Position numbers and translations under genes: made by a program. Below are positions 1 to 64,000 of a stretch of DNA of 64,000 bases, piece after piece (within the stretch, counting starts at the first letter, position 1; every line of letters begins with the position of its first letter). The DNA is taken from contig JANXBS010000003.1 in NCBI GenBank assembly GCA_025060615.1, positions 48,441 to 112,440 of the forward strand, given 5' to 3'. This DNA comes from Anaerolineae bacterium (GTDB taxonomy: Bacteria; Chloroflexota; Anaerolineae; DUEN01). The notes beneath the pieces are model-generated. The model ran no database searches and was not told the origin of the DNA. It was given only the letters and a program-made list of their open reading frames with translations.

Positions 1-252
1 GGGCATGGACCGGTGTGTGATCGGGAGGCGACTGAGCGCATGTCGGAGTACATCCGTCACATGCGCTCGCGGGTGCGTTCGCTCTACCGAGCCGGTAAAA
101 GCAAGCAGGAGACGGCGAATCTTCTGATCGGCGAGCTTTTGGGATGGTTCCCTGTCCCACCGGACCGTAAATCCAAGATAGAGTCGCAGATCAAGTCAGG
201 TATTGGCCGCGTATGGACGGAAATGCAACACGATGAGTCCAGTGATAGTTAA
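1..252 (+). CDS. MBL-fold metallohydrolase, C-terminal end only
   Basis: The reading frame is open from the first base and begins with Gly-His-Gly-Pro-Val, which matches the GHGPV turn of metallo-beta-lactamase-fold hydrolases (the His is normally a metal ligand). It is followed by a helical tail of about 75 residues with a Y-x2-H-x3-R pattern, as in the C-terminal domain of glyoxalase II/lactamase-like hydrolases. The N-terminal HxHxDH part lies outside the window, so substrate and true start cannot be judged. The GTG at base 13 is internal to the protein and not a real start. Confidence 0.7.
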   Translation, partial: GHGPVCDREATERMSEYIRHMRSRVRSLYRAGKSKQETANLLIGELLGWFPVPPDRKSKIESQIKSGIGRVWTEMQHDESSDS

Positions 253-378
253 CATGTCATTGGCTGTTGCGCGAAATCGCTGAGCGGGGCATCAGCTTGC
301 AACCAATGCCTGAGCTACGGTCTATGCCTTATGCGCTAACGTGAAAGGGAGAGTGCCTTCTGAGGAGGTGATGGGTTT

Positions 379-1359
379 ATGGTTTGGCCAGTTCCAACAG
401 GCAAACTGACACCTGCGGATGAACTACGGGACCTGTTAGGTAGGGCCGAGCGCCGCTTGGCCAACGTGAATAGCGCCAGCGCGGAGCAGTTGTTGGAGCT
501 GATGGGCTGGTTGGATCAGATTGTGACCCTAATCGCCGAGCTGGAGAGCGGAGGCGTGGACCTGCGCCCTGAGCGCACCCGTCTGGAAAGCATTGAGGGG
601 ATGCTGCGCAGCAAAGCGGGAAGGATCGTGCGTCGGACCGGCCTGGCACTTGCCAAGCGACGTGAGGAGGTCAAGCCGGATGAATCGCACTGGTGGTGGT
701 GGCTTGATCGCTTCGTGCTCACGCGCACACGGCAGAGGCTACAGCGCATGTTGGTCGGCGTAGCCGTGGCGGCGATCCTAATCCTGGGCGGATATGTAGC
801 TTTCAACTACTTCTTTCCCACTGATCCAAACGTGGAGAAAGCGCAAGGGCTTCAGCTTACCGCTGAGCGGATGGCGATGGAGGGAAATTGGGCCGGAGCT
901 GAGGAACAGCTTGTCCAGGCTCTGACATACACCCCGGACGACGCGATGTTGTGGACGTGGCTAGGAGTTGTACGGGAGAAGCAGGGCAATCAGGTTGGTG
1001 CTGATGAGGCTTTTGCTAAGGCGCGTTCATTGTCCAAGTCCGAACTGGACTACCTCCTAGTGAGGGGCCAGGTATATGTGCAGTCAAATCAGGGTGATAA
1101 AGCCTTAGCTGAGGCGGAAAAGGCGGTAGCGCTGGCACCAGATTCGGCGCAGGCCCGCTTTCTGTTGGCTAGCGCTTATGAGCTTTTAGGCCGGCAGTTT
1201 GAAGCGATCCAGGAGTTTGAGAAGGCTGCTGCTCTGGCTGAGGAAAAGGAGCCGCAGTTAGTTGTGCTGGCCCGGATGCGTATGGGCATGTTGATGCAGA
1301 CGCTAGGGGTATCGCTCCCGACGACGGACACCATCACCACGACAACCCCTACGCCATGA
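379..1359 (+). CDS. TPR-repeat protein with one central membrane helix
   Basis: A 326-residue protein. Residues 1-120 form a charged, helical N-terminal part, followed by a Trp run (105-108). A single hydrophobic segment lies at about 124-146. From about 150 to 310 there are at least three tetratricopeptide-like units (for example A-E-E-Q-L-V-Q-A-L with P-D-D-A, and A-L-A-E-A-E-K-A-V-A-L-A-P-D), which normally bind other proteins. The C-terminus is a Thr-rich tail. A GAGGAGG ribosome site lies about 10 bases before the ATG. The membrane anchor suggests that the TPR part scaffolds a complex at the membrane; the partner is unknown. Neighbours give no strong hint. Confidence 0.75.
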   Translation: MVWPVPTGKLTPADELRDLLGRAERRLANVNSASAEQLLELMGWLDQIVTLIAELESGGVDLRPERTRLESIEGMLRSKAGRIVRRTGLALAKRREEVKPDESHWWWWLDRFVLTRTRQRLQRMLVGVAVAAILILGGYVAFNYFFPTDPNVEKAQGLQLTAERMAMEGNWAGAEEQLVQALTYTPDDAMLWTWLGVVREKQGNQVGADEAFAKARSLSKSELDYLLVRGQVYVQSNQGDKALAEAEKAVALAPDSAQARFLLASAYELLGRQFEAIQEFEKAAALAEEKEPQLVVLARMRMGMLMQTLGVSLPTTDTITTTTPTP

Positions 1360-1559
1360 CTGCTCTTTAAGAAATGTGGGAATTCGCTTCTGTGGCACCG
1401 CTGCACTCCAGCGTGATCAAAGAAGTGGAGAAGTTCGGGGATAGGCGGGCCTCTCCAGCAAAGCCTTTCACCGGCTTTTGACTTGTCTTGCCTCTTCTCA
1501 ACTTATACTTGATTTAGACATGAGATATTTTGCAAAGGGAACTGTCTCTGAAGTGGTTA

Positions 1560-1592
1560 TGGATAGGCGAAGGCATCGCCTTCGCCTATCCA
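1560..1592. repeat. Perfect 15-bp inverted repeat (hairpin) in a 344-bp gap
   Basis: The two arms 1560-1574 and 1578-1592 are exact reverse complements around a 3-base loop (ATC). The gap 1360-1703 otherwise holds only the tmRNA promoter. The hairpin lies 200 bases after the TPR stop codon and has only a weak T-run after it (GGGTTTT), so it is not a standard intrinsic terminator. It could be a weak terminator, a protein-binding palindrome or a dispersed repeat. Confidence 0.7.
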
Positions 1593-1640
1593 GTAGGGTT
1601 TTCGGACAGATTCTAAGTGCAGAGCTATCTCTTTCAAGAT

Positions 1641-1669
1641 TTGTCGAAAACTGGCGTTTATGGTAAAAT
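1641..1669 (+). promoter_or_regulatory. Probable tmRNA promoter
   Basis: TTGTCG (1641-1646), a 17-base spacer, then TAAAAT (1664-1669) preceded by TGG, an extended -10. Transcription would start near 1676 and give a short leader that is trimmed to the mature 5' end at 1704. Confidence 0.5.
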
Positions 1670-1703
1670 GATAATGCAGTGAAAGGGATAACGGTCTCGA
1701 TCT

Positions 1704-2126
1704 GGGGATGACAGGTTTCGACGGAGCAGGCTGGCCGAAGGCTGCAAGCCGAGGTGCTCTACCCTCGTAAAACCAGAGCAAAACCCAAAAGTGCCAAGAA
1801 TACTGGCAAGGCGTTCAACTTCCCGCGGTGGGCAGCGCAGCCCGCAATGGCCATCGCTGCTTAAGCGGTGAGGGTGACGCAGCGAGTCACCTGCGGGTGG
1901 CTCCGGTGCCCTGGCGTGGCCCCGGCTGGCGCCAGGTGACACTGTGATATACAGCAGGGTGCGATCGGCCTGAAGCCGCTAGGGTCGATCTAAGGGCAGC
2001 GGCTGGCCAGGCCAGCGGACGCTGTCAGGGGCGGCCCACCTGGCGACAACCAAAACCCTGACTAAGCTTGTAGATGTCTGAGGTCGAATGCTCCGGACCC
2101 GGGTTCGATTCCCGGCATCTCCACCA
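1704..2126 (+). ncRNA. ssrA: tmRNA (transfer-messenger RNA)
   Basis: The 5' end GGGGATG pairs with CATCTCC before the encoded ACCA at the 3' end, forming the tRNA-like acceptor stem. The 5' sequence GACAGGTTTCGACG and the 3' T-arm GGGTTCGATTCCC are typical of tmRNA. The mRNA-like part can be read from GCC at 1793 to TAA at 1862-1864: it starts Ala-Lys-Asn-Thr-Gly-Lys and ends Met-Ala-Ile-Ala-Ala, 23 residues. The final -AIAA replaces the more usual -ALAA degron. tmRNA rescues stalled ribosomes with SmpB and tags the product for proteolysis. At 423 nt it is somewhat long for the family. Confidence 0.95.
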
Positions 2127-2132
2127 ATTCTT

Positions 2133-2163
2133 AAGGCCACGCACTTTGGCGCGTGGCCTTTTT
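2133..2163 (+). terminator. Intrinsic terminator of ssrA
   Basis: The stem AAGGCCACGC (2133-2142) pairs with GCGTGGCCTT (2151-2160) and is followed by a T run, six bases after the tmRNA CCA end. Confidence 0.85.
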
Positions 2164-2233
2164 ATGTTGTGAAGATGCCCAAGAGTATAACTTGGATCAT
2201 AGCAAGAGGCGTGCAAGCTGGTTACATTAGTGT

Positions 2234-2254
2234 TGCAAATCATTTCCATTTGCA
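2234..2254 (+). promoter_or_regulatory. Candidate operator upstream of the Fur-type gene
   Basis: TGCAAAT (2234-2240) and ATTTGCA (2248-2254) form a perfect 7-7-7 inverted repeat ending 14 bases before the start codon. Position and symmetry suit autoregulation by the Fur-family protein encoded just downstream, which would also control feoABC. The sequence is not the E. coli Fur-box consensus, so this is inference. Confidence 0.4.
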
Positions 2255-2268
2255 GCGAAGGGGAAGCT

Positions 2269-2718
2269 ATGACCGATCTCGCTCAACGGGTCCGGATGGC
2301 GCTCACCCGCATGGGCGGCCGTATGACACGTCAGCGGCGCATTATCCTTGATGTGCTCGAGAAGAGCCAGACGCATATGACAGCCAAGGAGCTGTTTGTG
2401 CAGGCCCACGCGCGCGATCCCAAGGTCACTCTGTCCACAGTATATCGTACACTAGATCTATGTAAGAGTCTGGGCCTGCTCAGCTCTCGTCAGTTTAGCC
2501 CAGAGCATGGTCCGGAGTGGTATGAGCTATGCGCCGGTGAGGAGCATTACCACTTTATCTGTATTCAGTGTGGCCAGGTGACCGAGTTCGATGCGCCAGA
2601 GGTGGCCCAAGTGGTGGAGCGCCTTATCGAACGGGAGGGGATCACCGAAGCACATGCCAGCCTGTCCGTGTATGGTGTGTGCGCTCGATGCGCTCACACG
2701 GCCCGAGAAAGTGCCTGA
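2269..2718 (+). CDS. fur: Fur-family metal-responsive transcriptional regulator
   Basis: 149 residues, the usual Fur size. The N-terminal winged helix contains the recognition-helix pattern T-L-S-T-V-Y-R-T-L-D (about 54-63). The sensing part has the H-Y-H-F-I-C-I-Q-C-G motif (His93/His95, Cys98/Cys101) and a second Cys138-x2-Cys141 pair, the structural zinc site of many Fur/PerR/Zur proteins. The ATG at 2269 follows a GAAGGGGA ribosome site; a longer in-frame extension has no start support. The position directly before feoA-feoB suggests an iron-sensing Fur, which represses iron uptake when Fe2+ is bound. A Zur or PerR role cannot be excluded. Confidence 0.9.
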   Translation: MTDLAQRVRMALTRMGGRMTRQRRIILDVLEKSQTHMTAKELFVQAHARDPKVTLSTVYRTLDLCKSLGLLSSRQFSPEHGPEWYELCAGEEHYHFICIQCGQVTEFDAPEVAQVVERLIEREGITEAHASLSVYGVCARCAHTARESA

Positions 2719-2762
2719 CACGGCTGGGCAATCTCCTATTCTAAAGTTGAGGTGAGCATCCA

Positions 2763-3041
2763 ATGACCCAGGTTATTGCACACGCAACGAACCAAGTGAT
2801 CAATCTTAGCTCACTGGCCACTGGTGCTCGCGGCACTGTCTGCGCGATCCATGGTGGCCAAGCGCTGATCAGCCGGTTGACGGCTTTGGGCTTTACCATC
2901 GGCGCTGAGGTGACGGTACTCCAAAACTACGGACATGGCCCCCTGATCGCGATGGTGAGGGGGACGCGCGTGGCGCTGGGCCGTGGCGAGGCAAGTCATA
3001 TCTATATCTCCCCTGAGGTGAAGTCAGATGGCACGGCCTAA
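2763..3041 (+). CDS. feoA: FeoA-type SH3-like ferrous-iron transport protein
   Basis: 92 residues with the FeoA pattern: L-x2-L-x3-G-x2-G-x-V near the start, L-x2-L-G-F-x2-G near the middle, and a C-terminal V-A-L-G-R-x-E-A-x2-I. FeoA is a small cytosolic SH3-like protein that is thought to act on the GTPase domain of FeoB. It follows the fur-type gene after 44 bases and its end overlaps the start of feoB by 14 bases, so the genes are very probably co-transcribed and coupled. Confidence 0.93.
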   Translation: MTQVIAHATNQVINLSSLATGARGTVCAIHGGQALISRLTALGFTIGAEVTVLQNYGHGPLIAMVRGTRVALGRGEASHIYISPEVKSDGTA

Positions 3042-5097
3042 GCTTGTCCAATTGCATTGTCACGACAACGGCGCTCAACAGCCGATCATACACTTTCAGG
3101 AAAGGGTTCTGCGGCTGGCGCTGGCTGGACAGCCTAATGTGGGCAAATCCACCGTTTTCAACATGCTTACTGGGCTGAACCAGCACGTGGGCAACTGGCC
3201 TGGTAAAACTGTCGAACGCAAGGTCGGCGTAGTTCATCTGCCGGATGTGGATATCGAGCTAGTAGACCTGCCGGGCACGTACAGCCTGACCGCAAACTCG
3301 CTAGAGGAGCGCATTGCGCGAGACTACATCATCCACGAGCGGCCTGATGCCGTGATTGTCATCGTCAATGCTGCCGCTCTCGAGCATGGCTTGTACCTGG
3401 TAGCCGAGCTGTTACAGTTGCCTACACCTCTTGTCATAGGCCTGAACATGTTGGATGTGGCAGAGCGGAATGGGATGCGCATTGAGCCTCATGTGCTCGA
3501 GGCGGCTTTGGGTATCCCTGTGATCCCGCTTATCGCCACCCGCAACCAGGGAGTGAGAGAGCTGGTCGAGGCAGCGCGCCGAGTGGTAGAGAACGCGGAC
3601 GCCTTTACCCCTAGACGGCCGGGCATCCGCAGCCCGCATGAGGCGATCGTAGCCCGGGTCCGAGATCTCATCGCTCCGTACACGCCAGAGCCTTACCCAG
3701 TGGATTGGGTTGCCCTCAAACTCCTGGAGGGAGATTCTGAGATCACGGAGCTCATCCAGAAACAGATGGGGGAGGCTGCCTGGTCGGAGGTCGCTGCCCT
3801 TTTGCATGCGCATGAGGATGCCTTTCTCGATATCGCCGGCGGCCGCTACGAGTGGATCGAACGCATGACCCGTGCTGCGGTGGTTCGTCCCAGTACAGGG
3901 CCGATTACGCTCACTGATCGGCTGGATCGAATCGCTACACATCCGCTCTGGGGATTGATCTTGCTGAGTGGCATATTTGGGCTCACTTTTTGGCTGACTT
4001 ACACCATCGCTGCGCCGGTGCAGGATTGGCTAGACGCGAAGGTGATCTCGCCGCTGGCGATGGGGGTCCAGGCAGCCCTGGCGAAGGGGCCGTCGTGGCT
4101 GGCCGGCTTGTTGGTTGATGGGCTTATTGGCGGTGTAGGCACCGTCCTGACCTTTCTGCCGGTATTGACGATCTTCTTCGCAGTTCTGGGGCTATTAGAG
4201 GACGTCGGGTATCTGGCGCGAGCGGCATACGTGATGGACCGCTTTATGCACCTGATGGGGTTGCATGGCAAGAGCTTTTTGCCTCTGTTCCTAGGGTTTG
4301 GCTGCAATGTACCCGCTGTGATGGGCGCTCGCATTATCGAAGATCATCGCTCCCGTCTAATGACGATCCTCTTGGCGCCTTTGGTCCCTTGCACGGCCCG
4401 GTTAGCTGTGGTCGCCTTTCTTGCTCCTGCATTCTTTGGTTCTCAAGCGACGCTGGCCACGTGGGGGCTAGTGACGCTCAATATCCTGACGCTGGCCCTT
4501 TTAGGCACAGTGATCCATCGGCTGGCCCTGCCGGGCGGCCAATCCCCGTTCATCATGGAGTTGCCCCTATACCATATGCCCAATTGGCGCACAATTGGCC
4601 TGTTAGTGTGGCATCACACGTTGGCTTTCATCCGAAAAGCGGGCACGATCATCTTGCTCTTTTCCGTGCTGATCTGGACGCTTTCCCATCTGCCATCGGG
4701 CGATGTTGAACAAAGCTTTCTGGCCTGGCTGGGGCGGCTTCTGGCCCCTATCGGCTATTGGATGGGGTGGCCCGATTGGCGGCTGATCGCCGCCCTATTG
4801 AGCAGCTTTGCCGCTAAGGAGAACACCATTGCCACGTTGGGCATCCTCTACCGCAGCGCAGGGGGCGGCGGGGAGCTGGCGCAACAGGTGGCGTCGGTGT
4901 TAACGCCAGCAGGGGCTTTGTCATTCCTGGCTGTGCAGATGTTGTTCATCCCCTGCGCCGCAACGATGGCGACGATTCGCCAGGAGACCAGCTCTTGGCG
5001 GTGGGGTTTGATCGGTGTTGGGTTGTTGCTGGTTATGTCGCTGGCGGGTGGCCTGCTCGTGTATCGCCTGGCTTTGTTGGCCGGCTTAGGGGCATGA
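3028..5097 (+). CDS. feoB: FeoB ferrous-iron transporter with GTPase domain
   Basis: 689 residues, full length for the family. The N-terminal G domain shows G1 G-Q-P-N-V-G-K-S-T (34-42), G2 G-N-W-P-G-K-T (55-61), G3 D-L-P-G (80-83) and an N-M-L-D G4 variant (140-143). From about residue 305 it is strongly hydrophobic, with the two gate-type repeats and conserved stretches such as G-F-G-C-N-V-P-A and P-C-T-A-R. It imports Fe2+ across the inner membrane. Start ATG 3028 lies within the end of feoA. A residue extension of about 27 precedes the usual start of the G domain. Confidence 0.96.
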   Translation: MARPKLVQLHCHDNGAQQPIIHFQERVLRLALAGQPNVGKSTVFNMLTGLNQHVGNWPGKTVERKVGVVHLPDVDIELVDLPGTYSLTANSLEERIARDYIIHERPDAVIVIVNAAALEHGLYLVAELLQLPTPLVIGLNMLDVAERNGMRIEPHVLEAALGIPVIPLIATRNQGVRELVEAARRVVENADAFTPRRPGIRSPHEAIVARVRDLIAPYTPEPYPVDWVALKLLEGDSEITELIQKQMGEAAWSEVAALLHAHEDAFLDIAGGRYEWIERMTRAAVVRPSTGPITLTDRLDRIATHPLWGLILLSGIFGLTFWLTYTIAAPVQDWLDAKVISPLAMGVQAALAKGPSWLAGLLVDGLIGGVGTVLTFLPVLTIFFAVLGLLEDVGYLARAAYVMDRFMHLMGLHGKSFLPLFLGFGCNVPAVMGARIIEDHRSRLMTILLAPLVPCTARLAVVAFLAPAFFGSQATLATWGLVTLNILTLALLGTVIHRLALPGGQSPFIMELPLYHMPNWRTIGLLVWHHTLAFIRKAGTIILLFSVLIWTLSHLPSGDVEQSFLAWLGRLLAPIGYWMGWPDWRLIAALLSSFAAKENTIATLGILYRSAGGGGELAQQVASVLTPAGALSFLAVQMLFIPCAATMATIRQETSSWRWGLIGVGLLLVMSLAGGLLVYRLALLAGLGA

Positions 5098-5098
5098 C

Positions 5099-5386
5099 GT
5101 GTTGACGGCGACAAAAGCGAACGCGCTTCTGCGTCTGCTCTATGCAGTGTATACGAAAGGCATGTGTTCATCCTCCGAGCTGGCACATGAGCTCGGCATT
5201 CACGAGGGACTGCTCCGGCGGATGTTGATGACGTTGGTGGAGGGCGGATATCTGCAGCGGGTGACAGGGGAGTGCGCTCAACGATGCGGCTCGTGTTCTT
5301 TGCAGCAGATCTGCCTTGCTCCTGACAGTGCTATCTGGATTGTGACAGAAAAAGGCCGGCGGGCGCTGCAAGCATATATCCGGTGA
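5099..5386 (+). CDS. feoC: FeoC-like winged-helix protein with Cys cluster
   Basis: 95 residues, starting at a GTG one base after the feoB stop codon. The first 55 residues look like a winged helix (S-S-S-E-L-A-H-E-L-G-I-H-x2-L-L-R-R-M-L). Four cysteines follow at 59, 63, 66 and 72 (C-x3-C-x2-C-x5-C), as in FeoC proteins that can carry an Fe-S cluster. FeoC is proposed to stabilise or regulate FeoB according to iron or oxygen. It might instead be a small DNA-binding regulator. The position at the end of feoAB supports FeoC. Confidence 0.75.
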   Translation: MLTATKANALLRLLYAVYTKGMCSSSELAHELGIHEGLLRRMLMTLVEGGYLQRVTGECAQRCGSCSLQQICLAPDSAIWIVTEKGRRALQAYIR

Positions 5387-5442
5387 TAGGGATAAAAACC
5401 TGCGTCATCGGACGGTTTGGTTCGAGGTCGCTCACTTAAGGC

Positions 5443-6291
5443 TTGGAAGAGAGCTCACGCTTCCCTTCGATCCTGAGTTCGATGACACGCGTTGGACGTG
5501 GGATTGGCTTCACATCCCTCTCGTGCAAGTGCCGCCGGGAGTATATCAGGGCGGCTATGTCGTCCGCCGTGAGTTCCATCGGGTGGGAGGATATCTGCGG
5601 CTGCCATTATCGCCTGCCGTGCCTACTAGACTGTCGCGGCCTTTACGATCCCTCTGGCCTTCTCTGGATGTCCGACACACCCCAGGAGCGGTTGATGATG
5701 TACAACAACGCGCGGGCTTCAAACGGGCATGTCCTGATCGGCGGGCTAGGATTGGGGCTCTATCCACAATATGTCGCGCCACGTGCCCGTTCGATCACCG
5801 TCGTTGAGCGCTCGGCTGATATCATTGCCATTGTCTGGCCGGTGATCGAACCCGTCCTATGCGCGTTGCCGAACGGCCCTTGTCCGCGCCTGGTCATCGC
5901 GGATGTGGAGACGTTTCTACAGAGATCGCCCGACGAGCGGTACGACACGATTTTCCTGGACACTTGGGAGGAACTGAACGCTGTTCGCTTGCCGCACATC
6001 AACTGGTTGCGCGATCTGGCGATCTGTCACCTGGCGCCAGGAGGCCGCGTGCTGCCGTGGGGCTACCATTGGATGGTTCGCCTATTCGAGGAAGCTTGCT
6101 CGGAACTGTTGCGTCAACCGCCGGGCCATCGAGCGAGTTGGCTGGCAAAGCGATCATGGGATCAGCCGGCGGCGGCTACTTTGCTGGCACCAGTGGCAGA
6201 GCGCTTCGCTGGCCGGGCTTTGGATGATCTCAACGGCGCGCTGGCATGGTGTCGGCGGTACATTGCGGGCGTGAAATGGTGCGGGCTTTAG
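5443..6291 (+). CDS. Class I methyltransferase, spermidine-synthase-like; N-terminus probably frameshifted
   Basis: From about 5630 the frame encodes a convincing Rossmann-type core: S-G-L-L-W-M-S-D-T-P-Q-E-R, then G-H-V-L-I-G-G-L-G-L-G-L (nucleotide-binding loop), V-V-E-R-S (acidic strand end), and Y-D-T-I-F-L-D-T-W. This resembles spermidine-synthase-like methyltransferases. The first about 60 residues in this frame are low-quality (Ser/Arg/Cys rich). In contrast, a different frame (bases 5400 to about 5600) encodes protein-like sequence such as D-D-T-R-W-T-W-D-W-L-H-I-P-L-V. A one-base shift between about 5590 and 5640 would join them. No ATG is visible for that upstream part, so the true start is unsure. 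Substrate unknown. Confidence 0.6.
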   Translation: MEESSRFPSILSSMTRVGRGIGFTSLSCKCRREYIRAAMSSAVSSIGWEDICGCHYRLPCLLDCRGLYDPSGLLWMSDTPQERLMMYNNARASNGHVLIGGLGLGLYPQYVAPRARSITVVERSADIIAIVWPVIEPVLCALPNGPCPRLVIADVETFLQRSPDERYDTIFLDTWEELNAVRLPHINWLRDLAICHLAPGGRVLPWGYHWMVRLFEEACSELLRQPPGHRASWLAKRSWDQPAAATLLAPVAERFAGRALDDLNGALAWCRRYIAGVKWCGL

Positions 6292-6330
6292 CCTCGCGCT
6301 CGAGACAAACTAAAGCCTATTCTGCCAGGG

Positions 6331-7743
6331 TTAGGTGATGGGCTGCACCTTGACGAAATCGGTGGTACCCGGCGGGCTGCCGGCCGTCCCCGCCGTGATC
6401 ACGACGAGATCTCCCTGGCGCACGTAGCCATGCTCCTGAGCCGCACGCACGGCGCCGGCGATCATGGAGTCGGTATCGGCGGCGCGCGGAGATAGCAGGG
6501 GCTCAACCCCCCAGTACAGGGTAAGCTGACGTTGGATGATCGGGTTGGGTGTCACCGCAATGATCGGGCAGCATGGGCGCAGGCGGGAAAGTAGACGGGC
6601 TGTATAGCCGCTCACCGTAGGCGCGAGGATCGCCTTGGCCTCTAGCAGCATGGCTAAGTCCACCCCGGCATGCGCGACCGCCTCGGCAATGACATGAGGT
6701 TGGCGTGGAGTCCGTAGCGTTGGAGACAGGCAGCGCTCCGCTGCCTCGGCGATGCAGGCCATGGTGCGCACCGCTTCCACTGGATACATGCCGATCGCGG
6801 TCTCCCCGGACAGCATGATGGCATCCGTGCCATCCAATACCGCGTTGGCCACATCGGATGCCTCGGCGCGAGTGGGACGCGGGTTACGGACCATGGATTC
6901 CAACATCTGAGTAGCGGTAATCACAGGGACGCCGGCTTGATTGCACTTCGCGATGATCGTCTTCTGGATCATGGGAACCGCCTCGGGCGAGGTCTCAATG
7001 CCCAAATCCCCGCGAGCGACCATGATCGCGTCGGCTGCCTCGATGATCTCGTCCAGGTTGGCCACCGCTTCTGGCCGCTCAATCTTAGCAACTACCAGTG
7101 GGGGCTGTTCTGGCCCACATAGGGCCTTGATCATCGCTTTCAGATCGTGCACGTCAGCGGCTGTGCGCACAAAGGAGAGCGCGATCCAATCAGCCTGATA
7201 GGCGATGGCGAAGCGCAGATCCTCCTGGTCCTTCTCCGTGATGGTGGGGATGTCTAGTGGCACCTGAGGTAGATTCATCCCCTTATGTGAGGTAAGTGTC
7301 CCGCCGGTGATCACCTCACAGATGACTTCATCCTCCCGGATCGAGCGCACCTGCAGTTCGAGCAACCCATCATCGAGCAGAACTCGATCCCCAGGCCGTA
7401 CAACCCGTGGCAGATCAGCGAACTGGACAGGCACGCGTCCAGGCCTCCCGATGATGGGTTCTGTAGTTAAAGCAACTTCTGCTCCGACATCCAGTCGGAC
7501 GCCCCCTGGTAATATCGCACCCACTCGCAGCTTGGGGCCCTGCAAGTCCATCAGGATGCCCACGGGGTGCTTACTTTGTTCCGATGCAGCGCGAATACGG
7601 CCGACAATCTCCTTATACATTGCGTGATCGCCGTGCGAGAAGTTGAGCCGGGCTACGTCCATGCCGGCTTCGATCAGGCGAACTAACACCTCAGGTTCCT
7701 GGCTGGCAGGGCCAATGGTGCAGACAATCTTGGTGCGGAGCAC
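6331..7743 (-). CDS. pyk: Pyruvate kinase
   Basis: 470 residues, a typical length. Clear family stretches: R-T-K-I-V-C-T-I-G-P-A-S at the start, N-F-S-H-G-D, M-D-L-Q-G-P-K-L-R-V-G, the active-site region V-A-K-I-E-R-P-E-A-V, and V-A-R-G-D-L-G-I-E, followed by I-T-A-T-Q-M-L-E-S-M and P-T-R-A-E-A-S-D-V-A-N-A. It converts phosphoenolpyruvate and ADP to pyruvate and ATP, the last step of glycolysis. The GTG start at 7743 follows an AAAGGGGG ribosome site. There is no extra C-terminal PEP-utiliser domain. It probably ends the transcript that carries galT. Confidence 0.97.
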   Translation of the reverse strand: MLRTKIVCTIGPASQEPEVLVRLIEAGMDVARLNFSHGDHAMYKEIVGRIRAASEQSKHPVGILMDLQGPKLRVGAILPGGVRLDVGAEVALTTEPIIGRPGRVPVQFADLPRVVRPGDRVLLDDGLLELQVRSIREDEVICEVITGGTLTSHKGMNLPQVPLDIPTITEKDQEDLRFAIAYQADWIALSFVRTAADVHDLKAMIKALCGPEQPPLVVAKIERPEAVANLDEIIEAADAIMVARGDLGIETSPEAVPMIQKTIIAKCNQAGVPVITATQMLESMVRNPRPTRAEASDVANAVLDGTDAIMLSGETAIGMYPVEAVRTMACIAEAAERCLSPTLRTPRQPHVIAEAVAHAGVDLAMLLEAKAILAPTVSGYTARLLSRLRPCCPIIAVTPNPIIQRQLTLYWGVEPLLSPRAADTDSMIAGAVRAAQEHGYVRQGDLVVITAGTAGSPPGTTDFVKVQPIT

Positions 7744-7770
7744 GATACCCCCTTTAAAAATCAGGCGAAA

Positions 7771-8832
7771 TCAAGGCATCTTCGCCCTTTGCTGCTTGAA
7801 ATGAACCTCGGATTGTTCGCGCAGACGGGCGGCGCTGGCCTCAGGCGTGATATCTCGCTGGGGATTGGCCAACATCTCGTACCCGACCATGAACTTGCGC
7901 ACAGTAGCCGAACGCAACAGCGGAGGATAGTAATGGGCATGCAGATGCCACTCTGGGTGCGCCTGGCCATCGGTGGGCTGTTGATGGAATCCCATGCTGT
8001 ACGGGAACGAGATCTCGAACAGATTGTCGTAGCGGGTGGTAAGCCGGCGGATGAGGTTGGCCAGCCCGTCACGCTCTGCGTCGGTCAGTTGGTCCAGCGA
8101 GGGGACGTGTCGCCAGGGGATTAGCATTGTCTCGAACGGCCAGTTGGCCCAAAATGGCACCAGGGCGACGAAATGCTCGTTGGCGCACACCAATCGCTCG
8201 TTTACCTCTTCCTCTAGCGTCAGGTAATTGCACAGCAGGCAGCTTCTGTGCTCAGCGCGATAGTCTTGCAACGCTGCGGTCTCCTTGCTGGGCTCTACTG
8301 GCACTGTCTCGTTGGCCCAGATCTGACCGTGGGGATGCGGGTTGCTGCACCCCATCATCTCGCCTTTGTTTTCGAAGATCTGAACGTAGTTGATCCATGG
8401 CTCGGCGCCTAGACGCAGGTATTCGTCGGCCCACACGTCTACCACGCGGCGGATGTCTGGCTCTTCCATCTCTGGCAAGGTCAGGTCATGCCGAGGGGAA
8501 AAACAGATCACCCGGCAGGTGCCGCGCTCGCTGCGGGCGATCAGCAGCCCTTTCTGGTTGAGTTCGCCGAACGGGATGTCGGGCAAGAGCGCGGAGAAAT
8601 CGTTAGTGAAGACGAAAGTGCTGGTATATGGCGGATTGCGCACGCCGCCAGCCCGACTGTTGCCAGGACACAAATAGCAGTTGGGGTCATAGGCCGGGCG
8701 TTGCTCATCCGGCACGCGCTCCACTTGGCCTTGCCAAGGGCGTTTCGTCCGGTGAGGCGACACCAGCACCCACTCCCGCGTTAACGGGTTAAAACGGCGA
8801 TGAGGATGGTCATTAAGGTTGAAGGGTTCCAT
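7771..8832 (-). CDS. galT: Galactose-1-phosphate uridylyltransferase
   Basis: 353 residues. The catalytic His-Pro-His sits at 166-168 in N-P-H-P-H-G-Q, and zinc-type cysteines lie in C-Y-L-C-P-G-N (52/55). Other GalT stretches include R[15 protein letters not shown] and [11 protein letters not shown]. It swaps UMP between UDP-glucose and galactose-1-phosphate in the Leloir pathway. It lies 27 bases before pyk. A second, more divergent family member is at 39749-40759; this copy is the closer match to classic GalT. Confidence 0.95.
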
Positions 8833-8856
8833 AAGTGTTGCTAATCCTCACGTGTC

Positions 8857-9336
8857 CTATGAATCCCGGTTCAAGTGCTCCAAAAAGCCTATAAAGGCCT
8901 TCAGATCACGGGCTACGATCTCATAACATGCTCGCAAGCCCTCTGCCAGTTCTTCTAAACGGTCTGAGCGCAGATGAAACGCATAGATATTGCGCACCAA
9001 GTGGCGGAAGCTACGATACTCATCCAAGCAATAGCGTGTCTCCTGTGTAATAACCGGTGGGCGCGTCCCTGGGATCTCTGCTGACATCTGGAGCAATAGG
9101 CTTTGGTGCCAATCCGGTCCAGTGGGAATCCCTTCTTCCGTTTCACGAGCGATATCCTCAAAGATGCGTTCTATACCCGTGTAAAACCCGTGCAGGTTCA
9201 GTGCCACTCCATCTAAATAGCCGTCGTCGCCAGTTCGCTTTGCTTTTTCTAGAAGCGCTTCTGCCCGGTGAACTACGCGCTCCAGATCGGCTAACGTCTG
9301 CTGGACCCGTCCAGCCAACCCCATGTAACGGCTCAT
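8857..9336 (-). CDS. HepT-like ribonuclease-toxin-type protein
   Basis: 159 residues, all-helical, of the HepT/DUF86-like kind: Y-L-D-G-V-A-L-N-L-H-G-F-Y-T-G-I-E-R-I-F in the first half, and Y-R-S-F-R-H-L-V-R-N-I-Y-A-F-H later. The R-N-I-Y-A-F-H segment fits the R-x4-6-H motif that HepT toxins use, although the following H-x-Y tyrosine is not present. Its start overlaps the stop of the upstream nucleotidyltransferase gene as ATGA. In known pairs (MntA/HepT) the nucleotidyltransferase AMPylates and silences HepT. Whether this copy is active is unknown. Confidence 0.75.
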   Translation of the reverse strand: MSRYMGLAGRVQQTLADLERVVHRAEALLEKAKRTGDDGYLDGVALNLHGFYTGIERIFEDIARETEEGIPTGPDWHQSLLLQMSAEIPGTRPPVITQETRYCLDEYRSFRHLVRNIYAFHLRSDRLEELAEGLRACYEIVARDLKAFIGFLEHLNRDS

Positions 9337-9704
9337 AGGGGTATACCCTCCTGCTCAATAGTTGCCAAGAAGGTCGGTGAAGCATTCTCAGCTATAACCA
9401 GATCTATCTCGATCGTCGGGTCCAGGTCCAATAAGCGCGCGAGAGCGCGCAAGTACTTCCTCTCATCCAATCCCCATACGGCCAGATCCACATCGGAACG
9501 GAGGTCAAAGACCCCTCCCCGCACTAGGGAGCCGAAGAGCACCACCCGCTTGGCTCCGAAGTCCTCTCGAAGCAACGCGGCTGCCCGGCGCGCCAATGCC
9601 AGCGCACGCTCTTGCCGCCTGGCTAGCTTCTGCCGTTCCCGAAGCCGGCGCCGGCGGGCACCCTCTCGATAGATGATCATCTGCTCGGGTGTCACTTCCG
9701 TCAT
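9333..9704 (-). CDS. Minimal nucleotidyltransferase, MntA-type antitoxin
   Basis: 123 residues from the ATG at 9704; longer readings extend into mutS without support. The first about 40 residues are a very basic helix (R-R-R-R-L-R-E-R-Q-K). The polymerase-beta-like core has V-V-L-F-G-S-L-V-R-G-G and S-D-V-D-L, the G-S and D-x-D metal-binding motif of minimal nucleotidyltransferases, then I-E-I-D-L-V with the third acidic residue. The start overlaps the mutS stop codon (ATGA) and the stop overlaps the next gene (ATGA), so three genes are coupled. With the HepT-like partner it resembles a type VII toxin-antitoxin pair. The basic N-terminal extension is unusual. Confidence 0.8.
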   Translation of the reverse strand: MTEVTPEQMIIYREGARRRRLRERQKLARRQERALALARRAAALLREDFGAKRVVLFGSLVRGGVFDLRSDVDLAVWGLDERKYLRALARLLDLDPTIEIDLVIAENASPTFLATIEQEGIPL

Positions 9705-12505
9705 GGCCGAGAAACCTCGTTGTGACCGCGCAGACGTCGTTGCAGCTCGTTCAGCAGCACCAGCGCCTGCACCGGCGTCAGATTGGCGATGTCGGCCTGG
9801 CACAGGTCGCTCAGGACGGCTGCGATGGTCTCCAGTGGCACAGAGGCGCCAAGGCCATGAGACAATAAGGCGATGAAAGGATACGGAAGCGAGAGAGAGG
9901 CTTCGGACGCGACCAGATAAGGCGCGGCAGCTTCTCGAATCGCTCTTTCCTGGCCTATCGCTTCCGTCACACCTATGCCCTTTGTGTCTTCGCGTCCTTG
10001 CGTTTCTTCCTTTACTCTCTCACCTTTCGTTGATTTTTTGCCTTCAAGGTTCGCCAGCACCTCTGCGGCCCGTTCGACCACATGCACGGGCAGCCCGGCC
10101 AGCCGCGCTACATGGATGCCAAACGACCGCGCTACCCCGCCTGGTACCACGCGCCGCAGAAAGACGACACGATCCCCCCGCTCGGCCACAGCCATGCTGT
10201 AATTGCGCGCGGCAGGCAGGTGATCGGCCAACGCGGTGAGCTCGTGGTAATGGGTGGCGAAGAGGCAGTGGGCGCCTAGCGCGTTGTGGATCTCCTCGGC
10301 CACGGCCCAGGCGATGCTCATGCCGTCGTACGTGGACGTGCCGCGCCCCACTTCATCTAAGATGATCAGCGAACGCGGCGTGGCGTGGCGCAGGATGGCC
10401 GCCGTCTCTGCCATCTCCACCAGAAAGGTCGAACGGCCTTGGGCGATATCGTCAGTGGCTCCGGCGCGTACGAAAATACGATCTACCAAGCCGATGCGCG
10501 CGCTGGCCGCCGGCACGAAGGAGCCAATCTGCGCCATCAGAACGATGAGAGCGTTCTGGCGAATGTAAACGGATTTTCCGGACATGTTGGGGCCGGTGAG
10601 GACGATCATTCGCTGTTCGTCATCTAAGTGCAAATCGTTGGGGACGAAGCGCTCGCCGTCGGGTAAGAGGTGCTCGACCACCGGATGGCGTCCTTCCCGG
10701 ATCTCGATGACCCGCGCCTCATCTACCACTGGCTTGACATAACCATTACGGGCGGCGACCTCAGCTAGCGCAGCCAGGACATCGAGCTCGGCCAGGACGC
10801 GGGCCGAGCGGATAAGCCGAGCGGTGTGCGCGGCGACAGCCTCGCGCACCTGGATGAACAGATCGTATTCTAGTTCCTTGATGCGATCGCGCGTAATCAA
10901 GATGTCCGCCTCTCGCGCTTTGAGCGCGGGCGTGACAAACCGCTCAGCGTGGGTGATAGTGGCTTTGCGTTCGTAATCGGCCGGCACGGAGTTGGCCCGG
11001 CTACGTGGCACCTCGATGAAGAAGCCGAACACCTCATTGTAGCGAACGCGCAGCGTCTTGATCCCGGTCCGTTCGCGCTCCCTTGCCTCCAACTCCGCCA
11101 GCCAGGACTCGCCTTCCTCAGCGCGTCGGTGCAGCGAGTCCAGGTCGGCATTGAAGCCGCGACGGATGAGACCTCCCTCTCGCACCAAGATGGGAGGACG
11201 ATCTACGATGGCCTCGCCGATCAGCCGAGCGATATCTTGTAGCTCGTCTAGCTGGTCATACAGCGCGCGCAGACGAGGAGCTTCAACCCGCTCTAGATGA
11301 CGGCGAATGGCCGGCAGTCGCTCGATAGCCCGGCGAAGCGCAACCAGATCGCGCGCGTTGGCCGAGCCAAAGCCGATGCGTCCAGCCAGCCGTTCGACGT
11401 CGTACAGGCCATCGAGTAGGACGCGCAGATCGTGGCGGAGCAATCCATCGCTCACTAGGGCCTCTACCGCGTCCAGCCGTTCCCGAATGCGCTTGACATC
11501 TAGCAGCGGCTGTGTGATCCAGCGGCGTAGTAGGCGAGCACCCATTGCGGTCTGTGTTTGATCAAGCACGCTGAAGAGGGTGCCGCGCGGCGACCCATCG
11601 CGCAGGGAGGTCAACAGCTCTAGGTTGCGGCGAGTAACGGCGTCCAGCGTCATGTGCTCGCCGGGGCGATAGGTGCGCAGGGTGGTGATATGGGCCAGGC
11701 CCGTGCCACCGGAGAGAAGGCCGGTGACCGGCACGTCTCCCAACTGGCTGGTCCGCAGGTAGGCGATAATAGCGCCCGCGGCCGCCTGAGCTAGTGGCAG
11801 ATCGTCGCAGCCATAAGCCTCTAGCGAGGCAACGCCGAAATGCTCAAGCAGGGCCTGGCGGCCAGCCTCGGGCGTGCAGCGCTCATCGGACAGCGGCGAG
11901 AGGCGGGCCGGCCCCAGCGCCTGCATGGGGGTGGAGAACCGCTCGTCTGTAGCCAGCGTGGCCGGCAAGACGATCTCAGCAGGTCCCAGGCGCGTCAGCT
12001 CTTCCAGCAGTATCCCCCAGGCGTCGTCGCCGTTGAGCTGGGTGGTCACGAACTCGCCCGTGGAGAGATCGAGCGCGGCCAGCCCATAGGCCTCCTGGCG
12101 GCGCGCTTCATGGGTCACCGCGGCCAAGTAGTTGTCGGCCTTCTCGCGCAACAGCGCCTCCTCGACCACGGTGCCAGGGGTGATCACGCGCACCACGTCT
12201 CGCTGGACCAAGCGCTTTACCCGGCGGGCGTCCTCTAATTGCTCCACTAGGGCGATCTTGTAACCGCGCTCGATTAAACGGGCGATATAGCTGGTCACGG
12301 TGTGGTGGGGGACGCCGCACATAGGCAGGCGCGTCTCCTTGGAGAAGGAGCGAGAAGTGAGGACCAGCTCTAGCTCGCGGGCAGCGATTTGGGCGTCCTC
12401 ACCGAACAGTTCGTAGAAGTCGCCCAGGCGAAACATCACCAGCGCGTCCGGGAAACGAGCCTTGATCTCCCGGTACTGACGCAGCATGGGGGTGACTTTG
12501 GACAT
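9701..12505 (-). CDS. mutS: DNA mismatch-repair protein MutS
   Basis: 934 residues. The mismatch-reading Phe-x-Glu is F30-Y-E32 in G-D-F-Y-E-L-F. Walker A is T-G-P-N-M-S-G-K-S (637-645), then D-E-V-G-R-G-T-S-T-Y-D-G (Walker B region) and A-T-H-Y-H-E-L. It recognises base mismatches and starts repair with MutL. Between the ATPase and the last helix-turn-helix region there is an extra charged and low-complexity stretch (about 815-885, K-K-S-T-K-G-E-R-V-K-E-E-T-Q-G-R) that most MutS proteins lack. The stop codon overlaps the nucleotidyltransferase start. Confidence 0.97.
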   Translation of the reverse strand: MSKVTPMLRQYREIKARFPDALVMFRLGDFYELFGEDAQIAARELELVLTSRSFSKETRLPMCGVPHHTVTSYIARLIERGYKIALVEQLEDARRVKRLVQRDVVRVITPGTVVEEALLREKADNYLAAVTHEARRQEAYGLAALDLSTGEFVTTQLNGDDAWGILLEELTRLGPAEIVLPATLATDERFSTPMQALGPARLSPLSDERCTPEAGRQALLEHFGVASLEAYGCDDLPLAQAAAGAIIAYLRTSQLGDVPVTGLLSGGTGLAHITTLRTYRPGEHMTLDAVTRRNLELLTSLRDGSPRGTLFSVLDQTQTAMGARLLRRWITQPLLDVKRIRERLDAVEALVSDGLLRHDLRVLLDGLYDVERLAGRIGFGSANARDLVALRRAIERLPAIRRHLERVEAPRLRALYDQLDELQDIARLIGEAIVDRPPILVREGGLIRRGFNADLDSLHRRAEEGESWLAELEARERERTGIKTLRVRYNEVFGFFIEVPRSRANSVPADYERKATITHAERFVTPALKAREADILITRDRIKELEYDLFIQVREAVAAHTARLIRSARVLAELDVLAALAEVAARNGYVKPVVDEARVIEIREGRHPVVEHLLPDGERFVPNDLHLDDEQRMIVLTGPNMSGKSVYIRQNALIVLMAQIGSFVPAASARIGLVDRIFVRAGATDDIAQGRSTFLVEMAETAAILRHATPRSLIILDEVGRGTSTYDGMSIAWAVAEEIHNALGAHCLFATHYHELTALADHLPAARNYSMAVAERGDRVVFLRRVVPGGVARSFGIHVARLAGLPVHVVERAAEVLANLEGKKSTKGERVKEETQGREDTKGIGVTEAIGQERAIREAAAPYLVASEASLSLPYPFIALLSHGLGASVPLETIAAVLSDLCQADIANLTPVQALVLLNELQRRLRGHNEVSRP

Positions 12506-12538
12506 GCTCTGCCACCTGAAGCGGATTCAGTTAAGGAG

Positions 12539-12567
12539 ATGATAACACCGGGTAGGGAGATGGTCAA
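12539..12567 (-). promoter_or_regulatory. Probable mutS promoter
   Basis: On the minus strand: TTGACC (12562-12567), a 17-base spacer and TATCAT (12539-12544), about 34 bases before the mutS start. It would drive mutS and the genes coupled to it. Confidence 0.55.
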
Positions 12568-12593
12568 CATAAAGACGAAGGCGAGCTAGGCTA

Positions 12594-13025
12594 TCATGGC
12601 TGCTCTTGAGCCCTCGGCGAGGTCATCATCCGCCAGATCAGCGCGAACGCCATACGCCAGCTGAGCAGAATCACCCCGCCGAAGCCCAGCGCGGCAATGA
12701 GAAACGAGACGGGGATGACCGCCTGCCCCAGGACCCCAGCGCGCGCCAGCACCCCCAATGGTGCAGCGATCAGCCAGGCGTTAAGTGCGCGCCCAAGGAG
12801 CGCGCTCCAGGACAGCACTTCGCCGCGCGGGTATGCGCCCAGCAGCCACGCAACGATAACCCATGGTAGCGTGAACTCAGCCGCAGTGATCAAGACGCCG
12901 ATTGCCGGCCATGTCTCATCGATTAGTCCGTGCGCCCGCCGGCCGAGATAGGCGAAGAGGAGCAGCGCAAGCGCATCGCCTATGAGCAGGATGGATAAAA
13001 CAAACCGCTTCACGTGGGACTGCAC
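12594..13025 (-). CDS. DUF3054-family membrane protein
   Basis: 143 residues with about four hydrophobic segments (about 8-25, 40-62, 80-100, 103-130). The spacing and the Gly/Ala-rich helices with W-x-L-G-A-Y-P-R-G after the second segment match DUF3054 proteins, a small integral-membrane family without known function. It is followed by mutS after about 88 bases, but mutS has its own promoter-like sequence, so co-regulation is uncertain. Confidence 0.65.
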   Translation of the reverse strand: MQSHVKRFVLSILLIGDALALLLFAYLGRRAHGLIDETWPAIGVLITAAEFTLPWVIVAWLLGAYPRGEVLSWSALLGRALNAWLIAAPLGVLARAGVLGQAVIPVSFLIAALGFGGVILLSWRMAFALIWRMMTSPRAQEQP

Positions 13026-13095
13026 CTCAAATCTGAAAATCCTTAATGCCTTTCCCCAAAGAGCACGATTAGTGCAAAACGATCACGAGGTTGGA

Positions 13096-13746
13096 CTAAC
13101 GGCTGGCCCAGAGCATGCCGCGCTGCACAATGGTGCGCGCCTCGATCACGTCGAAATCCTTCGCCACATGGCCGAGCGAGCAGTAAAACACCCGCCCTTG
13201 GCCCCACCGGCGCTTCCAGACCACCGGCATGACGACGCCGGCGATCCAGGGGACATATTCGCCGCTGAACGTGGTCGTCGCCAGCACCTCGTTGGACGGG
13301 TCCACGTGCATGTAGTACTGTTCGGAGTGCATTTTGAAATCCTTCAGCCCAGCTACGATCGGGTCCTCGGGTTTGACGATGTGGACCTCGTAGTCAATGA
13401 TGCCGCCGGGATGGGCTACCCACTGGCCGCCGACCATGAACTGGTAATCAGTGCTGTTGCGGAACGAGTCCGCCATGCCACCGTGCCAACCAGCAAACCC
13501 CACCCCGCTAGCGATCGCGTCCAACAGCCCCTGCTCCTGCTCGCGGGTGATCGTTCCCATTGTCCATACCTGGACGATCAAGCTCAAAGACTTCATCTTT
13601 TCCTGATTGAGGTAGACGTCCAGCGTGTCCGCGATCTCCACCTCGTAGCCCTGATCACGTAGCCAAGGGGCGAAGATGTCCACGCACTGCTTGGGCTCGT
13701 GGCCTTCCCAACCGCCCCAGACGAATAGCGCGGATTTCTTCGTCAT
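13096..13746 (-). CDS. ThuA-like domain protein
   Basis: 217 residues from the ATG at 13746, which follows a TAAGGAGGA ribosome site; the 13-residue upstream extension has no support. Sequence features include [21 protein letters not shown] and [13 protein letters not shown], all typical of the ThuA domain, a glutamine-amidotransferase-like fold found beside sugar oxidoreductases. Its reaction is not firmly known. It is the last gene of a minus-strand carbohydrate cluster with a Gfo/Idh oxidoreductase, a CE7 esterase and a GH116 enzyme, which fits a role in sugar modification or catabolism. Confidence 0.85.
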
Positions 13747-13824
13747 TGGACTCCTCCTTAGATACATGATGTAATGAAGGGTCAAGCTGGGATATTATAG
13801 AGCAACCTCGTTAACGCTCCACAT

Positions 13825-14799
13825 TTACTCCCGGCGCCATAGGCTGTTCAAAAATCTGATCTTCTCGATCGTCTGATATGCGCCGCCGCCCTCGTGATTG
13901 TTGTAGCGGTAGATGCGAATGTCCTTAGGGCCAGCAAAGTAGTTGTAGGCGGCGAAAACCGTAGACGGCGGGCAGATCAAGTCCATCAGAGCCACCGAGA
14001 AAAGGGCCCGAGCTCTGGACCGCACGGCGAAATTGACCCCATCGAAGTACGAGAGTGTCCGGAAGACGAGGTCCACCTTATCCCTATGCACCATGCAGTA
14101 CCGGGCGATCTCATTGTATGGAGCCGAATCGGTGATCTCGGTGGCGCGACGATAGTGGCACAGAAAGGGCACGTCGGGCATGACCACCGAGACGGCTGGC
14201 TCTAGTCCGCTCACGGCGATGGCAATGCCACCTCCCTGGCTAGCGCCAGTGGCTGCAATGCGGCTGGCATCTACCGCCGGATGTGAGCGGGCTGCCTCTA
14301 CGGCACGAACTGCATCAGTGAAAACGCGGCGGTAATAGTAGGTGTATGGGCTAAGGATGCCGCGGGTCATAAAGCCCGGGTGGTGTGGGTTGCTGCCGTC
14401 CGGCTCGGGATCGGGCGTGTCGCCTTTGGACCAGGTGCTGCCTTGGCCGCGGGTGTCCATCACCAGATGAGCATAGCCGGCGCTGCTCCACACTAGCCAA
14501 TCGGTGGGAAAGCCACGGCCACCGCCATAGCCGATGTACTCGACTACACAGGGGAGGGGGTCAGAGCGCTGGCGCGGCAAGAGCAGCCAAGCTTTGATCG
14601 GCTGACCTCCATAACCGTTGAAGGTAACGTCGAAGGTCTCCACTGTGCGCAGCCCGTAGTCTACTGGCTCGAAGGCCGCGTTGAGCGGGAAGCGCCGCGC
14701 CTCTTCCAGCGTCTGCCGCCAAAAGGCATCAAAGTCCGCTGGCTCCTCTCGCGGCGGGAGATATGTTCTGAGCTGTTCCAGTGGCAGATCGAAAAGCAC
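13825..14799 (-). CDS. Acetyl xylan esterase / cephalosporin-C deacetylase (CE7)
   Basis: 324 residues from a GTG at 14799 that follows AGGAGG by five bases. This start gives [12 protein letters not shown], the normal beginning of CE7 enzymes; an upstream ATG (14844) overlapping the previous gene would add 15 unrelated residues. The alpha/beta-hydrolase nucleophile is Ser187 in G-A-S-Q-G-G, and R-G-Q-G and the C-terminal N-N-H-E-G-G-G (catalytic His) are present. CE7 enzymes remove acetyl groups from short xylo-oligosaccharides and other acetylated sugars, mostly inside the cell. No signal peptide is seen. Confidence 0.92.
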
Positions 14800-14840
14800 T
14801 GTGACCTCCTGTGAAATCTGACGAGGACAAAGGTCCTTCG

Positions 14841-15944
14841 TCATTCATCCAGTTGTCCCTCGCGCAGGCCCATGGGCAGGGGGGTCGGACGCTCGCAGGT
14901 ACTGGTTAATTCGACATGTCTGCCCTCGCGAGAGGCGTCCAGGAAGGCCTGCATGATGTCCAGGACGTGATAAGCCATCTCGCCGTTAGCCCGATGACGT
15001 CGGCCTGTGCGCAGCGCGTATGCCATGTCCGCGATGCCCAGCCCACGGCTTTGTCGGGTATATCCGTGTGTCAGCGGCATCGGGGTCCACTCATCGGCGC
15101 CGGCGCGTCGTATCGCCACTGGCCCGCCAAAGCCGTTAGGGTCAGGCACGCTCAGTGATCCCTCGGTGCCGTAGATTTCGATCCGGGGCAACTGAGCCGC
15201 CCAGACATCAAAGGTGGTGACGATCGTCCCCACCGCGCCATTCGTGAAGTCCATGATGCCGGCCACGTGGGTAGGCGTCTCCACTTGGATCTTCTTTCCG
15301 TACTTGGGCTGGCTGGTGATCGTCCGCTCCGGGAAAGTAATCCGCGCGGAGCCGGTGACGCGTCGCACTGGGCCGATCAGATGGATCAGCGCGGTAAGGT
15401 AGTACGGCCCCATGTCGAACATCGGCCCACCACCCACTTGATAGTAGAACTCAGGATCGGGGTGCCAGCTCTCGTGTCCGTGGCTCATCATAAAGGCGGC
15501 AGCGGCCACTGGCTCACCGATCCAGCCGTCGTCTATCAGCTTGCGGCAGGTCTGCAATCCGCCGCCCATGAACGTGTCCGGGGCGCAGCCGAGGAGCAGC
15601 CCACGTTCGCGTGCCGTGTCCAATAGCCGTCGTCCCTCTTCACGGGTGACTGCCAGCGGCTTTTCGCTGTAGACCGATTTGCCGGCCTCCAGCGCGGCCA
15701 AGCTCACCTCGAAATGAGCCTTGGGGACCGTCAGGTTGACCACGATCTCGATCTCTGGGTCGGCCAACAGCTCCTCCGGGGTGCAAACTTTTGGGATCTG
15801 GTATTGCTCTGCCTTGGCCTTAGCCCGCTCCAGGATGATATCCGCGCAGGCGACGATGTCCATGATCTCGAATCTTTTCCCGGCCTCGAAGTAGACGCCG
15901 CTGATAGCGCCACAGCCGATAATCCCGATTTTCGCCGGTCTCAT
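14841..15944 (-). CDS. Gfo/Idh/MocA-family NAD(P)-dependent sugar oxidoreductase
   Basis: 367 residues. The N-terminal Rossmann motif is [11 protein letters not shown] (about 5-15), and the E-K-P-L-A motif with the conserved Lys appears near residue 96. The C-terminal half has [13 protein letters not shown], a hallmark of this family's substrate-binding domain. It oxidises or reduces a sugar or inositol derivative with NAD(P); the substrate cannot be told from sequence. It lies between the GH116 gene (15 bases upstream) and the CE7 esterase, so its substrate is likely a product of that pathway. Confidence 0.92.
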
Positions 15945-15959
15945 GTAGCCTCCTACAAG

Positions 15960-18590
15960 TCAGGGTTGTAATGTGATCGTCAGCGATTGGCCCGCCTGCA
16001 GGGTGATCGGCTCCGTTAGGGCTAGGATCGCCTCGCCATCGGCCTGTGAGAGCGTTGCCGAGACAGGCTGGCCGTCTATTGTTACCGTCGCCGAAGCCAC
16101 AGCACCTTGGGGACGGAAGCGTAGCGTCTTCACCGTCAGCGAGCCGTAAACCGGCGTGATCGTTTCCGTCTGTTCGTCCGCCGTCACGCGCTGGCGGAAG
16201 GTGCCCCAGCCATCACGGGCCACGAAAGGCGCCCGAAAATCCTCCGGCGTGATCACCGGAGCGAAGCCGATCTCCGCTGCGCCGGCGTCGTAGCGATAGC
16301 CGGATGCCGCCTCCAGCAGTGCCCACGATGCCATTGCTCGCACGTAGTGATCGCCACACTCGATCTCGTTCCACGGATTCTGTTTGCGGCCGTCGTAACG
16401 GGCGCGCGTGGCCGACACGATGCGCAACGCCGCCTCCACCTCGCCCTCGTACAATAGCAGGCCGGCTACGGCATACTCGATCCCGGTCCACACTTCGTCC
16501 GAGTAGAGAGTGGGCACGGCCGGCCGGCCACCCTTGGGCCAGGTGCAGATCAACAGTCCCTGATCGTCCTCGGTCACAAAGGCGCGCGGCTTCTGCTCAT
16601 GGCCGCGAAAGTTCTCTCGGAAGTTGTAGCGGAAGATCGAAAGGGCAGCTTGGCGTACCCGCTCCGGATCCAGCAGATGGCCCAGTCCCAGGATGTGCGC
16701 CCACCACTGCCCCAATAATTGATCAGCATGGCAGCCGGTGCCCCAGTTCTGTTCCGGATGCTGATCAAAGTCTACATCCTGGATGTAGTATTCGCCATTC
16801 CATAGCCGTTGATCAAGGGCGACGCGGCCGCGTTCGTAGACGGCCCGGCACTCGGCAGCTAAATCCCTCTCGTTCTGAAGCTTTGCCATCTCCTCGACAG
16901 CTCGCAAGGCAGCCAGATAGAGCGTGCCGATGAAGGTGTTCGCCCCGTAGATCGAGATATCGTAGGTGTTGGGCTGTTCGCCCTCGATCACGCCGCTGTG
17001 GCCTGGATCATGCGCGGTCCACACGTGGTGGATTGCCTTTTTGACCGATGGCCACATACGAGCCAGCCAGTCCACGTCGCCACAGGCACGGTATTCGCGG
17101 TATGTCTTGAGGATGCCGCCCAGCAGCCCATCCAGCGCCGGATTAGCCGGCCCGCCGATCTGGCGGTCCCAAAGGCGCGGCAGGTAGAGAGGCAAGACCA
17201 CCCGGTGGGGCAGATAGCCTGACGGATGTTGTTGGATGTCCCACTCCGTCTCCCGCATGGTGCGCTCTAATGACGGAAACAGCCGAGCCAAGGCCATCTC
17301 ATAGTTCCAGACATGGGTGCAATTGAGCGGACAGCAGCCGCCGACGGGCTCAGTATGAGGGGTCGAGGCTCCGCTACACCCTTCAAAGCCGAAGAAGCGT
17401 CCGTCCTCAGCCCAAAAGCAGGTGGGCGTGCGAATGATGCTCATCTGTGAGGTGACCGCATCTATTAGCGGATAGGGCAGCGTCGTGTCGTAAAAGGTGT
17501 CGTGGGCAAGCCGGGTTTCCCGGCTCAGGCGCTCGAGGTGGGTTTGCACATAGTCGGCTACATCCAGCGCCGAGCGGAACCAGCGATTGTACTGGTTGCC
17601 GATCCAGAACTTGCTTTTCTCATCTTCGATGCCCAACCAGCGCTGCGAATAATTGACATAACGATTAGGAAAGTGCCAAGTGATAAGAAAGGTCACTGTG
17701 CGTGACTCACCAGGGCCAAGGGGGAACGGTACGGCCAGGGCCCCGTTCCAGGTGCTTCCTATCGGACTAGGCGTGCTATCAGCGATGTTGCTTAGCCGAC
17801 CGTCGAAGCTGAAATCCGCCCAAAACGCGTCCAGATCGGTCCATTGCGTAAGGTAAGTCGCCTCTGGCGAAAGGGCAGCCAGCGCCATACTCCCATAGCC
17901 ATCGTCGTCCTCTGGCAGGCGAGTTGTGCTCATGTGAATGGCCACCATGTCCCCCAACCGTGCCAGCGTGTTAAAGTTGCCGCCGTATAGGAAACACTCG
18001 TGGTCGAAGATGGGGGTGACGCCGTCCCAGCCTACTGCGTTTTGCAGCGTAGCCGCCACTGATGCGAGCATCGTGAAGTCAGTGGGATTGGTCACGATGA
18101 GGTTGAAGACGATGGCTGGCAGACCGGAATCTTTGCTGTTCAACGGGATAAACGGGCTAAATGCTTCCATCTGGACCTGCAACGGCAACGCCGGGTCCCG
18201 ATACGTCAGCTCGGCGATGGGGTATTCACCGATGAACTCGATAGCTTGCACGCCGGGCAATCGTTTGAGCAGCTTGCGATGTGCCGGCGGCACTAGATGA
18301 TCGTTGGATGTGGGTGGTGCCGGTGGACCGGGGACATCGTACAGAGTGCTGGATTGCAACACGCGCGCTATCGGCTCCTCTGGTGGGCGAGCTCGCCGCG
18401 CCCACACCGCGAAGAAGGAATGGGGCACGCAGGCCAGGTGGTTGACCTGGTTGTGGATTTGCCACTGACGCAGTGAGCCATCGCCGCACAAGGCAATGGT
18501 GCCGGTGCCGATACCTCCCAGCGGCATGGCGACGGCGCGCAGTGCCTCGCCGCGATAGATTTTGCGCGAGCGGGAAAGGGACGGGTGCAT
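15960..18590 (-). CDS. GH116-family glycosidase (glucosylceramidase-like)
   Basis: 876 residues from the ATG at 18590, which follows an AAGGAGGA site. The N-terminal beta-domain begins with the family phrase M-P-L-G-G-I-G-T-G-T-I-A-L. The C-terminal (alpha/alpha)6 domain holds E-G-E-Q-P-N-T-Y-D and G-C-H-A-D-Q-L-L-G-Q, which align with the nucleophile Glu and acid/base Asp regions of GH116. Family members hydrolyse beta-glucosides, beta-xylosides or N-acetylglucosaminides. No signal peptide, so it probably acts in the cytosol on imported sugars. A second paralogue is at 55663-58320. Confidence 0.92.
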   Translation of the reverse strand: MHPSLSRSRKIYRGEALRAVAMPLGGIGTGTIALCGDGSLRQWQIHNQVNHLACVPHSFFAVWARRARPPEEPIARVLQSSTLYDVPGPPAPPTSNDHLVPPAHRKLLKRLPGVQAIEFIGEYPIAELTYRDPALPLQVQMEAFSPFIPLNSKDSGLPAIVFNLIVTNPTDFTMLASVAATLQNAVGWDGVTPIFDHECFLYGGNFNTLARLGDMVAIHMSTTRLPEDDDGYGSMALAALSPEATYLTQWTDLDAFWADFSFDGRLSNIADSTPSPIGSTWNGALAVPFPLGPGESRTVTFLITWHFPNRYVNYSQRWLGIEDEKSKFWIGNQYNRWFRSALDVADYVQTHLERLSRETRLAHDTFYDTTLPYPLIDAVTSQMSIIRTPTCFWAEDGRFFGFEGCSGASTPHTEPVGGCCPLNCTHVWNYEMALARLFPSLERTMRETEWDIQQHPSGYLPHRVVLPLYLPRLWDRQIGGPANPALDGLLGGILKTYREYRACGDVDWLARMWPSVKKAIHHVWTAHDPGHSGVIEGEQPNTYDISIYGANTFIGTLYLAALRAVEEMAKLQNERDLAAECRAVYERGRVALDQRLWNGEYYIQDVDFDQHPEQNWGTGCHADQLLGQWWAHILGLGHLLDPERVRQAALSIFRYNFRENFRGHEQKPRAFVTEDDQGLLICTWPKGGRPAVPTLYSDEVWTGIEYAVAGLLLYEGEVEAALRIVSATRARYDGRKQNPWNEIECGDHYVRAMASWALLEAASGYRYDAGAAEIGFAPVITPEDFRAPFVARDGWGTFRQRVTADEQTETITPVYGSLTVKTLRFRPQGAVASATVTIDGQPVSATLSQADGEAILALTEPITLQAGQSLTITLQP

Positions 18591-18621
18591 ACCGAAATCC
18601 TCCTTGTTGCAGGTTTGTCTC

Positions 18622-19992
18622 TCAGGAGATCCCCCCAGACGCCAGCTCATACTTGCCTTGAATGCCTTTCACCTCGGCCTGGACTATCCCGCGGTAGAAG
18701 TAGCTGCCGAAGGCGCGGGCTAGACGGCGCGCCTCTTCCGGATAGTCATCAATTCGGTTGATGCGCTCGCGCGGGTCCTCGATCAGGTGGTACAGCTCAT
18801 CGGGCTGTCCCTCTGGCCGGCGAATGTAGCTCCAGACCTCGTCGCGCACACAGCGGTCAAATGCCTCGTGGTAGCCGGTGATGATCACCTCGCGATGCGC
18901 CTCGGCGTCGCCGCGAAGGACGGGCAGGAAGCTGCGGCCGTGCATGGCTGAGATGTTATGGGCCATCCCCAGCAAGTCGAGCAAGGTAGGCAACACATCG
19001 TGGAACTGGACGATCGCTTGCGTGCGGCGAGCGCCCTGGCCACCGGGGAGGCGAATCATGAACGGCACCTTGAGTAGCTCGTTATGCAGGCGATCGCCGC
19101 CTTTGAGGAACTTGCCGTGATCGGCCAGGGGGTGTCCGTGGTCAGCCAGCAATACGATGACTGAGTCGTCGTAGTAGCCCAGATCGCGCAACGCCTGAAA
19201 TAGCCTGCCCAGGCAGTGGTCCACAAACGCGGCCTCGCCTGCGTACAGGCCTCGGATATGGCGGATCTCCTCTGGCGTAGCCCAGCGCTCGGCCGGCCCA
19301 CCCATCGGCAGGATCAGCCGTTTGCCGCGGTAAGCTGGGTCGGTATAGGTGTCGAAGCGAGCCGGTGGGTCCCACGGTTCATGGGGGTCGAACGAGTCTA
19401 TCCAAGCGAAGATCCGCCGGTGGCTACGATTGCGCGTCAGCCAGTCTATTGCCTCGTCCACCACCTTGGCGGGGAACCAGTCTTCCTCGTGGGTGAGGTC
19501 GTCAGTGTTGGCCAGGAACTGCGCTACTCGGCTGCGCCAGGTTGCGTCGTAATGCTCGTTGACATAATTGTCTAGATGGCGACGAGGTGGATGTGAGGTC
19601 CACGGGTCGTATTCCTGGCCACGAACCCAGCGGTAGGCGTGGAAACCGCGATGGAAATTCATGCCAGGCGCGCGGTAATGGTAACAATCAGAAATCAGGC
19701 CGCACACATATCCTTCCGCACGCAAAATCTCAGCGATCGAGATGTCCTCGCGGGTCAACGGCTGCCAGGGGCGAAACGGCAGCGTGGCCTGCCCTGTGAA
19801 GAGCTGTGTGCGCACCGGGATCGTCGGCAGCGCCTCGGGGTAAGCGTTATCGAACACGATGCACTCGCGCGCGAAAGCGTCCAGGTTGGGGGTTTGGCAG
19901 GCTGGGATGTCCTCGAAGGCAGGCCGGCCACTGTGATAGAAGCTGACATGGTCCTGCCGGAAGCTATCGAGCACGATGACGATGACATTCAT
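18622..19992 (-). CDS. Sulfatase-fold hydrolase with Thr at the nucleophile position
   Basis: 456 residues of the alkaline-phosphatase superfamily: V-I-V-L-D-S-F-R at the start, F-D-P-H-E-P-W in the middle and L-L-A-D-H-G-H-P-L-A-D-H-G-K-F-L-K for the metal site. At the place of the sulfatase Cys/Ser-x-Pro-x-Arg motif it has Thr57-Ile-Pro-Val-Arg61. Without Cys or Ser no formylglycine can be made. It is thus more likely a phosphodiesterase, phosphonate-type hydrolase or a non-canonical sulfatase. It is the first gene of the cluster that continues with GH116, Gfo/Idh, CE7 and ThuA. Confidence 0.85.
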   Translation of the reverse strand: MNVIVIVLDSFRQDHVSFYHSGRPAFEDIPACQTPNLDAFARECIVFDNAYPEALPTIPVRTQLFTGQATLPFRPWQPLTREDISIAEILRAEGYVCGLISDCYHYRAPGMNFHRGFHAYRWVRGQEYDPWTSHPPRRHLDNYVNEHYDATWRSRVAQFLANTDDLTHEEDWFPAKVVDEAIDWLTRNRSHRRIFAWIDSFDPHEPWDPPARFDTYTDPAYRGKRLILPMGGPAERWATPEEIRHIRGLYAGEAAFVDHCLGRLFQALRDLGYYDDSVIVLLADHGHPLADHGKFLKGGDRLHNELLKVPFMIRLPGGQGARRTQAIVQFHDVLPTLLDLLGMAHNISAMHGRSFLPVLRGDAEAHREVIITGYHEAFDRCVRDEVWSYIRRPEGQPDELYHLIEDPRERINRIDDYPEEARRLARAFGSYFYRGIVQAEVKGIQGKYELASGGIS

Positions 19993-20047
19993 AGGAACCC
20001 CCTAAGTAATGAGGCAACGAGACGCTGAGGCGATAGAGCTCCTTATC

Positions 20048-20081
20048 CTTTGGGTTAGATAATGCTTTGGGTTAGATAATG
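20048..20081. repeat. 17-bp exact tandem duplication upstream of the sulfatase-fold gene
   Basis: CTTTGGGTTAGATAATG occurs at 20048-20064 and again directly at 20065-20081. It lies 56-89 bases before the start of the minus-strand cluster, where a regulator could bind as tandem sites. Confidence 0.8.
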
Positions 20082-20369
20082 AACCTCCACATCTGAGAAT
20101 GGATCGTCAGATCGCTCTGCGTCTCGCCATGGTTAGCTTTCAGCCCCATCCCCCCGGTCCCCTTCCCCAAACTTAGGGAGGGGCTTTCTTTCAAGGGGTT
20201 TTTGCGGAGGCTACGCCGCCACACCCCCCAAGAGGAACTTCCCGCCCCCACTAGTAGAGGCAGGGCTAGGGTGAGGCGAGCGCCCAACTTACGGTGAGCG
20301 TGGGCTTCTCCTAACTGTAATGGATTGCCAAGTGGCGAGCAGACTGCACCTATTTAAACATGAGCCTCG
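20082..20369. other. Non-coding gap with C-rich repeat-like sequence
   Basis: No credible gene. Bases 20143-20200 are pyrimidine-rich on this strand, with CCCCTTCCCC followed by GGGAGGGGC and CAAGGGG that can fold into a hairpin. Such C/G-rich blocks are often dispersed intergenic repeats, but copies elsewhere are not seen in this window. Confidence 0.4.
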
Positions 20370-21146
20370 TTACTTGACCCGGACAAGCTGCATTACTGCT
20401 TCGAATAGCACTCCATTCGTGGCGATAGCCTCGCGGGCATGGATGGTGGGTGTGCCCTGCCAGTCGGTGAAGGTGCCACCGGCCTCCTCCAGGATCACCT
20501 GAAGCGGTCCGCAATCCCAGATCTCCATTGCAGGGTCCACCATGATCTCAGCTCGCCCAGTGGCTACCAGCGCATAGCCGTAGGCGTCTCCCCACGTTCG
20601 CTGAATATAGGTCGCGTCCACCAGCCGCTGCCAGGCCTCTGTCTTGCCATGGGGCGCGAAACTGTTGAGGTCGCTGGTGAGCAGGGTAGCGTCCTCCAGC
20701 CGGCTCACGTTGGAGACGCGAGCGCGCCGACCGTTCCAATAGCATCCCTCGCCGCGAGCTGCGTAGACCGTCTCGCCCAGCGCAGGGAAGTGGGCGACGC
20801 CCAACAGCGTGGCCTCGCCATCGGTAAGTGCGATCAAGTTGGCGTATAGTGGCACACCGTGCACGAACGATTTGGTGCCGTCAATCGGGTCGAGGATCCA
20901 GGTGAGGCCGGAGGAGCCGGCTTGGTGGCCAAATTCCTCGCCGATAATGCCGTGATCGGGCCAATAGCGGCCGATCAGCTCGCGCAGTTTCTGCTCGGCT
21001 TGGCGGTCAGCGATAGTGATGGGCGTGTTGTCGGCTTTGCGCTCGGCAGCCACGCCAGTTTGAAAATAACCTAGCGTAATGCGGCCGGCCTGCCAGGTCG
21101 CATCTAGCGCGAATTCCAAGAGAGAACGCAGCGATGGAATGCCCAT
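20370..21146 (-). CDS. hisN: Inositol-monophosphatase-family phosphatase (histidinol-phosphatase-like)
   Basis: 258 residues from the ATG at 21146, which follows an AGGAG site. Metal-binding signatures are clear: G-E-E-F-G, W-I-L-D-P-I-D-G-T-K-S-F and, near the end, W-D-C-G-P-L. This Mg2+-dependent family removes phosphate from inositol phosphates, histidinol phosphate or PAP. Features such as T-P-I-T-I-A-D-R-Q-A-E and I-D-G-T-K-S-F-V-H-G-V-P are common in proteins named histidinol-phosphatase (HisN). No his genes are nearby, so the substrate is uncertain. A separate transcript from the sugar cluster is likely, given the 370-base gap. Confidence 0.85.
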   Translation of the reverse strand: MGIPSLRSLLEFALDATWQAGRITLGYFQTGVAAERKADNTPITIADRQAEQKLRELIGRYWPDHGIIGEEFGHQAGSSGLTWILDPIDGTKSFVHGVPLYANLIALTDGEATLLGVAHFPALGETVYAARGEGCYWNGRRARVSNVSRLEDATLLTSDLNSFAPHGKTEAWQRLVDATYIQRTWGDAYGYALVATGRAEIMVDPAMEIWDCGPLQVILEEAGGTFTDWQGTPTIHAREAIATNGVLFEAVMQLVRVK

Positions 21147-21421
21147 AGTGCTCCTGGAGTAGATTCTCTGCAGCGACTGAGCGGAGTATAACACCCTTCT
21201 GAAGATGAAGCAACTAGGTTAGGTGTTTGTCCCGAGCGTTTGTAGCTAGACTTTTAATGAATTTCTGAATACGGAGAGGGTGCGTTTGCGCAATCCTGAA
21301 ACCTGGGTCATCATAAGAGGCATGGAGGCAGCCGTTCTGTTCCCATTTCGAGGTGACTCTACGAGTTGCTGCGCTTTTTTCAGTGGGCTAATAGCGGTCG
21401 GCGTAGAATTAAGCCTCTGGT

Positions 21422-21622
21422 TTGCCTTTGATGATCAGAAGTAGCGCTGAGACAGCGCCTCGTCCCTGCAAAATGAATTGGCAGTTCTCCTTTGCTCCTC
21501 TTGGCCAGCCATTGCTCGCTTCTCTAGCAGCTATCTTTGAATATGCGCTGAGTCATTTTTTGTCCAAAGCCCGACTGGAAGCCCTAATCGCAGAGCTCTT
21601 TCAGAGCGGGAGGCAGACGTGA
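21422..21622 (+). CDS. Possible small protein coupled to the M1 peptidase gene
   Basis: A 66-residue frame whose TGA overlaps the GTG start of the next gene (GTGA). The second half is helical (A-S-L-A-A-I-F-E-Y-A-L-S-H-F-L-S-K-A-R-L). No good ribosome site is visible and it resembles no family I know. It may be a real coupled peptide or chance. The surrounding gap 21147-21421 shows nothing else. Confidence 0.25.
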   Translation: MPLMIRSSAETAPRPCKMNWQFSFAPLGQPLLASLAAIFEYALSHFLSKARLEALIAELFQSGRQT

Positions 21623-23226
21623 GATTGAGACGATCGAAAGATCTTGTATATCTGTGCCTAGCTATCCTCCTCCCAGTAATTGGGTGGAGCGCCTGCCAGC
21701 CAACAGCCCTGATACCATTGGACCAGGCTCATCCCTCTTGGCCGTCGGCGGGAATGGAGGAGCACAACACCAATGCTTCTCATCTGCTTTCCACCTTGCC
21801 CCCTGAACCGTGGAAAGCGGACGATTTGCGCCTCTTCGAGTATGCCATGATCCCTGCGGCTCGTGGTGATGTTGCCCAAGTGGTCACTGCCCTTCATCCT
21901 ACCCGCTACCAGATGGATCTCCGTTTCGACCCAGTAGCCTATACAGTAATCGGCCGGGAGATCGTTCATTACACTAACACCGAGGGTGTGCCGTTGGACG
22001 CGGTCTACTTTCGCCTGTTCCCCAACCTCCCAGGCCTAGGCTGGGCTGCCGTGTCCATGCTTACGGTGGATAGAATACCCGTCACGCCGCGGGCTGAGCT
22101 GGAGGGCAGTGCGCTGCGCGTCCCTCTGCAGCCGCCGCTCTCGCCCGGCAACTCAGTTACTTTTGAGCTCGATTTCGCAGTGAAGGTGCCCATCGAGCTG
22201 GGGAGCAATTACGGTGCCTTCGCGTATGTGGATGGCGTGCTAGCGCTGGCTGGTTTCTATCCCATCATCCCGGTGTACGACGAAGGATGGAACGTAGAGA
22301 TTGCGCCGACTTATGGGGACATCACGTACACTGATACCAGCCTGTACCTAGTGCGCTTCACGCTGCCCACGGGCTGGCAAGCGGCTGCCTCTGGGTCAGC
22401 CCTGGCGGTGCGAGACAACGGGGACGGCACTACAACGTGGACCTTTGTCACCGGGCCTATGCGGGATTTCAATCTAGTCGCCTCACCGGAATACGTGGCG
22501 AGCGAGACGCGTGTCGGCGCGACGACGGTGCGTTCCTATTACAAGCCGGCGGATGCGGCGGGCGGCCAACGGGCGCTGGAATACGCCGCTCGCGCCTTGG
22601 AGTACTTCAACGAAGCCTTCGGCCCCTACCCATTCGCCGAACTTGATGTTGCCGCCACCCCCAACACGGCTGCTGGCATCGAGTACCCAGGCTTGATCGT
22701 GATCGCGCAGCGCCTATACGAGCAGATGGACAGCTTCTTCGAGTGGGCCACCGTACATGAGACGGCTCACCAATGGTGGTACAGCCTGGTGGGAAGCGAT
22801 CAGGTGGACGAACCGTGGCTAGACGAATCGCTGACCCAATATGTCACGTTGATGTACGTAGAGAAGACAAAAGGACCGCTGGCCGCTATGGCGGCCCGCC
22901 AGATCGCATTTGAGCGCCCATACCGTCAGCTCGTAGACGAGGGGCGTGATCAGCCGGTGGGGCAGCCGGTGCGGGCGTTCAGCGAGGGCGATTATGGCGC
23001 AGTGGTATACGCCAAGGGCCCTCTCTTCTTCGACGCGTTGCGCAGAGCGATGGGCGATCAGGCTTTTCGCGCCTTTCTGCGGGCTTATTTCGAGGCTTAT
23101 CGCTATCGCATCGCCACGCCGGAGGCGCTCCTGGCCACTGCCGGGGAAGTGTGCCGTTGCGACGTGCGTCCCATTTACGAGGAGTGGATCCTGGGCATTC
23201 GTACGACGAGGGACGAAAGGGAATAG
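21619..23226 (+). CDS. M1-family metallopeptidase, lipoprotein
   Basis: 535 residues. The N-terminus is a lipoprotein signal: basic start, hydrophobic stretch and C-terminal W-S-A-Cys26. The gluzincin motif is H-E-T-A-H (about 379-383) with the third ligand in D-E-S-L-T-Q-Y about 20 residues later. The beta-sandwich N-terminal domain (M-D-L-R-F-D-P-V-A-Y-T-V-I-G-R-E-I-V-H-Y) and A-G-I-E-Y-P-G resemble the G-x-M-E-N/G-I-E-x-P exopeptidase loop. It likely trims peptides outside the membrane. The C-terminal domain is short, as in many bacterial secreted M1 relatives. Confidence 0.9.
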   Translation: MRLRRSKDLVYLCLAILLPVIGWSACQPTALIPLDQAHPSWPSAGMEEHNTNASHLLSTLPPEPWKADDLRLFEYAMIPAARGDVAQVVTALHPTRYQMDLRFDPVAYTVIGREIVHYTNTEGVPLDAVYFRLFPNLPGLGWAAVSMLTVDRIPVTPRAELEGSALRVPLQPPLSPGNSVTFELDFAVKVPIELGSNYGAFAYVDGVLALAGFYPIIPVYDEGWNVEIAPTYGDITYTDTSLYLVRFTLPTGWQAAASGSALAVRDNGDGTTTWTFVTGPMRDFNLVASPEYVASETRVGATTVRSYYKPADAAGGQRALEYAARALEYFNEAFGPYPFAELDVAATPNTAAGIEYPGLIVIAQRLYEQMDSFFEWATVHETAHQWWYSLVGSDQVDEPWLDESLTQYVTLMYVEKTKGPLAAMAARQIAFERPYRQLVDEGRDQPVGQPVRAFSEGDYGAVVYAKGPLFFDALRRAMGDQAFRAFLRAYFEAYRYRIATPEALLATAGEVCRCDVRPIYEEWILGIRTTRDERE

Positions 23227-23740
23227 CTTAAAGTTTGTGCAAGCGTGAAGATTTAAGGTTTGACGCCATCCATAAGCATCATTTTCTGGATGACCACAAG
23301 ATCAAGTAGGGAAGAACGCCAATGACCACAAGATTTAGTATGCCGGAATTGTGCTTAGGAGATGAGAAGGTGGCAAGTTCAACATAAGATCAGGCGAAGA
23401 AGCCATCACGAGCGTTGCCCCTGGGTCGCTTCTCTGCTAGAATAGCTTCACTCTGATTTGAACCCCGTTTCATGGCCAAAGCGAAAAGCGGATAGCCGAC
23501 CTGAGTCTCCGTCTTTCGCTGTTAGAGACAGGAGTAAAGGCTTCTACCGGCTAGCGATTTCGACGTTGCTGTTTCTTCTGTTTCCTCGTCGTTAAAGGCC
23601 TGGATGGTAACGAAAGAGCACTAGGCTCTTTACCCTCAAGGATCATCCCATAAGGTACGGGATCATTTGCTGACTGGGTGGGGAAGTCATCGAACGCCAT
23701 GTGGTTTGATTCAATCTCCGCAGGCTTTGAGGGAAGAGGG
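23227..23740. other. 514-bp non-coding gap upstream of dnaA
   Basis: The gap holds a promoter-like sequence at 23415-23443 and two near-identical 17-base stretches (GACCACAAGAT..AGTA at 23292-23307 and 23324-23339). Minus-strand reading frames across 23551-23837 have no ribosome site and look like chance. No rpmH gene or DnaA boxes were found here. Confidence 0.5.
23415..23443 (+). promoter_or_regulatory. Possible dnaA promoter
   Basis: TTGCCC (23415-23420), 17 bases, TAGAAT (23438-23443). The resulting leader before dnaA would be about 290 bases long. Confidence 0.4.
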
Positions 23741-25120
23741 ATGAACCACCTTGCTGGTACACCACGAGCGGAAGCAATCTGGCGGGCAACGCTAGGCGAG
23801 TTGCAACTGCGCATGCCTCGTGCCACCTATGACACATGGCTCAAAAACAGCACCTTGCTGGCTTACGAGGATGGATGTTTCATTATTGGCGTCCCCAACG
23901 CTTACGCTAAGGACTGGCTAGAGCAACGGCTTCATGGCCTGGTCAAGCGGGTGTTAGAAAGCGTGGCCGGCCACGCCGTCGAGCTCCGCTTCACCGTGCG
24001 TCCGCCAGCTGAGCGTCGAACCTCGATGACGGATGCAGTCCCTCTTCTGTTGAAGGAGACGGCCTTCCCGGTCGAGACAAAGCCCTCGTCCTCCAGCAAC
24101 GGGCGACACCTGCTGAACCCTCGCTATACCTTCGAAGCCTTCATCGTAGGGGATAACAACCGCCTAGCTCACGCAGCGGCCCTTTCCGTCACCGACTATC
24201 CCGGGCAAAAGTTCAACCCGTTGCTGATTTACGGGGGCACAGGATTGGGCAAAACCCATCTGTTACATGCCATTGGGCATCGCTCGCTGAGTCGCGGCAT
24301 CCGGGTGCTGTATGTGACTTCAGAGGAGTTCACCATCGAGCTGATCAACGCCATTCGGACGCAGACTACCGAAGCGTTTCGCAACAAATATCGCACCTCA
24401 GACATCCTGCTGATAGACGATATCCAATTCATCGCCGGCAAGGAGAGCACGCAAGAGGAGTTTTTCCACACCTTTAACACGCTGCATGCCGCTAACAGAC
24501 AAATCGTGCTCACTAGCGACCGCCACCCGTTAGCTATGACCACTCTGGAAGAGCGATTGCGCTCGCGCTTCGGGGGTGGGCTCTGCGTGGACATTAAGCC
24601 GCCGGATCTGGAAGTGCGCGCGGCGATCGTCAAGGCGAAGGCTGCTGCCATAGGATTCCATCTGCCCGATGACGTGGTGATGCTCATCGCCCAACGCGTG
24701 CGCACCAACATCCGAGACCTGGAGGGCGCGCTCAACCGGGTGGTAGCTGAGGCGCAAATGTACAATAGCCCCATCACCCTTCAACAGGCTCAGGCGGTGT
24801 TGGAGACACTGGCTCCGCCCCAAGTCGCGCTATCGCCAGAGGAGACCGTGAAGCTGGTCGCACGCCACTTGGGCGTAGACGAGGATGAGCTTTTGGGTCG
24901 CGGGCGTAGCAAAGAGGTGGCCATGGCTCGGCAGATCCTGATGTACCTGTTGCGCCATGTTTGTGACCTTTCCCTTCCCCAAATCGGCGAACTGCTGGGG
25001 CGTGATCATACCACAGTGATCTATGGGATCGAGAAGGTGGAAAGGCTCATCGAGACCGATGATCACGTGCGCCGTTCCATCATGAGGCTCCGGGAGGAGC
25101 TCTTTGCCACAGCTCGATAG
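23741..25120 (+). CDS. dnaA: Chromosomal replication initiator DnaA
   Basis: 459 residues from the ATG at 23741, preceded by GAAGAGGG; an upstream in-frame ATG adds 21 atypical residues. Domain I: W-x-A-T-L-G-E-L-Q-L-R-M-P-R-A-T-Y-D-T-W-L-K. Domain III: Walker A G-G-T-G-L-G-K-T-H-L-L, Walker B L-L-I-D-D-I-Q-F-I-A-G-K and the arginine-finger region. Domain IV: G-R-D-H-T-T-V-I-Y-G-I-E-K, the DnaA-box-binding signature. It melts the origin and loads the helicase. The origin candidate follows directly. dnaN and other usual neighbours are absent. Confidence 0.98.
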   Translation: MNHLAGTPRAEAIWRATLGELQLRMPRATYDTWLKNSTLLAYEDGCFIIGVPNAYAKDWLEQRLHGLVKRVLESVAGHAVELRFTVRPPAERRTSMTDAVPLLLKETAFPVETKPSSSSNGRHLLNPRYTFEAFIVGDNNRLAHAAALSVTDYPGQKFNPLLIYGGTGLGKTHLLHAIGHRSLSRGIRVLYVTSEEFTIELINAIRTQTTEAFRNKYRTSDILLIDDIQFIAGKESTQEEFFHTFNTLHAANRQIVLTSDRHPLAMTTLEERLRSRFGGGLCVDIKPPDLEVRAAIVKAKAAAIGFHLPDDVVMLIAQRVRTNIRDLEGALNRVVAEAQMYNSPITLQQAQAVLETLAPPQVALSPEETVKLVARHLGVDEDELLGRGRSKEVAMARQILMYLLRHVCDLSLPQIGELLGRDHTTVIYGIEKVERLIETDDHVRRSIMRLREELFATAR

Positions 25121-25290
25121 CATCTTGTGGATAACTGGCGTGAATCTGTGGAAAACTGGGGAGTTTTGTGGATAACCCGAATATCTAATGGTGAGGCCAA
25201 CTACCAGTGGGGGAGCCCGCTTTTTGAAGCACTATATATTGGATATCCCAGTCCCTTATCAGGGTAGATTTCCACAGCGATATGAACGTG
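25121..25290. other. Candidate replication origin (oriC) with DnaA boxes
   Basis: Two perfect TTGTGGATAA boxes (25125-25134 and 25166-25175) flank TCTGTGGAAA (25145-25154), spaced about two helix turns apart. A reversed copy TTTCCACAG lies at 25269-25277. An AT-rich run (CTATATATTGGATAT, about 25232-25246) lies between the groups and could be the unwinding element. The cluster begins directly after the dnaA stop codon, the usual place for oriC. Confidence 0.8.
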
Positions 25291-25381
25291 TTGTTGGGAG
25301 TGGGAGGAATTGGCGTGGTTAAGCCTCGTAATTGCCAAAACAGTGGGACGTGAAACGGGTTTAACAGGGGATCAAATGAGA

Positions 25382-26365
25382 TCAGATGGGAGCACGCTTC
25401 GATCTCTGAGAGAGGGCCTCTGGACTTTCTGAGGCTAAATCGTGGGCCAAGAACAGGATAGCGCGATCCTTCTCTGAGCTGCCAAGATTGAGGAAGCCGC
25501 AAGCGCGGAACCCCGCTTTAAGGTAGGCACCAATTCCCACGTTATTGGCATCCACTTCCGTGAGCAGGCGGGCTAGCCCTTGCGCCTTTGTGAAAGCTAC
25601 TGCTTGCCTGATGAGCGCTGTCCCGATCCCCCAACGCCGATAATGTGGCAGCACGAACACTTGATACAACCGGGCCATGCCTTCACTACGGTGGAAGGTC
25701 ACGTCGGCGAAGCCAACCACCCGGCCACGGTCTAGCGCAACGATCAGCGCGCGCTCGGGCCTAGCCACATCGGCGCCCAGATCTCGATCGGGTAGCTGAT
25801 AGGCCTGGCTGATCTCCTGGACGATAGCTGCCTGTTCCGGCGTGGCCAACCGGTAAGTGATCGCACGCGCTCGAGACCACTCGTGTAGTGCCTGCCGGTG
25901 CGTCTGGAAGGCAATCTGGTCATCAGGCGGAAGCGTCTCCAGGGTAAACCACCCCACCTCCATCGCATCGTCTCCGGCCCTTAAGGTGCCTCCGATGACA
26001 TGAGCCGCATACAGGATGAGCACCCCGCGCGCGTCGCCCTCCGCTCCGAAGGAGTACACCCCCAGAAGCCCGTCCAGCTCGACGATCAGACCGCTTTCCT
26101 CACGCGTTTCACGAATGGCTGCCTCTTCAACCGATTCGTCGGCCTCGACGTAGCCTGCTGGCAAGCCCCATAACCCTCGGCCTGGTTCTACGCCGCGTCG
26201 CACCAACATGATGTAATCATCCTGCTCCACCAAAGTGCCTGCTGCGACAGCTGGATTTAGGTAGAAAATGAAGCCGCAAGCAGGGCATACCGGCCTCACT
26301 CGATCGCCCACTGGCCGTTGTTCTAGACGGGCGCTACACTGAGGACAGTATTTCACCCATCTCAT
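25382..26365 (-). CDS. Zinc-ribbon Nudix hydrolase fused to a GNAT acetyltransferase
   Basis: 327 residues from the ATG at 26365, which follows GGAGG. A four-Cys zinc ribbon (Cys7, 10, 27, 30) comes first, as in NudC-like proteins. The Nudix box at 71-93 is complete: Gly71, Glu77, Arg85-Glu86, Arg88-Glu89-Glu90 and Gly92. From about 175 follows a GNAT domain with V-F-V-L-P-H-Y-R-R-W-G-I-G-T-A-L-I (acetyl-CoA loop) and N-N-V-G-I-G-A-Y-L-K-A-G-F. The Nudix part likely cleaves a nucleoside-diphosphate derivative; the GNAT target is unknown. The two domains may act on related substrates. Confidence 0.88.
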   Translation of the reverse strand: MRWVKYCPQCSARLEQRPVGDRVRPVCPACGFIFYLNPAVAAGTLVEQDDYIMLVRRGVEPGRGLWGLPAGYVEADESVEEAAIRETREESGLIVELDGLLGVYSFGAEGDARGVLILYAAHVIGGTLRAGDDAMEVGWFTLETLPPDDQIAFQTHRQALHEWSRARAITYRLATPEQAAIVQEISQAYQLPDRDLGADVARPERALIVALDRGRVVGFADVTFHRSEGMARLYQVFVLPHYRRWGIGTALIRQAVAFTKAQGLARLLTEVDANNVGIGAYLKAGFRACGFLNLGSSEKDRAILFLAHDLASESPEALSQRSKRAPI

Positions 26366-26453
26366 GCCATCCTCCATCAATGATTCTCGCGCGAAGGCGA
26401 AAACATGACAAGCCTCCCCATTGGGCGTGACCATCTGGGGAAGAGATGAACCG

Positions 26454-26482
26454 TTGTGAAAATTCGGAGAGTATGGTATGAT
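26454..26482 (+). promoter_or_regulatory. Promoter of the phosphoesterase gene
   Basis: TTGTGA (26454-26459), 17 bases, TATGAT (26477-26482) preceded by TATGG; transcription would start about 20 bases before the ATG at 26509. Confidence 0.6.
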
Positions 26483-26508
26483 GCGGCTACCTTTCTAGGA
26501 GGGCATCC

Positions 26509-27267
26509 ATGCGTGTGCTGGTCCTGTCTGATATCCACGCCAACCTAGCCGCTCTGGAGGCGGTGTTGGCCGATGCCGACGGATTCGGATACGATGAGGT
26601 CTGGTGTCTGGGCGACGTGGTCGGCTACGGCCCAGATCCAAACGAGTGCATTGAACGGCTGCGCAATCTGCCTAACAAACTCATCTGTGTGGCCGGCAAT
26701 CACGACTGGGCCGCCTTGGGACGGCTGGACATCGAAGATTTCAACCCCGAAGCGCGGCAGGCTGTCCAGTGGACTCAGGCAGCGCTGACCCCAAGCCATC
26801 GCGCCTGGCTCGAGAGCCTGCCGGACATTCCTATCGTCCTGGGCCGCTACACCATCGCGCATGGCAGCCCTCGCCATCCCGTGTGGGAGTACATCCTCAC
26901 CCCCAGCGTAGCCCACAGCAATTTCGCCCATTTCTCCACCCCATACTGTCTCGTCGGACACACGCACATTCCTATTATCTACCGACTGAGCGAAAACGAG
27001 ACAGAAGGCCGCGCCCGTTGTCAGGCGCTGAATCCGATCCCCCATCACTGGATCGCGCTCGCCGGCTCCCATCGCTTAATCCTGAACCCTGGCAGCGTTG
27101 GACAACCGCGCGACAGCGACCCCCGAGCTAGCTACGCACTGCTAGACGTCGAGGACGAGCTCTGGATGTACCGTCGGTTACCTTATCCTGTTGAGCTCAC
27201 CCAGATGCGAATGCGGGAGGCTGGCCTGCCTGATCGCCTGATCGCCCGCTTAGCATACGGTTGGTAA
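26509..27267 (+). CDS. Calcineurin-like metallophosphoesterase
   Basis: 252 residues, without signal peptide. Metal-binding motifs occur in order: S-D-I-H-A-N at 8-13, G-D-V-V-G-Y-G-P near 38, G-N-H-D near 64, and G-H-T-H-I-P near 150. This arrangement is that of the YfcE/MJ0936-like phosphodiesterase family with two metal ions. The natural substrate is not clear. AGGAGG lies shortly before the ATG. Confidence 0.92.
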   Translation: MRVLVLSDIHANLAALEAVLADADGFGYDEVWCLGDVVGYGPDPNECIERLRNLPNKLICVAGNHDWAALGRLDIEDFNPEARQAVQWTQAALTPSHRAWLESLPDIPIVLGRYTIAHGSPRHPVWEYILTPSVAHSNFAHFSTPYCLVGHTHIPIIYRLSENETEGRARCQALNPIPHHWIALAGSHRLILNPGSVGQPRDSDPRASYALLDVEDELWMYRRLPYPVELTQMRMREAGLPDRLIARLAYGW

Positions 27268-27325
27268 TCAAATCCGGCGCGGCGACCAGGGGTTCCCCAA
27301 GAACTACCCGCCCAGGAGAGAACCC

Positions 27326-28195
27326 ATGAGCCGTATAGCCATTCTGTGGATTCTCGCTAGCCTCGTCCTCGGCGCGTGCGCTCCTGCGCAAGCTCCTCAG
27401 ACGGAACCTGTTGCGCCGGCCGTGGTGCCGAGAGCGGAAGCCGAGCCGTCAGAGAGGCTATCGCCCGATCAGGCGCCAAGTTTGGCGCCCAGGATGATTG
27501 TGAAACGAGCCGACCTCACCGTGGTGGTGCAGGATACTTTGGCGACCCTTGACGCGATCCGAGAAGTGGTAGAGAGCATGGGCGGATATGTCACTGACTC
27601 TAACCTCTACCGAGTGGACGGCCAGATGCAAGCTCGCGTCACCGTTCGCGTGCCAGTGGATCGCCTGAACGATGCCTTGAGGCAGATCAAGGACCTGGCT
27701 GTGCGGGTGGACCGCGAGAACACCTCGACAGAAGATGTGACAGAGGAGTATACGGATAACGCCAGCCGGCTGCGCAACCTAGAGGCGACCGAACAGGAGC
27801 TGCTGGCCCTGCTGCGCGAGGTCCGGGAGAGGCCGAACGCCACAGCCGATGAGATCTTGGCCGTCCACCGCCGGATCACAGAGGTGCGCGACGAAATCGA
27901 ACGACTGAAGGGGCGTCAACAGCTTCTGGACCACCTAGTCGCGCTGGCCACAATCGCCATCGAGATCATCCCGGACGAACTTACCCGGCCCATCGTCGAG
28001 CGAGCATGGCGGCCGCACCAGACCGCGCGCGAGGCCTTTCGCGCTCTGCTCACCGGGCTGCGGTGGCTGGCGGACCTGGCGATCTGGATTGTGATCTTCG
28101 TGCTGCCTATCTTGGTCTTGGTCGCGCTGCCGTTCGTGGCGCTGGTGCTCATCATCCAACGCATCCGCCAGGCTGGCCGCCGGCCGAATCCGTAG
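27326..28195 (+). CDS. DUF4349 lipoprotein with C-terminal membrane helices
   Basis: 289 residues. The signal ends in L-V-L-G-A-Cys18, a lipobox, followed by a Pro/Ala/Glu linker. About 55-215 matches DUF4349: the I-V-K-R-A-D-L-T-V-V-V start, G-G-Y-V-T-D-S-N, and V-P-V-D-R-L-N-D-A-L, then a coiled-coil-like helix (about 130-205, Leu/Glu rich). A hydrophobic C-terminal region (about 240-280) can cross the membrane. Family function is unknown; it is often an envelope-anchored protein in Chloroflexi and Firmicutes. It converges with the next gene 16 bases away. Confidence 0.85.
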   Translation: MSRIAILWILASLVLGACAPAQAPQTEPVAPAVVPRAEAEPSERLSPDQAPSLAPRMIVKRADLTVVVQDTLATLDAIREVVESMGGYVTDSNLYRVDGQMQARVTVRVPVDRLNDALRQIKDLAVRVDRENTSTEDVTEEYTDNASRLRNLEATEQELLALLREVRERPNATADEILAVHRRITEVRDEIERLKGRQQLLDHLVALATIAIEIIPDELTRPIVERAWRPHQTAREAFRALLTGLRWLADLAIWIVIFVLPILVLVALPFVALVLIIQRIRQAGRRPNP

Positions 28196-28211
28196 CTTGA
28201 TGATGGGCTGA

Positions 28212-30623
28212 CTATTTGTGATTGCGTTGTAAGCGGTGATAGGTCTGAAACCATTCCGCCAGCTCCGATTTACGGCGCTCTTCCTCCTGGGTCGCTTGAG
28301 AGGCGCGAAAGGCGTCAAGGCGGCGGGAGATCTCGGCGTGCACTTCCCTAGGATTGGGCACGAAGACGAATCGAAACGCTCCCACTTCAGCCGCCGTCTG
28401 AATGGTGACGTCGCCGTACCCCAGCACAAAAGCGAGCAGATGGGGAATGTGAGAATTCACATTCTGTACCATGCCTAAGCTGGCCTCTCGTCGCTCCTCT
28501 GAGAAAAAGAGCGGCTTCTTTTCAATGTCAATGATGCGATCGCTGGTCACGATGTAGACATCGTTGCGCCAGTCAGCGTACTGCCAGAGCAGCCAAAGTA
28601 CCGAGGCCAACTCTAGCAATGAGAAGAGAAACACGGCAGAGGCTGTCTCTACCCCTTGGGCTCTTAAATCCCCCCAGCTCTGCCACACGAGTACAGCTAC
28701 CGCGGGCACTGCGATCGTGAAGAGGAGCGGCCACCCTGTTCGCAGCAAGAGGTTCAACCAGTGTTTGCGCCACGTGATGCGATCTCCCTCTTCCTCGCGA
28801 AATGGGAAGAGGCGAAAACGGAGGGAAGATCGGCGCGAGGTTGTCCCTGACGCCGACGTGGCCGGCCAGACCGTCAACGTTGCCTGCGGTGGCGCGGGGA
28901 GTATGCCCAACTCCAGATGCTCCTCTAGTTCGCGACGGATGCGCTCTCGGCTGGTAGCTTGAACGCCGGCCAGCCGTCGGGTCATCTGTTCGAAGATGTG
29001 CTGCTTGGCCGTCTCCGGATCCGGTAGATAGTCGAACTCGAGCCGTCCAACGGTGGCCGCGGTCTGCACAGTGATGGTGCCATACCCTAGCAGCTGTCCT
29101 AACCAGCGACGGCGGACGTGGATGTCCTGGATCTTCTCCAACGGGGCCTCGAAGCGACTTTCTGAGGTAAGAATGACTCGCTCCTGGTGGATCACCCGGC
29201 GCGTAGTCACAATGAGCCAATCGTTGGACCAGTCTATGGCCACCCAGGCGATGCACCCCAGAATGAATATCGTCAAGGCTAGGATTGACTCTTCAAGGAT
29301 AGGCCGGATATGCTGTCCGAGCCCGTAATAGGCGAGGGCGAAGAGCGCAAGCCAGAGGAGCACCAGGATGGCGATGCGCCTCACCAGTAGCCACCAATGC
29401 CTTCGCGAGCTGTACACGACCACTTCTTCCCGCTGAGCCGAGACCGCAATCGGTTGCCGCAGCTTGACCTGGACGGTCGGGCTTAGGCGGAGGCGCTCTC
29501 TGGCCTCTGGATGTTCCCGCAGGAAATGCTCGAAATCGTCGTGGTACAGCACCAGCCAGTTTGTGGGGATCACAGCCTCTACCGTGGCGTCGCGTGGCTC
29601 CTGCAAGATCAGGGAGGTCTCACCGAATGCAGCACCTGGCGTCAAGAAATCAGTGGGCCGCTCCTGCCTTCGCTCATCGGTGACCCGCACGATGGCCTCG
29701 CCAGCGTCGAGGATGTAAAAGGCATTGCCTGGCTCTCCCTGTCGGGTCACCTCTCGGTGCGCCGGATAATGCACCCAGCAGACGTACCCGCTGAGCGCCC
29801 TCAGCTCTTCGTCGCGGAGGGAACGGAACAGCTCGGTGTTCCGCAACCGCTGTACGATGTCAGGAGGCCTCGTCAGCACCCTGCGTACGATGGGGAACGC
29901 CGTGAGGAACCACTCAAAATCGGACGTCCTCATACAGTATAGAGAGGTCAAAACCCGAGCCCGCGCCGAGCTCACCCGTCGGCTTCCCAGAGCTTGGTGG
30001 CCGCCGAAGTAATGGCCGGCTGCCAGCACCACCTCGCCTGCTTCCCCAATCCGCGCTATCGCCTGCCCTCGATCAATCAGGCAAAGGGCCGGCTCAGCCT
30101 CGCCTGCGGAGAGGATCTGCTGGTCAGGCCCCACCTCGCGTTGCTCAAATAAATCCACGATCCAACGCAACTGCTCGTCTGTTAAGATGCTCAGCAGCGG
30201 CATTGCCCGGAGGCGACGAACCGCGGCCGTCCTCAACAGCCGCTCTCTTAGAGCTGGATAGCGAGCCTGTAATCGGATCAAATCGGTGGCCGGCAGCCAC
30301 AGCAAGAGGCTTGGCTCTAGTGCTTGGGCATTGGATAGCTGAACGCCATCCTCCAAAACGCTACGAAAGCCGAAGGCCTGCCCTTTTGATACGATGCGCC
30401 GGAACACCTCTTGCCCGTTTTCATCGGTGCGCCATTCCAGGACTTGGCCCTCTGCTACCAGAAAAAGGCCAATCGCAGTCTCACCCATGTCACCCTGATA
30501 GAAGATCGGGCCGATGACCTCTCGCCTTTGCGCTTTAGCGGCGATCTGTTGTAGCAGCTCTTTGGGCAGGCCTTGGAGAAGCGGGGCGTTTTGCAACAAC
30601 GCTAACACTTGGTTCGCTTCCAT
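28212..30623 (-). CDS. Membrane protein with three cNMP-binding-type and two bacterial PH domains
   Basis: 803 residues from the ATG at 30623, four bases after cdsA. About 1-120, 135-250 and 255-375 look like three cyclic-nucleotide-binding-type beta-barrels; the third has the clearest phosphate-binding cassette (G-E-T-S-L-I-L-Q-E-P-R-D-A-T) and the first two are degenerate. A membrane hairpin (about 405-455) then leads to a bacterial PH domain (bPH2) with R-V-I-H-Q-E-R. A second membrane hairpin (about 615-675) precedes another PH domain (D-R-I-I-D-I-E-K-K). No enzyme domain is visible. The order suggests an envelope sensor that couples ligand binding to membrane state. Confidence 0.75.
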   Translation of the reverse strand: MEANQVLALLQNAPLLQGLPKELLQQIAAKAQRREVIGPIFYQGDMGETAIGLFLVAEGQVLEWRTDENGQEVFRRIVSKGQAFGFRSVLEDGVQLSNAQALEPSLLLWLPATDLIRLQARYPALRERLLRTAAVRRLRAMPLLSILTDEQLRWIVDLFEQREVGPDQQILSAGEAEPALCLIDRGQAIARIGEAGEVVLAAGHYFGGHQALGSRRVSSARARVLTSLYCMRTSDFEWFLTAFPIVRRVLTRPPDIVQRLRNTELFRSLRDEELRALSGYVCWVHYPAHREVTRQGEPGNAFYILDAGEAIVRVTDERRQERPTDFLTPGAAFGETSLILQEPRDATVEAVIPTNWLVLYHDDFEHFLREHPEARERLRLSPTVQVKLRQPIAVSAQREEVVVYSSRRHWWLLVRRIAILVLLWLALFALAYYGLGQHIRPILEESILALTIFILGCIAWVAIDWSNDWLIVTTRRVIHQERVILTSESRFEAPLEKIQDIHVRRRWLGQLLGYGTITVQTAATVGRLEFDYLPDPETAKQHIFEQMTRRLAGVQATSRERIRRELEEHLELGILPAPPQATLTVWPATSASGTTSRRSSLRFRLFPFREEEGDRITWRKHWLNLLLRTGWPLLFTIAVPAVAVLVWQSWGDLRAQGVETASAVFLFSLLELASVLWLLWQYADWRNDVYIVTSDRIIDIEKKPLFFSEERREASLGMVQNVNSHIPHLLAFVLGYGDVTIQTAAEVGAFRFVFVPNPREVHAEISRRLDAFRASQATQEEERRKSELAEWFQTYHRLQRNHK

Positions 30624-30627
30624 AGGG

Positions 30628-31437
30628 CTATTCCAGTAACAACGAGGCGCAGTAAGCGGCAGGGATGACAAAAAGCAGGCTATCCAGACGATCGAGCATC
30701 CCGCCATGGCCTGGGATGAGCCGACCGGAGTCTTTGGCTCCTACCTGTCGCTTGATCATGGACTCAGCTAAATCGCCCAGAGGGGCTAGCGCACATAACA
30801 CACCTGCCAAGATGACAGCGGTGACGATGGGCAGCCTAATCAGCCACAATCCTAACACAGTACCACCAATGACGCCGACTATCCAGCCGCCGATTGCGCC
30901 CTCCCACGTCTTTTTGGGGCTGAGCCGCGGGGCTAGTGGATGTCGCCCCAAAGAGATGCCGATGAAATAGGCTCCAGAATCGGTGATCCAGGTGGTAATG
31001 GCCGCTAGCGCCACCCAATATAGGCCGTTGGGACGCATGCGCAAGGCCACAAAAGAAGCCAACAAAACGCCTAAATACGTTGCGCCTGCTACCGTCCAGG
31101 CCCAGTCTGTGGCTGGGCGCGGCTTGTCTGGGAAGATGGCTAAGGCCAAGGTCAGAATGAGACCAAGCTGTAAAACCACCGGAAAAGGGAGTTGCTGAGG
31201 CCAGAAGCCACTGACGATCATCGCCAACGCCCAGGCCACCCCTGCCCACGTATTAGGGTGGTACCCTCCTTGCTGCAATAACCGGAACAATTCCAGGCTG
31301 GCCAATATGCCCACCAGGGCAATGGTAGCCAGCCACCAATAACCGCCAGCGTAGGCCAGCCCGGCTACCAGCGGGATTAGCACAATGGCGCTGAGGATGC
31401 GATGGCGGAGCAAGGTGGGCCTCGTCGCGTGCGGCAT
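30628..31437 (-). CDS. cdsA: Phosphatidate cytidylyltransferase (CDP-diglyceride synthase)
   Basis: 269 residues with about seven to eight hydrophobic segments. The CdsA signature lies near the C-terminus: S-P-K-K-T-W-E-G-A-I-G-G and D-L-A-E-S-M-I-K-R-Q-V-G-A-K-D-S-G-R-L-I-P-G-H-G-G-M-L-D-R-L-D-S. It makes CDP-diacylglycerol from phosphatidate and CTP for phospholipid synthesis. It directly follows uppS, the standard bacterial order. Confidence 0.96.
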   Translation of the reverse strand: MPHATRPTLLRHRILSAIVLIPLVAGLAYAGGYWWLATIALVGILASLELFRLLQQGGYHPNTWAGVAWALAMIVSGFWPQQLPFPVVLQLGLILTLALAIFPDKPRPATDWAWTVAGATYLGVLLASFVALRMRPNGLYWVALAAITTWITDSGAYFIGISLGRHPLAPRLSPKKTWEGAIGGWIVGVIGGTVLGLWLIRLPIVTAVILAGVLCALAPLGDLAESMIKRQVGAKDSGRLIPGHGGMLDRLDSLLFVIPAAYCASLLLE

Positions 31438-31455
31438 GGAAGAAGAGGAGAAGCG

Positions 31456-32205
31456 TCAGCCAGAAGAGGGAACTTTGCCAAAGCGCCGCTCCCGGCGGGC
31501 GTACTCCAGCAGTGCTTTTCGCAACTCCTCTTTGTCAAAATCAGGCCAAAAGGTGGGGGTGGCATAGTACTCGGCGTAGGCCGCTTGCCAGATCAAGAAG
31601 TTACTCAGCCGGTACTCCCCTCCCGTGCGGATGATCAGGTCCGGGTCAGGCAATCCGCCCGTGTAGAGGTAGCGACTAAACAGCTCCTCGGTTAGCTCCT
31701 CAGGGCGGACGCCATCGGCCATTAGGTGGCGGATGGCGTCTAAAATCTCAGCGCGGCCACCGTAGTTGAAGGCCACGTTTAGGATGATCCGGTCATTATG
31801 CTGTGTCAGCTCCACCGCCGCGCGAATCTGCTCTTGGAGCGAGGGGTCAATGCCGCTCAGGCGGCCGCTGTGACGGATCTGCACGCCGTTCCGGTGCAAT
31901 TCGGGGAGCTGTCGTTGGATCGTCTCATTGAGCAGGCGCATGAGCCCTTGCACTTCCTCCGGCGGGCGCGCCCAGTTCTCTGTAGAGAAAGCATAAATCG
32001 TCAGCACCTTGATGCCGAACTCTACACACCCTTCCAGGACGCGGCGAATGTTCTCAGTGCCTGCGCGATGGCCCATTAGCCGCGGCAGGCCCCGCGCCCG
32101 AGCCCAGCGGCCGTTCCCATCCATGATGATGCCCACATGGTAAGGGATGCGCGTTAGCTCGGCCTCGATCACTGGTATCCGGTCCCCAACAGGGCGCGGC
32201 GACAC
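31456..32205 (-). CDS. uppS: Undecaprenyl-diphosphate synthase-type cis-prenyltransferase
   Basis: 249 residues with the family signatures [10 protein letters not shown] (catalytic Asp about 29), [16 protein letters not shown]-x-R-P and, near the C-terminus, [17 protein letters not shown]. It builds the C55 lipid carrier used for peptidoglycan and other glycans. It starts with GTG four bases after the frr stop codon, so translational coupling is likely. Confidence 0.96.
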
Positions 32206-32209
32206 CGGT

Positions 32210-32767
32210 CTAAACCTCCATAATCTCCGCTTCCTTCGCCTTGCCGATCTCGTCTACCCGCTCGATATAGCGATCGGTCAGCTTCTGGATATCTTCCAGC
32301 GCCCGATGCAGCTCATCCTCGGAGATCAGTTTCTCCCTCTCGAGCTCACGCAGATCATTGACCACGTCGCGTCGGATGTTGCGGATGGCCACGCGGCCTT
32401 CTTCCACCCGCCGTGCGACCAGCTTGACCAGCTCACGTCGTCGCTCTTCTGTCAGACGAGGGATCACTAGTCGGATCAGCTTGCCATCGTTGTTGGGGGT
32501 CAACCCCAAGTCAGACTTTAAGATCGCCTTTTCGATAGGGCCGATATCGCCAGGGTTAAATGGGCGGATGGTCAGCAGGCGCGGTTCTGGAGCGGAGATA
32601 GCGGCTAATTGATGCAAGGGGGTCGGCACCCCGTAATATTCCACCATCAGCCGTTCCACAAGAGCTGGTGTGGCTCGGCCAGTGCGTACGGTGCGCAAGT
32701 CCTCCTGTAGCGCTGCTACCGCCTTTTCCATGCGTTCCTCGGCGTCTCGCCGTAACTCGTTGATCAT
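32210..32767 (-). CDS. frr: Ribosome-recycling factor
   Basis: 185 residues from the ATG at 32767 with GAGGGG just before it; 24 extra upstream residues in frame have no support. Typical features: a long three-helix bundle with [13 protein letters not shown] and the C-terminal R-R-D[19 protein letters not shown]. Together with EF-G it splits ribosomes after termination. Confidence 0.97.
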
Positions 32768-32847
32768 CCCCTCATCTCCTGGCAATAGCGGTTCTGACAA
32801 ATGCCGGTTCCATTCCGGGACAGAACAGGTCCCGGGCAAGGCTTAAT

Positions 32848-33561
32848 TTATGATATCACCGTGCCGACCGGCTCTCCGCATACCACCCGCTCTAGACTGT
32901 CCTCCTGCCATAGGTCAACGACATAGATGGGCAGATCATTGTCCATGCACAATGTGATGGCTGTGCTGTCCATGATGCCCACGCGCAGATTTAACGCCTC
33001 GATATAAGTTAACCGGTCGAAACGGCGCGCTTGAGGATCGAGCATCGGATCTCGATCGTATACGGCGTCCACTTTCGTGGCTTTGATGAGCACTTCGGCG
33101 TCAATCTCCATTGCGCGCAGGGCGGCCGCGGTATCGGTGGTGAAATACGGGTTGCCCGTCCCAGCTCCTAGGATGACCACGTAGCCCTTCTCCAGGTGGT
33201 GTATAGCGCGGCGGCGAATGTACGGCTCGGCGATCTCGCGCATCTCAATAGCGGTTTGGACACGGGTGGTCACCCCCATCCGTTCCAGCGCGTCCTGGAG
33301 TGCCAGGGCGTTCATAACAGTGGCTAGCATCCCCATATGATCTGCCGTCGCGCGATCCATCCCGTGTTCTAGACCGTCTTTCCCACGCCAGATGTTGCCG
33401 GCTCCAAGCACGATGGCGATTTCCACGCCCAGATCCTTGAGCTTACGCACCTTGTTCGCTACCTCTTCAGCGCGCTTGGGGTCAATCCCGAAGCCGCTAG
33501 CGCCAGCCAGGGCTTCCCCTCCTAGCTTGAGGAGGATGCGTCGGTATTTCAGCTCAGCCAT
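32848..33561 (-). CDS. pyrH: Uridylate kinase (UMP kinase)
   Basis: 237 residues of the amino-acid-kinase fold: [50 protein letters not shown] and the kinase metal region [10 protein letters not shown]. It phosphorylates UMP to UDP, the step after the pyrimidine operon at 48884-55532. It lies between tsf and frr as in most bacteria. Confidence 0.97.
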
Positions 33562-33602
33562 CGTCTCTCCTCGCCTTTCGCTCTCTTCGGTTTAAGGGGG
33601 CT

Positions 33603-34205
33603 TTATTGTCCCAGTTCGTAGCGGACAAACCGGCGCACCACGATGTTTTCACCCAGTTTGGCGATGGACTGGGCGATCAGATCCTGCACCGTGATGCCCT
33701 CATCTCTGATAAACGGCTGGCGCAGAAGACAGACCTCATCATAGAACTTCTCCAGCTTGCCCTCGATGATGCGCTCGATGACCGGCTCGGGCTTACCCGA
33801 GTCAGCCAATTGTGAGCGGTAAAGCTGCCTTTCTCGCTCGATCACCTCAGTGGGCACATCCTCGGGGCGGATGTACTGCGGACGGGCGGCGACCACCTGC
33901 ATGGCTAGGTCTCTGGCAAGTTGCTGAAATTCGGGGGTTCGGGCCACGAAATCCGTCTCGCAGTTCAGCTCGACCAAGGCGGCCATTTTAGCCCCCGTGT
34001 GCACATAAAAGCCGATAATCCCCTCGCGCGCCTCACGGCTGGCCTTCTTGGCGGCGGTAGCTAGCCCTTTCTCGCGCAATAACTCCACCGCTTTGTCGAA
34101 ATCGCCACCTGTCTGCTGCAGCGCGTTCCGGCAGTCCAATATGCCCGCACCGGTCACGGCGCGTAGCTCTTTAATCTTTTCAGCTGTAATCTCCAAGGTT
34201 CTCAC
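33603..34205 (-). CDS. tsf: Elongation factor Ts
   Basis: 200 residues, the short EF-Ts type found in Thermus-like and other groups (E. coli has 283). The N-terminal UBA part has [16 protein letters not shown] and the core has [20 protein letters not shown]. It recycles EF-Tu-GDP. It follows rpsB after about 73 bases. Confidence 0.96.
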
Positions 34206-34278
34206 TCCTGAGGGTGTTTTTAACAGCGGCTATGCAGCAAGGAGGCCGGGCAATTCCGGCCTCCTCTCTTATCTCTTC

Positions 34279-35205
34279 TTATTCTTCGTATGCCTCGTCC
34301 TCTTCTTCCTCGTCGCCAGTGAAGACTTCAGCCGCAACCGCCTCTTCGTCCTCGTCTAACTCTAAGAGTGCCTCCTCCTCTTCCAACTCTTCCTCCAGCT
34401 CGATCAGCTCCTCTTCCTCTAGCTCGCCCAGGGCACCGGCCCTAATCTTGGCAAGTGTGGAGGGACCTAATAGTTGTTCCTCAGCCTTCATAGCCTCTTC
34501 TTCTTCAGCTACAGTCACTGCGCGGATTTGCCGGCCTTCGAGGGCTGCATCGGCGATTTTGCTAGTGATCAGCTTGATCGCTCGAATGGCATCGTCATTG
34601 GAGGGGATCACGTGGTCAATAGGTTCTGGATCGCAATTGGTGTCTACCATGGCAACGATAGGGATGCCCAATCGGTTCGCTTCCTGAACAGCGATGTTCT
34701 CTCGACGTACGTCAATCAGGAAGAGCAAATCCGGCAATCGGCGCATGGTTCTGAGACCCCCCAGACGGCGATTGAGCTTTTCGATCTCACGTTGGAGCAG
34801 AAGAGCCTCCTTCTTGGGGAGCATCTCCAGCTCGCCGTTGTCCCGGCGCTGTTCCAGTTCGATGAGATAGTCAATACGCTGCCGGATGGTGCGGAAGTTC
34901 GTGAGGGTGCCGCCAAGCCAGCGTTCATTGACATAAGGCATGCCGCACCGCTCAGCTTCAGTGCGAATGATCTCCTGGGCTTGCTTTTTCGTCCCCGCAA
35001 ATAGGATGATGCCTCCCTCAGCTACGGTATCGCGCACCAGCTTATAGGCCTGATCCAGGCGGGTCATGGTCTGTTGTAGATCGATGATGTGGATTCCGTT
35101 GCGCTCCGTGAAGATATACTGCTTCATCTTCGGGTTCCATCGCCGCACACGATGGCCGAAGTGAACCCCTGCCTCCAGGAGCTGCTTCATGGTTACGACT
35201 GGCAC
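34279..35205 (-). CDS. rpsB: 30S ribosomal protein S2 with acidic C-terminal tail
   Basis: 308 residues from the GTG at 35205, which follows AAGGAGGA by seven bases and gives [18 protein letters not shown], the usual S2 start; a longer frame to 35241 has no spaced ribosome site. S2 stretches: [25 protein letters not shown] and [14 protein letters not shown]. The last about 70 residues are very Glu-rich (for example [11 protein letters not shown]), an extension common in some phyla but absent from E. coli. Confidence 0.97.
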
Positions 35206-35260
35206 TTTAAATTCCTCCTTTTTCTGTTTTTGTCCCGCCACTCCTGCATCCTGCGCCGAA

Positions 35261-35280
35261 CCGCCTGACCGATCAGGCGG
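35261..35280 (-). promoter_or_regulatory. Hairpin in the rpsB leader
   Basis: CCGCCTGA (35261-35268) and TCAGGCGG (35273-35280) pair around a 4-base loop in the roughly 140-base leader of rpsB. Ribosomal-protein leaders are often autoregulated by such structures; here that is inference. Confidence 0.4.
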
Positions 35281-35350
35281 CAGGAGGGCTGCAGTATCCC
35301 GGTTAGGGATTCAGGAGTGTGTGTTTTAGGCGCAACTCGCCCGAAGGGAA

Positions 35351-35394
35351 AGTATAACACAAAGTTGAAGGCATGTCCAAACCTATGTTATACT
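35351..35394. promoter_or_regulatory. Overlapping divergent promoters for rpsB and the Trm112-like gene
   Basis: Plus strand: TTGAAG (35365-35370), 18 bases, TATACT (35389-35394), 20 bases before the ATG at 35414. Minus strand: TTGGAC (35375-35380), 18 bases, TATACT (35351-35356), leading to rpsB. Each -35 lies inside the other promoter's spacer, so RNA polymerase cannot sit on both at once. Confidence 0.65.
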
Positions 35395-35413
35395 CAGGTT
35401 TGAAGGAGGTATA

Positions 35414-35656
35414 ATGGCTGTTCATCCGGAGCTTTTAGAAATTCTGCGATGCCCTGCCTGTGTCAGTGGGCCGACGCGACGCCAGGGGCCCGACCCTGGC
35501 CGGCTGTTGTTGGTGAAGGAGACTTGGCTGGTATGTCAGGAGGAGGGATGTGGCCGTAAGTACCCGATCAAAGACGACATCCCGATTATGCTGATCGAGG
35601 AAGGGGACAAGTGGGTGCATACGCCAGTGGAGGCATTACCATCCGTAGCACCTTAA
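35414..35656 (+). CDS. Trm112-like zinc-ribbon protein
   Basis: 80 residues, starting after a GAAGGAGGT site. The pattern L-L-E-I-L-R-C-P-A-C near the N-terminus, W-L-V-C-x4-C-G-R-K-Y-P-I and I-P-I-M-L fits the Trm112/YcaR family, small zinc-ribbon proteins that support methyltransferases. The Cys pairs are C-x2-C and C-x4-C. A stretch of about 15 residues between the pairs is longer than in most bacterial members. Its methyltransferase partner, if any, is not adjacent. Confidence 0.8.
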   Translation: MAVHPELLEILRCPACVSGPTRRQGPDPGRLLLVKETWLVCQEEGCGRKYPIKDDIPIMLIEEGDKWVHTPVEALPSVAP

Positions 35657-35659
35657 GCC

Positions 35660-36196
35660 TTAGAGAGGGGAACGGCCTGTGCGTAGGAAGGCCCATAGCC
35701 GCCTAGGCATGTACAGGCGATGGCGTAATAGCCACCACAGGCCCACTATTAGCCCGCCTATCTCCCAGGCCCACAGCTCCGGCCGGCGGGTGAAGGCATA
35801 CCAGTAAGCTTTCTTGATGTCCTGTTGCTCGCTTCCAGCTTTACGCCAGACGTGAAAGCGCCACCCGCGGAAGGGCCAGAAGAACGTGTCGGGGAAAAAC
35901 CAGAGGCGATCGGCTAAGATGTGGCTGTTAAAGGCCAGTATGTAAGGCCACCACTGTGGCCGTTTCCATAGGAGCACTATCAGCGCGGTCAGGTGAGCCA
36001 GCAAAGTGTGGGCGAAGAGCACGGCTGACCGATAGCGGCGATAAAAGTACAACGCCGCCAGCGGCTTGTCTACCAAATCCGGCCCTAGCGCGGCCAACGC
36101 AATCATCCGGGGGTCTGCCTTTCGGAGAGTTGGGATCCGATCGCTCAGGAGATCATAAATGGCCAGCGTGTAAGCGATATGACTTTGCGGGAGCAT
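35660..36196 (-). CDS. Membrane-bound metal-dependent hydrolase-like (YdjM/DUF457-type)
   Basis: 178 residues from the ATG at 36196. The features L-P-Q-S-H-I-A-Y near the start, G-P-D-L-V-D-K-P-L-A, and F-N-S-H-I-L-A-D-R-L-W-F-F-P-D-T-F-F-W-P-F with conserved His/Asp resemble the YdjM/PF04307 family. Three hydrophobic stretches (about 65-80, 85-105, 140-160) suit an inner-membrane location. Substrate unknown. It converges with the Trm112-like gene. Confidence 0.65.
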   Translation of the reverse strand: MLPQSHIAYTLAIYDLLSDRIPTLRKADPRMIALAALGPDLVDKPLAALYFYRRYRSAVLFAHTLLAHLTALIVLLWKRPQWWPYILAFNSHILADRLWFFPDTFFWPFRGWRFHVWRKAGSEQQDIKKAYWYAFTRRPELWAWEIGGLIVGLWWLLRHRLYMPRRLWAFLRTGRSPL

Positions 36197-36287
36197 GGTT
36201 CCCTCAAAGGACATCGGATGGTGTTTTCCCCATTGTATGTCGCAGCAAACGATTGGGCAAACGGTCCTCTTCTGAGCCCTTCCTCCA

Positions 36288-38036
36288 TCACGGCCGCTCA
36301 GGAACGGCAGCGAAGATGCGCCGGAGGATCTCAGCCCGCTCTTCCGGCGTGGCCCAGCGAGGTTGAGCGTAATCCTCTAGCACGGTGGTGAGGATCTCCG
36401 TGCTGATGAGCCTGCCCTGGTAGACCGTGTGTCGAGCGATCAGCCCGGTACGCGTTTCCCAACTCCACATCTGGTCAAAGAACAGGTTCCCCAGGCCATA
36501 GACGATGATGCCCGGGCCTCCGGGGTCGTCCGCGCCATAGGGTTCCATCGCCTGTGGCACGTGGCTTTGCACACCGGTGACGATGTCAGCACCCGCGGCC
36601 CGTAATGCTCTAAACTCCGTCACCTGCTGGGGCGTCGGGAAGGGGTTGTACGTCTCCAAGTACTGGAGCTCTATCGATACGATATCCACCTTCTGGCTGA
36701 GATCTCGGATTGTCGCCACGATCTGATCATGGTTGTCATAGAAATAGCATGCCCCCGGCTCGGTCTCGGTAGCCCAGGCGCTCCGCGGCTCGAAGGCCAG
36801 TGCAGCGAGGAAGGCGAAGCGGTTGCCGTTATGTTCCCATCGCAGCGGCGCGCAGGCTTCCTCTACGTTCAAGCCGCTGCCATACACGGGGATCCCGTGA
36901 TCTCGGTAGAATTGGAGCGATTCCCGCGCCCCCTCCCGGCCGAAATCGTTGACGTGGTTCCCGCTGAGGCCAACGATGTCGGTCCCGATCGCCTCCAGCG
37001 CCGCCCAGTACGGGTAATCGCTGCAGAGGATCAGATTCATGTAAGTATTGTTCACCACGCAGCCTTTGATGAATGGCACCTCGTTGCTGACGTGGGTGAT
37101 ATCGGCCGCCCGTAACGTAGCGGAGATGACCTCCGCCGGATAGGTATAGCCCTTCTGTTCCATCTTCTCGGCCGTGCCGCGAGCCATCGCTGTCACGCCG
37201 GTCATAATCAGCGTGGTCAGCCTGTGCGGATCCCGATTGGTTACAGGCTGAATTGCCCCCCGGAGTAGCGAAGCCAGCCATGTGCCATCGGTTCCCTCCG
37301 CCGTCAACGCCACGGCCAGCGAGTAGGTTGACGGATCAAGTTGGTTGCTGAGCACATTGATCCCGTCCACGGTGAGCACCTTGTAGCGCGGGTCGAGCTG
37401 ATCGAAAGGCATGATCCCCAGCGCGTTTGGCTCGCTGATCAGCCTGGTCAACAGCTCGTCGGCTGATACCGCTTGGGCCTTCCGTGGTCCCAGCACGGCT
37501 GGCAGATCGTCGGCGGCCTCCTCCGTCACGTAGAGTGGCCCTACGCCGGCCCCTTGCCAGCGTGCTTGCACCTCTGCCAGGCTGACATCATCAGCGACGG
37601 TGGCGAATGGGACGACCACGGCGTAAAAGCGCTCGGCGATGGAATTCGGCGCAGCGGCGAGTGGAACTAGTTTCAGGCGCGCGCTCGCGCTTTCCGCCTG
37701 TACCGCCATTTGGAGCGGCCGCTTAACGGCCCCTATCGAGATCACCGCATGCTGGCTTAATGCCGTCAACAGCGGGACGGCGTGTCGCTCCGGCAGGCCA
37801 GGCTCCAGGGCCCAGGTTACAGGCGCAAGCGCTGGCGTGGCAGTCGCTGTCGGCGGAGCGACGACAGGTGACATAGAGATCGGTGGAAAGGGCGTCAAGG
37901 GCGTCGCGATGGCCGGCAACGGAGCAGCGACTTCCCTTGGTGCGCACGCGACCAACCACGTCGCAGCCACGATCATCGCGCCATGCCCAGCGAGGATCCG
38001 CCGCAACCTGCGCCATGAAGAAGCCAAACGCACCAT
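36288..38036 (-). CDS. CapA-like lipoprotein with N-terminal binding-protein-like domain
   Basis: 582 residues. The signal W-L-V-A-Cys31 is a lipobox, followed by a Pro/Ala/Thr linker. About 60-270 resembles a periplasmic binding-protein-like domain. From about 280 the sequence follows the CapA/PgsA metallophosphoesterase-like domain: L-S-G-N-H-V-N-D-F-G-R-E-G, G-I-P-V-Y-G-S-G and T-G-V-Q-S-H-V-P-Q-A. The first motif, normally V-G-D-x-M-L-G-R, reads M-T-G-V-T-A-M-A-R, so the first metal-ligand Asp is missing. Family members are linked to polyglutamate or cell-wall chemistry; activity here is uncertain. Confidence 0.75.
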   Translation of the reverse strand: MVRLASSWRRLRRILAGHGAMIVAATWLVACAPREVAAPLPAIATPLTPFPPISMSPVVAPPTATATPALAPVTWALEPGLPERHAVPLLTALSQHAVISIGAVKRPLQMAVQAESASARLKLVPLAAAPNSIAERFYAVVVPFATVADDVSLAEVQARWQGAGVGPLYVTEEAADDLPAVLGPRKAQAVSADELLTRLISEPNALGIMPFDQLDPRYKVLTVDGINVLSNQLDPSTYSLAVALTAEGTDGTWLASLLRGAIQPVTNRDPHRLTTLIMTGVTAMARGTAEKMEQKGYTYPAEVISATLRAADITHVSNEVPFIKGCVVNNTYMNLILCSDYPYWAALEAIGTDIVGLSGNHVNDFGREGARESLQFYRDHGIPVYGSGLNVEEACAPLRWEHNGNRFAFLAALAFEPRSAWATETEPGACYFYDNHDQIVATIRDLSQKVDIVSIELQYLETYNPFPTPQQVTEFRALRAAGADIVTGVQSHVPQAMEPYGADDPGGPGIIVYGLGNLFFDQMWSWETRTGLIARHTVYQGRLISTEILTTVLEDYAQPRWATPEERAEILRRIFAAVPERP

Positions 38037-38121
38037 TAGACAAGCCTCCTCCTCGTCAATCGTCTACGGTCTATCGTCCAGTATAGCCTCGTCGAAGGCT
38101 CCGGTCAAACCCGCGTCCGGA

Positions 38122-38150
38122 TAGACGGTTGGGCCAGGCTGTGGTATAAC
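38122..38150 (+). promoter_or_regulatory. Probable promoter of yjbQ
   Basis: TAGACG (38122-38127), 17 bases, TATAAC (38145-38150) with a TGG extended -10, about 34 bases before the ATG at 38184. Confidence 0.5.
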
Positions 38151-38183
38151 AAGCCGCGCAAGACCCATCAGGGGAGACGTTTC

Positions 38184-38579
38184 ATGGAGACCATCTGGGT
38201 GACTACTCGCGGCCATGAGGAGCTGTTGGACATCACTGGCCAGGTGCAGGAAGCCGTGTCTCGCAGCGGCGTCACCGAGGGCGTATGTTGCCTTTTCGTC
38301 CCGCACACGACCGCTGGGATCACGCTCAACGAGAATTGGGACCCTGATGTCCGGCGTGATCTGCTGCTCACCCTCTCCAGCATGGCTCCAGCCGATCCAC
38401 GCCATCGTCATGCCGAGGGCAACTCGCCGGCCCATATCAAAGCCAGCCTGTGTGGGACCAGCGCGCTTGTTTTCGTGAGCGCCGGCCGCCTCCAGCTCGG
38501 CTCGTGGCAGGGCATTTACCTAGCCGAATTCGATGGCCCACGTCAGCGACAGGTGTGGGTGAAGGTGATCCGAGGATGA
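38184..38579 (+). CDS. yjbQ: YjbQ-family protein (secondary thiamine-phosphate-synthase-like)
   Basis: 131 residues, the normal size. Typical stretches: V-C-C-L-F-V-P-H-T-T-A-G-I-T-L-N-E-N, R-H-x-E-G-N-S-P-A-H-I-K-A-S-L-C-G-T and L-Q-L-G-S-W-Q-G-I-Y-L-A-E-F-D-G-P-R. Members show weak thiamine-phosphate-synthase activity, but the real role is unsettled. AGGGGAGA precedes the ATG. The next gene follows after about 50 bases. Confidence 0.93.
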   Translation: METIWVTTRGHEELLDITGQVQEAVSRSGVTEGVCCLFVPHTTAGITLNENWDPDVRRDLLLTLSSMAPADPRHRHAEGNSPAHIKASLCGTSALVFVSAGRLQLGSWQGIYLAEFDGPRQRQVWVKVIRG

Positions 38580-38630
38580 GGAGCTGATAAGCCTGGTCTC
38601 CAGATACGCTTGGCGAGGAAAGGGGTTGAA

Positions 38631-39740
38631 ATGCACATGGTTAGCACCGAGACCGTCCGGGCTGCCGTCATGCCCCAACCAGAGGTACCCATCGAGGTTC
38701 GCGAGTTCCCGCGACCTACGCTAGAGCCAGGAGCTGTCCTGCTGAAGACGATGTACAGCGAGGTGTGCGGAACCGATGTGCATCTGCACCATGGCCGGCT
38801 GGCCGGCGTCCCCTATCCGATCATCCCTGGCCACGTCAATGTGGGATGGGTGGCTGAGACGGCCGGAGAAGTAGCGGATGTGGACGGCATCCCACTCCGG
38901 CTAGGTGACGTCGTCACCTTCCTGGACGTGCACGAGACTTGCGGCCGCTGTTGGTACTGCCTGGTAGCCAAGGCGAGCACCCGCTGCCCTCACCGTCGGG
39001 TGTATGGCATCACCTACAGCGCCAACGAGGGGCTGCTGGGCGGATGGTCACAGGCGATCTACTTGAAGCCAGGCGTCAAAGCGCTACACTTGCCTTTCAA
39101 TATTCCACCCGAGCGGTTCATCGCTGCCGGCTGTGGGCTCCCCACCGCTGTTCACGCCATTGAGCGGGCTCAGATCCAGCTCGGTGACAGTGTGGTAATC
39201 CAGGGGAGTGGGCCAGTAGGGCTCACAGCACTGGTGCTAGCTCAGCTACAAGGGGCGGGACAGGTGATCGTGGTGGGCGCGCCGGCGCTGCGCTTGGAAG
39301 TGGCGCGCGCGTTGGGGGCTGATGAAGTGATAGATATCACCCAGTGCGACGTCGCTGCGCGCGTGGAGCGGGTGCGAGCGTTAACCAGTGGGCGCGGCGC
39401 CGACGTCACCATCGAGGCTACGGGCAATCCGGCGGCTGTGCGCGAGGGGATGCAGATGACCCGAGACGCCGGCCGGCTGGTAGTCGTGGGACAGTACACA
39501 GATGCGGGCGACCTCACTATCAATCCCCACTGGGACATCAACCGCAAGCATCTGGAGGTGCGCGGCTGTTGGGGCAGCGACTTCAGCCATCTCTATCGCG
39601 GCCTGCGCGTATTGGCACGTTATGGAGATCGCTTTCCCTGGGAGCGGATGATCACGCGCGCCTATGCATTGGACGAGGCCAACCAGGCGCTGGCCGACGT
39701 GGAGCACCTCAGGGTGGTGAAAGCGCTCATTCAACCGTGA
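38631..39740 (+). CDS. Zinc-type medium-chain dehydrogenase
   Basis: 369 residues from the ATG at 38631, after AGGAAAGGGG. MDR features: V-C-G-T-D-V-H-L-H-H (catalytic Cys), structural-zinc cysteines C-G-R-C-W-Y-C-x7-C, and Rossmann I-Q-G-S-G-P-V-G-L-T-A-L. The usual G-H-E motif reads G-H-V-N-V-G, so the Glu beside the catalytic His is changed. It oxidises an alcohol or polyol with NAD(P), substrate unknown. The galT-like gene follows eight bases later. Confidence 0.88.
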   Translation: MHMVSTETVRAAVMPQPEVPIEVREFPRPTLEPGAVLLKTMYSEVCGTDVHLHHGRLAGVPYPIIPGHVNVGWVAETAGEVADVDGIPLRLGDVVTFLDVHETCGRCWYCLVAKASTRCPHRRVYGITYSANEGLLGGWSQAIYLKPGVKALHLPFNIPPERFIAAGCGLPTAVHAIERAQIQLGDSVVIQGSGPVGLTALVLAQLQGAGQVIVVGAPALRLEVARALGADEVIDITQCDVAARVERVRALTSGRGADVTIEATGNPAAVREGMQMTRDAGRLVVVGQYTDAGDLTINPHWDINRKHLEVRGCWGSDFSHLYRGLRVLARYGDRFPWERMITRAYALDEANQALADVEHLRVVKALIQP

Positions 39741-39748
39741 GGTGGGCT

Positions 39749-40759
39749 ATGCCCGAGATCCGACAGAACATCGCCACCAAGGAATGGGTGATCATCGCGA
39801 CTGAACGAGCGCGACGACCAGATCAGTTTCTACAGCACGAACGCGAGCTCACCGAGTCAAGGCCTGTCTGGGAGCGGGATTGCCCCTTTTGCCCGGGCAA
39901 CGAGGAGCCGCCGCCGGCAGAGCAGATGCGCATGCCTACCGAGGGGCCGTGGCGAGTGCGCGTGGTGCTTAACAAGTACCCGGCACTCAGCCTGGAAGGT
40001 GAGCGGATCCGGCACTTTGACGGCGTCCACCGCTGGATGTCAGGCGTGGGACGTCACGAGGTGATCATCGAATCCCCCCGGCATAACACGTGCCCAGCGC
40101 TGGTGGCTCCGGAGGAGGTGGCATTGGCCCTGCAGGCCTTTCAGGCCCGCGGCTCCGTCTTCGCCCAGGACCCTCGTATCGAGCAGATCATCTACTTCAA
40201 GAACCATGGGCCCCAGGCTGGCACATCCTTGGTGCATCCCCACGCCCAGATCGTGGGCTTGCCTGTCGTGCCGTATCACCTCCGCACCAGAGCCGAGGAG
40301 GCTCGCCGTTACTTTGACGACACGGGCAATTGCGTGTTCTGCGAGATGTGGCGTGGCGAGCTAGCCGTGGGCAAACGCGTAATCACCGAGAACCAGCACT
40401 TTGTCGCCTTCATCCCTTACGCGGCCTTCTCTCCCTTTCATACCTGGGTCGTCCCGCGGCGACATGCGCCTTTCTTCCTAGAAGCCACTCCAGACGAGAC
40501 CTGGGCACTAGGGCATATTCTGCGTGAGGTGTTGCGCCGACTGTACATCGGGCTGCGCGATCCTGACTACAACTACGTGATCCGGGAGGCGCCACTGCGC
40601 GACCCTGGACGAGAGTACCAACACTGGTACGTCACCATCATCCCCCATGTGACCAAGGCAGCCGGCTTTGAAATGGGTAGCGGTATGTTCATCAATACCG
40701 CTCTACCAGAGGAAAGCGCAGCGTTTCTGCGCGGAGTTGACCTGACGGGAGAGCTTTGA
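39749..40759 (+). CDS. Second GalT-like nucleotidylyltransferase
   Basis: 336 residues from the ATG at 39749, eight bases after the dehydrogenase stop; a longer open frame upstream runs antisense-like through that gene and is not used. It has the catalytic H163-P-H165 in L-V-H-P-H-A-Q-I and zinc cysteines in C-P-F-C-P-G-N (45/48) and C-V-F-C-E-M-W. This form resembles GalT/ADP-sugar-phosphorylase-like HIT proteins found in many bacteria. Substrate may differ from the copy at 7771. The stop codon overlaps the next promoter. Confidence 0.85.
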   Translation: MPEIRQNIATKEWVIIATERARRPDQFLQHERELTESRPVWERDCPFCPGNEEPPPAEQMRMPTEGPWRVRVVLNKYPALSLEGERIRHFDGVHRWMSGVGRHEVIIESPRHNTCPALVAPEEVALALQAFQARGSVFAQDPRIEQIIYFKNHGPQAGTSLVHPHAQIVGLPVVPYHLRTRAEEARRYFDDTGNCVFCEMWRGELAVGKRVITENQHFVAFIPYAAFSPFHTWVVPRRHAPFFLEATPDETWALGHILREVLRRLYIGLRDPDYNYVIREAPLRDPGREYQHWYVTIIPHVTKAAGFEMGSGMFINTALPEESAAFLRGVDLTGEL

Positions 40760-40783
40760 CCCCGATTAAATTGGCTATACAAT
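40756..40783 (+). promoter_or_regulatory. Possible promoter for the HerA-like gene
   Basis: TTGACC (40756-40761), 16 bases, TACAAT (40778-40783), 58 bases before the ATG at 40842. Confidence 0.5.
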
Positions 40784-40841
40784 ATGCGCAGATACGCCTT
40801 TCACATGAGGGACAACGAAACGGTATGGAAGAGGTAAGGCT

Positions 40842-42500
40842 ATGACAGATCGGCTGGGCGTCGTGACCGACGGTGCGTTCAACGCCACCCTTACGGTACG
40901 GCTCGATCCGGGCGTCTCCACCGAAAAGCTGCGCATCGGCGATTTCGTCATCATCGAAGGGAGCGATCACGTCTTCTTTAGCACCATCGCTGACATCCAG
41001 TTGCGCACGACCGACGCTGGCATCGCCAGCCAGCCGCCGGCTGGGACATCCTCATTCATCGCTCGCGCCCTGGCCGGCACCGCCACCTATGCCACCGTGC
41101 AGGTCAAGCCGATGCTGATGATAGATAAACCTCAGGGCGCGTTCGTGGACATCACCGTGCATCCCCAACCTGTGCGCACCATTCCCATGCACTTCGCCAT
41201 CCTGCGTCAGGCTGGCGAGCTAGACTTCCGCGACGTTTTCGGCGAGGACCACGGCCACCTCTTCGCCATGGGCTACCCGTTGACCATGGACATCCCGGTT
41301 TGCCTGGATCTACGCCGGCTCATGGAACGCTCTAATGGCGTCTTCGGCCAATCGGGCACGGGGAAGTCATTCCTAGTGCGGCTGCTGTTATGTGGCATCA
41401 TTGACCGCCAGGTAGGGGTTAACCTGGTCTTCGACATGCATGATGAGTACGCCTTCGGCAAGCAATCTGAGGAAGGCGTGTGGGTCAGGGGACTAAAGGA
41501 GCTGTTCGGCAGCCGCGTCCTAGTTTACTCGCTGGACGAGCGAGCGGCCCGCCGCCAGGGCCACCGGGCTGATGTCATCCTCAAGATTGGCCTCAACCAG
41601 ATCGAGCCGGAGGATATTCTGCTCCTGGCTGAAGCGCTTAACCTACGCGGCACAGCGGAAGCCACAATCGGGCTGTTGCAGGACCACTATGGCGATCGCT
41701 GGTTTCCTGCGCTCCTAGACATGTCGTCCGAAGAGCTAAACGCCTTCTGCGAGGAGAGCGGCGCTCACCCAGCCTCTCTAGCCAGCTTGCAGCGGCAGCT
41801 CAAGCTGATCGGCCGGCGGCCCTATATCGTGCCTGAGGCCCAGTTCGCCTACATAGACGACATGGTGGCCGCGCTTGACCACAAGCGGCATGTGATCCTG
41901 CACTTCGGCGCTAATCGCACCACGCTTGACCACATCCTAGTCGCCAACATCGTTACCCGGCGCGTCCGCCACCTGTACCAACAAAAGGTAGAACGCTATG
42001 AGGAAACGCGCAACGCCGCCGATCGACCCCAGCCGCTCATGATCACGTTAGAGGAGGCCCACCTGTTTTTGAACCCGTCGGTAGCCCGTCAGACCATCTT
42101 CGGCACCATCGCTCGCGAGCTGCGCAAGTACTATGTCACACTGATGGTTGTGGACCAGCGGCCTTCAGGTATTGACCCAGAGGTGCTGTCGCAGCTTGGG
42201 ACGCGCATCACCGGTAAAATGACCGAGGAGCGAGACATCGAGGCTGTGCTTACAGGCGTGGCCAATCGGTCTGTGTTACGCAGCGCGCTGGAAAGCTTAG
42301 ACACCCGCCAGCAGATCCTGATGATGGGGCATGCCGTGCCTATGCCCATCGTCCTGCGCACCCGCCGTTACGACGATGCATTTTATCGCTCGCTGAGATC
42401 GGTCGCGGAGCCGGGACCGGAGCCAGTGGATGAGCTGGAACGTATGGCGCTCGCCCGTGCCCGCGTCCAACAGGATATCAGTGACCTGTTCGGAGACTAG
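40842..42500 (+). CDS. herA: HerA/VirB4-like DNA-translocating ATPase
   Basis: 552 residues. About 1-155 is a beta-rich HAS-barrel-type domain. Walker A is G-Q-S-G-T-G-K-S (169-176), then D-M-H-D-E-Y, and the Walker B-type stretch L-M-I-T-L-E-E-A-H-L-F with V-D-Q-R-P-S-G-I-D-P-E sensor region near residue 440. This is the HerA/DUF87 family, hexameric pumps that act with NurA nuclease in end processing or in defence. No nurA gene lies next to it. Its neighbours are a GalT-like enzyme and a GNAT protein, so a repair role is not confirmed by context. Confidence 0.85.
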   Translation: MTDRLGVVTDGAFNATLTVRLDPGVSTEKLRIGDFVIIEGSDHVFFSTIADIQLRTTDAGIASQPPAGTSSFIARALAGTATYATVQVKPMLMIDKPQGAFVDITVHPQPVRTIPMHFAILRQAGELDFRDVFGEDHGHLFAMGYPLTMDIPVCLDLRRLMERSNGVFGQSGTGKSFLVRLLLCGIIDRQVGVNLVFDMHDEYAFGKQSEEGVWVRGLKELFGSRVLVYSLDERAARRQGHRADVILKIGLNQIEPEDILLLAEALNLRGTAEATIGLLQDHYGDRWFPALLDMSSEELNAFCEESGAHPASLASLQRQLKLIGRRPYIVPEAQFAYIDDMVAALDHKRHVILHFGANRTTLDHILVANIVTRRVRHLYQQKVERYEETRNAADRPQPLMITLEEAHLFLNPSVARQTIFGTIARELRKYYVTLMVVDQRPSGIDPEVLSQLGTRITGKMTEERDIEAVLTGVANRSVLRSALESLDTRQQILMMGHAVPMPIVLRTRRYDDAFYRSLRSVAEPGPEPVDELERMALARARVQQDISDLFGD

Positions 42501-42503
42501 CAT

Positions 42504-43463
42504 TTGGAGATCCGCTCCCTTCGCCCTGATGAGCTCGAATCCTGGTTCGACCATTGCGCGCTAGCCTTCGAGGGACAGGAAAACCGCCAGTATTTCGTCA
42601 ACCACTGGCAGAATGACCCTTGGCGCAGCCTGGAGACGATCTTCGTTGCCCTTGACGGCGGCTGCATCGTGAGCACAGTGCGCATCTTCCTGCGCAAAAT
42701 CTACCTGCGCGGCGAGATGGTACTGGCCGGCTGTTTAGGGGAGGTGTGCACCCATCCGGCCTATCGCGGGCGCGGCTTAGCCACCCGCCTGATCGAGCAC
42801 AGCGTCACCTGGATGCACGACCATGATATCGTCATCTCCGCGCTCAGCACCGGCGAGATCGGGTCCTTCTACACTCGGTTGGGATGGCAAAGCGTGCCCG
42901 TCTTCTGGGGAGCGGCCCACATTCAGGCCGGCTCCGATCACCGCTTTGACTTCCGCCTGCTGGATTTGGACAGCGAGGAGGATCTGGTTATCGCCTCTCG
43001 GTTGCACGCCGCCTTTGGCCGGCGGTGCAATGGCGTCTTCGTGCGCGATCACCCGGACTATTGGCGCCGATGGGTGCGCGAGGAGGCCGGCACGCTGTGG
43101 CTGGCCACGCAAGGGGGCGAGCCCCTGGCTTACATGGCCGTTCGCGAGCACTGGGGCCGAATGGCAGTTATGGAGTACGGCTGCTTGCCGGATAGCCGTG
43201 GGCTTGCTGAAGCGTTGCTGCGGCATGCTATCGCCCAGCTCGGCCTGCCATCGGCAGCCGTTTGGATGCCCATCGCAGTCGCGCCTGAGCTCTCGTTCTG
43301 TAGCCAGCGCGCCGAAAACAGCATCCACTATCGGGCTATCCGCGTTGATCGGCTGCCCGGGCGAGGTGCTATTCCATTGCCTGAGCTACTGAGTTCGCAG
43401 CGGCCTGACCTGGAGATGGGCCTTCCGTCACACCACGTCATGTGGGAGACGGATGAGTACTGA
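42504..43463 (+). CDS. GNAT-family N-acetyltransferase
   Basis: 319 residues from a TTG at 42504, three bases after the HerA stop codon. The acetyl-CoA loop is V-C-T-H-P-A-Y-R-G-R-G-L-A-T-R-L-I (about 85-101). The second half (about 150-310) resembles the second GNAT/SCP-like domain of Eis-like proteins, with A-V-M-E-Y-G-C-L and a run of His/Pro-rich turns. Target unknown. The tight spacing with herA suggests co-translation. Confidence 0.85.
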   Translation: MEIRSLRPDELESWFDHCALAFEGQENRQYFVNHWQNDPWRSLETIFVALDGGCIVSTVRIFLRKIYLRGEMVLAGCLGEVCTHPAYRGRGLATRLIEHSVTWMHDHDIVISALSTGEIGSFYTRLGWQSVPVFWGAAHIQAGSDHRFDFRLLDLDSEEDLVIASRLHAAFGRRCNGVFVRDHPDYWRRWVREEAGTLWLATQGGEPLAYMAVREHWGRMAVMEYGCLPDSRGLAEALLRHAIAQLGLPSAAVWMPIAVAPELSFCSQRAENSIHYRAIRVDRLPGRGAIPLPELLSSQRPDLEMGLPSHHVMWETDEY

Positions 43464-43565
43464 GGTCCTGAGAGCAGGCACTTCGTGAGCCGTGAGTGAT
43501 TGGGCTGAGGGACACTTCCGACAAGGTTCGACATCCTCGCATCTCGATCGCCAGAGGAGGAGGCC

Positions 43566-43928
43566 ATGCCCGCTCTGAACAGGGTTCAGCTCATCGGCCG
43601 GCTGGGACGTGATCCGGAGGTGCGCGTAACGCCCAACGAGCGCAAAGTGACTCAGTTCAGCATCGCCGTGAACCGATTTTGGACCGATGAGGACGGCGAA
43701 CGGCGCGAGGCCACGGACTGGTTCACCATCGAAGCCTGGGGCAAACTGGGCGAGATCTGCGAGCAGTACCTGAGCAAAGGCCGGCTGATCTACGTGGAAG
43801 GCCGGCTTCAGAACGATCGGTGGGAGGATGAGAAAGGGGAGGCTCGCTCTCGTATACGGATCATCGCTCAGGAGATGCAGATGCTCGATCGTCCCGGTGA
43901 GGCCTCAGAGGTCGAAGCGGCGGTCTGA
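43566..43928 (+). CDS. ssb: Single-stranded DNA-binding protein
   Basis: 120 residues: an OB-fold with N-R-V-Q-L-I-G-R-L-G-R-D-P-E-V-R, F-S-I-A-V-N-R-F-W and W-F-T-I-E-A-W-G-K-L-G-E-I-C. It ends shortly after the OB-fold. The normal acidic D-D-D-I-P-F protein-interaction tip of SSB is absent (tail E-V-E-A-A-V), so it may be an accessory or short SSB. AGGAGGAGG lies before the ATG. Confidence 0.93.
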   Translation: MPALNRVQLIGRLGRDPEVRVTPNERKVTQFSIAVNRFWTDEDGERREATDWFTIEAWGKLGEICEQYLSKGRLIYVEGRLQNDRWEDEKGEARSRIRIIAQEMQMLDRPGEASEVEAAV

Positions 43929-44022
43929 AAGGGAATCGTGGAACGCGTTCAGATGGATGGAGGAAGATCGGCCTCGTAACTGTCCATCTTCTTGCTGGTT
44001 TTTGATGCGCTTCAAATGAAAT

Positions 44023-44048
44023 GACGGGCGATCACGCCATCGCCCGTC
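44023..44048. terminator. Shared hairpin terminator between ssb and the SRP RNA gene
   Basis: GACGGGCGA (44023-44031) pairs with TCGCCCGTC (44040-44048), loop eight bases. On the minus strand it is followed by ATTTCATTT, which would end the SRP RNA transcript; the plus-strand side has no T run. Confidence 0.6.
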
Positions 44049-44061
44049 TGTGATAACGCCT

Positions 44062-44328
44062 GGTCGTGCACCTCTCCTCGAACCGCGGGCGCCGGCTTGC
44101 CTAACCAGCCGACTCAGGCCAGGCTGCCCTGCGGCGCCCGAGAGACACCACTTACCGTTGCTTCCTTCCGGACCTGGCGGGGTTTGTGGGCTCCCGCCGC
44201 GCAGGACCCAGCCGTCAACGCCACTTAGCTTGGCAGTCCCGACGTACGTCAGCCCTCAGAGAGGAATTCGACCCCGCTATAGCGGATTGCGGGTACAGGG
44301 CACCGCTAGCTCCCCGTCTAGCACGACC
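44062..44328 (-). ncRNA. ffs: SRP RNA, large type with Alu domain
   Basis: On the minus strand, 267 nt. The 5' GGTCGTGC pairs with the 3' GCACGACC. The Alu-domain sequence CTAGCGGTGCCCTGTACCC and TATAGCGGGGTCGAATTCC is near the 5' end. The S-domain tip AGGTCCGGAAGGAAGCA, which binds Ffh, lies near 44155-44175. It is the RNA of the signal recognition particle that targets membrane proteins. The presence of an Alu part is typical of Bacillus-like and several other phyla, unlike the 4.5S RNA of E. coli. Confidence 0.93.
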
Positions 44329-44334
44329 ATTTTT

Positions 44335-44363
44335 ATCGTACATGAAGTGACTTGCTTTGTCAA
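44335..44363 (-). promoter_or_regulatory. SRP RNA promoter
   Basis: Minus strand: TTGACA (44358-44363), 17 bases, TACGAT (44335-44340). The predicted start is about seven bases further, at the 5' end of the SRP RNA at 44328. Confidence 0.75.
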
Positions 44364-44556
44364 AACAGACTCCCTGTCCCCAGCGGGCCTCAGGCTCTGA
44401 CAAACTCAGCGCGAATCCTTCATTGGATGAGACAGCAATTGTCTCCAGACCAAGCGCTCTGCAGCGCTGAATGCAGATACGGGACAGGGAGTCTTTCCAG
44501 AGGATCGGTTGAAAGTAGTGACGCGCCAAGCGGCAGAGATCGCAGATATGTGACCA

Positions 44557-44841
44557 TCACTCCTGTGTAAACAACCGCTCTCGCCCTGCGATCTTCTCAG
44601 CGGCTTGAATTAAGTCGTTAATGCTGCTATGGAGCGGATGTTGACGATCAAAGTAATCGAGAAGCTCAGTAGCTTCCTTGACGATTTGGGCGGCCCGTTC
44701 TGGTGTGGGGCCGGCCCGGATCTCTTCCCATAGAGCGATCCGCTTGGTTCGCGCCTCTTCCTCCGTCATTCGGGGCTTGGCAGCCGCAGTCGTTGTAGAT
44801 GAGCCTCGCCCTCGTCGCAAAAGTCGGTCTAAGATTGACAT
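44557..44841 (-). CDS. Small soluble protein of unknown function
   Basis: 94 residues after an AAGGAGGTAAGTT ribosome site, which makes it real. The basic N-terminus (L-L-R-R-G-R-G) and Thr/Ala-rich linker lead into a helical part with M-T-E-E-E-A-R-T-K-R-I-A-L-W-E-E-I-R and A-A-Q-I-V-K-E-A-T-E-L-L-D-Y-F-D. I do not recognise the family. It lies between the SRP RNA gene and a tRNA-Ser gene, transcribed the same way as both. Confidence 0.65.
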   Translation of the reverse strand: MSILDRLLRRGRGSSTTTAAAKPRMTEEEARTKRIALWEEIRAGPTPERAAQIVKEATELLDYFDRQHPLHSSINDLIQAAEKIAGRERLFTQE

Positions 44842-44938
44842 AACTTACCTCCTTTGCAGAGCCTGGGCCACCTGTTAAAAGTATAGCACAAAAACGTTGA
44901 CGTAACACACGAATTATGGATCGAGGTTTCAAGCGCAT

Positions 44939-44962
44939 GAAAAAAGCCACCTTGCGGCGGCT
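44939..44962 (-). terminator. Intrinsic terminator of the first tRNA-Ser
   Basis: Minus strand: AGCCGCC, loop GCAA, GGTGGCT, followed by TTTTTT. It lies about 20 bases after the tRNA 3' end. Confidence 0.8.
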
Positions 44963-44982
44963 CTTTAAGCTCTTTAAAGAGG

Positions 44983-45069
44983 CGGAGAGGGCGGGATTTG
45001 AACCCGCGAGGGCTTTCGCCCTACGCGCTCTCCAGGCGCGCGCACTAGACCAGACTATGCGACCTCTCC
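44983..45069 (-). tRNA. tRNA-Ser (anticodon GGA)
   Basis: 87 nt on the minus strand. The acceptor stem GGAGAGG pairs with CCTCTCC, discriminator G, no encoded CCA. The anticodon loop CTGGAGA in stem CGCGC/GCGCG gives GGA. The long variable arm (TAGGGCGAAAGCCCT) and T-arm GCGGGTTCAAATCCCGC confirm a type II tRNA-Ser. Base 37 after the anticodon is G; tRNAs reading UNN codons usually have A37. Confidence 0.95.
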
Positions 45070-45076
45070 AGGAAAA

Positions 45077-45105
45077 ATTATAGCATTGAGGTGATATTTG
45101 ATCAA
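45077..45105 (-). promoter_or_regulatory. tRNA-Ser(GGA) promoter
   Basis: Minus strand: TTGATC (45100-45105), 17 bases, TATAAT (45077-45082) with TGC before it, eight bases upstream of the tRNA. Confidence 0.75.
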
Positions 45106-45358
45106 ATCCACCGGTGCTAATAACTGCGAGCCCTTCAAGCCCCAGTTCCCGAACGGTCCAAAGCCGACGACGAATCAATGGGATGAGAGTTCGATCCGCC
45201 TTCCGCCTTGCGGTTGAGCGTCCTGCCCGAACAGGTGAGGCCATATGGCTTCCGCTATCAACCTCCTATGCGGTCTAAGAAATTACACAACGTTTACAGA
45301 GCCTTAACTGTAATGTTAACTTCTCTTAAAGATACGTTAAATAGCACATAGTACTTTT

Positions 45359-45374
45359 AGCCTTAGCTAAGGCT
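45359..45374. repeat. 16-bp perfect palindrome in an AT-rich non-coding stretch
   Basis: AGCCTTAGCTAAGGCT at 45359-45374. It lies in the 45110-45605 stretch, which carries no credible gene and is richer in A/T than its surroundings. Confidence 0.6.
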
Positions 45375-45605
45375 GCAATGAATCAACATAACAGTCTCTG
45401 CCTCTTTTTTCCCGTGGATCAGTGTGAAGCACTCTTTCTGCGCCAGTGTGATTTTTAACTGCCCAGGGCATCATTTTGTCAGTATAAAACGTCCCTTCAC
45501 AGTGACGTAAGACTGGATTTAACACTGTCAGCCTATATGTTAGGTTCTCAAGACAGGCATGTATTCTAAGATGGTATAAGGGGGAATCTGCTTTTTTCCG
45601 TGTTA

Positions 45606-46220
45606 TGACATTTGCCAATGTGATCCTGACCTTGTCGGTGGCCTACTTCCTAGCCCATATATGAAGTTTGAGGGGCAACCTGTTCGAGCTCTCCTTGAGG
45701 TCTTTACTAAATACGCGCTGGCCTATGCGTTGGCCCCCCCCAAAGTTCATTGAACTGGCTACTCGTGAAACTGCACTTGATCAAGGAACCCCTGTCTTCT
45801 TTCGGCTCCTCCTTCCTCGTAATCCTATGGATGTCATTACTGACGCTTTGCGTCTTATTCATCCGTGGTGCCTTGCTGGCACAGATGTGATATAGAGGAG
45901 GCGGCCTGGAAAATAGGGTCAAACCGGCTGCAGACGTTCTTCAAGGCCACGATACCTTTGGCGAAAAATGGCTTCATTGGTGTCTTTCTGTTGGCTGGTG
46001 TAATGGGGACTTATGCCATTTCGCTAGTGCTAGTTGGCTCCTATAATGACCGGCTGGCGAACAAGGTTCAGCAAGAGGTGCCACCATTGACTAAGGTTTG
46101 AAGCAGCTCGGGCTGTGATTCGTAGTGTTGGTGGTAGTAATTAGCCTGCCAGCAGCCTATGCTGTGGAGCGGAGGCGCTTCACCAGCCGGGTGCTGTTAA
46201 GCGGTAATTGTCTTCAGGTG
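45606..46220 (+). pseudogene. Broken remains of tandem ABC-transporter permease genes
   Basis: Pieces in several frames: F-A-N-V-I-L-T-L-S-V-A-Y-F-L-A at 45606-45657 (permease membrane segment, then stop); I-E-E-A-A-W-K-I-G-S-N-R-L-Q-T-F-F-K-A-T-I-P-L at 45892-45960, the EAA loop, running on to a stop at 46101; and V-V-V-I-S-L-P-A-A-Y-A-V-E-R-R-R-F at 46128-46180, the start of a second permease that soon breaks down. The order matches the end of one and the beginning of a second inner-membrane permease of a PotB/PotC or ferric-iron type. Frameshifts and deletions have destroyed both. Confidence 0.7.
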
Positions 46221-46368
46221 AGGGAGACAAAATCGCCTACGATGTTGATAAGTAACCGACAAAGGCGTCGGCTTAGGAAGTACAGGAACTTGCTGCTGGC
46301 TAGGATGGGCTTTGGGCGATCCTGGATCTGGGAATCTCCGAGGGGACGATGAGAATGTACAGGACAAG

Positions 46369-46391
46369 AAAAAAAGCCCCCAAAAGGGGCT
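46369..46391 (-). terminator. Intrinsic terminator of the second tRNA-Ser
   Basis: Minus strand: AGCCCC, loop TTTTG, GGGGCT followed by TTTTTT. Confidence 0.75.
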
Positions 46392-46414
46392 TGCTCTTGC
46401 GTCAAGAGCTTAGG

Positions 46415-46501
46415 CGGAGAGGGCGGGATTTGAACCCGCGAGGGCTTTCGCCCTACGCGTTTTCGAGACGCGCGCACTAGACCAGCCTATGCGACCTCTC
46501 C
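46415..46501 (-). tRNA. tRNA-Ser (anticodon CGA)
   Basis: 87 nt on the minus strand, nearly identical to the tRNA-Ser at 44983-45069; the differences are one D-region base and the anticodon arm. The loop CTCGAAA gives anticodon CGA for codon UCG. Same acceptor, variable and T arms; no encoded CCA. Confidence 0.95.
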
Positions 46502-46514
46502 ACGAGCATGGAGA

Positions 46515-46543
46515 ATTATAGCACATCGTCTTCAGAGGTGCAA
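46515..46543 (-). promoter_or_regulatory. tRNA-Ser(CGA) promoter
   Basis: Minus strand: TTGCAC (46538-46543), 17 bases, TATAAT (46515-46520) with TGC before it, the same layout as at the other tRNA-Ser. Confidence 0.7.
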
Positions 46544-46640
46544 AGCGGCATCTCCATTGTCCTCACTGCGGCGAGCCGTGTAAAGGATTCAACGAATTGC
46601 CTTCATGTCGAAAAGTGACACTTCACGAATTGAAAAGTTG

Positions 46641-46649
46641 TGGTATAAT
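46641..46649 (+). promoter_or_regulatory. Extended -10 promoter upstream of the long lipoprotein leader
   Basis: TGG followed by TATAAT (46644-46649). No good -35 at the right distance; an extended -10 can work without it. Confidence 0.5.
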
Positions 46650-46655
46650 AGGCAT

Positions 46656-47204
46656 GAAAGTCGTGGTCTCGGTCTACCCCTCAGAAGCTGGAGACCGAAA
46701 GGTTTGACTGGTTAAGAGTTGGTCATTCGGAACCCATTTCCTGCGTTCTGTCTTACCAGGGAGGGATCACGCTGCGGTATCTACAACTTGTCTGGGCATC
46801 TATTCAGGTCTTCGGCGCGAGCTAGACTTCCGGTTACCGGAAAGTGTTGAGTTTCCCCAAGAGTCAATGGGATGTCTAGGTTTGTCTCTTTGCAAGGCGT
46901 ACAGGGCTATATATCGTACTTGTCCTTGGTAGGCGGGGCATCTTTTAAGTCGGAGGGCCGTATCACCAGAGGGGCTGTAAAGAGAAAGATTTTCCGCGTC
47001 ATCCGGCAGCAATGTTGGAGGCGTTGCCGCTCTAAAGTGCTCGGCATATATCCCATTCTATCCTAATCCTAAGGAGGAGAAAGGAGGTAAACGCGCTACG
47101 ATCTTTTAAAGAATTCGCAATTAAATCAAACCGCAATCTTTCCCGGGACCAACTTCCTTACTGGATTAGGAACCGGTAAATCAACACATTAAGGAGGTGG
47201 CTCA
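46656..47204 (+). other. About 550-bp leader without a gene
   Basis: No credible reading frame. A 7-bp stem TCGGTCT/AGACCGA (46669-46675 and 46692-46698) lies near the presumed start. CCTAATCC (47061-47068) can pair with GGATTAGG (47163-47170). An AAGGAGGAGAAAGGAGGT stretch (about 47070-47088) looks like a ribosome site without a following start codon. It could be a regulatory leader, a small RNA or the remains of a gene. Confidence 0.4.
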
Positions 47205-48203
47205 ATGCGGTTCCCCAAGTCGTTTGCTGTGCTAAATGTAGTCGTCGTCCTGGCCCTTCTGCTTACCAGTTGCGGCCCTGCTGTGCTGCCGACCGCTGTC
47301 ACCGAGGAGGAAGGCTTTATTCTGGCGCTCCCTAGGATTACCCTCTCCTTTGACGCTCAGGGTTCGCCTAGCGTGGTCGGCTTGAAGCTGGAAGAGCTTC
47401 GCCCGCTGCTCCGGACTTACGCAGGGGTGGATATTGACCTCTCCCTCCTGCGCATTGATCCGTTCTGGGTTAGCTGGATGACCAATGCCAATGTCCAGCA
47501 CATTGAGATCCAGTACGGCGCTGGCGGTGTCCTGCTCTTCGTGAACGGTAAACTCCTGCCGCATCTGGCCTGGTCTGAGGATAGCTTCTCCAACCTGTTC
47601 ACTGCTGCGGAGAGCGCCATGGTACAGGTCCCCTGGACGGGCATGGTCAAGGCTTTCCTCCCCTTCGTCCGCCGTACGGGCATCGGCTTGGTTCTGATGT
47701 TCCCCAAGCTAGAAGGTGTAGCTGAGATCCCAGTGCGTGAGCCAGGGGTTGTACCTGAGGTGACACCTTCGGAGGTTCCACCTTCAGTGATTTTCAAGGC
47801 TGATGTCGCTTATGACGACACTGGGGTGCCTACCCTCCGAGGCCTCGGCTATTCGTCACGCGAGATGGCCGAGATGACTGGAATCCCAGCCTTGCGTATG
47901 GTGGAGTTGCCGCCCGCGTTGATCGAACAAATGAAGGCGCTCAATATCCAGCATGTTGAGATACGGGCTCGCAACAGTGGCATCTTCCTCTACATTAACG
48001 GCATGGAGATGCCGCATCTGGCCTGGAATGATGCTCTGTTGGCGGATACTGCTAGTCTCTACGCTCAGATGAACCCGGGCAGCCCACTGATTGATCTGGT
48101 CAATTTCCTCTTGCCCTCGATGGCCCAGGTGGATATTGACCTGATCGCCCGCTTCCCGCTGGCTGAAGGCGCTTCGGCGATCCCACTGGCTCCCCGAAGC
48201 TAG
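47205..48203 (+). CDS. Unrecognised lipoprotein made of two copies of one domain
   Basis: 332 residues after an AAGGAGGT site. The signal ends in L-L-L-T-S-Cys23, a lipobox. The rest is an internal duplication: N-V-Q-H-I-E-I-Q-Y-G-x-G-G-V-L-L-F-V-N-G-x3-P-H-L-A-W in copy 1 (about 98-124) and N-I-Q-H-V-E-I-R-x3-S-G-I-F-L-Y-I-N-G-x3-P-H-L-A-W in copy 2 (about 247-273). Both copies begin with a predicted beta segment and end with an M-x-F-P / A-R-F-P turn. A Pro/Glu/Val linker (about 175-195) joins them. I do not know the family. It probably sits outside the membrane. Confidence 0.8.
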   Translation: MRFPKSFAVLNVVVVLALLLTSCGPAVLPTAVTEEEGFILALPRITLSFDAQGSPSVVGLKLEELRPLLRTYAGVDIDLSLLRIDPFWVSWMTNANVQHIEIQYGAGGVLLFVNGKLLPHLAWSEDSFSNLFTAAESAMVQVPWTGMVKAFLPFVRRTGIGLVLMFPKLEGVAEIPVREPGVVPEVTPSEVPPSVIFKADVAYDDTGVPTLRGLGYSSREMAEMTGIPALRMVELPPALIEQMKALNIQHVEIRARNSGIFLYINGMEMPHLAWNDALLADTASLYAQMNPGSPLIDLVNFLLPSMAQVDIDLIARFPLAEGASAIPLAPRS

Positions 48204-48213
48204 CTATATCTAA

Positions 48214-48242
48214 GGGAGCTCCGGCCTTAAGCTGGAGCTCCC
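48214..48242 (+). terminator. Hairpin after the lipoprotein gene
   Basis: GGGAGCTCC (48214-48222) pairs with GGAGCTCCC (48234-48242). No T run follows, so it may protect the mRNA end or attenuate, and not terminate fully. Confidence 0.5.
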
Positions 48243-48302
48243 AAACTAGCCGAACGTGGAGTTCATAGGTTCTCAACCCCAGGGTAGAAAGGAGCGCTGC
48301 TA

Positions 48303-48602
48303 GTGGAAAGAAGTGCATCAGGGCTGCGCATAATCGCGACCATCTTTCAGGTGCTGGCATGGGTGCTCCTGGTGGTCGGAGTGATCGCTACCATCGTGCT
48401 GTATGGCACCTTGGGTCGGTTCATCGCTAACGCCCCGGCCGGCTTGGCCAGCGCGGGGAGGCTGGTAGCGCTCTTGCCCATCATCGTGGGCGTTTTGTAT
48501 TTCCTATTCTTCTTCATTACTAGCAATGTCATCAGCCTACTCCTGCAGATCGAAGAGCACGTGCGTACCGCCTCAAAGTACTTGACGCCACGTAGTGGTT
48601 AA
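48303..48602 (+). CDS. Small two-helix membrane protein
   Basis: 99 residues from a GTG at 48303, with AAAGGAG shortly upstream. Two hydrophobic segments (about 12-35 and 50-75) flank a short Pro/Ala/Gly loop, with a charged C-terminal tail (L-L-Q-I-E-E-H-V-R-T-A). Family unknown. It follows the duplicated-domain lipoprotein by about 100 bases and may be its membrane partner; a terminator closes the pair. Confidence 0.6.
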   Translation: MERSASGLRIIATIFQVLAWVLLVVGVIATIVLYGTLGRFIANAPAGLASAGRLVALLPIIVGVLYFLFFFITSNVISLLLQIEEHVRTASKYLTPRSG

Positions 48603-48645
48603 GTGAATTTATCCCTATACTTGGGATATATGCCGAGCTGAATAG

Positions 48646-48682
48646 GCCCCAATCTCGCCGTAAAGGAGATTGGGGCTTTTTG
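48646..48682 (+). terminator. Intrinsic terminator
   Basis: GCCCCAATCTC (48646-48656) pairs with GAGATTGGGGC (48666-48676), followed by TTTTT. It separates the small membrane protein gene from the pyrimidine operon. Confidence 0.88.
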
Positions 48683-48699
48683 TCTTCGTTTGCCGTTTT

Positions 48700-48728
48700 T
48701 TGTCAAATCATGGCAATGGTGGTACAAT
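48700..48728 (+). promoter_or_regulatory. Promoter of the pyrimidine operon
   Basis: TTGTCA (48700-48705), 17 bases, TACAAT (48723-48728). The transcript would start about 48735, giving a leader of about 150 bases before pyrC. Confidence 0.65.
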
Positions 48729-48841
48729 ATGGCGGATTGCCATCAGGAGAGCCTGGCTGGTCTATGGGCTTGTTACTAGCTGCTGTGGTCATACAACAGG
48801 GCTTTTCACGCCGGCTCCGAGAGATAGTCCGAGAGATAATT

Positions 48842-48870
48842 ACAGAGGCCCGCCGATTGCGGGCTTCTGT
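48842..48870 (+). promoter_or_regulatory. GC-rich hairpin just before pyrC
   Basis: ACAGAGGCCCGC (48842-48853) pairs with GCGGGCTTCTGT (48859-48870) with one G-U pair and a 5-base loop, 13 bases before the start codon. It could act in attenuation or translation control of the pyr operon; there is no T run for simple termination. Confidence 0.5.
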
Positions 48871-48883
48871 GTGAGAGAAGTAG

Positions 48884-49975
48884 GTGGCTCGCATTCGTCT
48901 GCCAGGGTTGATTGATGTACATGTCCATCTGAGAGAGCCAGGGCTCACACACAAGGAGGATTTCTTCAGTGGCACGTGTGCTGCCCTTGCTGGTGGCATT
49001 GTAGCCGTTCTGGATATGCCTAACACCTCCCCGCCCACTACCACGCCAGAGGCTTTGCTAGCTAAGGCCCGACTCGCCGCCGCAAAAGCGGTCAGCGACG
49101 TCGGGCTTTTTATGGGCGCCACCAATGGCGCCGACGAGTCCTATACCGCTTGTGCTTCCTGGGCTCCTGGCCTGAAGGTGTATGTCAATGAGACCTTTGG
49201 CTCGCTGCGCGTGGAATCATTGCCTGCGCTCATGCGCATTTTTGCCCGATGGCCTGGCCCCGGCCCCATCGCCGTCCACGCTGAAGGGATGGCTCTGGCC
49301 GCCTGCCTAGCCTTGGCTCGCCTTTATGAGCGGCCTCTGCATGTCTGTCATGTGGCCCAGGCAGCCGATATCGAGTTGATTGCGCGGGCGAAGGCGCAAG
49401 GAAGCCCCATCACATGTGAAGTAACACCGCATCATCTGTTCCTCACCGAGGAGGATCTGCCGCGTCTGGGTCCCCTGGGCGATATGCGCCCGCGTCTAGG
49501 CACATCCGACGACCGCGAGGCGCTGTGGCGACACTTGGATATCATTGATTGTTTCGCCACTGACCACGCGCCGCATACCCTGGCGGAGAAGCAGAGCGAG
49601 CATCCACCACCTGGAGTGCCCGGCCTGGAGACCATGGTGCCATTGCTGCTCACGGCTGTGCACGAGGGCCGGCTGACTTTGGATCAAGTCGTAGCGCGGC
49701 TCCATTATAATCCAGCGCGCATCTTTCGGATCCCGATCGCCTCGGAGACCTGGACCGAGGTGGATCTGGATGCTCGTTATACGATCGGTGACCGACCGCT
49801 TTGGACGCGCTGTGGCTGGACCCCTTTTGCCGGTATGCCAGTGAGGGGCCGGGTGACCCAAGTGAGCTTGCGGGGGCAGATCGTCTTCGACGGCGAGCGA
49901 GTGCTGGCCCAGCCGGGGATCGGGCAAGTGTTATTTGGAGCTGCTCAAGCAGAGTTAGACGGGAGAGGAGAGTGA
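48884..49975 (+). CDS. pyrC: Dihydroorotase
   Basis: 363 residues from a GTG at 48884. Metal ligands are in [10 protein letters not shown] (about 11-20); other family stretches are [16 protein letters not shown] (candidate carboxy-Lys), H-x-H-x in C-H-V-A-Q-A and [10 protein letters not shown] (about 226-235). It closes carbamoyl aspartate to dihydroorotate. It is shorter than many dihydroorotases of this type (about 420-430). It is the first gene of the operon and almost abuts pyrB (one base). Confidence 0.95.
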
Positions 49976-49976
49976 T

Positions 49977-51005
49977 ATGAGCACGTACACTCAGGAATCG
50001 CCTGTGCAAGCGCTCCATCAGGGCGTCTCCAGTCCAAATTACGCAGTGCCTAAAGCGCATCCTGCGGACTTCACGGATAATGGCTTTTATGGACGAGATA
50101 TCCTTTCCGTGCGACAATTCAACCGCGAGAACCTAAGGTATATCTTCCGCGTGGCCGAGGAAATGCGTGCCATGGTTGAGCGCTTTGGCTCGGCGGACTT
50201 GCTGCAGGGGAAAATCCTCGCCAATCTGTTCTACGAACCCAGTACTCGCACCTCGTCCTCATTTAACGCAGCCATGCAACGGCTAGGAGGGCGCGTCATC
50301 TCCATTAACGAGGTAGTCTACTCCTCGGTCAGCAAAGGAGAGTCGCTGCCCGATACGGTCCGCACCCTGGAGGCGTATGCCGATGTCATCGTCTTGCGCC
50401 ATCCAGAGGTGGGCGCGGCGGCCATCGCCGCGCATTATGCCCGTAAGCCGGTTATCAACGCTGGCGACGGCGTGGGCGAACACCCCACTCAGGCACTACT
50501 TGACCTGTTCACAATCCAGGAGGAGCTAGGACAGATTGATGGGTTAAAGGTGGCTATGGTCGGTGACCTGAAGTATGGTCGCACTGTCCACTCGCTCACA
50601 CGCTTGCTCTGTTTGTACGATGTGGACTTGTATTTCGTCTCGCCAGATATCCTGACCATGCCACCTGAGATCCTAGAGGAAGTACGGCAGGCTGGGCTTG
50701 ATTATACGGAGACACGCGATATCCATGATGTGATCCGTGAGGTAGATGTGTTGTACGTCACTCGTGTACAGAAAGAGCGGTTTACAGACCTATCACAATA
50801 TGAGGCGGTCAAGAATTGCTATATCGTGGACCCTGAGCTGATGAAACTGGCCAAGGAGCGGATGATTGTCATGCACCCCTTGCCACGCGTGGGCGAGATC
50901 AGCTACGCCGTGGATGATGATCCGCGCGCGGCTTACTTCCGGCAGGTGGTCAATGGCATGTATATTCGCATGGCCCTGTTGGCGGCTGTTTTGGGGAAAG
51001 CGTAA
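49977..51005 (+). CDS. pyrB: Aspartate carbamoyltransferase, catalytic chain
   Basis: 342 residues. The carbamoyl-phosphate motif S-T-R-T-S occurs in [12 protein letters not shown] (about 83-94), with [11 protein letters not shown] and H-P-L-P-R-V-G-E-I later. It joins carbamoyl phosphate and aspartate, the first committed step of UMP synthesis. An extra about 35-residue N-terminal stretch precedes the usual start of the fold. No pyrI regulatory chain is nearby. Confidence 0.96.
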
Positions 51006-51102
51006 CATTGGTAGGCAACGAAGGGCGAAAGGCATTCGCTGGCCTTTTGTCGAAAGAGGTGATTACGTTTACCAAAATCCCTTGTGAAGAGAGGTGAAGT
51101 CC

Positions 51103-52275
51103 ATGTACAAGAAGACGATTGGTCTCCTCACTGGTGGAGGCGATGTTCCTGGCCTCAACCCTTGTATGAAGGCGGTGGTGTTGAGCGCGCTGGAGAATGG
51201 TTATCGTGTGCTAGGTATCCGGCGCGGCTGGGCTGGGCTCCTGCACTACAATTTGGACGAGCCGTCCACGCATGACTACTACGTGCGTGAGCTCCACCGC
51301 AACGACGTGCGCACCATTGACCGCACTGGCGGTACGTTTCTGCACACTTCTCGCACTAACCCGCAGAACGTGACGCTCAAGGCGGCTCCTGACTTCCTAA
51401 AGAACTCCTCGTGGGGGAAGCCAGTGGATGACAAGGGGACGAAGGATTACACTGACTATGTCCTAAAGGTCATCGAGCACCTGGGAATTGACGTGCTGGT
51501 GACCATCGGCGGCGATGACACCTTGAGCTATACGGTCCGTCTCCACAAAGAGGGCGTGCCCACCGTCGCTATCCCTAAGACCATGGATAATGACGTCTTC
51601 GGTACCGACTACTGCATCGGCTTCTCCACCGCAGTCACGCGCAGTGTCGAATTCATCACCAACATGCGCACGTCTGTGGGCTCCCATGAGCGCATCGGCG
51701 TGATCGAGCTCTTCGGCCGTAACTCCGGTGAGACCAGCCTGATCAGTGCCTATTTGGCCTACGTGGACCGCGCGATCATCTCCGAGGTGCCATTCAATAT
51801 CTACAAATTGTGCGATCTGCTCATGGAAGACAAGCGCAACAATCCTTCCAATTACGCCATTATGACCATTTCTGAGGGCGCAATGATGGAGGGAGGCACC
51901 GTCGTGGAGAGCGGCGAGGCCGACGCGTACGGACATCGTAAGTTGGGCGGTATTGGCCAAATCGTGGCTGAGGAGATCAAGCGTATTACCGGCCAGAACA
52001 TCATGTACCAGCAGCTCGGCTATCTGATGCGATCGGGCGCGCCGGACTCGTTAGATCGCATGGTGGCCATGTCCTTCGGTAACCTGGCCGTACAGCTCAT
52101 CCTCAAAGGTGAAACGGGCAAGATGGTGGCGCTCCAGGGAGGCAAATATACTACCGTCCCCATCGAGTACACCATGACGGGTAAGAAACGGGTAGATGTG
52201 GAGAACCTATATGATGTAGAGCAGTATCGCCCTAGGGTCCGCAACATCCTAGGTATGCCGATGTTCCTGTACTAG
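51103..52275 (+). CDS. Phosphofructokinase, pyrophosphate-type by active-site residues
   Basis: 390 residues from the ATG at 51103, after GAGAGGTG. It begins [14 protein letters not shown], the PFK signature. The diagnostic positions read G-G-D-D (Asp139) and P-K-T-M-D-N-D (Lys159); ATP-PFKs normally have Gly at both, PPi-PFKs Asp and Lys. So pyrophosphate is the likely phosphoryl donor: fructose-6-phosphate + PPi to fructose-1,6-bisphosphate, reversible. It lies between pyrB and pyrFE, a surprising place for a glycolytic gene; PyrE releases PPi. Donor choice should be tested biochemically. Confidence 0.88.
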
Positions 52276-52300
52276 GACGAAGAACGAACGAGCTGAAGCA

Positions 52301-52328
52301 ACGGGCCGAGGATTCTCCCTCGGCCCGT
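52301..52328 (+). terminator. Hairpin between pfk and pyrFE
   Basis: ACGGGCCGAG (52301-52310) pairs with CTCGGCCCGT (52319-52328) around an eight-base loop. No T run; probably an mRNA-processing or partial-attenuation structure inside the operon. Confidence 0.5.
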
Positions 52329-52350
52329 TGTGCACCGGAAGGGAATTGCC

Positions 52351-53766
52351 ATGGCGCCAACGTTCTTTGAGAAGCTGGCTGATGTCGCTCGCCGCCACAA
52401 TTCTCTGCTCTGCGTTGGCCTGGACCCTCATCCAGCCCAGGTACCTACCCGCTTTCGGGGGGCAACGAACCCGTTTCTAGCCTGGAACCGGGAGATCATT
52501 GAGCGCACGGCGGACTTGGCCTGCTGCTTTAAGCCTAATATCGCCTTCTATGAGGCGTTGGACGATGGACTGGAGACGTTGCGCAAGACATTAGCCATCA
52601 TCCCCGATGAGGTGCCCGTGATCCTGGACGCCAAGCGCGGCGACATCGGCTCCACCGCCGAGGCATATGCGCAGGCCGTCTTTGAGCGCCTAGGAGTAGG
52701 GGCAGTCACCGTTAGCCCCTATCTAGGCGAGGACAGCGTGCGCCCGTTCTCGCGCTATGCTGATCGCGGCGTGTTCGTACTCTGCCACACCTCCAACCCG
52801 GGTGCAGCTGACCTGCAGACGCTGCGCGCGGACGGACGCCCCCTCTACCTGCACGTCGCCGAGCGCGCCCTACGTTGGACCGATCACAACAACATCGGCC
52901 TGGTAGTGGGTGCCACCTATCCGCAGGCGCTGGCGGCCGTACGCGCCGTCGCCTCGGAGACCTGGCTGCTAGTGCCCGGGGTGGGTGCTCAGGGTGGCGA
53001 CCTGGAGGCTGCGGTGCGCGCCGGTCAGCGCGCCGACGGGCTGGGCGTGATCATCCACGTCTCACGCGGTATCGCTCAGGCTGACGACCCTCGTACGGCC
53101 GCTGAGGCGTTGCGGAATGCCATTAACACCGCCCGCCGAACTGGCATCGTCGCCTCGAAAGAGGGCAATCTGGCGATGCTGCGTCCGCTGATCCTACGCC
53201 TGCACGACCTGGGCGCGGTCAAATTTGGACAGTTCACCCTGGCCTCCGGACGCATGTCTCCTATCTACGTGGACCTACGTCTGCTGGTAAGCGATCCTAT
53301 GGCTTTGCGCATGGCTGCCCAAGCGTACGCCGATCGCCTGCATGACCTCTCCTTCGATCGGCTGGCCGGTGTTCCATATGGCGCGCTTCCCATCGCTACA
53401 GTGATCGGTCAGTTGCTCGGGCGGCCGTTGATCTACCCACGCAAGGAGGCCAAACAGCACGGGCTGGGACGGCCGATCGAGGGAGCCTACTCGCCGGGTG
53501 AGCGGGCGGTGATCATCGAAGATGTGATCACTAGCGGCAGCAGCGTGCTAGAGGCCGCGAAGACGCTGCGCGACGCCGGGTTGCAAGTTACAGACGCGGT
53601 GGTGTTAATAGATCGGGGACAGGGAGGCGTTGAAAACCTGGCTGCCATGGGGATCATGGCTCATGCTGTGATGCGTTTAGAGGACATGTTGGCTGTGCTG
53701 GCAGAGGCGGAGCGTATTACGACGGAACAGGCCACAATGGTGCGCGCCTATCTAACGCAAGGGTAG
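52351..53766 (+). CDS. pyrFE: Bifunctional OMP decarboxylase - orotate phosphoribosyltransferase
   Basis: 471 residues from the ATG at 52351, after GGAAGGGA. The N-terminal part (about 1-265) is OMP decarboxylase of the long type, with the D-A-K-R-G-D catalytic stretch (93-98). The C-terminal part (about 275-471) is orotate phosphoribosyltransferase, with the PRPP loop V-I-I-E-D-V-I-T-S-G-S-S (about 388-399). The two last steps to UMP are thus on one chain, in the order PyrF-PyrE, opposite to animal UMP synthase. Confidence 0.95.
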   Translation: MAPTFFEKLADVARRHNSLLCVGLDPHPAQVPTRFRGATNPFLAWNREIIERTADLACCFKPNIAFYEALDDGLETLRKTLAIIPDEVPVILDAKRGDIGSTAEAYAQAVFERLGVGAVTVSPYLGEDSVRPFSRYADRGVFVLCHTSNPGAADLQTLRADGRPLYLHVAERALRWTDHNNIGLVVGATYPQALAAVRAVASETWLLVPGVGAQGGDLEAAVRAGQRADGLGVIIHVSRGIAQADDPRTAAEALRNAINTARRTGIVASKEGNLAMLRPLILRLHDLGAVKFGQFTLASGRMSPIYVDLRLLVSDPMALRMAAQAYADRLHDLSFDRLAGVPYGALPIATVIGQLLGRPLIYPRKEAKQHGLGRPIEGAYSPGERAVIIEDVITSGSSVLEAAKTLRDAGLQVTDAVVLIDRGQGGVENLAAMGIMAHAVMRLEDMLAVLAEAERITTEQATMVRAYLTQG

Positions 53767-53796
53767 ACGTTCTGGTGGGCCGGCGGGAGGGAAGCA

Positions 53797-54789
53797 ATGC
53801 TTCAAAATGGCGTGGATTTGAGCGTAGACTTATGCGGTATCCGCTTACGTAACCCGTTGATCCTGGCCTCGGGCATCCTGGGCACCAGCGCAGCGCTGAT
53901 GGAACGGGTGGGCCGTGGAGGCGCCGGGGCGGTGACCAGCAAGTCGTGTAGTCCATTGCCTCGGGCTGGCCATCCTAATCCTACGGTGATCAAGTGGGGT
54001 CCGGGGTTTCTGAACGCTGTGGGGCTGGCAAACCCAGGTGTGGAGGCCCAGGTAGAGATCTTGCGCGAGACACGACGACGGCTGGTGGATGTGGGTGTGG
54101 CTGTTATCGGCAGCATCTTCGCCGAGACGGTTGAGGGCTTCGCCCGTGTAGCCGAGACGCTGAGTGCCGCCGAGCCCGATCTGATCGAGGTCAATATCTC
54201 CTGCCCCAACGTGGCCCATGAGTTGGGCGCGCCCTTCTCCTCAGCGCCGGAGAGTGCTGCCGCTGTCACCAGGGCGGTGAAGGCCGCCACGGATATCCCC
54301 ATCATCGTCAAGCTCTCGCCCAATGTGACCGATATCGCCGCCATCGCTCGCGCCGTGGAGGAGGCCGGCGCTGACGCGATTGCGGCCATTAACACTGTCT
54401 CTGGCATGGTCATTGACATCGAGGCTGCTCGTCCGGTGCTATCTAACCTAGAGGGAGGTTTATCCGGTCCGGCCATCAAGCCGATCGCTGTGCGTTGCGT
54501 GTACCAGTGCTATCAGGCGGTCTCGATCCCCATTGTGGGGATCGGTGGGGTGAGTAGCGGCGCGGATGCGATCGAGATGATCATGGCCGGCGCACGGGCG
54601 GTAGGGGTGGGCTCAGCCGTCTTCTGGGGCGGTGTGGAGGCGCTGGGCAGAATCGCTCAGGAGATGGCTGATTTTATGTCGGCTCATGGCTATCGCTGCG
54701 TCAGCGATATGGTGGGGCTAGCCCATCGGCCGTCGTCCTGGCAGCCGTCTTCGATCGAGGTCGGGGTTGCAACTGGCAGATGCATATGA
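53797..54789 (+). CDS. pyrD: Dihydroorotate dehydrogenase, class 1B catalytic subunit
   Basis: 330 residues. The N-S-C-x-N motif region with catalytic Cys is N-I-S-C-P-N-V (about 130-136). FMN-binding stretches are N-P-L-I-L-A-S-G-I-L-G and G-I-G-G-V-S-S-G-A-D-A. Class 1B enzymes work with PyrK, which is encoded next with a 10-base overlap, and pass electrons to NAD+. A tail of about 25 residues after the usual end is seen. Confidence 0.95.
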   Translation: MLQNGVDLSVDLCGIRLRNPLILASGILGTSAALMERVGRGGAGAVTSKSCSPLPRAGHPNPTVIKWGPGFLNAVGLANPGVEAQVEILRETRRRLVDVGVAVIGSIFAETVEGFARVAETLSAAEPDLIEVNISCPNVAHELGAPFSSAPESAAAVTRAVKAATDIPIIVKLSPNVTDIAAIARAVEEAGADAIAAINTVSGMVIDIEAARPVLSNLEGGLSGPAIKPIAVRCVYQCYQAVSIPIVGIGGVSSGADAIEMIMAGARAVGVGSAVFWGGVEALGRIAQEMADFMSAHGYRCVSDMVGLAHRPSSWQPSSIEVGVATGRCI

Positions 54790-55532
54790 ACTATGTGAAC
54801 AATTGGCGTCCTGACTTGCCGCGTGCCGCTCGGATCATTCAGATCGGAGTTGAAAACGAGCGCACGCGCACTTTCGTATTGGATTTGCATCTGGCAGCGC
54901 GACCAGGGCAGTTTGTGATGGTCTGGCTGCCCGGTGTGGAGGAGCGCCCCTTAAGCCTGATCGCTGGCGATCCGGTCTCGTTCACAGTTGCCCGGGTAGG
55001 GCCGTTTACGACGGCGCTGCATCAACTCCGGGTTGGCGATCGGGTTTGGGTGCGCGGGCCGTACGGCAACGGGTTCGACGTGCGCGGGCAGCATCTGCTG
55101 TGCGTGGGCGGCGGTTACGGTGTGGCCCCAATGCTCTTCGTTGCGCGCCAGGCGATCGCTGCCAGCCGCCGGGTGACGGCTGTGATCGGCGCACGCACTG
55201 CTGCCGAGCTGTTGTTCACTGATCGCTTCGCCGCACTGGGGTGTGCGGTCATCACGACCACCGACGATGGCTCGGCCGGGGCGCGCGGGTTGGTGACCGA
55301 TGGCGTTCGCCGAGTGCTGGAGCAAGGGCTGCCAGACGAGGTATACGCCTGCGGGCCGCGCCCCATGCTTGAGGCAATCCTGCGCCTGTGCCAGGCCGAA
55401 GGTCTGCCTTGCCAGCTCAGCTGGGAGAACAAGATGCGCTGTGCCATGGGCATCTGCGGCACATGCGAACAGAATGGCTGGCTAGTATGCCGCGAGGGCC
55501 CTGTGCAGCGATGGGTCCCAATCCCACCGTGA
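54780..55532 (+). CDS. pyrK: Dihydroorotate dehydrogenase electron-transfer subunit
   Basis: 250 residues. The FAD-binding R-P-L-S-L-I stretch, the NAD-binding G-G-G-Y-G-V-A-P-M and the C-terminal 2Fe-2S cysteines C-A-M-G-I-C-G-T-C plus a fourth Cys (C-x4-C-x2-C-x7-C) match PyrK. It carries electrons from PyrD to NAD+. The start ATG lies inside the end of pyrD; ATG 54786 is an alternative. Confidence 0.95.
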   Translation: MHMNYVNNWRPDLPRAARIIQIGVENERTRTFVLDLHLAARPGQFVMVWLPGVEERPLSLIAGDPVSFTVARVGPFTTALHQLRVGDRVWVRGPYGNGFDVRGQHLLCVGGGYGVAPMLFVARQAIAASRRVTAVIGARTAAELLFTDRFAALGCAVITTTDDGSAGARGLVTDGVRRVLEQGLPDEVYACGPRPMLEAILRLCQAEGLPCQLSWENKMRCAMGICGTCEQNGWLVCREGPVQRWVPIPP

Positions 55533-55585
55533 AACGAATCCTCGTCGCGAGACGAAAAACCGCTCTGAGGAGCAGTCCTTCAGCT

Positions 55586-55629
55586 AAGGTCGCCTCTTGT
55601 AGGCAGCGCAGGCTCGAATCTGCGACCTT
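55586..55629. repeat. Inverted repeat after pyrK, tRNA-T-arm-like loop
   Basis: AAGGTCGC (55586-55593) and GCGACCTT (55622-55629) are exact inverted copies. Between them CGCAGGCTCGAATCTGCG resembles a T-arm, but the stretch is only 44 bases and cannot be a tRNA. It may be the operon's end structure. Confidence 0.4.
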
Positions 55630-55662
55630 CTAGTGTAAGTGACAATTGTAGGCATTTCTGTT

Positions 55663-58320
55663 TTAGGTGAGTTTTACATGTACCGTCAGACTTTGACCTG
55701 TCGAAACAGTGAGCGTCTGCCCCAAGTCTAACCCCACAGCTTTTTCTTCCCATGCCATTTCTACTGCCTGTGTCGTTCCATTCACTTCTAAGGTCGCCTC
55801 ACCTGTCGGATTTCCCTCAGGCAATGCATATCGCATAGTTCGTACAGACAGTTCACCAGCGAGCACTTCCCAGCGCACAAACAGTTCGTTGTCGGCGATC
55901 ATCTGACTAACTATTCCCCAGCCGGTGGGAACCGTCCAGATAGAAAGAAATGCATTCGGCCTCCAGCGTGGTGCCAATTGTAACGACTTCGATACACCGG
56001 AATAGCCAAAGCCGCTAAGCGCCAGGATGGCAGCCCAGCTCGCCATGGCGCGGACGTAGTGATGGCCGCACTCCGGCTCATCCCACGGGTTGCGCCGATA
56101 GCCGTCAAAACGAGCGCGGATCGCCTCGATCACGGTCAGGCCTTCCTCCACTAGCCCTTCGTAGATCATGTGCGCCGCTGCCTGGTATTCGAAGCCTGTC
56201 ATCACCTCGCTGAAGTAGGGGAAGGGAACTTTGGGACGATCCCCATGTGGCCAACTGCAGATGAGCAGGGCAGATTCATCGGCGAGGGCAAAAGTGCGCA
56301 TCACGTTCCAGTGGTCATATAGCCCTTGGCGAAAGTTGTAGCGGAAGATGGATTGCAGCGCAGTTCTAACATTCTCCGGTTTCAACAGATATCCCAGCCC
56401 GACGATGTGAGCCATGTATTGCCCCACCAGCTGATCCACAAGACAGCCATTGCCCACCTGAAACTCGGGCTCGGCCAGGTCCATCTTGACCATGCCCACG
56501 CGCAGCTCTGGCCGAGCCTCGTCTAGGCTGGCCGGTGGGCGGATCTGCTGTACGTAGTACTCGCCGTTGAAGAGATGTTCGTCCATCCAGGCGCTTCCCT
56601 GGGTAAAGAGTCTCTGGCACTGCTCGGAGAACTCCACATCGCCGACAGCTTCGGCCATCACCGCGGCAGCTCGCAGCGCGCCCAGGTACCACACGCCTGT
56701 CAATGGGTTCGGCCCGAGGAACTCGACGTCATAGGTGTTGTGTTGAACCCCTTCCATCACGCCGTCCCGATCGGCATCCCAGCTCCCGGGAAGCCAGCAG
56801 TAACTCACCAACGCCTTGATCTTCGGCCAGTGGCGGGCCAAGAAGTCATGATCGCCGCCCAGTTGCCACTCGCGATAGCATTTCATCACCACGCCCATCT
56901 GTCCATCTGCGGCGGCGTGGAGCCACGGCTTCTGCCCCAGTGGCAGGCGCAGGCGAAAAGCATTTAGGCCGATCTCGTTCGTCCCTTGCTCCAGCTCTAG
57001 CTCTCGCATATCGCGGGCTAACTCAGGGAAGAGGAAAGCGGTCGCCTGCTCGTAATTCCAGACATGCGTGCACGAGCCGAAGCAGCAACCAAGGGTGTCT
57101 GAGCAGCCTTCAAAGCCGTAAAAATGGCCATCCGCGGTGCGAAAGCAAGTTTGGCTGCGCAAGGTCGAGAGGTTGTTCAGGGCTGCCTCCTTGACCGCCT
57201 GTGGCAGGGTGCTGGAGACCAACGCGCGCACGAAGCGTAGGCTGTCCTCTTCCAGTTGTTTGAGCTGGGGGACCACCTGTACAGCGACGTCCCAGGCGTC
57301 AGCGTAGTGGCGGGCGTAATAGTTGCCAACCCAGCCACCGCTTTCATCGAGCGTATCCCAGCCGCAACCGGCCGCCGTCCGATGGGGAAAGTGCCAACAA
57401 AGGAGAAACGTCACAGTGGCTTGGTCATGCGGCTCGACGTGCAGGCTGACCCCCAGCGAGCCGATCTGTCCCTGCCCTTCAGGGCTGGGGGCCACCTCTT
57501 GCGGATCATCGAAGCAGCCATCGGCGCTGAAATCATCCCAAAAGGTGAGGAGGTGACGGTTCCAGAGGGTAGGCCCCCAGGTCCGACGCCAGGTGACGTC
57601 TTTGGCCAGGACTACCAGTGCCATGGTGCCGTCCTCAGGCGTACGCGGCGGCACCCGCTCCGAGCGCATCAATAGCCCGGACAGCGGCGTACCATCGCTG
57701 GTGATGGTTTGTCGCGCCTCGTTGATGTTGCCGCCGGGCAGCCCTGCTAGATTCCCCGGTGAGGCGGTAGGGCCGGTGACGGATGGCGGTTGAGCGCCAA
57801 TAAAATTGAGCAAACTCCCAGAGATCGCTGCCTCTACCGGACGATCGCCTGGGTTGTACAACACCCAACGCAGGACTGCTAACGGCAAACTTGAACGCTC
57901 TATATCCAGCGGGATCAGCGGGTTGAATGCTTCCAGATAGGCCACCAATGGGACATCTGGGTCGCTCAGCGTAAAGCGAGCGAAGGGGTAAGCGGCCTCT
58001 AGGGACACCTGACGGAAGCGTGGTAGGCCAGCCGCGGCGATGGGGACGCCGAAGGCGCCATTGTAGGGTGGGCGCAAGGTGCCTTCGAGCAGGCGCGTCA
58101 TGGGTGGTTGGCCATCCACGCGGGCCCACAGGGCGAAGAAGGTGAACGGCGGATTGAAGCCTTTGGCCGGCCGGTTGCAGATCTCAAAGTCGCGTAGCTC
58201 AGCGCGGCCGCCCAGTGCAATGGTCCCGGTGCCGATCCCGCCCAGGGGAAAGGAGATCTCTCGAAGCGACTCCCCGCCGTAACGAGTGAGGACGGGCCAA
58301 TCAGCGAGCTGTACGGGCAC
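55663..58320 (-). CDS. GH116-family glycosidase, second copy
   Basis: 885 residues. It begins, after about 22 residues, with S-F-P-L-G-G-I-G-T-G-T-I-A-L, as in the paralogue at 15960. The catalytic-domain motifs are E-G-V-Q-H-N-T-Y-D and G-N-G-C-L-V-D-Q-L-V-G-Q, matching the GH116 nucleophile and acid/base regions. No signal peptide, so a cytosolic beta-glycosidase acting on sugars imported by the neighbouring ABC transporter is likely. It is the last gene of the minus-strand transcript. Confidence 0.92.
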   Translation of the reverse strand: MPVQLADWPVLTRYGGESLREISFPLGGIGTGTIALGGRAELRDFEICNRPAKGFNPPFTFFALWARVDGQPPMTRLLEGTLRPPYNGAFGVPIAAAGLPRFRQVSLEAAYPFARFTLSDPDVPLVAYLEAFNPLIPLDIERSSLPLAVLRWVLYNPGDRPVEAAISGSLLNFIGAQPPSVTGPTASPGNLAGLPGGNINEARQTITSDGTPLSGLLMRSERVPPRTPEDGTMALVVLAKDVTWRRTWGPTLWNRHLLTFWDDFSADGCFDDPQEVAPSPEGQGQIGSLGVSLHVEPHDQATVTFLLCWHFPHRTAAGCGWDTLDESGGWVGNYYARHYADAWDVAVQVVPQLKQLEEDSLRFVRALVSSTLPQAVKEAALNNLSTLRSQTCFRTADGHFYGFEGCSDTLGCCFGSCTHVWNYEQATAFLFPELARDMRELELEQGTNEIGLNAFRLRLPLGQKPWLHAAADGQMGVVMKCYREWQLGGDHDFLARHWPKIKALVSYCWLPGSWDADRDGVMEGVQHNTYDVEFLGPNPLTGVWYLGALRAAAVMAEAVGDVEFSEQCQRLFTQGSAWMDEHLFNGEYYVQQIRPPASLDEARPELRVGMVKMDLAEPEFQVGNGCLVDQLVGQYMAHIVGLGYLLKPENVRTALQSIFRYNFRQGLYDHWNVMRTFALADESALLICSWPHGDRPKVPFPYFSEVMTGFEYQAAAHMIYEGLVEEGLTVIEAIRARFDGYRRNPWDEPECGHHYVRAMASWAAILALSGFGYSGVSKSLQLAPRWRPNAFLSIWTVPTGWGIVSQMIADNELFVRWEVLAGELSVRTMRYALPEGNPTGEATLEVNGTTQAVEMAWEEKAVGLDLGQTLTVSTGQSLTVHVKLT

Positions 58321-58323
58321 GGA

Positions 58324-59064
58324 TCACCTCCTGAATCCTTTATCTGTCGTTTGTCGTGCATCGTGCTTGATGACCATCCGGCAATGGTTCACCATGAATA
58401 ATCCCCAGACGGTGGGTAGAACAAATAGCAGGCCAGGGCTGATGTAAGCGATGGCAAATGCGAACAACACCCCCATGGCGAGCAGCCCCAGCGTGTTAAC
58501 AATGTGGCGGCTGGCCAGGATCAGTGCGTTCCGTAAGGCTATGCGCACACTCAGGTCATGCCAGACGAGCAGGGGGAAAGCGTACAGGCCTAAGGTCACC
58601 AAGATCAGGAATCCAGCTAGATCAGCCGCCAGGCCCAACCAGGCGATCCACAGTTCTTGCGGCTGAGCGAACAGGGGCAGGGTCAACCAGGCTGCCAAAA
58701 GCGGGAGGACTGTAAGGAATCCCATCGTGGCGCTGCGCTTCCAGAAGCGGGGAAAGGCTCGGAGCATGATGCCGATAGGTGCCTTGTCTCCTCCGGTCAA
58801 GGCAACCTGCAGCGCCAGCAGCGCAGCCCAACCCGGGGCAACTAGGGTCACGCCGGTAATCAGCGCAAATCCCCATAGCCCAAGGGTGAGCAGTAGAAAC
58901 GAAGGCATCCATAGCAGGGAGAAGATCAGACTGGCGAGCAATAAAATCGGCAGGTTCTCCCATAACTGGGACAGCGTCAGGCGCACGTAGGTATGTGGCT
59001 CGAGCGGTTGCGAATGATCGTCCATCGGCCTAACCAGAGCAGCATAAGTCGCTAGCCACGTCAC
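58324..59064 (-). CDS. YesL-like (DUF624) membrane protein
   Basis: 246 residues with about five to six hydrophobic segments (first at about 35-80, then 120-135, 145-170, 190-215). The N-terminal start and L-x-L-G-L-Y-A-F-P-L-L resemble YesL/DUF624 proteins, which are encoded beside sugar ABC transporters and GH enzymes in many bacteria. Exact role unknown. It follows the permease gene after one base and precedes the GH116 gene by three. Confidence 0.7.
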   Translation of the reverse strand: MTWLATYAALVRPMDDHSQPLEPHTYVRLTLSQLWENLPILLLASLIFSLLWMPSFLLLTLGLWGFALITGVTLVAPGWAALLALQVALTGGDKAPIGIMLRAFPRFWKRSATMGFLTVLPLLAAWLTLPLFAQPQELWIAWLGLAADLAGFLILVTLGLYAFPLLVWHDLSVRIALRNALILASRHIVNTLGLLAMGVLFAFAIAYISPGLLFVLPTVWGLFMVNHCRMVIKHDARQTTDKGFRR

Positions 59065-59065
59065 T

Positions 59066-59962
59066 TCATCCCTTCAGCCCAGTGAGTGCGATTCCCCGGA
59101 TCACGAACCGCTGGGCCAGGAGGAAAAATATCAGCACTGGGACGATGGACATCATGATCCCTGCCAGTACATGGGAGCGGTTGCCCATGCCCATGTATCC
59201 TTGTAGGGTAACGAGGGCGAGAGGGAAGGTCAGCTTATCCCAGGATCGGAGAAAGAGCAGCGGACCGTAGAAATTGTTCCACGAGCCCAAGAAAGTGAAA
59301 ACGCCCAGGGCGGAGAGTCCTGGCCCGACAAGGGGCAACATGATCTGCCAGTAGATCCGGAAGAAGCTCGCCCCGTCAATCTTCGCTGCATCAATGAGTT
59401 CCCCGGGAAGGGTGAGAAAGAACTGACGCAATAGGAAGACTCCGAACGCGCTGGTCATGGCCGGCAGGATCAGGGCCCAGTGGGTGTCCATGAGGCGAAG
59501 TGATCGGATGATGATGAAAACCGGGACAGTGGTCACCTGCGCGGGCACCATCATGGACGCTAGAAACAGGAAGAAGAGAAAATCTCGTCCAGGGAAGCGC
59601 AGGCGGGCGAAGGCGAAGGCAGCTAGCGAGCAAGTGAGAAGTTGCGATCCTGTGACGATCAGTGCGATCTTGAGGCTATTCCAGAAAAAGAGTGGGAAGT
59701 TGATCTTCTCCGATCGGATCACCGCTAGATAGTTGTCCCAGCGCCAAGAAGTGGGCAGGAAATCGGGCGGTAATTTGAAAGAGTCGGCTGGGTCACGCAG
59801 GGAAGTGGAGAACATCCATAGAATCGGCGCCACCTCGATTATGGCCATACAGATCAGCAACATCCAAATCAAGCCCTCGCCCAGGTAAAACCAGGGAGAG
59901 TGAAAGCGAAGCCTCCGAAAGGCCTCGAATCGAGAGCGCATCACCTGTGCCATATTTGCCAT
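59066..59962 (-). CDS. Sugar ABC transporter permease (MalG-type)
   Basis: 298 residues with six hydrophobic segments. The EAA loop reads L-I-D-A-A-K-I-D-G-A-S-F-F-R-I-Y-W-Q-I-M-L-P-L, typical of carbohydrate uptake type 1. The N-terminus begins a membrane helix at about 32. It pairs with the MalF-type permease encoded 17 bases upstream. The ATPase of this system is not in the window. Confidence 0.94.
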   Translation of the reverse strand: MANMAQVMRSRFEAFRRLRFHSPWFYLGEGLIWMLLICMAIIEVAPILWMFSTSLRDPADSFKLPPDFLPTSWRWDNYLAVIRSEKINFPLFFWNSLKIALIVTGSQLLTCSLAAFAFARLRFPGRDFLFFLFLASMMVPAQVTTVPVFIIIRSLRLMDTHWALILPAMTSAFGVFLLRQFFLTLPGELIDAAKIDGASFFRIYWQIMLPLVGPGLSALGVFTFLGSWNNFYGPLLFLRSWDKLTFPLALVTLQGYMGMGNRSHVLAGIMMSIVPVLIFFLLAQRFVIRGIALTGLKG

Positions 59963-59979
59963 CTAGAGTCTCCCCTGTG

Positions 59980-60930
59980 TTACTCGTAGTGAACCCATTT
60001 GCGGCTGCCCCAGAGCTGGAGCAGTGTCAGGCTCACCAGGACGATTAGGAGCGAAAGCGCAACTGCTGAAGCGTATCCCATTTCATAACGCTTAAAGGCC
60101 ATTTCGTAGATGTACATCGCGATGGTGCGCGAGGCGTCGCCAGGGCCACCCTCGGTCAGGACATAGGCATTGTCGAAAATTTGGAAAGCGCCGATTAATG
60201 AGATGACGATGCAGAAGAAGGCAGTGGGGGTGATCAGAGGCAGCGTGATATAGCGAGTCAACTGCCAGCGGCTGGCGCCGTCTATCTTTGCCGCCTCGTA
60301 GAGCACCTCGGGTACTCCCTGCAATCCAGCCAGATACAACACCATCAAGTACCCGCAGCTCTTCCAGACATCGTAGAGGATGACAGATGGGATAGCCCAG
60401 CGAACGCTGCTGAGCCATGGGACTGGGGGTAGTCCAATCTGCTGCAACAGATAGTTGAGGATCCCGCGATCTTGGGTCAAGATGAAGCGCCAGACGACAG
60501 CCATCGAGGCCGTTGTGATCAGGACGGGAAAGAAGAAGGAGGTGCGCAGGAGATAGCGAAGCACTCCGGGCATCTTTCGGTTGACACCCATCGCTAGCAG
60601 CAATCCTAATACGTTATTCAGCACAGTTGCGCCGATCGTGATACGGAGGCTGTTCCAGTAGGTCGTCATCATGCGTTTATCGCTGAACAAGCGTGAGAGG
60701 TTATCCAGGCCAATCCATTTCGGCGGTGTGAGCAGGTTGTAATCCGTGAACACCAACACGATCGAAGCCAGGATCGGTAGGATCAGAAACACAATCAGCA
60801 AGAGCACGGCTGGCAAGATAAAGAGATATCCAGAAAGCCTCTCTTGGGTTAGCGTACGCATCTCACGTCTGGCGCGCGCCTGCGCGGTCGATGTCAGGCG
60901 CTGGACTTCCTCAATCGCTGTTTGGGCCAT
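59980..60930 (-). CDS. Sugar ABC transporter permease (MalF-type)
   Basis: 316 residues, six main hydrophobic segments after a charged N-terminal 30 residues. The EAA loop is L-Y-E-A-A-K-I-D-G-A-S-R-W-Q-L-T-R-Y-I-T-L-P-L. It is the first of the two permeases after the binding protein gene. Confidence 0.94.
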   Translation of the reverse strand: MAQTAIEEVQRLTSTAQARARREMRTLTQERLSGYLFILPAVLLLIVFLILPILASIVLVFTDYNLLTPPKWIGLDNLSRLFSDKRMMTTYWNSLRITIGATVLNNVLGLLLAMGVNRKMPGVLRYLLRTSFFFPVLITTASMAVVWRFILTQDRGILNYLLQQIGLPPVPWLSSVRWAIPSVILYDVWKSCGYLMVLYLAGLQGVPEVLYEAAKIDGASRWQLTRYITLPLITPTAFFCIVISLIGAFQIFDNAYVLTEGGPGDASRTIAMYIYEMAFKRYEMGYASAVALSLLIVLVSLTLLQLWGSRKWVHYE

Positions 60931-60980
60931 GCTGCCTCCCCGATGCTCTTCGCAACACCCCTGAAAGTCTTAACGAAGGA

Positions 60981-61005
60981 TAGCCGGCGGCAAGGCCACC
61001 GGCTA
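60981..61005 (-). terminator. Hairpin between binding-protein and permease genes
   Basis: TAGCCGGCGG (60981-60990) and CCACCGGCTA (60996-61005) pair with one G-U (loop 5). It lies in the 111-base gap between the solute-binding gene and the permeases. Such structures often stabilise the upstream mRNA, so that more binding protein than permease is made. Confidence 0.5.
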
Positions 61006-61041
61006 CCCCTGTGCATCAGTGAATTCGTTCATAATCCGACG

Positions 61042-62439
61042 TTATCCGACCCGGAACGGCTCGTCGCCCATCTTCTCTTTGAGCTTATCCATCTCCGCCT
61101 GAAGCTCTTCGTGGGCAGCTTGTACTGCTTCTTCGACGGTGACCTCGCCGTTCCAAATCCCCTGATAATGGCGATTAAGCAAAGGCTCGATGAGGTTGAA
61201 GTTGGGCGGTGACACCACTGTATCAGCGTAGTCCAGTGACTCGTAGAAGATAGCCGTGTTAGGTGGACCGTATTGCCTGAATTCAGGCGAATTCGCCACG
61301 GAGCGAAGTGTAGGAATGTTGCCCCCTACCTTGACCATATCCATAGATGCTTCAGGGCCAGATAGAAGAGTCAGCATTTGCCATGCTTCATCCGGGTTCT
61401 TGCACGAGGTGGTCATCCCCCATCCGTCTGTGCCGGCCACTGTCCGTAGCGGACCGGACTTATGCGGCTGATATTGCAAATCATAAGTGGTGAAGCCGGC
61501 TTGCATAGCCCCACCGATACACCAGCGGCCACAGGTCCGCATCGCCAGATGCCCGGAGTGGAACTGGCCCCACTCGTCCCAGCCAGCCGGGTTGGGAGCA
61601 ACTTTATACTTCAGGATCAAGTCGGCTAGGAATTGTAGCGTCTCAGCAACCTTTGGATCGAGCATGTTCGAATCGCGCCAGTCATCGGTCAAGGGGCTGG
61701 TATCGTTCACGAAGTACCAGGCGCACATTCCGAACATGCCTCCTCCCCAGAACGAGTAGGCATAGAGGTCATCGGCTGTGCCTTTAACGTCGGCGATCTT
61801 CAGACAGACCTCAAGGAAGTCCTCCCACGTCCAATCGGGTTTAGGCGGATCGATCCCTTTCTCTTCGAAGATCTTAGTGTTGTAGTGTATGACCATGTTG
61901 TTCCACGAGAAGGGGAACTCCATCTGCTCGCCCTTCCATTTCAGCATATTGCGTAACAGCTCATGGGTATCGTTCATGAGCATATCTTTGGCTTTCGGAT
62001 CCGCGTCGAAGAACGGATCCAGAGGACGCAGGATCTTGGTGGTAGACAGCAGTGGGATCCCCTCGACGGCGATCATGACCAGGTCAAGCTGCTCGCCGCC
62101 GGCAATACGAGTGATGATGAGGTCTGCATATCCCGACCAACCTCCGGGCATATCCGTCTGTCCCACTTCGAGGGTGATGTTCGGATATCGCTCCTTGGCC
62201 CGCTTGAGCGTGCCGTCCCAAGTTTGCACGCCCATTTGGGATGTCGCAACGATCCTCACGGGCTGAGCGGGTGCTTTGGGTGGCGCCGCGGCTTCCTTGG
62301 GGGCCTCAGCCGGCTGCGGAGCGGCCTGTGGGACTGTGCAGGCCGCCATCAACGCCCCTGTAAGCGTCGCCGCTGAAAGGCGTAACATCTCCCGGCGGCT
62401 AATCTTGCGCGCCATGAACGAATGATCTTGTGTTAGCAT
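61042..62439 (-). CDS. ABC sugar-binding lipoprotein with Tat-type signal
   Basis: 465 residues from the ATG at 62439, which follows AGGAGG. The signal carries S-R-R-E-M-L (twin-arginine type) and a lipobox L-M-A-A-Cys. The rest is an extracellular solute-binding protein family 1 fold: W-E-D-F-L-E-V-C-L-K-I-A-D, Y-A-Y-S-F-W-G-G-G, W-M-L-T-L-L-S-G-P-E. It delivers an unknown oligosaccharide to the permeases encoded downstream. An Ala/Pro/Lys-rich spacer follows the lipid anchor. Confidence 0.92.
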   Translation of the reverse strand: MLTQDHSFMARKISRREMLRLSAATLTGALMAACTVPQAAPQPAEAPKEAAAPPKAPAQPVRIVATSQMGVQTWDGTLKRAKERYPNITLEVGQTDMPGGWSGYADLIITRIAGGEQLDLVMIAVEGIPLLSTTKILRPLDPFFDADPKAKDMLMNDTHELLRNMLKWKGEQMEFPFSWNNMVIHYNTKIFEEKGIDPPKPDWTWEDFLEVCLKIADVKGTADDLYAYSFWGGGMFGMCAWYFVNDTSPLTDDWRDSNMLDPKVAETLQFLADLILKYKVAPNPAGWDEWGQFHSGHLAMRTCGRWCIGGAMQAGFTTYDLQYQPHKSGPLRTVAGTDGWGMTTSCKNPDEAWQMLTLLSGPEASMDMVKVGGNIPTLRSVANSPEFRQYGPPNTAIFYESLDYADTVVSPPNFNLIEPLLNRHYQGIWNGEVTVEEAVQAAHEELQAEMDKLKEKMGDEPFRVG

Positions 62440-62549
62440 CTTTCTGCCTCCTAATTATAATTTCGGTAAGCTAACAAGTCTACCTCAATCCGCAAGATAC
62501 GAAGCGATAGCTCCGGTTTTGAGTAGTTTGTCGTCATCGAGATCGCTAG

Positions 62550-63536
62550 TCAGCGAGTTAACGTATAATCCACAGGCCTGAAGCACAACACTTGCCTTCC
62601 CTCAGGCAATTCTATCATCGGTGGTTTGTGCTGCCTGCAAATCTGACGGGCATAAACGCAGCGTGGGGCGAATTTGCAGGCTGTTGCTGTATATTCTTTT
62701 ACTTCGAGATCTGGCAACGTAAAATTTTCACTCCATTTCTCACCGATTTTGGGAATAGATTCCATCAACAGCTCTGTATATGGATGAGCTGGCTCGGTCA
62801 AGATCATGTTGGATGGGCCATATTCGACTACATGACCTCGATACATGATAGCAATTGAGTCACTCACATAATAAGCTGTGGAAAGGTCATGAGTAATATA
62901 TAGGAAACTAATGTTATGCGAACTTTTCAGGCTGAGAAACAGATTCACAATGTTCATCCGCAAGGAAGCATCAATCATGCTCACCGGTTCATCGGCGATG
63001 ATCAGTCTGGGTTTAGGGATCAAGGCGCGCGCCACTGAGATCCTTTGAAGTTCTCCTCCAGAGAACTGGTTAGGGTATTTTCCCGATACTGCATTCAGGT
63101 CGAGTCCCACTGAAGAAAGCGCGTCAGCGATGACCTCACGCGCTTCTCGGCGGTTGCCAACGATCCCGAGATTGATGGCTGTTTCATATAGATAGGTATC
63201 CACTGGCTTACGCATGCTGAATGTCTCAAAGGGGTTCTGAAAGATAGGTTGCACAAGCCGCTTAAACTGATGATCGTCTATCTTATCTCTTGCTTTAAAC
63301 AGGCTTTTGCCTTCAAGGAAGACCTCTCCTCTAGTAGGCTCCACCAACCTGAGTAGGATACGAGCTAAGGTGGTTTTTCCACTCCCGGACTCACCCACAA
63401 TACTCAAAATGGATGGGGTATTACCATCCATAGACAGACTTACATGGTCAACCGCGACCAGCCTGATCCCCCAAACCAGGCCGCCAATTCGAAATACCTT
63501 TGTGACATTATTAATCTCGATCAGTTTATTGCCCAT
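62550..63536 (-). CDS. Oligopeptide ABC transporter ATP-binding protein, OppF-type
   Basis: 328 residues from ATG 63536; a GTG at 63560 directly after the oppD stop is an alternative start. Walker A G-E-S-G-S-G-K-T-T, signature F-S-G-G-E-L-Q-R-I, Walker B L-I-I-A-D-E-P-V-S-M-I-D-A-S-L-R. The usual L-S-G-G-Q is a variant. The C-terminal part has C-x6-C-x6-C-R-Q, the OppD/F extension. Substrates may be peptides or, as in many thermophiles, oligosaccharides. Confidence 0.92.
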   Translation of the reverse strand: MGNKLIEINNVTKVFRIGGLVWGIRLVAVDHVSLSMDGNTPSILSIVGESGSGKTTLARILLRLVEPTRGEVFLEGKSLFKARDKIDDHQFKRLVQPIFQNPFETFSMRKPVDTYLYETAINLGIVGNRREAREVIADALSSVGLDLNAVSGKYPNQFSGGELQRISVARALIPKPRLIIADEPVSMIDASLRMNIVNLFLSLKSSHNISFLYITHDLSTAYYVSDSIAIMYRGHVVEYGPSNMILTEPAHPYTELLMESIPKIGEKWSENFTLPDLEVKEYTATACKFAPRCVYARQICRQHKPPMIELPEGRQVLCFRPVDYTLTR

Positions 63537-63560
63537 AGCTCTTATACGGGTAGGCAGCAC

Positions 63561-64000
63561 CTATTGGCGCAGATGGCAAGCTACATAATGCCTTGGTTCA
63601 ATCTCGAGTAACTGGGGGTCTATTTGGCGACAGATATCCATCGCGAAAGGACACCGAGGCGCAAAACGACATCCACTGGGTAAATTGAGAAGACTAGGCG
63701 GAGCACCAGCGATCCCTTCTCTCTTAGTACGGTCTCCAATGCGAGGCAATGATTTGATCAACAGATCCGTATAGGGATGCAGTGGACGATTGAAAACCAT
63801 CTCCGTTAAACCTAACTCAACTATTCTGCCAGCATACATGATCGCCATTCGATGAGAGATTTGGTAATGTACGCCCATATCATGAGAAACGACCAGCAGC
63901 GTGTTCTGCATCCTCTGCTGCACTTGAGTCAGCATCCTGAGGATGCCTCTCTGCACTACTACATCAAGAGCGGTGGTCGGCTCGTCAGCCAGGACGATCT
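63561..64000 (-). CDS. Oligopeptide ABC transporter ATP-binding protein, OppD-type, C-terminal part
   Basis: The gene runs off the window's end. The visible part has L-A-D-E-P-T-T-A-L-D-V (Walker B), V-S-H-D-M-G-V (switch His) and the C-terminal C-R-F-A-P-R-C-P-F-A-M-D-I-C extension of OppD. It abuts oppF. Confidence 0.9.
   Translation of the reverse strand, partial: IVLADEPTTALDVVVQRGILRMLTQVQQRMQNTLLVVSHDMGVHYQISHRMAIMYAGRIVELGLTEMVFNRPLHPYTDLLIKSLPRIGDRTKREGIAGAPPSLLNLPSGCRFAPRCPFAMDICRQIDPQLLEIEPRHYVACHLRQ

What the first reader, a model, noticed from the sequence alone, without database searches (positions are those of the whole stretch)
28212..30623. Envelope protein with three cNMP-type domains and two PH domains
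Three cNMP-type barrels, membrane hairpin, bPH2, membrane hairpin, bPH2, with no enzyme part. The first two sensor barrels look degenerate. This arrangement suggests a novel signal-to-membrane link and it lies directly after cdsA, a phospholipid-synthesis gene.
Basis: partly seen in the sequence, partly recalled or inferred. Interest (0 to 1): 0.6.

Follow-up and report, generated by a model that had tools for sequence, protein, structure and literature searches.

The report
Cyclic-nucleotide-sensor fused to membrane PH protein
This gene encodes an inner-membrane protein that joins cyclic-nucleotide-sensing barrels to two membrane-anchored PH domains; versions of it occur in most genomes of its bacterial class (Anaerolineae), yet its function has not been described in any paper I could find.

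Summary
The 803-aa gene lies on the minus strand (28212-30623). It encodes three cNMP-type barrels followed by two [transmembrane hairpin + bPH2] units, with no enzyme domain. Pfam, a family-specific profile and a confident AlphaFold2 model agree. Barrels 1 and 2 lack the Glu/Arg pair of the phosphate-binding cassette; barrel 3 (E335, R344) keeps it.

It is not a one-off. About 340 of 396 genomes sampled from the class have a strong homologue. Of 150 proteins read, 111 carry one barrel and 32 carry three. Elsewhere in the phylum the paired hairpin-bPH2 module occurs without barrels (20 of 20 read), so the sensor looks like a class-level addition.

My best reading is a cytoplasm-facing membrane protein in which the membrane-proximal barrel binds a cyclic nucleotide and shifts the bPH2 module. 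Ligand binding is inferred. An intact Glu/Arg pair goes with a class III cyclase in the genome (52:2 versus 55:40), but tree-independent contrasts are few (2 for, 0 against). The output of the bPH2 module is unknown.

The parts
28212..30623 (-). Whole gene, 803 aa; starts 4 bp after the cdsA stop codon, converges with a DUF4349 gene (27326-28195, +)
30222..30602 (-). CNBD1 (aa 8-134); phosphate-binding cassette lacks the Glu/Arg pair
29856..30218 (-). CNBD2 (aa 136-256); lacks the Glu/Arg pair; below the Pfam cut-off on its own
29472..29852 (-). CNBD3 (aa 258-384), membrane-proximal, canonical cassette
29574..29636 (-). Phosphate-binding cassette of CNBD3, GAAFGETSLILQEPRDATVEA (E335, R344)
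29226..29396 (-). Membrane hairpin 1 (aa 410-466), preceded by RRHW, ends in DWSND
28917..29225 (-). bPH2 domain 1 plus long C-terminal helix (aa 467-569)
28803..28916 (-). Low-confidence linker (aa 570-607) between the two hairpin-bPH2 units
28563..28760 (-). Membrane hairpin 2 (aa 622-687), preceded by WRKHW, ends in DWRND
28218..28562 (-). bPH2 domain 2 plus long C-terminal helix (aa 688-802); repeats unit 1 at 32% identity (E 4e-19)

Best explanation
It is a polytopic inner-membrane protein whose soluble parts all face the cytoplasm. Three tandem CNBDs form an N-terminal sensor stack on a duplicated membrane module, [TM hairpin + bPH2] x2. Only the membrane-proximal CNBD3 keeps a canonical cassette, so I propose that CNBD3 binds a 3',5'-cyclic mononucleotide made by the cell's class III cyclase. 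CNBD1 and CNBD2 would be structural or oligomerisation modules, or bind something else. Binding would move the CNBD3 C-terminal helices, which lead via a short linker and the invariant E400 into hairpin 1, and so change the packing or lipid/protein contacts of the bPH2 units. Shown: the architecture, the duplication, the conserved cassette in CNBD3, a cyclase homologue in the genome, and barrel-less homologues outside the class. Inferred: topology, ligand binding, ligand identity, the conformational switch, and the membrane output (possibly envelope or antimicrobial-peptide protection, by analogy with YdbS/YdbT and DdE/DdF).
For: Architecture from Pfam, family profile and fold. CNBD3 cassette FGETSLILQEPRDATV carries the Gly/Glu/Arg that contact ribose and phosphate in CNBD proteins; PMC11224242 reports these conserved with that role. 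In the 32 three-barrel proteins the Glu/Arg pair is intact in 0 of 32 first, 2 of 32 second and 6 of 32 third barrels. The genome has one class III cyclase homologue and other CNBD proteins. Across 149 proteins an intact pair goes with a PF00211 cyclase: 52 with and 2 without, against 55 and 40 for broken pairs (Fisher p 1e-7); by family p 0.03. Only 39 of 13,989 column pairs of similar frequency are as extreme, 7 of them in this direction. Topology: two hairpins, with RR/RK motifs before each and DWxND after each; PHb domains of the DUF304 family are predicted intracellular (PMC2817789).
Against: The Glu/Arg pair is broken in 95 of 149 family members, so cyclic-nucleotide binding cannot be the universal function of the family. 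Sister-pair contrasts are nearly uninformative: 18 pairs, 2 concordant, 0 discordant, 15 with no intact pair in either tip, 1 with it in both. As single columns E335 and R344 rank only 24th and 61st of 530. The only cyclase homologue here has an unusual motif (MNYTAIGNTVVLAKRL), so its product is uncertain. No conserved neighbour points to a function.
Confidence: 0.5

Rival explanations
1. The CNBDs are ligand-free protein-protein or oligomerisation modules (or bind non-cyclic ligands such as nucleosides), and the protein is a constitutive membrane scaffold built on the bPH2 pair.
For: The Glu/Arg pair is lost in 95 of 149 members and in almost all first and second barrels of three-barrel proteins. 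One lineage has a different but conserved motif in barrel 1 (GRLELD..EGQLG). Trypanosomatid PKA is a precedent for a CNBD that binds nucleosides instead of cAMP (PMC10959531, abstract). The membrane module occurs without any CNBD outside the class.
Against: The pair is intact in CNBD3 of all four genomes of this family, and its retention tracks cyclase presence more than almost all column pairs do.
Confidence: 0.35
2. It is a Pycsar-like anti-phage effector (CNBD plus transmembrane part, like PycTM) that damages the membrane when a phage-triggered cyclase makes cUMP or cCMP.
For: A CNBD joined to membrane helices resembles PycTM in outline. PADLOC profiles PycTIR and a TIR effector hit the CNBD3 region weakly (E 6e-8 and 1e-7).
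Against: The PADLOC hits cover the CNBD region and Pfam finds no TIR domain. The barrel-less L202 homologue has no PADLOC hit. No cyclase is adjacent: the sole PF00211 gene is on another contig beside cytochrome c maturation-like genes. Occurrence in about 340 of 396 genomes of the class is unlike the patchy spread of defence systems.
Confidence: 0.04
3. It regulates phospholipid synthesis together with CdsA, its upstream neighbour.
For: A 4-bp gap and the same strand as cdsA make co-transcription here likely; a scan found no terminator-like site between the two genes.
Against: cdsA was not detected beside the homologue in 35 other genomes, and is on other contigs in G002 and G003 of the same family. 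uvrC is the upstream neighbour in several lineages.
Confidence: 0.05

Closest known systems
YdbT / YdbS (COG3428 / COG3402) bPH2 membrane proteins of Bacillus subtilis, and DdE/DdF of Enterococcus faecalis
   Same: Membrane-anchored bPH2 units. PMC8657885 describes YdbS with two TM segments and one PHb2, and YdbT with six TM and three PHb2.
   Different: Here four TM and two bPH2 units plus an N-terminal CNBD stack. Sequence-level membership was not tested against the COGs. No bacteriocin gene was noticed among the neighbours examined.
PKA regulatory subunits and apicomplexan PKG (tandem CNBDs)
   Same: Tandem CNBDs; the best PDB sequence and fold matches.
   Different: No kinase domain; linked to membrane bPH2 units instead.
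CNBD-gated channels (MlotiK1, SthK)
   Same: CNBD coupled to membrane helices (sequence matches to CNBD3 only).
   Different: The CNBD precedes the membrane part, and no ion-channel domain was found.
Pycsar effectors PycTM / PycTIR
   Same: N-terminal CNBD on a membrane or TIR output.
   Different: No adjacent cyclase, near-core distribution, bPH2 output.
Barrel-less paired hairpin-bPH2 proteins of other classes of the phylum (e.g. L202, L206, L214)
   Same: Same paired module, RHW and DWRND-like motifs, A3 profile E down to 1e-105.
   Different: No CNBD; some have extra N-terminal hydrophobic segments.

Membership tests
PF00027 cNMP-binding domain | Profile score above curated cut-off | tested here: met
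   Whole protein 121.6 bits against 27.5; singly barrels 3 and 1 pass, barrel 2 (24.4) does not
Functional cyclic-nucleotide-binding CNBD | Gly-Glu and Arg of the phosphate-binding cassette, in CNBD3 | tested here: met
   G334, E335, R344 present
Functional cyclic-nucleotide-binding CNBD | Glu and Arg of the phosphate-binding cassette, in CNBD1 and CNBD2 | tested here: not met
   Pair absent in both, as in nearly all three-barrel relatives
Functional cyclic-nucleotide-binding CNBD | Measured ligand binding | not testable with these tools
   Needs purified protein
PF03703 bPH_2 | Profile match and PH fold | tested here: met
   51.7 bits against 22 for the protein; Foldseek to 3dcx/3hsa; second copy weak in Pfam but an internal repeat of the first
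YdbT (COG3428) | Six TM and three bPH2 units (PMC8657885) | tested here: not met
   Four TM and two bPH2
Pycsar effector | Genomic linkage to a pyrimidine cyclase | tested here: not met
   No cyclase beside the gene; sole PF00211 on another contig
Family 2B encapsulin (NF041163) | HK97-fold shell, score above 400 | tested here: not met
   86.9 bits; the best stretch (aa 10-133) lies in CNBD1
Cyclic-nucleotide-gated channel | Ion-channel domain | tested here: not met
   No such Pfam match

The most novel reading that the evidence does not exclude
A near-core, class-wide signalling device: a cyclic mononucleotide directly gates a membrane-embedded bPH2 pair with no enzyme, channel or DNA-binding output. 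The extra barrels in some lineages would integrate other (non-cAMP) ligands, so one membrane protein reads several cytoplasmic signals.
Probability: 0.2. Interest if true: 0.75.

Novelty: new variant of a known kind. Interest (0 to 1): 0.42.

Why it matters
Outputs of cyclic nucleotides in bacteria are mostly known as transcription factors, channels and enzymes. A sensor fused straight to bPH2 membrane domains, present in most members of a large environmental class, would be a different output route. It also offers a handle on what bPH2 membrane proteins do, which is an open question: the natural presence or absence of the CNBD, and of its Glu/Arg pair, makes it testable.

Tried and rejected
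cdsA partnership: rejected by gene order. Conserved operon partner: none; uvrC immediately upstream in 7 loci and nearby in an eighth, and DUF4349/metallophosphoesterase convergent downstream in about 10, all looking like inherited gene order. Encapsulin and Pycsar membership: rejected. Cyclase co-occurrence as proof of ligand: weakened by tree-independent pairs and the single-column control. Single-protein search of genome contigs returned nothing; the A3 alignment was too diverse for that search; the A4 alignment named the relatives. Literature searches for the domain combination found no description, within an open-access library only.

Full report
WHAT IS THERE. The gene runs 30623 to 28212 on the minus strand and encodes 803 aa. 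It starts 4 bp after the cdsA stop and ends 16 bp from the stop of a convergent DUF4349 gene. Pfam reports three cNMP_binding stretches and two bPH_2 stretches and no enzyme domain. A family profile and hydropathy give CNBD x3, then [2 TM - bPH2] x2. AlphaFold2 from a 35-sequence alignment is confident (pLDDT 89.3, pTM 0.71), and a second model of the membrane half alone gives the same picture (pLDDT 88.5). Foldseek of that half finds bacterial PH structures 3dcx and 3hsa among the first hits. The two hairpin-bPH2 units are an internal duplication, 32% identical, E 4e-19, each framed by an (R/K)HW motif before and a DWxND motif after the hairpin. An even number of TM helices and basic residues before each hairpin put all soluble domains in the cytoplasm; this is inference, consistent with the intracellular prediction for DUF304 proteins in PMC2817789.

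DEGENERATE BARRELS. In CNBD proteins the cassette Gly-Glu and Arg hold the ribose and phosphate (PMC11224242). Barrel 3 has them (E335, R344); barrels 1 and 2 do not. This is the family pattern: among 32 three-barrel proteins the pair is intact in 0 first, 2 second and 6 third barrels. 'Degenerate' may not mean decayed: in one lineage barrel 1 carries a strongly conserved alternative, GRLELD..EGQLG.

HOW COMMON IT IS. Of 396 genomes drawn from the class, 383 match the profile at E 1e-20 or better; by my count of that table about 340 reach 1e-80. Of 150 proteins read, 111 have one CNBD, 5 two, 32 three, 1 four and 1 none detected. This sample was taken from the best matches, so it is biased towards close relatives. 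In a 201-genome sample of the phylum, the matches outside the class lack the CNBD part, apart from two CNBD-only matches, and all 20 of the out-of-class proteins I read lacked a CNBD. The simplest history is that a pre-existing paired bPH2 membrane protein gained a CNBD in this class, with later changes in CNBD number.

NEIGHBOURS. cdsA is upstream only here. In relatives G002 and G003 of the same family it lies on other contigs, and it was not detected beside the homologue in 35 other genomes (some of those contigs end within a few kb). The 8-member uvrC cluster (identified from its sequence) lies immediately upstream in 7 loci and nearby in an eighth. DUF4349 lies convergent downstream in about ten. 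Neither suggests a pathway; the cdsA link is best seen as a local rearrangement.

LIGAND. The genome has one class III cyclase homologue (G000:C19), a receiver-cyclase beside cytochrome c maturation-like genes, with an atypical motif (the gene naming and the comparison with the usual motif are from memory). Across 149 proteins an intact Glu/Arg pair is associated with a PF00211 gene in the genome: 52 with and 2 without, versus 55 and 40 (p 1e-7). Because relatedness inflates such tests I ran controls. At family level p is 0.03. Among 13,989 column pairs of similar joint frequency, 39 are as extreme, 7 in the same direction. But singly E335 and R344 rank 24th and 61st of 530 columns, and of 18 tree-independent pairs differing in cyclase only 2 are informative, both concordant. 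I read this as modest support. Cyclic-nucleotide binding by CNBD3 is likely in this protein but is not a universal feature of the family.

OUTPUT. Nothing here shows what the bPH2 pair does. The nearest studied proteins are YdbS/YdbT and DdE/DdF; the latter are reported to be needed for transport of a leaderless bacteriocin (PMC8657885). An envelope or membrane-protection role is an analogy only.

VERDICT. A real, conserved, uncharacterised family: a known membrane module with a known sensor in a combination I found no description of.

Noticed in passing
L067:8512-11262 (G000:C4 about 187.5-190.3 kb): A second multi-CNBD protein in the same genome: four CNBDs, one TM segment, a Pro/Thr-rich linker and a C-terminal part with no Pfam match. 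Similar frames of about 900 aa with CNBD matches occur in many genomes of the class.
   Followed up: partly
L248:6415-7971 (G000:C19): The only PF00211 cyclase homologue of the genome carries a receiver-like domain, has the atypical motif MNYTAIGNTVVLAKRL and lies beside cytochrome c maturation-like genes.
   Followed up: partly
Family f15 homologues, e.g. L086, L126, L140, L146, L148, L162, L170, L172, L174, L176, L199: CNBD1 of this lineage has a strongly conserved motif GRLELD..EGQLG in place of the usual cassette, suggesting a retained but different role.
   Followed up: no
window 27326-28195 (+) and 26509-27267 (+): DUF4349 and metallophosphoesterase genes stay convergent with the CNBD-bPH2 gene in about ten genomes of several families.
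   Followed up: partly
window:28212-30623: NCBIfam's family 2B encapsulin model hits the CNBDs at 86.9 bits (cut-off 400), a possible source of misannotation for CNBD proteins.
   Followed up: yes
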